DNA from: a virus
Length of the DNA stretch: 20,131 nucleotides
Direction: 5' to 3' (one strand)
IMG/VR virus record: IMGVR_UViG_3300032117_000193
Coordinates: 1-20,131 of that record
Made by a program: the position numbers and the translations under genes. Position 1 is the stretch's first letter, and each line of letters starts with the position of its first letter. The notes beneath the pieces were generated by a model. The model was not told the DNA's origin, did not search any database, and saw nothing but the letters and a program-made list of their open reading frames with translations. Of this stretch, positions 1 to 20,131 are shown one piece after another.

Positions 1-1
1 C

Positions 2-835
2 ACAGCCAACCTAGTGCTGAATCGCAATGTTATTCTAGCCACAGGTAAGACATTTGGTCTACAGGATCAATTGAGCCCTTTCACAACCAGTACACTATCA
101 GTTATTGGTGGTATATTAACAGTGAGCAATGCCGCTGGCCTACAAGCAGGTCAGATCAAGATCAACAACAACACTATTGAATCTACCGCTGGTGGTACAG
201 ACATTCAAATTGGTTTAACAACATCCACAGCCAACCTAGTGCTGAATCGCAATGTAGTATTAGCCCCTGGCAAGACATTTGGCTTGATTGATACTGTGCT
301 GGGCACAACAGCCACTATGGCTGTTAGCAACGGTGTGTTGACCATCAACGGTGCTAACCAACTACAGGTTGGACAGTTAAAGTTTATTGATAACACAATT
401 GAATCAATAACTAGTAGCACAAACATACAAATTGGTTATACAGGCGACACTGGCAACATTACACTTAACCGTAATACAGTACTTGCTACTGGCAAAAGTC
501 TTACAATCAATGGCAACTTCTTACACAATGGTTTAGATGTCGAACAGCCTAACTATGTTACTATCTCTTCGGCAGGTACATATACTGCTAGTACACTAAC
601 TTCGATCAACATATTACTTTATACTGCCGGGTCTGTAAATGTCACCTGGACTATGCCACCTAACCCTATAGACGGACAGGTATGTAAATGGACTAATGCT
701 AGTACACAAACTAGTGTGTTTTTCATCAGCCCCGGAGTAACATTAGTTCCGGCAATATCGGGTCCGTTCAACGCTGGCACGAAGTTCCAATATATCTACC
801 GTTTAGCAGATAACAAGTGGTACGCTTGCCCATAA
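2..835 (+). CDS. Tail-fibre-like repeat protein (5'-truncated by window edge)
   Basis: The reading frame is open from base 2, so the gene begins upstream of the window; a GTG at base 14 is only an internal valine. The visible part is built from near-identical units of about 75 residues, each running TANLVLNRNV, a GKTFGL turn, a variable loop, then GQ(I/L)K, NTIES and IQIG. Two full units and the start of a third are seen, then a unique C-terminal domain from about residue 175 to the end. Thr, Asn, Gly and Ser are abundant and cysteine is nearly absent, as in beta-rich shafts of phage fibres. It probably forms an elongated trimeric virion fibre. It is followed by another fibre gene after 26 bases, with a late-promoter box overlapping its stop codon. 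Exact family not recognised. Confidence 0.75.
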   Translation, partial: TANLVLNRNVILATGKTFGLQDQLSPFTTSTLSVIGGILTVSNAAGLQAGQIKINNNTIESTAGGTDIQIGLTTSTANLVLNRNVVLAPGKTFGLIDTVLGTTATMAVSNGVLTINGANQLQVGQLKFIDNTIESITSSTNIQIGYTGDTGNITLNRNTVLATGKSLTINGNFLHNGLDVEQPNYVTISSAGTYTASTLTSINILLYTAGSVNVTWTMPPNPIDGQVCKWTNASTQTSVFFISPGVTLVPAISGPFNAGTKFQYIYRLADNKWYACP

Positions 836-841
836 TAAATA
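834..841 (+). promoter_or_regulatory. Candidate T4-type late promoter (AATAAATA)
   Basis: AATAAATA overlaps the stop codon of the upstream fibre gene and lies 20 bases before the ATG at 862. It differs by one base from the T4 late consensus TATAAATA. The same motif recurs before many genes in this window. Confidence 0.45.
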
Positions 842-861
842 CGCTAAAGGACAATAATAAT

Positions 862-2052
862 ATGGCACTAAGTTTTCCATCAAACCCAACGCAAAATCAG
901 GTTTATCAGGCACCAAACGGTGTTTCTTACGTTTGGAACGGATCATACTGGGCTGCAGAATCTAGTGGTGGCGGATCAGGTGGCGGCGGATCAGGTAGCA
1001 GTGGTGGCGGAGCAAGCGTTATTTTTTCTAATGGATATACCGTTACAAATACCGCTACTAGTATTAACTTTGTAGGTGACATAGTTACAGCAACAGTTAC
1101 AGGAACTAATGTAATTGTTAATTTTACAGATATTGTTGCTTCTAATAACAGTTTAGGGATGGTCGAAGTAGGAGCAGGTTTAACTATTGATCCTAAAGGC
1201 ACCTTATCTATAGCAAATTATAACTGGACTGCCGGGACTGCGGTTCTCGATAGTACACAAACAGCAGTTACATACTGGACTCCAAACGGAGCACAGTTTA
1301 ATATAGATGCTGTAATTCAGCCAGTTGGTAATGGTGCTAATTTAGCATCTACTAACGGTAACAAACGTGGTCAATATGCTACAGATTGGCAAAAAGTTAT
1401 AACTTCTCCTACACAGGTAGCAAGTGGCAATTATTCTGTAATAGGTGGCGGATCTCTTAATTCAGCAACCAATGTACATTCAGTAGTTGTTGGCGGTAAT
1501 AAAAATTTAGCAGATGCTCAATGGTCAACAGTACTAGGTGGTGTAAGTGGAAGCACTAGAGGTATAACTGGTGCTACAATTATTAGTGGTGCGGCAACTA
1601 ACGGTGCTAGAGCGAATCCAGGTCAGGTACAAGCAGGTGTTTATTTGTTATCAGCAGAAACATATGACAATAGTATTGTTACATTAACCACTGACGGAAC
1701 AAATTCTGTATCAACATCTAATCAAGTATCGTTACCAGATAATAGTGCTTACCATTTTAAAGGCACAGTTATTGCCAAAGAATATCAAGCGTATAGAGGT
1801 CAAGTTTGGGCATGGTCATTTGAAGGTGCTATCCGTAGAGATGTAGGATCAACAACTACAGATTTTTCACCAAGTGCTATTGCTCCGATCGTGACTCAAA
1901 TTACAAACAATTCAACAAGCACAGGTTGGGCAATATCTTTGAACATTAACAATGCTTTAGGTAGTCTAACAGTACAAGCGCAAGGACAATCAAGTAAACA
2001 TATTCGTTGGGCATGTAGAATTGATACAGTTGAAGTAACGGATGTAAGTTAA
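862..2052 (+). CDS. Tail fibre / adhesin with Gly-Ser linker
   Basis: The start is set at the ATG at 862, preceded by AAAGGA at 846-851; the frame is open further upstream but that part overlaps the previous gene and lacks a ribosome site. The 396-aa product has a short N-terminal module (residues 1-32, FPSNPT..QVYQAPNGVSYVWNG) of a kind common on T4-like aquatic phage fibres. A flexible linker at 34-51 is almost pure Gly and Ser. Around 187-230 are repeats of the form ASGNYSVIGGG, HSVVVGG and WSTVLGG, resembling YadA/haemagglutinin-type left-handed beta-roll repeats. A compact C-terminal domain ends in a tryptophan-containing strand near residue 385. Probable role: receptor binding or distal fibre. 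The family assignment rests on repeat style only. Confidence 0.75.
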   Translation: MALSFPSNPTQNQVYQAPNGVSYVWNGSYWAAESSGGGSGGGGSGSSGGGASVIFSNGYTVTNTATSINFVGDIVTATVTGTNVIVNFTDIVASNNSLGMVEVGAGLTIDPKGTLSIANYNWTAGTAVLDSTQTAVTYWTPNGAQFNIDAVIQPVGNGANLASTNGNKRGQYATDWQKVITSPTQVASGNYSVIGGGSLNSATNVHSVVVGGNKNLADAQWSTVLGGVSGSTRGITGATIISGAATNGARANPGQVQAGVYLLSAETYDNSIVTLTTDGTNSVSTSNQVSLPDNSAYHFKGTVIAKEYQAYRGQVWAWSFEGAIRRDVGSTTTDFSPSAIAPIVTQITNNSTSTGWAISLNINNALGSLTVQAQGQSSKHIRWACRIDTVEVTDVS

Positions 2053-2053
2053 T

Positions 2054-2464
2054 ATGTCAATGGAATTTTTAAAAAGTCTTCGCAAAGCACCGATAAATGA
2101 AAGTTTTGAAGGAGCCTTAATGGCTCGTCTTGAACAGGCAGTTGGTAAAATTAATGAATCTCATGATCCCCAAGATCATGTAGCGTTTGATATTCCTTTA
2201 CTAATTCGTATATTTGAATTAGTACGTGAAGGTGCTAAAACAGATGTTGATGTTCATGATATTACAGAACGCATTTTATCTATTAAAAACAAAGGTGTTC
2301 TAACAATGGATGATTATGCTCATATAGCAGGTCCAATTACAAAAGGTGAAGTTCCTGATCACGATATGGACGAAGCGGATGATATTGAACACGGTTATCC
2401 AATGATGCCAAAAGAAGATTTTAATATTAATAATTTAAAGGCTTTAGCCGGTATCTATAAATAA
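2054..2464 (+). CDS. Small late phage protein with INE-S prohead-protease-like sites
   Basis: 136 aa, starting one base after the stop of the fibre gene; a second ATG two codons later (2060) is an equally possible start. I do not recognise the family. The N-terminus is basic (MEFLKSLRKAP) and is followed by INES at 14-17, with a second INES at 33-36. Both fit the (I/L)-x-E|(S/A/G) cleavage pattern of the T4 prohead protease gp21. The rest is acidic and probably helical, with a DHDMDEADD stretch near residues 103-111. It could be a head-core or internal protein, or a conserved structural accessory. The stop codon region contains the late promoter that drives the nuclease gene. Confidence 0.7.
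   Translation: MSMEFLKSLRKAPINESFEGALMARLEQAVGKINESHDPQDHVAFDIPLLIRIFELVREGAKTDVDVHDITERILSIKNKGVLTMDDYAHIAGPITKGEVPDHDMDEADDIEHGYPMMPKEDFNINNLKALAGIYK
2456..2463 (+). promoter_or_regulatory. T4-type late promoter, exact TATAAATA
   Basis: A perfect TATAAATA overlaps the stop codon of the preceding gene and lies 30 bases before the ATG of the exported nuclease, with AAAGGAG in between. This matches the sigma-gp55 late promoter consensus of T4-like phages and implies late expression of the nuclease. Confidence 0.65.
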
Positions 2465-2493
2465 TAGCACTTAACTCAAAGGAGTACTACTTA

Positions 2494-3318
2494 ATGAAGA
2501 AATATCTTTTAGGCTTGGTTTTAGCCTTAGTTGCTGTCAGCAGTTTCGCATGGACACAACGTCAACCATTCCCCGTACAACAATGTCAAGTACATGCCCC
2601 ATACGGATTTCCACAAACACAACGTCAACTACAACCAATTTGCCAACAGGCATATCTAGTTGGTTACGATGCGGCCGCAAAGTTACCTAATTATGTTATG
2701 TATGAATTGCTACCACAAAACGCATTAGGTTGTGTAGCACGTACAAACGCATTTGCTCCAAATCAATTTGTTCCTAATGGTGCTACTCCTAAAGATTACG
2801 CCGCAACAGGTTACGACAAAGGGCACATGGCTCCGGACGGAGACCTATCATGGGATCCACAAGTTGAATATGAATCATTCCTAATGACCAACATGAGCCC
2901 ACAAGCAGGTTCATTGAATCGTGGTATTTGGAAACTACTAGAAACTAGTGTACGTGGTTGGGCAGTACAACGCAACCAATCATACACAGTTATCGCAGGT
3001 GGTGTATACGGTCCTGGCGATAAAACAATCGGTGCTGGAGTAGTTGTTCCGCACGGTTTCTACAAGATTGTTATCAACAATGCCACTAAAGAAATCGCAG
3101 GTTGGGGATTCCCACACACAGCACCATATCCAAACTTGGGTAATGATCTAACTAAATTCCGTGTTCCTGTTGCTACTATCGAGCAAGACGCTGGTATCAA
3201 GTTTGCTTTCCCAGCAGGTGCTGTAGAACTACAACCAGGCAAAGAATGGCCAGTTGATTTTGGAAAATTAACTCAAATGAAACGCCAAAAATGCGGAGCG
3301 AATGCTTCGGACGATTGA
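2494..3318 (+). CDS. Exported DNA/RNA non-specific endonuclease (NucA/Serratia nuclease family)
   Basis: 274 aa, ATG at 2494 behind a strong AAAGGAG at 2478-2484. Residues 1-19 form a classic Sec signal peptide: KK, a hydrophobic core rich in Leu/Val/Ala, and an SFA cleavage site. The mature part carries the beta-beta-alpha-Me nuclease signature: DKGHMAP at 108-114 with catalytic His111, then MTNMSPQ and LNRGIW with Asn142 as the likely Mg ligand, and Glu150. The spacings His-Asn (31) and Asn-Glu (8) closely match Serratia nuclease (30 and 8). The usual DRGH arginine is replaced by Lys109. Four cysteines (31, 50, 80, 267) could form disulphides outside the cytoplasm. Such enzymes cut DNA and RNA without sequence preference. 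A late promoter precedes it, so it acts late, probably in the periplasm or outside the cell. Confidence 0.92.
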   Translation: MKKYLLGLVLALVAVSSFAWTQRQPFPVQQCQVHAPYGFPQTQRQLQPICQQAYLVGYDAAAKLPNYVMYELLPQNALGCVARTNAFAPNQFVPNGATPKDYAATGYDKGHMAPDGDLSWDPQVEYESFLMTNMSPQAGSLNRGIWKLLETSVRGWAVQRNQSYTVIAGGVYGPGDKTIGAGVVVPHGFYKIVINNATKEIAGWGFPHTAPYPNLGNDLTKFRVPVATIEQDAGIKFAFPAGAVELQPGKEWPVDFGKLTQMKRQKCGANASDD

Positions 3319-3342
3319 CCAAAATAGTAAAAAGGATTGTTT

Positions 3343-3690
3343 ATGAAAACACTTAGAGATTACATCAACTTAATAGAATCAAACGAGCAAGGTGTGGCGG
3401 AAGGCTCCGGGCAATTGACCGATAAAGAAATCTTAGAAATAGGAACTAAATGGGCTAAGGAGCCAGGATGGTACGAGTTTGAAAGAAATGATTTTGTAAG
3501 GTGTGTTAAAGAAATGTTGGGAGACTTGCCCGATAAAGAAATCTTAGAAATAGGAACTAAATGGGCTAAGGAGCCAGGATGGTACGAGTTTGAAAGAAAT
3601 GATTTTGTGGCGTGTGTTAGAGATATAGAATCTAAATTAGCAAGACCGAGGCAAGGTGTGGCGGAAGGTAAAAGAAGAGATGGAAAATGA
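3343..3690 (+). CDS. Small late protein with T4-IP-like N-terminus and a duplicated 37-residue module
   Basis: 115 aa. The ATG at 3343 is preferred because AAAAGGA lies at 3330-3336. The N-terminus MKTLRDYINLIES resembles the capsid-targeting sequence of T4 internal proteins (MKTYQEFIAE). Two GVAEG motifs (17-21 and 105-109) bracket the body. Between them are two almost identical 37-residue units (25-61 and 62-98), each with DKEILEIGTKWAKEPGWYEF and a C-terminal FVxCV helix. The C-terminus is a basic tail. The duplication is nearly perfect in DNA, so it is recent. No enzyme motif is visible. A packaged internal protein cut at LIE-S and GVAE-G is my inference; otherwise the gene is a hypothetical phage protein. 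Confidence 0.7.
   Translation: MKTLRDYINLIESNEQGVAEGSGQLTDKEILEIGTKWAKEPGWYEFERNDFVRCVKEMLGDLPDKEILEIGTKWAKEPGWYEFERNDFVACVRDIESKLARPRQGVAEGKRRDGK
3387..3668 (+). repeat. Identical 18-bp direct repeats encoding QGVAEG
   Basis: GCAAGGTGTGGCGGAAGG occurs at 3387-3404 and again at 3651-3668, in the same reading frame, flanking the duplicated module. The peptide QGVAEG recurs exactly. Identity at all codon positions suggests recent copying of the segment rather than protein-level convergence. Confidence 0.85.
3419..3608 (+). repeat. 111-bp tandem duplication inside the coding sequence
   Basis: Bases 3419-3497 and 3530-3608 are identical over 79 bp at a period of 111 bp (37 codons). Similarity extends a little further at both ends (TTG-CC before; the GTGTGTTA stretch after). 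The period is a multiple of three, so the frame is kept. Confidence 0.92.
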
Positions 3691-3763
3691 TCCTAATGAC
3701 TATCCGATCTATCCTGAAGACGATAGGTCGGATAGGCCGCGAAATCCTTTCAGCCCTGTATGA
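3680..3763 (+). CDS. Possible 27-aa ORF overlapping the end of the duplicated-module gene
   Basis: An ATG at 3680 opens a 27-codon frame (MENDPNDYPIYPEDDRSD...) that overlaps the preceding gene by 11 bases. It is rich in Pro, Asp and Arg and is preceded only by a weak AAGAAGAG. It could be a real micro-gene, or the +1-frame remnant of a longer C-terminus of the upstream gene. No homologue is recognised. Confidence 0.25.
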   Translation: MENDPNDYPIYPEDDRSDRPRNPFSPV

Positions 3764-3804
3764 TGGATTAGCAAGATTAGGTTGTGGAATGGCTGGTATA
3801 TATT

Positions 3805-4086
3805 ATGAAGGCTAGAGAATTTATTTTTGAAACAATGAAACCTGAACATGTTTCAGGTAAAGAACGTTCTGGTGCTGTTGAAGCATTAGAAAAAGAATTG
3901 TTGTCTGCCAAAGAAAATGGCACTAAAATGAATTATGATAATATTGATTCTATGATGCAGAAAATTTGTAAGAAGTATAATCTTACAGGACAAAAACTTC
4001 ATGATGAATTTGTCAAAAAACACAATCTAATTCCTGACAATTGGATTAAAAAACAAGTAGAAGAATCTGCAGCATGGCAAAAATAA
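3805..4086 (+). CDS. Candidate packaged internal head protein with capsid-targeting N-terminus
   Basis: 93 aa from the ATG at 3805; a GTG at 3784 in frame would add seven unconvincing residues. The N-terminus MKAREFIFETM closely parallels the T4 internal-protein leader MKTYQEFIAEA, with a likely prohead-protease site after Glu9 (I-F-E|T). The rest is lysine-rich and probably all helical (residues 17-90), with a pattern like KICKKYNLTGQKLHDEF that could be a small DNA- or protein-binding bundle. Its size and basic character fit the T4 IP family (about 75-190 aa). Function beyond this is unknown. It is the last plus-strand gene before the convergent terminator. The ribosome site is weak (GGCTGG). 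Confidence 0.7.
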   Translation: MKAREFIFETMKPEHVSGKERSGAVEALEKELLSAKENGTKMNYDNIDSMMQKICKKYNLTGQKLHDEFVKKHNLIPDNWIKKQVEESAAWQK

Positions 4087-4247
4087 TCCAGTATCAGAAC
4101 AAGAATATGTTTCCACTTCCTTAAAAGAAGGTAAGCGGAGACTACAAAACCCTTACCTTAGGGCACGTTAGTCGTCACGGTTATAGGCGTCCGCGCAATT
4201 GAACTGCTCCGCGTAGTGAGCGCCAGATAAAGTAACTGGCATCAAAC
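4087..4247 (+). other. Structured, relatively GC-rich non-coding stretch (3' UTR or small RNA)
   Basis: No ORF fits here. Three possible stem-loops can be read by eye: AAGGTAAG 4128-4135 with CTTACCTT 4152-4159 (8 bp, 16-nt loop); GGCG..CGCG 4186-4195 with CGCG..CGCC 4210-4224; and GCCAG 4222-4226 with CTGGC 4236-4240, which competes with the second. They lie directly upstream of an intrinsic terminator, so the region could be a terminated small RNA or a stabilising 3' UTR. No tRNA T-loop or CCA end is present. Confidence 0.4.
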
Positions 4248-4273
4248 GAAAGCCCACTGTTACGTGGGCTTTC
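4248..4273. terminator. Terminator between convergent gene blocks
   Basis: GAAAGCCCAC (4248-4257) pairs perfectly with GTGGGCTTTC (4264-4273) around a six-base loop. It sits between plus-strand genes ending at 4086 and minus-strand genes ending at 4303. The U-tract is poor on both strands, although the stem ends supply A/T runs, so it may work in both directions. Confidence 0.75.
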
Positions 4274-4302
4274 TGGCTTTATAATGCGCTATGCGCTGTC
4301 TA

Positions 4303-4569
4303 TTATTTTTTGGTGCCGCTATTTACAAAGGCGTACATTTTCTCTGCGGCTTCTATAATCTTATCCAATCCTGGAACTTCTGGCATAGCAACTGTGCTAA
4401 TAATTTGTCCAGTCTTTTCGTCACGCTTAGATGACAATTCCCATCCGGCAAACTTAGCAGAGTACTCACCTTGGACAGCATCCTTAGCAAGTGCTAGAAT
4501 GTCAGCACGGATTTCGTAGCCGTTTTTATTAAATTTAACTTCTGGTAGTTTTGGAGTATCGAAAGACAT
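4303..4569 (-). CDS. Conserved-type phage protein, function unknown (88 aa)
   Basis: The start ATG (4567-4569) lies one base after the stop of the next upstream gene on this strand, so the two are probably translated together. The protein begins with VKFNKNGYEIRADILALAKD, followed by a GWELSSKRDEKTGQIISTVAMPEVPG strand-turn-strand and a C-terminal helix. The NGYEIR..L.LAK pattern looks like small proteins found in many T4-like phages, but I cannot attach a function. Pairing with the phasin-like gene suggests the two products work together. The convergent terminator follows 30 bases after its stop. Confidence 0.75.
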   Translation of the reverse strand: MSFDTPKLPEVKFNKNGYEIRADILALAKDAVQGEYSAKFAGWELSSKRDEKTGQIISTVAMPEVPGLDKIIEAAEKMYAFVNSGTKK

Positions 4570-4570
4570 A

Positions 4571-4780
4571 TTAGACTCCTTTCTTTGCGTAGAATACTTC
4601 AGAAGCGTTCTTAACGAATGCTTGAGCGATATCTAGTGAAGATTGAACTGAACCTTTGGCAAACTTAGTTTGTGCATCAACTAGTTTGATAAGATCTGCT
4701 TGGAATTTTTCGTCCTTGATGAATGTAGTAACGAAAGTCTTTTTGCTATCTTGAATAGCATCGATAATTTGATTAAACAT
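4571..4780 (-). CDS. Phasin-like small helical protein
   Basis: 69 aa from the ATG at 4778-4780, which has AGGAG eight to nine bases upstream; the longer frame to 4819 lacks a ribosome site and is rejected. The protein is entirely helical with heptad-like hydrophobics: FNQIIDAIQDSKK near the start, then DAQTKFAKGSVQSS and a LDIAQAFVKNA helix. The Q-x-x-F-A-K...AQAF pattern resembles bacterial phasins, which coat polyhydroxyalkanoate granules, but at 69 aa it is shorter than typical phasins (about 110-190 aa). It could instead be a generic amphipathic phage protein. A late-type promoter box lies upstream at 4834-4841. Confidence 0.6.
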   Translation of the reverse strand: MFNQIIDAIQDSKKTFVTTFIKDEKFQADLIKLVDAQTKFAKGSVQSSLDIAQAFVKNASEVFYAKKGV

Positions 4781-4812
4781 ATTAATTCTCCTGTGTGTTA
4801 ATGTTTGTGTGT

Positions 4813-4841
4813 ACAGCACTAATGCTGTCTACTTATTTATT
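4813..4841 (-). promoter_or_regulatory. Late-promoter-like box and small hairpin upstream of the phasin-like gene
   Basis: On the minus strand AATAAATA (4841 down to 4834) is followed by a perfect 6-bp stem ACAGCA/TGCTGT with a four-base loop (4828-4813), then AGGAG and the ATG at 4780. The hairpin may protect the 5' end of a transcript started here. The box lies just past the stop of the acetyltransferase gene, as the plus-strand boxes do for their upstream genes. Confidence 0.35.
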
Positions 4842-4850
4842 ATATAGAGT

Positions 4851-5405
4851 TTAATTAAGTATAGCAAGCGGTCTAGTGAAACGCTTCCCCAAATAGTCGA
4901 TGACTGCTAGGTTACTGTCTGCTACTTCTTCTATATAGGTTGTAGGTGTTGCGTGAGGTAATACTATATTTGCTAGAGTTTCCCCTAGTTCACTTTCCAT
5001 TGTAATACCGTATTTGGTACATAGGTGTTTGATTCTACTATTAGTACTCAAGCACACCATAAACCCTTTAAGTATGCCATGTGTACGGCAGTATTGTATA
5101 CAACGTTTCATTAGTTTATTACCCATGCCCTGTCCCTGATACTCTTTGAGAACAGAGAATGCCAGTTCCATTTCACCTTCTAAGGCAATATGCCCAATGG
5201 CAACAAACTCTAGTTGGTCATTCTCTATAGCAAAGAGAACATGCCGATCAGGATTGGCTTCAAAGCCATCGCAAAGGGTGTCAATAATTGTGTCACTGAG
5301 TGGGCTAGCAAACCTAAGGACCTTAGAATCGGCATCCAAGGACTTAAGATGCGTACGGTATTTGCCATATTCATGTGGCAATACACGGCGAACTGTTGTA
5401 AGCAT
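4851..5405 (-). CDS. GNAT-family N-acetyltransferase
   Basis: 184 aa, ATG at 5403-5405, three bases after the stop of the upstream 32-aa gene, so probably translationally coupled. The acetyl-CoA binding motif A is clear: a strand ELAFSV (80-85), then LKEYQGQGMGNKLMKRCIQYCR with Q90-G-Q-G-M-G95 matching Q/R-x-x-G-x-G/A. A second strand FMVCLS (115-120) and TNSRIKHLCTKYGI fit motif B. The N-terminus holds the acceptor side. Substrate cannot be told from sequence; GNATs modify small molecules, protein N-termini or lysines, or tRNA. Because the gene stands in a minus-strand accessory island under its own promoter, modification of a host target or detoxification is possible, but this is inference. 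Confidence 0.88.
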   Translation of the reverse strand: MLTTVRRVLPHEYGKYRTHLKSLDADSKVLRFASPLSDTIIDTLCDGFEANPDRHVLFAIENDQLEFVAIGHIALEGEMELAFSVLKEYQGQGMGNKLMKRCIQYCRTHGILKGFMVCLSTNSRIKHLCTKYGITMESELGETLANIVLPHATPTTYIEEVADSNLAVIDYLGKRFTRPLAILN

Positions 5406-5408
5406 GTC

Positions 5409-5507
5409 TTAATACCAAAATCCTTGATTTTGTTGAAGACGCACCTTAGCGGCTTCCATACGTGCTTCGACAACAGCGTTAATGAATTTTTTAAAAAATT
5501 GTTTCAT
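5409..5507 (-). CDS. Very small basic protein (32 aa)
   Basis: ATG at 5505-5507, directly after the stop of the 55-aa gene, with GAGAGGA eight bases upstream (inside that gene). The product starts MKQFFKKFINAVVEARMEAAK and ends NQGFWY: one amphipathic basic helix with an aromatic tail. Tight spacing on both sides and a good ribosome site argue that it is translated. It looks like small bacterial proteins of unknown function more than phage structural proteins. No function proposed. Confidence 0.65.
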   Translation of the reverse strand: MKQFFKKFINAVVEARMEAAKVRLQQNQGFWY

Positions 5508-5675
5508 TTAAAGTCCTCTCATCCAAATTAAGTTGCCCTTGGCTTGGTCATAAACCTTGGCCCAGTGTTCAACTTCGGCTGTGGATTGTGGACGTTTGCT
5601 TTCGATAAATGCTTCTAATCCGCTTTGTGAGCGTGGTTCGAAAAATTTGATAATTTTCTTTAATATTTGTGTCAT
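5508..5675 (-). CDS. Small protein (55 aa), first gene of the minus-strand island
   Basis: ATG at 5673-5675 with AAAGGAG seven bases upstream (5683-5689). The protein begins with a basic hydrophobic helix (MTQILKKIIKFFEPR), continues with LEAFIESKRPQSTAEVEHW, and ends in WMRGL. The LEAFI..K...T.AEVE pattern is reminiscent of short bacterial DUF proteins of the DUF3563 type, but this is only an impression. Its stop codon abuts the start of the 32-aa gene. Both small proteins share a K-K-(F/I) amphipathic start that might bind membranes. It is the promoter-proximal gene of the island. Confidence 0.7.
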   Translation of the reverse strand: MTQILKKIIKFFEPRSQSGLEAFIESKRPQSTAEVEHWAKVYDQAKGNLIWMRGL

Positions 5676-5750
5676 TTTGTGACTCCTTTAATGTGTATAT
5701 CTGTAAAATTAAGTAGTTACCACTAATGGTTTCTACTGAGTATTTAGTAC

Positions 5751-5779
5751 ATTATATACTGCGGTCGCACAAAACACAA
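5751..5779 (-). promoter_or_regulatory. Sigma70-type promoter for the minus-strand island
   Basis: On the minus strand TTGTGT (5779-5774) and a perfect TATAAT (5756-5751) are 17 bp apart. The start would lie about 70 bases before the ATG of the 55-aa gene. The perfect -10 and ideal spacing offset the moderate -35. Confidence 0.55.
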
Positions 5780-5788
5780 TGTTTTATT

Positions 5789-5818
5789 TTGCCAGAAAGT
5801 GTGTTACACTCGTAATGT
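5789..5818 (+). promoter_or_regulatory. Weak divergent promoter candidate for the 99-aa gene
   Basis: TGTTACACT (5802-5810) could act as an extended -10, and TTGCCA (5789-5794) with TAATGT (5813-5818) is an 18-bp-spaced alternative. Neither is strong. The 169-base gap 5676-5844 holds no ORF and must contain signals for the plus-strand gene at 5845. Confidence 0.3.
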
Positions 5819-5844
5819 AACTAAATATTCAAAAAGGAATACCT

Positions 5845-6144
5845 GTGAAACGACATACCCGCAGTTTACTCGAAGAACTAAACGATATAGCAGTTAAAAA
5901 GGATACTGAAGCAGTAATCGAAAGCCGTGCTACACACGTTATCGATAGTGCTGTAAATTTATTGGCTATGATTAGAGAACACTTTGAACCAGAACAAGCA
6001 TATGAACTAGAACGTCGATTCATTAATTCAATCAAAGCAAGCGATCCTGCCAAGTTTACACGTGGTATTCGTAAATTGCGTGATAATAAGGATACATTCA
6101 AAAGCCTCAAATTAATCGAAGGCGATGTTAAAGATGACGAATAA
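5845..6144 (+). CDS. Conserved-type phage protein, function unknown (99 aa)
   Basis: A GTG start at 5845 is chosen because AAAAAGGA lies at 5831-5838 and no ATG follows before conserved-looking sequence. The product is highly charged and helical: MKRHTRSLLEELNDI, then a long ESRATHVIDSAVNLLAMI helix, a FEPEQAYELERRFINSI segment, and an acidic tail. The family is not recognised. Charge and size would fit a head-core, assembly or regulatory protein. It is the first plus-strand gene after the minus-strand island and is followed by a late promoter for the next gene, so it may belong to an earlier expression class than its neighbours. Confidence 0.75.
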   Translation: MKRHTRSLLEELNDIAVKKDTEAVIESRATHVIDSAVNLLAMIREHFEPEQAYELERRFINSIKASDPAKFTRGIRKLRDNKDTFKSLKLIEGDVKDDE

Positions 6145-6175
6145 TTGGCCATTTGGGCAGTTTTTTCCAATCTGA

Positions 6176-6183
6176 TATAAATA
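6176..6183 (+). promoter_or_regulatory. T4-type late promoter, exact TATAAATA
   Basis: A perfect TATAAATA stands 54 bases before the ATG at 6238 in the 93-base gap after the 99-aa gene. The leader also contains GGGGAGGA and a strong AAGGAG next to the start. Confidence 0.65.
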
Positions 6184-6237
6184 TTACTACGAACTTCCCG
6201 TATGTGGGGAGGACATATAGATTAAGGAGATTATATT

Positions 6238-6663
6238 ATGTCAGCAGGTATTACACGAGTTCATGGTACAGCGTTTGCTCCAAGCCAACGTCCAAGTACA
6301 CTAAGTTTTTATACAATTACTTTCCCAGCAAACATCAAAACTACTGCTACTACTGGTAGCGATATCGGTGTTGTTAACGGTGCGTTAGATCAAATCTTCC
6401 GTACAGCAGTTGATCAATTTGCTACAGTTGCTATGATCGGTACAGTTTCTTCAAACGGTTTAACACTAAACTTTGCTTTAGAAGATACAGGTACAGACAC
6501 TAACAGCCCAAGCGGTTTAGGTCTAGGTTCTAGCGAAAACGCATTTGGTTACAGCGCAGGTAACGCTGGTACAGCACAAGCACTACAAGCCGCTATCCAA
6601 TCATTGGGTACAGTTAACGGTATTGCTTTAGGTTCTGCTACTGTTGCTACATTTACACTATAA
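6238..6663 (+). CDS. Probable virion structural protein, monocistronic
   Basis: 141 aa. ATG at 6238 with an ideal AAGGAG at 6224-6229. The composition is typical of a soluble beta-rich virion protein: many Thr, Gly, Ala and Ser, no Cys, few charges. Near the start is RVHGTAF and FYTITFPANI; the middle has a VNGALDQIFRTAVDQF helix, and the C-terminus NGIALGSATVATFTL. Family not recognised. It has its own exact late promoter and a perfect terminator, so it forms a single-gene unit. With the strong ribosome site this suggests high copy number, as for a head decoration or similar protein; that is inference. Confidence 0.75.
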   Translation: MSAGITRVHGTAFAPSQRPSTLSFYTITFPANIKTTATTGSDIGVVNGALDQIFRTAVDQFATVAMIGTVSSNGLTLNFALEDTGTDTNSPSGLGLGSSENAFGYSAGNAGTAQALQAAIQSLGTVNGIALGSATVATFTL

Positions 6664-6680
6664 TTTTTATAGTAAGCACG

Positions 6681-6708
6681 AAAGGGAGTTTTTTAACTCC
6701 CTTTTTTT
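6681..6708 (+). terminator. Strong intrinsic terminator
   Basis: AAAGGGAGTT (6681-6690) pairs perfectly with AACTCCCTTT (6695-6704) around a TTTT loop, and the stem runs into a T-tract to 6708. It lies 17 bases after the structural gene's stop. Confidence 0.92.
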
Positions 6709-6712
6709 ACGA

Positions 6713-6720
6713 CATAAATA
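6713..6720 (+). promoter_or_regulatory. Candidate late promoter (CATAAATA)
   Basis: CATAAATA directly follows the terminator and precedes the ATG at 6745 by 24 bases, so transcription is stopped and restarted within about 40 bases. Confidence 0.5.
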
Positions 6721-6744
6721 TCTATAACTTTATATAGGTACATA

Positions 6745-7158
6745 ATGAATGTCGTAGAAATTAAAACCCTTGTTGATATTACTGCCACTGGCATAATTCG
6801 ATTAAATCAAGGTACAGTTGAACAACTAAATCAAAATCGTAATTTCGTTACTTTAAATCAATGTATCGAAATTCGAAGTCTTATTTCCTACGATGAGAAA
6901 CCTTATGTTGATGAGGTAGACATTAAAGGCATGGGCTTTGGCACAAAATTTAAAGGTAAACAAAAAGTTTGGACATTTAGATTTGAAACAGACCGTCCAC
7001 AAGTGTTTGGCGAAAACTGTGAATTGTTAATTGAAGATCTCAACCAAGTTCCGATGATTAAAAATCTAACAGAATCGGTAAATATAGACATGAGTGTATT
7101 TGATACTACATCTGTAGATTTGAAAAATACAATTATTAGGCATCCAAGAGGCATCTAA
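6745..7158 (+). CDS. Conserved T4-like phage protein, function unknown (137 aa)
   Basis: The layout is familiar from T4-like cyanophage hypothetical proteins: KTLVDITATG(I)xRxNQGT near the start, Q.RNF.T..QC(I/L)E(I/L)RS, VDIKGMGFG.KFKGK with VWTF.F, and a C-terminal LLIEDLNQVP.IKNL.E(S)(V/I)NID...NTII. One Cys in the middle (Cys41) is part of that pattern. Length agrees with the group. The role is unknown; mixed alpha/beta without enzyme motifs. The ribosome site is weak (AGGT). It lies behind its own late-promoter box and is followed by a membrane-protein gene. That T4-like phages keep it suggests a core rather than accessory function. Confidence 0.8.
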   Translation: MNVVEIKTLVDITATGIIRLNQGTVEQLNQNRNFVTLNQCIEIRSLISYDEKPYVDEVDIKGMGFGTKFKGKQKVWTFRFETDRPQVFGENCELLIEDLNQVPMIKNLTESVNIDMSVFDTTSVDLKNTIIRHPRGI

Positions 7159-7197
7159 TTAAGGCAACGTGAGAGTTTATTAACAGGAGATATCAGG

Positions 7198-7455
7198 ATG
7201 TCAAATCCAGGACCAACGACAGATTTAGAAAAGACTAGTTTAGAAGCACACGTTGATTTGTGCGCTATGAGATATGGGCAGTTAGATTCCCGTTTAACTA
7301 GCATCGAAGGTAAAGTAACTACTTTACAAGACACAATTGAAAAGAGCCATTTAAGTATGGTAAAGATTCTTATCGGTACAGCAGGTACCGTCATTGTTGC
7401 TATTCTATCCTTATTAGGTGTAGTAATAACTAATCTACCACATTTAGTAAAGTAA
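7198..7455 (+). CDS. Small single-span membrane protein (XhlA/holin-like architecture)
   Basis: 85 aa, ATG at 7198 with CAGGAGA at 7184-7190. Residues 28-53 form a coiled coil (QLDSRLTSIEGKVTTLQDTI), then a single hydrophobic segment at about 56-78 (MVKILIGTAGTVIVAILSLLGVVI) and a short tail. A coiled coil followed by one C-terminal membrane helix in about 80 residues is the plan of XhlA-type haemolysin/holin-accessory proteins. It could take part in lysis or be a membrane anchor for assembly. The N-terminal EAHVDLCAMRYGQLDSRL pattern is common among aquatic T4-like phages. No endolysin is visible in the window, so a lysis role is not supported by neighbours. Confidence 0.75.
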   Translation: MSNPGPTTDLEKTSLEAHVDLCAMRYGQLDSRLTSIEGKVTTLQDTIEKSHLSMVKILIGTAGTVIVAILSLLGVVITNLPHLVK

Positions 7456-7458
7456 TAT

Positions 7459-8052
7459 ATGAGAGCAAAAGAGTTTACACGTATCAGTGAATTAGCCAAT
7501 CCAATTCAAGGAATGGGTACTGCTTTAGGTGGAGCAACAAAAGCGGTTGGCAATACAGCACAACAAGCAGGCAATACAGCACAACAAGCAGGCAATGCGG
7601 CCAAGGGAGCACTTCCTGGAGCAACCGCAATACCTAAACCAGGAACTACTGTACAACAAACTCCTGTAGCAAAAGGACAGGGTGGAGCCAAACCAATGGC
7701 CGCACCAGGTGCTAAACCAGCACCAATACCTCCACAACCTGCTCAAGCACAACAACCTCCACAGCCCGGAGCACAACCACAACAACCTGCTACAACTGAT
7801 CAATTAAATCCAGGACAAACTCAACCTGGTGTAGGTACAATTCAACCCCAAGGTGCTAATGATGCTGCAGCAACACCTAACGCACCTAATCAACAAAAAG
7901 ATCAAGAGGCTACCCCTGCCGCACAAGCACCAGATGGAAGCCCACAACAAGCACAGCAACAACAGCAAGATCAACAAAAGACAGGCCAAGAATTAGATCA
8001 AATGAAAAAAGCCTTAGCAGATCTTGAACAACGTCTAGGACCACAAACATGA
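7459..8052 (+). CDS. Gln/Pro/Ala-rich low-complexity protein with capsid-targeting-like N-terminus
   Basis: 197 aa. The start MRAKEFTRISELANP resembles a T4 capsid-targeting sequence, with a possible prohead-protease site after Glu11 (I-S-E|L). Residues 27-50 contain two exact copies of AVGN/AGN-TAQQ units; from 50 to about 170 the chain is disordered, made of Pro, Gln, Ala and Gly with no aromatic residues. The last 25 residues (QELDQMKKALADLEQRLG) form a coiled coil. This suggests a flexible head-interior or scaffold-type protein with a C-terminal binding helix. It overlaps the next gene by four bases (ATGA), so the two are coupled. Function unproven. Confidence 0.75.
   Translation: MRAKEFTRISELANPIQGMGTALGGATKAVGNTAQQAGNTAQQAGNAAKGALPGATAIPKPGTTVQQTPVAKGQGGAKPMAAPGAKPAPIPPQPAQAQQPPQPGAQPQQPATTDQLNPGQTQPGVGTIQPQGANDAAATPNAPNQQKDQEATPAAQAPDGSPQQAQQQQQDQQKTGQELDQMKKALADLEQRLGPQT
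7549..7590 (+). repeat. Two tandem copies of a 21-bp unit
   Basis: GGCAATACAGCACAACAAGCA occurs twice in a row (7549-7569 and 7570-7590), followed by a partial third start (GGCAATGCGGCC). It encodes the peptide GNTAQQA and keeps the frame; replication slippage can explain it. Confidence 0.9.
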
Positions 8053-8273
8053 AAATCTATCAACTCCTAGACTTTGAACCTCGTATACCGTTATCTAACG
8101 AAGAACACAAATTCGTTGAGAGCCATCATAATGAAATACATGTAGACCAATTACAAGAACGTGAGTTAGTTGTGGCCCACAACCTTGTACGCAAAGGTGT
8201 ATATGCTATAAGTAAAGATAACGAGAGACTTATAAAACGAGGCCATGAAATTAACAAAAAAACAGTTATTTGA
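8049..8273 (+). CDS. Small phage protein, function unknown (74 aa)
   Basis: The start overlaps the stop of the previous gene by four bases and the end overlaps the next gene by 29 bases, so it lies in a translationally coupled chain. The sequence MKIYQLLDFEPRIPLSNEEHKF is followed by a charged helical part (VDQLQERELVVAHNLVRKGVYAIS) that resembles a small winged or helix-turn-helix-like fold, but no clear DNA-binding motif can be claimed. Ends in a basic tail. I do not recognise the family. Confidence 0.7.
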   Translation: MKIYQLLDFEPRIPLSNEEHKFVESHHNEIHVDQLQERELVVAHNLVRKGVYAISKDNERLIKRGHEINKKTVI

Positions 8274-8706
8274 AAAAGTCGAAACAATAGCCAAGAAGGT
8301 TAAGGATGATCTTAAAATTAGTGGCTATGTTGTGCCTGTTCGCGAACGCGATGGTTCAATTAATTTTGATGGGTATCGTGTAAAAAAGAAAGATAATTTT
8401 TACACAATCTACAATAAGAAAAACCAACCCATACACGAACAAATTAATCTAATTCAAACGGCTGTGTTAACTGCCAACGCATTAGCCTTGGGTCGTTGGC
8501 CAGATGATAAAATACTCAATGAAGACAAACAATATGGGTATCAAGAGTTTAAACTAGAAGTTTATACTACTCGAATCAACAAAGCAGTAAAAGACTCAGA
8601 CGATTGGGTATACTACGATACAAGGCGCAATATTGCCAAACGACGTAGTATAGAGCATAAAAACTTCGTCGACAAGAGTTATAAAAAGTTGACTGCCCTA
8701 AGATAA
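8245..8706 (+). CDS. Lys-rich phage protein, function unknown (153 aa)
   Basis: The ATG at 8245 lies inside the preceding gene. The product has a basic N-terminal helix (MKLTKKQLFEKVETIAKKVKDDL), a beta section with GYVVPVRERDG, FDGYRVKKKDNFYTIYNKK, then a helical part NLIQTAVLTANALALGRWPDD, and a basic C-terminus. The middle looks like a small domain of beta strands followed by a helix that uses W and Y. No family recognised. Similar proteins with a NFYTIY-like strand pair and TAV..AN.LALG helix are seen as hypotheticals in T4-like phages. A late promoter box sits at its stop. Confidence 0.7.
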   Translation: MKLTKKQLFEKVETIAKKVKDDLKISGYVVPVRERDGSINFDGYRVKKKDNFYTIYNKKNQPIHEQINLIQTAVLTANALALGRWPDDKILNEDKQYGYQEFKLEVYTTRINKAVKDSDDWVYYDTRRNIAKRRSIEHKNFVDKSYKKLTALR

Positions 8707-8709
8707 ATA
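8702..8709 (+). promoter_or_regulatory. Candidate late promoter (GATAAATA)
   Basis: GATAAATA overlaps the stop codon of the 153-aa gene and lies 27 bases before the ATG at 8737. Confidence 0.45.
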
Positions 8710-8736
8710 AAACTAATATACTTTTTTGGAAAATCC

Positions 8737-10320
8737 ATGAAAACAGAAGACTTAAACAAACCACTCAATTCAACACAGTTGAATGAAAACATGTTCAAAA
8801 AGTTTGGTGTAAAAATCAACTTTGACAAGTATAATCGCGAGGAGTTAGAAAACTATCGCAATCTACTTCGTACTAAAGTTTCACAAGTTGAAACCAAGTC
8901 TAATTTTAATGATTTACTAACAGACGAATCATATCAAAAAGACAAGTACATGATGGGCATGTTAACTCAACGCATTAAAGAAATTGTCGGTGAAGGTAAG
9001 AAAGTTGATCGCATGGTTCAACACATCAAGAAAAGTGAAAAGAAAGCAGGTAAGTCTGATAAAGACGCAGAAGATATTGCCTGGGCTACTGCTAACAAAC
9101 GTGGTATGCTTGATAATAAGAACAAAAAGAAAAAGACCACCGAGGGATCAGAAATGAAAAAAACAACAAACGAAAGTGCTGAATCAAAAGCCCGTTTAGC
9201 ACACAAACATGCTACGTTATATCAACAAGCACACAAGCAGGGCGATCTAGAAGAAGCATTACATCACAAACAACAATGTGAAGAATGTGGCGGTATGATC
9301 AGTCACGGCGCAATGGGCGAGTGCTGGCATACACATATTAAATTAAACAAAGGCAAACCTTATCAAGTTGGTGAAGGTATGGTCGGTGGGGCTCTTGGTG
9401 GAATAGCAGGTGCCGCGTTAGGCGGACCAATGGGTGCTATGACAGGATATGCCGCTGGTAGTAAAGCCGGAGATGATTTATCAGTCAAGGAGTCCGCTAT
9501 GGCAGAAGGTAAGAAACCAAAATGGTTAGAAAAGGCAGAAGTTAAGGCAGAATTAAAACAAAGTCAAAAGGTTAGTCCTAAAGAAAAGAAAAAAGTTGGT
9601 GTACAACAAGAAGGTTGGGATGACATGATGAAAGCCGTTAAGGACAAAAAAGATTCTGAAGGCACAGGCAAGTTTGACAAAAAGAAAACTTCTACTGGTA
9701 CACAATATACTCGCAAGTCTAGCACATTTACAGATGGCGGAGATGACAGCGATGTTAAGAAGGCCAAAAAGAAAGCAACTAAAGAAAGTCAATTTAGAAT
9801 CAATGCTAGAATCGTTAACGAAGGTCTACGTCGTTTAATTCTTGAAGACGAAGAAGGCAAGGCAAAAGCAATTACTGCCGGTACTGATATGGTTAATGAC
9901 TTTACAAGTTGGATGCAACGTGTTGGTCAATACCAAACAAAATCTATGATTGAATTAGCAGATGCTATCAAAGCAAACTTTGGTCCACAAGAAGCAGAGC
10001 AATTCAAACAAATGGTTCAACAAGCATTAGAAACATCTTTACAAGCGTTAACACAAACACGTGAAGAAATTTCAAACGCTGTTGCTGTATTAGCAGGCGA
10101 AGCACCTGCCGCAACCCCAATGGGTAATCCTCCAATGGATGACGCAGAAGTTCCAGGAATGGAAGAACCAGGCGCAGAGATGGGCGGTGATGAATTTGGT
10201 GCTAGCGATGCTGCCGCAGGTGGTATGGAAACATCAGGACGTGAAATGCGTGAGTCACGTAAACTTTTTGCTCGTAAGTTAGCAGAAAGTCACAACATCA
10301 TGCGTAGTCTATCTAAGTAA
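8737..10320 (+). CDS. Mosaic 527-aa phage protein, possible head-core/scaffold component
   Basis: The protein is a chain of modules. Residues 1-85: LNENMFKKFG.K(I)NF..Y and RN.LRTK(V)SQVE, a helical domain typical of T4-like phage hypotheticals. 90-125: DRMVQHIKKSEKKAGKS and DIAWATANKRGM. 150-200: a helix then CEECGG (Cys181, Cys184), His190, Cys196, His198 and His200, a possible zinc site. 214-245: GGALGGIAGAALGGPMGAM, a glycine zipper. 255-350: Lys-rich linker with WLEKAEVK and EGWDDMMKAV. 350-455: a helical domain (ITAGTDMVNDFTSWMQRVG). 455-505: acidic, Pro/Gly/Met-rich. The end is KLAESHNIMRSLSK. Several (I/V/L)-x-E sites resemble prohead-protease sites. A scaffold or core role is inferred from charge, modularity and context. 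Confidence 0.75.
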   Translation: MKTEDLNKPLNSTQLNENMFKKFGVKINFDKYNREELENYRNLLRTKVSQVETKSNFNDLLTDESYQKDKYMMGMLTQRIKEIVGEGKKVDRMVQHIKKSEKKAGKSDKDAEDIAWATANKRGMLDNKNKKKKTTEGSEMKKTTNESAESKARLAHKHATLYQQAHKQGDLEEALHHKQQCEECGGMISHGAMGECWHTHIKLNKGKPYQVGEGMVGGALGGIAGAALGGPMGAMTGYAAGSKAGDDLSVKESAMAEGKKPKWLEKAEVKAELKQSQKVSPKEKKKVGVQQEGWDDMMKAVKDKKDSEGTGKFDKKKTSTGTQYTRKSSTFTDGGDDSDVKKAKKKATKESQFRINARIVNEGLRRLILEDEEGKAKAITAGTDMVNDFTSWMQRVGQYQTKSMIELADAIKANFGPQEAEQFKQMVQQALETSLQALTQTREEISNAVAVLAGEAPAATPMGNPPMDDAEVPGMEEPGAEMGGDEFGASDAAAGGMETSGREMRESRKLFARKLAESHNIMRSLSK

Positions 10321-10321
10321 G

Positions 10322-10675
10322 ATGAGACTATTCGAAATGGAAGATCACTTTGCAAGTGATCTTATCACATTACTAAGAAATCAGTTAGGCAGGGGTGATA
10401 GTGAAGACACTTCCCTTGTTCTAACCTATCCTGCTCTTAGTAATATGATGAAAAATATGGGTTATGGAGAAATTAACGCAGATAGTTTTGCTAAGATTTA
10501 TGATGATAATCCAGACCTACAAAAAATCGTTAAAAGTTATAACGATGAAAAAATTGTCTTAAGCACCAAAGTTCCAGCACCTGGAGCAGACGGTATGACA
10601 AATGGTAAAGCCAAAGGACCTAGCGTAGATGCTATGGCTTCTCAAGGCGCCAAAAAACTTTCTCCAGATATTTGA
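10322..10675 (+). CDS. Conserved-type phage protein, function unknown (117 aa)
   Basis: The ATG is one base after the stop of the 527-aa gene. The protein has an N-terminal helix (MRLFEMEDHFASDLITLLRNQL), a small domain with LTYPALSNMMKNMGYGEINADSFAKIYDDNP and a strand EKIVLSTK, then a disordered Gly/Lys/Ala tail from about residue 84. The middle resembles winged-helix-like phage proteins in which one helix pair precedes a short hairpin, but no function is recognised. Close spacing points to co-translation with the large mosaic protein. The stop codon overlaps the -35 box of the next promoter. Confidence 0.75.
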   Translation: MRLFEMEDHFASDLITLLRNQLGRGDSEDTSLVLTYPALSNMMKNMGYGEINADSFAKIYDDNPDLQKIVKSYNDEKIVLSTKVPAPGADGMTNGKAKGPSVDAMASQGAKKLSPDI

Positions 10676-10699
10676 CATTTAAAATAAGTGTGTTATAAT
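10672..10699 (+). promoter_or_regulatory. Consensus sigma70-type promoter with extended -10
   Basis: TTGACA (10672-10677) and TATAAT (10694-10699) match the consensus at all 12 positions, 16 bp apart, with TG one base before the -10 (TGTTATAAT). The -35 box overlaps the stop of the upstream gene. The predicted start, about 10705-10707, leaves only some 4-6 bases before the ATG at 10711. Confidence 0.85.
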
Positions 10700-10710
10700 T
10701 AGTAGTATAT

Positions 10711-11436
10711 ATGACTACAATAATAACACCACCTCCGTTCGTAGAACGTTTTCAATATAAAAACTGTACACAGATTAATGACCCAGTTACTCGTAAAAGA
10801 GTTTATTTAACTCCAGATGGGTTAAAGACTCCTAGTGTAACAACTATTTTAGGCACCACTAAAGATCAAACGCATTTGATTGAATGGCGTAAAAGAGTCG
10901 GGGAAGAAAATGCCGCTCAAATTACTAAAGAAGCAAGCGGTGTTGGTACAGCAATGCACAAGAATCTAGAATGTTTCTTAGCAGGCATTGAACGCAAGCC
11001 AGGCAACAATCCTGTACATGTCAAAGCAAACGCAATGGCTGATCGAATCATTGCTGAAGGTCTTAGTAAAGTAAATGAAATATGGGCAATGGAACAAACT
11101 TTATATTTCCCTGGACTATATTCCGGTACTACAGACTTGGTGGGTGTATATGACGGTGAACCCGCAATAATGGACCATAAACAAACTAACAAACCCAAGA
11201 AGCGTGAGTGGGTAGAAGATTACTTTTTACAATTAGTTGCCTATATGTTAGCACATAATGAAGTGTATGGAACTAACATAAAACGTGGAGTAGTTTTTAT
11301 GTGTAGCAGAGGTAATGATCCTATTAGAGTAGGCGGAGAAATTTACCAACAATTTGACCTATTACCACAGGACTATAACAAATACGAAGATATGTGGCTC
11401 AATAAGGTAGAGGAATACTACAAGTTAGCGGCATAA
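10711..11436 (+). CDS. PD-(D/E)XK exonuclease, MGME1/RecB-like
   Basis: 241 aa. An early PSVTTIL motif (41-47) is followed by a helix GVGTAMHKNLECFL (77-90). The catalytic core is visible as GTTDLVG with Asp142, then IMDHKQ with Asp155 and Lys157 (the D-x-K of the family), and QLVAYMLA (174-181) with the conserved Gln and Tyr. This order (G-x-x-D, D-x-K, Q-x-x-x-Y) is that of MGME1- and RecB-like nucleases, which trim single-stranded DNA ends. In a T4-like phage it would act in replication, recombination or host DNA breakdown. It has its own consensus early promoter but no Shine-Dalgarno before the ATG. It is followed by a late promoter at its stop, so it is an early gene among late genes. 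Confidence 0.85.
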   Translation: MTTIITPPPFVERFQYKNCTQINDPVTRKRVYLTPDGLKTPSVTTILGTTKDQTHLIEWRKRVGEENAAQITKEASGVGTAMHKNLECFLAGIERKPGNNPVHVKANAMADRIIAEGLSKVNEIWAMEQTLYFPGLYSGTTDLVGVYDGEPAIMDHKQTNKPKKREWVEDYFLQLVAYMLAHNEVYGTNIKRGVVFMCSRGNDPIRVGGEIYQQFDLLPQDYNKYEDMWLNKVEEYYKLAA

Positions 11437-11439
11437 ATA
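11432..11439 (+). promoter_or_regulatory. Candidate late promoter (CATAAATA)
   Basis: CATAAATA overlaps the stop of the exonuclease gene and lies 21 bases before the ATG of the tailspike gene, with CAGGGAA in between. Confidence 0.5.
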
Positions 11440-11460
11440 CCCTATAACAGGGAATTCAAC

Positions 11461-13140
11461 ATGGCCGTTATTCAGATATCACGCATACAAGTACGCAGAG
11501 GCGTAGCAGACAGCCCAACACCATCGGGCTTACCACAGTTAGCCAGTGGTGAAATTGGATGGGCAATAGATCAACAAAGATTATGGATTGGTAGCGGATC
11601 TATCGATGAAGGCGCTCCTGCTGTAAGTAACGTTGAGATTCTAACAACGCAAGGTTTGTTGGATATATTAGATAATTTTACGGCCACAAATTACACATAT
11701 AGAATGAACCAAGGAACCGGTGGCGGTACATTAGGTTCTGTTCAAAGAACAATACAAGAAAAATTAGACGATAAAGCAGATGCTCTTGATTTTGGTATTG
11801 TAGGTGACGGAGTTACTGACGATACTACTTCAATACAAAATGCTATCAACGCATTGTATTTCAACAACCAGGGTGTTAACGACGGCCCTGTATTAAGTTT
11901 TCACCCTGGCAATTTTATTATTTCTGAAACTATAAATGTTCCGCCTCATGCTAAATTAGTTGGGTCTGGTATTGGCAAGAGTACATTTACTATGATAAGT
12001 TCTGCTACCACAGCATTTCAAACTGTTGGTCTAAATAGTTCAGGCACTGCTTATCTAAGTACAGTTAGTATCATAAGTCCTAATTTCCCTACTGATATTC
12101 AAATATCAGGATTTACATTCCAAGTAACTAGCACATGGACAACTACACAAACATCACCTTTATTATCTTTAGATAGTGCCAAAGATACAACAATATCGGA
12201 TTGTAGTTTTGTAGGAATATACAGCGCCGGTAAAGCATGGACTGTAAATGATACTGCTATTAGATTTACTAACGTGGCTCCGTATGGACACAATAATGTA
12301 TTAATTGATAATTGTATATTTGAAGGAATTAGTTGTGGTATTGTTTCTAATAGTGATATTGATACAGTTAGAATTACCAACAGTCGATTTAAAAATAACG
12401 CCCACGGTGCTTATTTAGGATATGCCTTGTCTGGAAATAGTCCATCACAGACAGGTCCTAAGAATGTACAGTTTATTGATAATATGTTTAACAACACAAC
12501 ATATGAAGCAATTTACGTAGGAACTACAGCAACTAATTCTACCCTTACAAATATTTTATCTATGAACAATACCTATAGATCAGTTGGAGTAGATAATGTA
12601 GGCAATTCAGTTACCCCTATCCTAACAATGAAGAGCGCAGGGGGAGAAAGTATTAATGACAATTTTGAAAGAGTCTATGACATACAGGCTGTTTCAAATT
12701 CAGATGGAAGTTATTCTTACCATGTCAATCCAACAACATTTACAATGTTGCCATTAGTTGATGTTGGAGGATGCGCTTTCAAATGGGATTACAGACTACC
12801 TTTCAAACAAAATATCCTAATTAACGATAATACACAAAATGGAATTTTACCATTAGCAACCATTCCTTATTCTGGAACAAGTCTTGCTCTTCTAGTTAAT
12901 TATGTGTATACTTTGGTAAGTGGGGACGTTAGAATGGGTAAGTTGTTTATCAATTCTAAATCAACAACAGTATCAGTAAAAGAAGAATTTAGTTTTACAG
13001 GTGATACTAGTGATGGAACATTTGGGGAAATTGTTTTCTCAGCGGCAATTACTAACGGCGTCTTACAAATTTTAGGAAGTCGTGCTAGCGGCAGTAATGT
13101 TTCTGGCACATTATCATTAACAATTTCAACAGTACAGTAA
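11461..13140 (+). CDS. Tailspike / fibre with pectate-lyase-like beta-helix
   Basis: 559 aa. Residues 1-62 are a virion-attachment module (IQVRRG...LPQLASGEIGWAIDQQRLWIGSG.....APAVSNVEILT) frequent in T4-like fibres. At 110-129 DFGIVGDGVTDDTTSIQNAI marks the start of a pectate-lyase-3-type right-handed parallel beta-helix, followed by FHPGNFIISETI, VGSGIGKST and rungs rich in Asn, Thr and Ile (SGFTF, SDCSF, DNCIF, TNSRF, DNMF) to about residue 380. The last 170 residues form a separate beta-rich C-terminal domain. Such proteins bind and often cut surface polysaccharides; no catalytic residues can be assigned by eye. It sits behind its own late-promoter box, and a small conserved gene follows after seven bases. 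Confidence 0.88.
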   Translation: MAVIQISRIQVRRGVADSPTPSGLPQLASGEIGWAIDQQRLWIGSGSIDEGAPAVSNVEILTTQGLLDILDNFTATNYTYRMNQGTGGGTLGSVQRTIQEKLDDKADALDFGIVGDGVTDDTTSIQNAINALYFNNQGVNDGPVLSFHPGNFIISETINVPPHAKLVGSGIGKSTFTMISSATTAFQTVGLNSSGTAYLSTVSIISPNFPTDIQISGFTFQVTSTWTTTQTSPLLSLDSAKDTTISDCSFVGIYSAGKAWTVNDTAIRFTNVAPYGHNNVLIDNCIFEGISCGIVSNSDIDTVRITNSRFKNNAHGAYLGYALSGNSPSQTGPKNVQFIDNMFNNTTYEAIYVGTTATNSTLTNILSMNNTYRSVGVDNVGNSVTPILTMKSAGGESINDNFERVYDIQAVSNSDGSYSYHVNPTTFTMLPLVDVGGCAFKWDYRLPFKQNILINDNTQNGILPLATIPYSGTSLALLVNYVYTLVSGDVRMGKLFINSKSTTVSVKEEFSFTGDTSDGTFGEIVFSAAITNGVLQILGSRASGSNVSGTLSLTISTVQ

Positions 13141-13147
13141 GGTATCA

Positions 13148-13582
13148 ATGTTTAAACAATCTCCGGACGAGAGGTTGAGCACTTGGAAAGAATTTAGGGA
13201 TAAGTTAGACATGTCTAACGATCCCTTACTCGATGTCGTTCAATTCTGGCACAATGCTCCCTACGTGCCATATAACAATCAAATAGATCCATTTAATCAG
13301 AAGGCGTGGCTAACTCCTTGGGAAATCATAGTACATAATAAGTATGACGATTTCACTAAAGCATTAATGATCGGTTGGACATTAAAGTACACAGAAAATT
13401 ATGCCAATTCAGAAATCCATCTACGAACTTTAGTAGACAATAATCAAAAGTTAGTATATAATGTAGTATCAATTGATGATGAATGGATTTTAAATTACGA
13501 GGATGAAAGACCTGTAAAATCTACAGTTGTACCTGACTCATTTCGACTAGAAAATCTAGTGGTCCTTGAAAGGCCTAGGTAA
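13148..13582 (+). CDS. Conserved T4-like phage protein, function unknown (144 aa)
   Basis: ATG at 13148, seven bases after the tailspike stop, with TAAGG as ribosome site. The pattern STWKEFRDKLD, DPL.DVVQFW..APYV, N..DPFNQKAWLTPWEI(I)...K(Y)DD..KALMIGWTLKYT is familiar from hypothetical proteins of T4-like aquatic phages. It is compact and rich in Trp and Tyr, with a beta-strand C-terminal half (LVYNVVSIDDEWILNYED). No function known to me. Co-transcription with the tailspike makes a tail or fibre-related role possible but not shown. Confidence 0.78.
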   Translation: MFKQSPDERLSTWKEFRDKLDMSNDPLLDVVQFWHNAPYVPYNNQIDPFNQKAWLTPWEIIVHNKYDDFTKALMIGWTLKYTENYANSEIHLRTLVDNNQKLVYNVVSIDDEWILNYEDERPVKSTVVPDSFRLENLVVLERPR

Positions 13583-13610
13583 ATATCATCCTAGAACAGA
13601 TTTTTTATAG

Positions 13611-13639
13611 TCGAGATGTTCGGCTCAGCAGTATATAAT
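13611..13639 (+). promoter_or_regulatory. Sigma70-type promoter before nrdA
   Basis: TCGAGA (13611-13616, 4 of 6) and TATAAT (13634-13639, 6 of 6) are 17 bp apart in the 83-base gap before nrdA. The gap holds no late-type box. This implies early or middle expression of the nucleotide genes. Confidence 0.6.
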
Positions 13640-13665
13640 AACAATAACACAGGTGGAAAACAATA

Positions 13666-16023
13666 ATGATTACAGTAGTTAAACGTAGTGGTGAAAGGGT
13701 TCCATTAGATGTTTCAAAGATTCAAAGACAAGTAGCAAACGCATGTAGAGGGATTGACGGTGTTAGTCAGTCCATGATCGAAATTAAAGCACAGATCGAA
13801 TTACATGATGGTATGACCACCGAAACCATCGACGAATTGCTTCTTAAGGCAATGGTTGATCTAATCGACGAAACAGAAAACCCAGAGATCAATAATGTAA
13901 ATTATCAGTACGTAGCAGGTAGACAAAAAGTATCTATGCTACGCAAAGAAGTATATGGAGACTATGAACCTCCTAAATTATATACTATTATAAAAACAAA
14001 TATCGAAGCAGGAATGTATACTCCTGAACTATTAGAATGGTACACTGAAGATGAGTGGAATATTATCGACTTGTTTTTAGATCATTCTAAAGATGAAGAG
14101 TACACATACGCCGCTATTGCTCAATTGGCAGAGAAATATCTTGTACAAAATAGAGCAACTGGTAAAATTTATGAAACTCCACAGGTGCGCTATGCTGTAG
14201 CCGCCGCAACAGCATTTCATAACGAACCAAAGGAGACTAGATTAAAATATGTTAAAGAATATTACGAATGCGCGAGTGATGGTCACTTTACTCTTGCTAC
14301 TCCTGTCCTGGCCGGTCTGGGCACGACTACTAAACAATTTAGTTCATGCGTTCTTATTAGTGCTGACGACACACTAGATAGCATCTTTGCCGCAGGCGAA
14401 ATGATGGCCAAATATGCTTCAAAACGAGCCGGAATTGGTCTCGAAATTGGTCGAATTCGCCCCTTAGGTGCTCCGATTCGTAACGGTGAAATCAAACATA
14501 CGGGTATGATACCATTCTTGAAGAAATGGTTTGCTGATTTAAGATCATGTTCGCAAGGCGGTATTCGTAATGCTAGTTGTACAGTTACTTTTCCCATCTG
14601 GCATTATCAATTTGAAGACCTTATTGTATTAAAGAACAATCAAGGTACAGAAGAAACTCGTGTACGTCAAATGGATTATTCTGTCGTAGTTAATAAGATG
14701 TTTTGGAACAGATATCGCAAAGGTGAAAATATTACATTATTCGATCCTCACGAAGTTCCAGATCTATATGAAGCATACTACAGAAATAGTGACGAGTTTG
14801 AAAAGTTGTACCTAAATTATGAAAAGCATCCGACAATTAAAAAGAAAGTCGTATCAGCAGATGAGATATTTAAAAACGGTATACTTAAAGAACGTACTGA
14901 CACAGGTAGAATCTATTTGGTCAATATCGACAACGTCATTAATCAAGGACCGTTTGATACAACAGTTGATCCAATCTATCAAAGCAACCTATGTCAAGAA
15001 ATATTATTGCCCACACGACCTTTCCAAAGGATCGAAGACCCTAATGGACGTATTGCCCTATGTACACTTGGAAGCATAAATTGGGGAGCATTTAATAATC
15101 CACAACAGATGCGTAAGGCCTGTCGTGTATTGGTGCGTTCACTGAGCAATTTGTTAAGTTATCAAGATTTCTTATCTATTCAAAGCAAATTGGCAAATAA
15201 AGAATTTGAACCATTGGGTGTTGGTATTACCAATTTAGCCTACTGGCATGCTAAACGTAATTTCAAATACGGAACTATTGAAGCATTAGCCGAAGTTAAA
15301 AAATGGATGGAACATCAAGCCTACTTCCTAACTGAAACAAGTGTAGAACTTGCTCGAGAACGTGGAGCATGTGACCGTAGCCAATATACCTATTATGGTA
15401 AAGGTGTATTTCCTTGGGAACGTAGAAGTTCTGGTGTAAATGAATTAACTGATTTTACTCCTAGCCTAGATTGGGAACCTTTGCGTGAAGATCTCTTGAA
15501 ATACGGAATTAGAAATGCTACACTAATGGCTGTAGCACCAGTTGAATCTAGTTCAGTAGTATTGAACAGTACCAACGGTATTGAAATGCCAATGGAATTA
15601 ATTTCGGTAAAAGAATCAAAGGCTGGATCATTTGTACAGGTAGTACCTGAATATCGTCGCCTTAAAAACCGTTACCAATTAATGTGGGAACAAACAGATT
15701 GTGTTGATTATCTAAAAACGGCCGCAGTACTAGCCGCTTATATTGATCAAAGTCTAAGCACAAACACATTCTATAATCCTGCTTTCTTTGAAAATGGTAA
15801 AGTCCCTGGAACAACTGTAGCCAAGAATTTAATGCTTGCCTACAAGTGGGGGATAAAAACAATATACTATAGTCTAATCAATAAGGTTGGATCTAAAGTA
15901 AGTGTCACTAATACTAACGCTATTCCACTAGTAAATGGAATTAACGGTCATAGTATCAATGCCGCAGACAACGTTATAATTTATGAAGAATTAGACGATG
16001 ACTGTGAGTCTTGCAAACTTTAA
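13666..16023 (+). CDS. nrdA: Ribonucleoside-diphosphate reductase alpha subunit, class Ia
   Basis: 785 aa, ATG at 13666 behind AGGTGG. It reduces ribonucleoside diphosphates to deoxy forms, with NrdB supplying the radical. An ATP-cone regulatory domain covers residues 1-95 (VVKRSGERVPLD, VNYQYVAGR). The active-site set is complete: Cys228 (FSSCVL), Asn441-Cys443-Glu445 (SNLCQE), Cys466 (IALCTLGSINWG). The radical-relay pair Tyr734-Tyr735 lies in KTIYYSL. The C-terminal shuttle cysteines are Cys780 and Cys783 in CESCKL, two residues apart rather than four as in E. coli (CESGACKI). Length is close to E. coli NrdA (761). The retained ATP cone predicts dATP/ATP control. nrdB follows after 11 bases and a glutaredoxin after that, so this is one dNTP-supply unit. 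Confidence 0.97.
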   Translation: MITVVKRSGERVPLDVSKIQRQVANACRGIDGVSQSMIEIKAQIELHDGMTTETIDELLLKAMVDLIDETENPEINNVNYQYVAGRQKVSMLRKEVYGDYEPPKLYTIIKTNIEAGMYTPELLEWYTEDEWNIIDLFLDHSKDEEYTYAAIAQLAEKYLVQNRATGKIYETPQVRYAVAAATAFHNEPKETRLKYVKEYYECASDGHFTLATPVLAGLGTTTKQFSSCVLISADDTLDSIFAAGEMMAKYASKRAGIGLEIGRIRPLGAPIRNGEIKHTGMIPFLKKWFADLRSCSQGGIRNASCTVTFPIWHYQFEDLIVLKNNQGTEETRVRQMDYSVVVNKMFWNRYRKGENITLFDPHEVPDLYEAYYRNSDEFEKLYLNYEKHPTIKKKVVSADEIFKNGILKERTDTGRIYLVNIDNVINQGPFDTTVDPIYQSNLCQEILLPTRPFQRIEDPNGRIALCTLGSINWGAFNNPQQMRKACRVLVRSLSNLLSYQDFLSIQSKLANKEFEPLGVGITNLAYWHAKRNFKYGTIEALAEVKKWMEHQAYFLTETSVELARERGACDRSQYTYYGKGVFPWERRSSGVNELTDFTPSLDWEPLREDLLKYGIRNATLMAVAPVESSSVVLNSTNGIEMPMELISVKESKAGSFVQVVPEYRRLKNRYQLMWEQTDCVDYLKTAAVLAAYIDQSLSTNTFYNPAFFENGKVPGTTVAKNLMLAYKWGIKTIYYSLINKVGSKVSVTNTNAIPLVNGINGHSINAADNVIIYEELDDDCESCKL

Positions 16024-16034
16024 AAGAGATATAA

Positions 16035-17135
16035 ATGTCAAAAGCACAATACGACATTAGTCGTCAAACTAATTACCTCAAAAGAAAAATGTTTCTGGAC
16101 GAAGCAGGCCCTGTTACAGTTCAAAGATTTGAGGAAGTAAAATATCCTAAACTTCAGAAGTTTGAAGAACTAGCACGTGGTTTCTTTTGGGTACCAGAAG
16201 AAATTAGTCTCACCAAAGATAAGATTGATCACAAGGAGGCAAGTGATGCGGTTAAGCATATTTTTACTAGTAATCTTCTGCGCCAGACTGCTTTGGACTC
16301 CATTCAGGGTCGTGCGCCGGCGCAGGTTTTTGGACCAGTCATATCGATTCCAGAATTGGAAGCCTTAGTAAGTAACTGGTCATTCTTTGAAACTAACATT
16401 CACAGTAAAAGTTACAGTCATATCATTCGTAATGTATATGGTGTTCCTAAAGAAGAATTTAATAAGATTCACGACACCGCAGAAATCGTAAACATGGCCT
16501 CTAACATTGGCTATTATTACGAAAAACTACATAAACTAAATTGTTCTATTGAAGCAGATCTTCAGGTTGATGAACACGAACACATCAAGGCAATTTGGCT
16601 AGCACTTAATGCCAGTTACGCATTAGAAGCATTCCGCTTTATGGTGTCATTTGCTACAAGTCTTGCTATGGTTGAAAACAAGATCTACATTGGGAATGGA
16701 AACATTATCAGTTTAATCCTACAAGATGAGATCCTACACGCAGAATGGACTGCTTGGATTATCAATAATGTAGTCAAGGATGACGAGCGTTTTGTTAAAG
16801 CCAAGGCCGAATGCGAAGCAGAAGTTTACCAAATGTATATGGATGTGATCCGTGAAGAAAAAGCATGGGCAGATTATTTGTTCAGCAAAGGTGTTGTTAT
16901 TGGTCTTAACGCACAGATTCTAAAAGACTTTGTTGACTACACAGCGTTTACTCGTTTAAAAGAAATTGGTATTAAGTACCAAGAAGAACATCCGCGCCAG
17001 AGTCCAATACCTTGGTTTAACAAGCACGTAAATATCAACAAGAAACAATCAGCATTACAAGAAACTGAATCAACTAATTATGTTATCGGCGTAATGAGCG
17101 ATAACGTTAGTTATGAAGAACTACCGGAGTTATAA
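16035..17135 (+). CDS. nrdB: Ribonucleoside-diphosphate reductase beta subunit, class Ia
   Basis: 366 aa. It carries the di-iron centre and the tyrosyl radical for NrdA. Metal ligands can be read against E. coli NrdB: Asp88 (LDSIQGR), Glu119 and His123 (FFETNIHSKSY), Glu198 (ALEAFRF), Glu232 and His235 (DEILHAE); the radical tyrosine is Tyr127. The first Glu and His are four residues apart (E-T-N-I-H) where E. coli has three (E-T-I-H), a one-residue insertion in the metal-binding helix. The acidic C-terminus ending EELPEL is the usual NrdA-docking tail. AAAGAGA precedes the ATG. The end overlaps nothing, but the glutaredoxin start is one base later. Confidence 0.96.
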   Translation: MSKAQYDISRQTNYLKRKMFLDEAGPVTVQRFEEVKYPKLQKFEELARGFFWVPEEISLTKDKIDHKEASDAVKHIFTSNLLRQTALDSIQGRAPAQVFGPVISIPELEALVSNWSFFETNIHSKSYSHIIRNVYGVPKEEFNKIHDTAEIVNMASNIGYYYEKLHKLNCSIEADLQVDEHEHIKAIWLALNASYALEAFRFMVSFATSLAMVENKIYIGNGNIISLILQDEILHAEWTAWIINNVVKDDERFVKAKAECEAEVYQMYMDVIREEKAWADYLFSKGVVIGLNAQILKDFVDYTAFTRLKEIGIKYQEEHPRQSPIPWFNKHVNINKKQSALQETESTNYVIGVMSDNVSYEELPEL

Positions 17136-17136
17136 A

Positions 17137-17361
17137 ATGAAAGCAATTTTATGGAGTAAGTATAACTGTCCTTATTGCGACCAAGCAAAGGCATTATTAA
17201 AATCAAAAGGTATCCCATTTGAAGAAAAGAAAATCGGAGATGGGTATACAAAAGAAGAACTATTAGAAGCAGTACCAAACGCTAGAACTGTTCCACAAAT
17301 TTTTATTGACGAACAGTTAATTGGCGGCTTTACAGAATTAAAAGCACACTTGGCGGGCTAA
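17137..17361 (+). CDS. nrdC: Glutaredoxin
   Basis: 74 aa from the ATG at 17137, with GGAG eight bases upstream inside nrdB; an in-frame start at 17113 would overlap nrdB and lacks support. The active site is CPYC at residues 11-14, after a first strand KAILWSKY. TVPQIFI (51-57, with the cis-Pro) and GG-x-x-E-L (63-69) complete the glutathione-binding site of the glutaredoxin family. It lies directly after nrdA and nrdB and very probably re-reduces the RNR shuttle cysteines, as T4 NrdC does. The stop codon overlaps the next start (TAATG), which couples a structural-looking gene to this unit. Confidence 0.93.
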   Translation: MKAILWSKYNCPYCDQAKALLKSKGIPFEEKKIGDGYTKEELLEAVPNARTVPQIFIDEQLIGGFTELKAHLAG

Positions 17362-17768
17362 TGACACTCACTGTTAACTCCAAAGTTTCTGCGCCACTAT
17401 ATAACTATACAACTACTAGTTCGTATAGTACTGGTACTATAACAATAACATCAACTGGTACATCCTCTTGGGGATCGTTGACTAGTGCTGTACTTGTTAA
17501 TGGTGGTAGTAGTGCTAACTGGGCCACTATTAGTAATGGAATGACGCAACCATCTTTACAGGTTACAGGTAAGGCTACCTTCGATGATGATGTAACTATT
17601 AAAGGTGTTAGTCTAATCGAAACATTAGAAAAAATAAATGAACGTCTTGCTATACTTGTTCCAGATCCTAAGAAGTTAGAAAAATATCAAGCACTTAAAA
17701 AAGCATATGATCATTACAAACTACTAGAAGGAATGATTACAGACAAGGATGTTGAAAATGGAAAATGA
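17361..17768 (+). CDS. Small structural-type protein with T4-like C-terminal motif
   Basis: 135 aa; the start overlaps the glutaredoxin stop (TAATG). Residues 1-75 are Thr/Ser/Gly-rich beta (YNYTTTSSYSTGTITITSTG, SAVLVNGGSSANWATI). A short strand segment LQVTGKATFDDDVTIKGVSL follows. Residues 88-130 form the helical motif I.ERLAILVPDPKKLEKYQALKKAYDHYKLLE, widespread at the end of small T4-like phage proteins (R-L-x-I-L-x-P-(N/D)-x-x-L-E...). It is probably a virion or assembly protein, although it sits in the nucleotide operon. It overlaps the next ORF by 11 bases. Confidence 0.75.
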   Translation: MTLTVNSKVSAPLYNYTTTSSYSTGTITITSTGTSSWGSLTSAVLVNGGSSANWATISNGMTQPSLQVTGKATFDDDVTIKGVSLIETLEKINERLAILVPDPKKLEKYQALKKAYDHYKLLEGMITDKDVENGK

Positions 17769-17916
17769 TAAAAAGATTGAACAGTTAGAAAAGAAAGTTT
17801 CAATACTAACAAACCAACTTGCTGAATTAGTTCAACGTATTAGATTCCTTGAAAGAGAAAATAATCGCCGTAAAGGTGAAACAAGCCAAATTGCAAACCA
17901 CGTAAATAGAAAGTAA
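17758..17916 (+). CDS. Small coiled-coil protein (52 aa)
   Basis: The ATG at 17758 lies inside the end of the preceding gene. The product is a single predicted coiled coil: MENDKKIEQLEKKVSILTNQ, then LAELVQRIRFLERENNRRK, with Leu, Val or Ile at the a and d positions for about five heptads, then a polar tail. It overlaps its neighbour in another frame and ends six bases before thyX, which supports a real, coupled gene. It could pair with the C-terminal helix of the preceding protein. No family recognised. Confidence 0.65.
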   Translation: MENDKKIEQLEKKVSILTNQLAELVQRIRFLERENNRRKGETSQIANHVNRK

Positions 17917-17922
17917 AATTAA

Positions 17923-18597
17923 ATGAATGTTCGACTACTTAGTTACAGCCAACCTACCGAAGAATTTCGCGCATTGGGAATCGATGATGCCCAAGAACTC
18001 ATCGCCTATTGCGCCCGTGTGTCCAACCCAAGCAACCAACTTAACACCGAGACATCAGAAAAACTCATCAGATACCTCATCAAGCACCAGCACTGGTCAC
18101 CACTCGAAATGGTCTCAGCCTGTCTCGAAATTACAACAACCAGAGACATCGCAAGACAAATACTTAGACATAGATCCTTTAGTTTCCAAGAGTTTAGCCA
18201 ACGCTACGCCGACCCAACGAAAGATCTTAATTTCGTACTTAGAGACGCAAGGCTACAAGATCACACAAACAGGCAAAATAGTCGACCTCTCGATCTAGAA
18301 GACGACCATCATCGTCAAATTGCCTATCAGTGGGAAATGCTACAAATGGATTTGACCAAGAAAGCCAAAGAAGTTTATGAATGGGCAATCTTAAAAGGTA
18401 TTGCTAAAGAACAGGCTCGTGCTGTACTACCAGAAGGACTTACAGAAAGTCGTCTGTACATGAATGGTACACTACGTAGTTGGGTACACTACATTGAATT
18501 ACGTTCCGCAAATGGAACACAACTAGAACACCAAGAAATCGCTATTGCTTGTGCTAAAGTAATCGCAGAAGTATTTCCTATGGCTTCAACATTATAA
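17923..18597 (+). CDS. thyX: Flavin-dependent thymidylate synthase
   Basis: 224 aa. ThyX makes dTMP from dUMP with FAD, NADPH and methylene-tetrahydrofolate. The ThyX signature RHR-x7-S is present exactly: RHRSFSFQEFS at 82-92, followed by QRYAD. HWSPLEM (57-63) is the N-terminal conserved block. The C-terminal R-S-W-V-H-Y-I-E-L-R (185-194) and AN-x-x-x-Q-x-E-(H/I)-(Q/R)-x-(I/L)-A block provide substrate binding. Length is normal. Codon use in the first 370 or so bases is richer in C-ending codons (CTC, ATC, GCC, AAC) than in the second part, unlike the neighbours. It completes the dNTP module behind nrdA, nrdB and nrdC. No clear ribosome site is seen. Confidence 0.95.
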   Translation: MNVRLLSYSQPTEEFRALGIDDAQELIAYCARVSNPSNQLNTETSEKLIRYLIKHQHWSPLEMVSACLEITTTRDIARQILRHRSFSFQEFSQRYADPTKDLNFVLRDARLQDHTNRQNSRPLDLEDDHHRQIAYQWEMLQMDLTKKAKEVYEWAILKGIAKEQARAVLPEGLTESRLYMNGTLRSWVHYIELRSANGTQLEHQEIAIACAKVIAEVFPMASTL

Positions 18598-18605
18598 GGA
18601 CTAAC

Positions 18606-18893
18606 ATGCTACTTAAAAAACCAATCACCCAAGGATCCGTTGTAACTATTAAAATTATCAACGGTGACGAAATTATTGCTCGCTATGAAAGCGAAGATGC
18701 TGATACTATTACAATTAATAGACCTTTGGCATTAACTGTAAACGCACAAGGATTAGGAATGATTCCTTGGGTATTTCTAGGCGACTCTGATACAGTTACA
18801 TTACAAAAAATTCATGTATTTTTAATGATGCCTAGCAAGAAAGATGCCGCAGATCAATACATGCAAGGTACCACAGGTATTGCCCTAGCGTAA
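18606..18893 (+). CDS. Small beta-barrel (Sm/LSM-like) phage protein
   Basis: 95 aa. AAGGA overlaps the thyX stop and the ATG is six bases later. The part VVTIKIINGDEIIARYESEDADTITINRP, followed by ALTVNAQG(L)GMIPWVFLG and VTLQKIHVF, has the strand order and the NGDE turn of Sm/LSM-like or SH3-type barrels. Similar small proteins (NGDE.(I/V)...(E/D)....(I/L).(K/R)P) are common in T4-like cyanophages. Function unknown; RNA binding is conceivable from the fold but not shown. A PAAR gene follows after eight bases. Confidence 0.72.
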   Translation: MLLKKPITQGSVVTIKIINGDEIIARYESEDADTITINRPLALTVNAQGLGMIPWVFLGDSDTVTLQKIHVFLMMPSKKDAADQYMQGTTGIALA

Positions 18894-18901
18894 ATAATAT
18901 C

Positions 18902-19204
18902 ATGCCAAATATATCAGTTCAAGGGGATACTAATACACACGGGGGTGCTCCGTTAAATCAGGGCCTATCCGGAAATGTAAACGCAGGGAACAAACCTGTT
19001 GCTACTGTGGGCAGTAGTAGTTCTTCGAATGATAGTGAGTACAATCCTAGAACTCATCCTCAAGGCATAGCAGGTAATCAAGTAGCGTCAGTTGGCTCTT
19101 CAAACGTATTTGTGAATAATAAAGCAGTACACAGAGTTGGTGATGCTAGAAAAGACGGATCCGAAGCAGGTCCGGGAATTAGTTCAGTTAAGGTAAACGG
19201 ATAA
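18902..19204 (+). CDS. PAAR-repeat spike-tip protein (T4 gp5.4-like)
   Basis: 100 aa. The C-terminal half has the PAAR pattern: QVASVGSSNVFVNNKAVHRVGD (60-81) then ...GPGISSVKVNG. The N-terminal half has a weaker copy: GDTNTHGGAP (8-17) and ...KPVATVGS. Histidines 13, 52 and 77 could bind the metal at the cone tip; no Cys is present, whereas many PAAR proteins use three His and one Cys. In T4-like phages gp5.4 caps the cell-puncturing spike. The stop overlaps the start of the next gene (TAATG). Confidence 0.88.
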   Translation: MPNISVQGDTNTHGGAPLNQGLSGNVNAGNKPVATVGSSSSSNDSEYNPRTHPQGIAGNQVASVGSSNVFVNNKAVHRVGDARKDGSEAGPGISSVKVNG

Positions 19205-19404
19205 TGGCAACAGGAAAAATAACTTCTTATAATAAACAAAGCCATTTCGGGTGGATTAAACCCGATGACGGCACTTCAGATATTCCCTTTACATTTATAC
19301 ATACAGCCCCTAATTATTCAGGTTTTGATGTAAACGATAGTGTAACCTATGAATTGATCGAATCAAACAAGGGTTGGATCCCTTCAAACGTACAAAAATC
19401 ATAA
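19204..19404 (+). CDS. Cold-shock-domain-like nucleic-acid-binding protein
   Basis: 66 aa, the typical CspA length. It starts MATGKITSYN, followed by HFGWIKPDDG (14-23), which matches the RNP1 strand (KGFGFI.PDDG) with one substitution, and IPFTFIH (27-33), matching RNP2 (DVFVH). FDVNDSVTYEL and NKGWIPSNV give the last strands (G..V.F......G..A.NV). It probably binds single-stranded RNA or DNA. The start overlaps the PAAR stop, so it is translated late with a tail protein, an unusual place for an RNA chaperone. An alternative is a CSD-like fold used for another purpose. Confidence 0.78.
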   Translation: MATGKITSYNKQSHFGWIKPDDGTSDIPFTFIHTAPNYSGFDVNDSVTYELIESNKGWIPSNVQKS

Positions 19405-19410
19405 TAAATA
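19403..19410 (+). promoter_or_regulatory. Candidate late promoter (AATAAATA) with structured leader
   Basis: AATAAATA overlaps the stop of the cold-shock-like gene. The following leader to 19496 holds no ORF but has possible small stems (TACGC-ATA-GCGTA near 19428-19440; GGGC...GCCC near 19452-19485) before AGGA and the ATG at 19497. Confidence 0.45.
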
Positions 19411-19496
19411 CTGTACCTAGCAAGCGTTACGCATAGCGTATTGATAGGACTGGGCGGGGGTTACTTGTTAGGCCCGTCAATTATATAGGAACAGTT

Positions 19497-20131
19497 ATGT
19501 CAATATCGTTTAGTCAACTAGCACACGAATTCAATCATGGAGCAAGTAATATATCGCTTTCGCAATTATACGCAGGCGGGTATTATGTATCAGCATACGA
19601 ACGAGGATTACTTCCAGTTAGTCCCGTAAGTTCTTCATATGTAGATACACCTGTACCTTCAAGTGGTACTATATCGTTAGGAAATTTTAACGGAGCATTT
19701 AATACTTATGGAACTGTTAATTTTACTTCTGGAGTAACATATTGGACATGTCCACCAGATGTGACTACCCTAAACGTGGGATGCTATTGCGGTGATTATT
19801 TTAACCCAAATTCATATTATATCATTTCAGTATCAGTTGTACCTGGCAGGACTTATACAGTAACAGTTCCTACAGTAAATGAATATGGTACCTGGTATGG
19901 CACCTCAATAGCATCGGGGGGATTCGGTAGTTCTAGCATATATGATCCAGTAGCCAATCAGACTATATTTTATAGATCAATATTTGATCAATCAGTTTGG
20001 ACATTTTCAGGGAACGTTGATGCCACTTTAAAGGTACAGGTAGGAATTGCAGACTATTACGAAAACAACCGATCATTTACAGCAAGTGGTGGTCATGTAG
20101 CAACTATTGCTCCTGCCGCATCGGCCGCAGG
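19497..20131 (+). CDS. Virion structural / fibre protein (3'-truncated by window edge)
   Basis: An ATG at 19497 with AGGA seven to ten bases upstream opens a frame that runs to the window end (211 codons visible, no stop). The N-terminal MSISFSQLAHEF...ISLSQLYAGGYYV and PSSGTISLGNFNGAF are the SFSQL and PSSG-x-ISL/M-x-(D/N)F-G modules found at the start of many T4-like aquatic phage structural proteins. Further on are beta-rich segments (VNFTSGVTYWTCPPDVTTL; YYIISVSVVPGRTYTVTVP) with Cys, Tyr and Gly, reminiscent of a GH/PGRTYTVTV-type adhesin domain. Probably a fibre or tail protein exposed on the virion. Confidence 0.8.
   Translation, partial: MSISFSQLAHEFNHGASNISLSQLYAGGYYVSAYERGLLPVSPVSSSYVDTPVPSSGTISLGNFNGAFNTYGTVNFTSGVTYWTCPPDVTTLNVGCYCGDYFNPNSYYIISVSVVPGRTYTVTVPTVNEYGTWYGTSIASGGFGSSSIYDPVANQTIFYRSIFDQSVWTFSGNVDATLKVQVGIADYYENNRSFTASGGHVATIAPAASAA

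Follow-up and report, generated by a model that had tools for sequence, protein, structure and literature searches.

A predicted exported nuclease behind a T4-type late promoter in a large family of T4-like phages

Why should a T4-like phage encode a nuclease that appears to be sent out of the host cytoplasm late in infection? The question is raised by a gene at positions 2494-3318 of a 20,131-nt stretch of viral DNA (IMG/VR record IMGVR_UViG_3300032117_000193, positions 1 to 20,131), which as a whole is called the window here. A preliminary description, made from the letters of the window, regarded the gene as an exported non-specific nuclease under an exact late promoter and considered the combination unusual for this kind of phage. 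We examined the protein, its relatives and the region upstream of its start codon, and weighed four explanations of its role.

The nuclease and its predicted export signal

The coding region has the following features.

2494..3318, plus strand: predicted exported DNA/RNA non-specific nuclease, 274 aa, ATG start (PF01223, phrog_14168, PDB relatives, AlphaFold/Foldseek)
2494..2550, plus strand: predicted Sec-type signal peptide, residues 1-19, predicted cleavage A19-W20 (rule-based, homologue comparison)
2740..2742, plus strand: Arg83, counterpart of the family's conserved arginine (invariant across homologues)
2818..2826, plus strand: Lys109-Gly110-His111 of the D-K-G-H motif, His catalytic (sequence, homologue alignments)
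2917..2919, plus strand: Asn142, metal ligand position (invariant across homologues)
2941..2943, plus strand: Glu150, catalytic position (invariant across homologues)

PF01223 (DNA/RNA non-specific endonuclease, NUC family) is the sole Pfam family of this open reading frame (140 bits; cut-off 23), and residues 1-237 match the nuclease family phrog_14168 of PHROGs with 120 bits. The solved structures retrieved by a PDB sequence search are those of NucA, EXOG, EndoG and Serratia nuclease. An AlphaFold model based on a 42-sequence alignment (mean pLDDT 91.4) resembles EXOG, EndoG, CPS-6, NucA and Serratia nuclease in Foldseek (E about 1e-16 to 1e-19) and superposes on NucA with an rmsd of 2.4-2.5, so the modelled protein has the beta-beta-alpha metal nuclease fold of NucA, EndoG and Serratia nuclease. 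R83, H111, N142 and E150 are invariant in alignments of phage and bacterial homologues. The complete NucA-type active site that had been read from the letters (His111, Asn142, Glu150) is accordingly in place, together with R83, and the frame is identified by its sequence as a full-length, conserved nuclease of the NUC family.

The catalytic motif departs from the textbook form, and it had been feared that the change from Arg to Lys in DRGH might leave the enzyme inactive. The change itself is real: DKGH replaces DRGH in all 92 distinct phage homologues, and phage K64-1 and L101, a homologue from Bacteroidales, have the same lysine and both lie within the NUC family. Because the lysine is retained family-wide beside an invariant catalytic set, which is unlike a loss-of-function change, inactivity owing to Lys109 seems unlikely. 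The protein shares with Anabaena NucA, the Serratia marcescens nuclease and EndoG/EXOG the fold, the catalytic His, Asn and Glu and the conserved Arg; NucA and the Serratia enzyme are exported proteins. Unlike all of these, it has Lys for Arg in DRGH, has a C-terminal extension in which a CGANAS-type tail is conserved, and is encoded and regulated by a phage.

The N-terminus reads MKKYLLGLVLALVAVSSFA up to the predicted cleavage site, followed by WTQR, with a lysine-rich beginning and K/R in the n-region, a hydrophobic core reaching a Kyte-Doolittle peak of 3.2 over 9 residues, and small residues at -3 and -1. Applying the same rules (n-, h- and c-region, small residues at -3/-1) to 82 distinct homologous signal regions, we found K/R within residues 2-5 and a strongly hydrophobic core in every one, and Ala at residue -1 in 78, while the intervening letters vary. 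A functional Sec-type export signal would explain why these features are kept although the letters change, and the signal peptide claimed earlier is thereby upheld by prediction. Four cysteines of the nuclease are also conserved in the homologues.

Distribution, constraint and genomic setting

Relatives of the nuclease are common, and the notion that the gene is unusual could not be maintained. In IMG/VR, a scan found 397 pattern matches, of which at least 382 are stretches encoding relatives; the best 80 of these 382 are 76-93% identical to the window nuclease over nearly the full length. Annotated phages are represented by 34 matching records, all below 60% identity. Among them are phages of cultured Gram-negative hosts with distant nucleases and signal-like N-termini, i.e. 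the RaK2/K64-1 group, XaC1, GN1/YerA41 and Phosso, and the label 'periplasmic' is already attached to some of these homologues by annotation ('Periplasmic DNA/RNA non-specific endonuclease' in the Klebsiella phages K64-1/RaK2). They resemble the window gene in combining a phage NUC domain, a signal-like N-terminus and a Gram-negative host, but are only 28-35% identical and lie in a different genomic setting; in YerA41 a sigma-70-type promoter is annotated nearby, and a late promoter is not noted there.

Related contigs support the assignment of the carriers to T4-like phages. T4-type major capsid protein gp23 is encoded on three large related contigs (G003, G005 and G008), all of which also have the T4 prohead protease and two of which, G003 among them, have the T4 portal; on a fourth (G007) the gp23 match is short and partial. 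The link between the window and this group is NrdA: the window's copy shares 86-89% with its counterparts in G003 (86%), G011 and G013. NrdA is only 48% identical to its counterparts in G001 and G008, whereas the nuclease shares 82-88% with the same two.

Prokaryote genomes present a different picture. A single-sequence scan of 84,980 of them found no close bacterial relative, and the best 80 matches listed by an alignment-based scan are about 31-43% identical. Within the databases searched, the close nuclease family therefore appears to be phage-specific, and we reject a recent transfer from the host.

Between phages, the nuclease retains 79-93% amino-acid identity, yet 36-59% of the four-fold sites differ. 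Across the distinct homologues, the signal features, DKGH, the catalytic residues and the cysteines are kept while synonymous sites have strongly diverged. The high protein identity is therefore due to strong constraint and cannot come from recent transfer alone, and recent spread of one gene copy is rejected as its sole cause; judged from these substitution patterns, the nuclease is under strong purifying selection. For comparison, gp23 is 77-79% and the portal 57% identical among three related phages, which places the nuclease at about the level of gp23 and above the portal. Conservation of this capsid-like degree in hundreds of phage contigs makes it unlikely that the gene is a mere passenger.

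Conservation equal to that of the major capsid protein could also be expected of a nuclease that rides on the virion and is used at entry or against nucleic acid at the surface. For YerA41, the distant homologue is indeed annotated as 'phage particle associated protein', and in the relatives of cluster 3 the gene directly precedes a terminase-like gene (judged by eye). However, a protein with a Sec signal is normally taken out of the cytoplasm, the site of head and tail assembly, and carry-over is likely in the YerA41 particle list because it also includes polymerases and helicases. Moreover, neighbour genes differ widely among the relatives, and neither a conserved operon partner nor a conserved structural neighbour was found. 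We regard a virion-borne enzyme as quite improbable. Since its neighbours vary so widely between phages, the nuclease behaves as a single-gene cassette.

Several other genes deserve mention in their own right. A GNAT acetyltransferase is encoded at 4851-5405 on the minus strand of the window, and in several relatives (cluster 11) GNAT homologues are also encoded close to the nuclease. A PAAR-motif protein (PF05488) at 18902-19204 adjoins thyX and a cold-shock-like ORF; PAAR-motif proteins are typical of the contractile tail tip. No known RNA family or tRNA was found in the window. The gene just after the nuclease (3340-3690) contains a 101-nt tandem duplication (94%) with two exact copies of GCAAGGTGTGGCGGAAGG, coding QGVAEG. 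This linker, often in near-identical DNA, also separates unrelated domains of long proteins in relatives (L035 2955-6113, L026 3959-5962, L039, L045 and L070), with up to 5 copies in 1052 aa. In L026 3959-5962, a weak twin-arginine signal-like match (residues 321-339) directly follows a linker. The VAE of QGVAEG resembles the L/I-X-E motif of the T4 prohead protease (PMC9026906), and capsid targeting might be the function of N-terminal sequences like MKTLRDYI and MKAREFIFE. The QGVAEG proteins may be modular capsid-packaged proteins that are cut at the linkers.

Late promoter and leader hairpin

Upstream of the start codon, four features are distinguished.

2456..2463, plus strand: T4-type late promoter element TATAAATA (-10 region), sharing letters with the stop codon of the preceding gene
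2464..2493, plus strand: 5' leader with a degenerate inverted repeat, present as an intact hairpin in relatives
2464-2472 and 2482-2490, plus strand: left arm ATAGCACTT and right arm GAGTACTAC of the repeat, 7 of 9 pairs possible
2479..2484, plus strand: Shine-Dalgarno AAGGAG (sequence)

The element TATAAATA sits 31 nt upstream of the start codon; the late motif described for cyanophages is NATAAATA (PMC2984593). By frequency, neither the exact 8-mer (2 seen, 2.4 expected) nor its TAAATA core (20 seen, 30 expected) is enriched in the window, and we dropped the idea that the 8-mer is a promoter on its face. The case was therefore built on position and on relatives. Of the 14 plus-strand TAAATA in the window, four precede a gene start by 24-45 nt, against an expectation of about 0.4; they stand before the nuclease gene, the ORF at 6745, and the genes for a virion structural protein (8737) and for a tail-spike-like protein (11461). 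In 33 of 42 distinct relatives TAAATA occurs within 60 nt upstream of the nuclease (shuffles 5.8, maximum 15), almost always 28-37 nt before the ATG, and in a larger set it lies within 45 nt in 45 of 69 distinct upstreams. Most of the remaining 24 start close behind a same-strand gene, from which the nuclease may be read. Of the 'exact late promoter' in the preliminary description, the presence of TATAAATA stands and is strengthened by position and by the relatives, but the exact match as such is at chance frequency. Taken together, the sequence evidence supports a T4-type late promoter in front of the nuclease.

The leader between TAAATA and ATG adds a second, partial layer of predicted control. 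It folds at -6 kcal/mol or below in 12 of the 45 distinct promoter-bearing leaders, compared with a mean of 1.3 and a maximum of 4 in 200 shuffles, while of 57 comparison leaders, taken from other genes that have TAAATA equally spaced, only 2 do so. The left arm follows TAAATA directly, and the Shine-Dalgarno lies within or next to the right arm. A co-varying hairpin is seen in ten relatives (L002, L004, L036, L041, L062, L070, L071, L237, L239 and L240), with compensatory pairs at stem positions +1 to +7 in which both sides change; for instance, +5 occurs as T-A, C-G, A-T or T-G and +1 as G-C, A-T or G-T.

Transcription from T4 late promoters starts about 6 nt below the element, which would interrupt the left arm so that the fold is mostly lost. 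Correspondingly, in transcripts begun at that point the strongest leaders are predicted to fold at only about -1 to -4 kcal/mol instead of about -12, and the predicted openness of the Shine-Dalgarno shifts modestly on average (0.46 to 0.58). The T4 genes e, soc, 49 and I-TevI have a hairpin over the ribosome-binding site and are translated only late (PMC3014915, PMC2988022). In about a quarter of the promoter-bearing relatives, the predicted hairpin resembles this lock of gene e (lysozyme), with the late promoter at the left arm of a hairpin covering the ribosome-binding site. It differs from the T4 cases in preceding an exported nuclease and in being confined to part of the family. In the window itself the arms can form 7 of 9 pairs, and the hairpin is unstable and not predicted to form; its left and right arms there belong to different types, as if recombined. 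The predicted lock occurs in 12 of 37 relatives with a same-strand upstream gene and in 0 of 5 with an opposite one (Fisher P 0.30), and a rule linking it to same-strand upstream genes is unsupported.

A possible role at lysis

An exported, late and strongly conserved nuclease could serve the phage in several ways. It may form a barrier in the periplasm that destroys DNA injected by superinfecting phage, much as host endonuclease I breaks down superinfecting T4 DNA. The export signal, the non-specific nuclease family and the presence of a phage-specific, strongly selected gene in many phages all agree with such a barrier. Exclusion, however, would be most useful early, whereas the gene has a late promoter and, in some relatives, a lock against early translation, and we consider this role unlikely, though still worth serious attention. 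In the literature searched we found no text that deals directly with periplasmic nucleases encoded by phages or with endonuclease I and superinfecting T4 DNA.

The enzyme could also act on the surroundings of the host, turning extracellular nucleic acid into nucleotides and phosphate, loosening biofilm or blocking DNA uptake. There is a precedent in the CJIE elements of Campylobacter, whose exported DNases inhibit transformation and biofilm formation (PMC4372405), and CJIE4-type relatives turn up in our phage search. The Campylobacter matches are about 26-27% identical to the window nuclease. Like the streptococcal prophage DNases (Spd), the CJIE1/2/4 enzymes are phage- or prophage-encoded and exported, but both belong to lysogenic elements that serve a living host. 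No lysogeny gene was recognised among the scanned ORFs of the window, and late expression, probably shortly before lysis, would leave little time for such a benefit. This role appears improbable.

We tentatively favour a third possibility, which has a reasonable though by no means assured chance of being right: a late, exported nuclease that acts at and after lysis and clears nucleic acid. The nuclease would be made late and exported through the host Sec machinery, and would fold in the periplasm, where the four conserved cysteines could form disulfides. It would be active there and in the lysate; by degrading the host's DNA and RNA during opening of the cell, it would keep progeny from being trapped in nucleic-acid debris. 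Export would separate the enzyme from replicating phage DNA, and late-only expression would ensure that no nuclease is present in the periplasm during entry of the phage's own genome or that of a sister. In about a quarter of the promoter-bearing relatives, the hairpin would block translation of read-through early transcripts, a feature that has apparently decayed in the window. A role at lysis fits better because of the late promoter control and the early-translation lock in some relatives, and we infer that a late exported nuclease suits lysis and the lysate best, then superinfection exclusion, and last the use of external nucleic acid as food.

Exported NUC nucleases of phages were already known by annotation, and exported DNases of lysogenic elements by experiment (PMC4372405). 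A large, late-controlled family in T4-like phages, with a lysozyme-type lock in part of its members, appears to be undescribed in the literature searched. More speculatively, and with rather less confidence than in the lysis role itself, widespread T4-like phages may keep a phage-specific exported nuclease silent until late, partly through an RNA lock of the lysozyme type. In addition to holin and endolysin, the nuclease would then be a third function of the lysis phase, removing host nucleic acid to let progeny disperse. Through the lock, the importance of timing could be tested cleanly by genetics. If the nuclease acts in the periplasm before lysis, it would be a simple barrier of phage against phage. 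If it acts at lysis, these phages would manage the nucleic-acid debris of the cells they burst, which would bear on burst dynamics, on the DNA available for transformation and on the turnover of environmental DNA and RNA.
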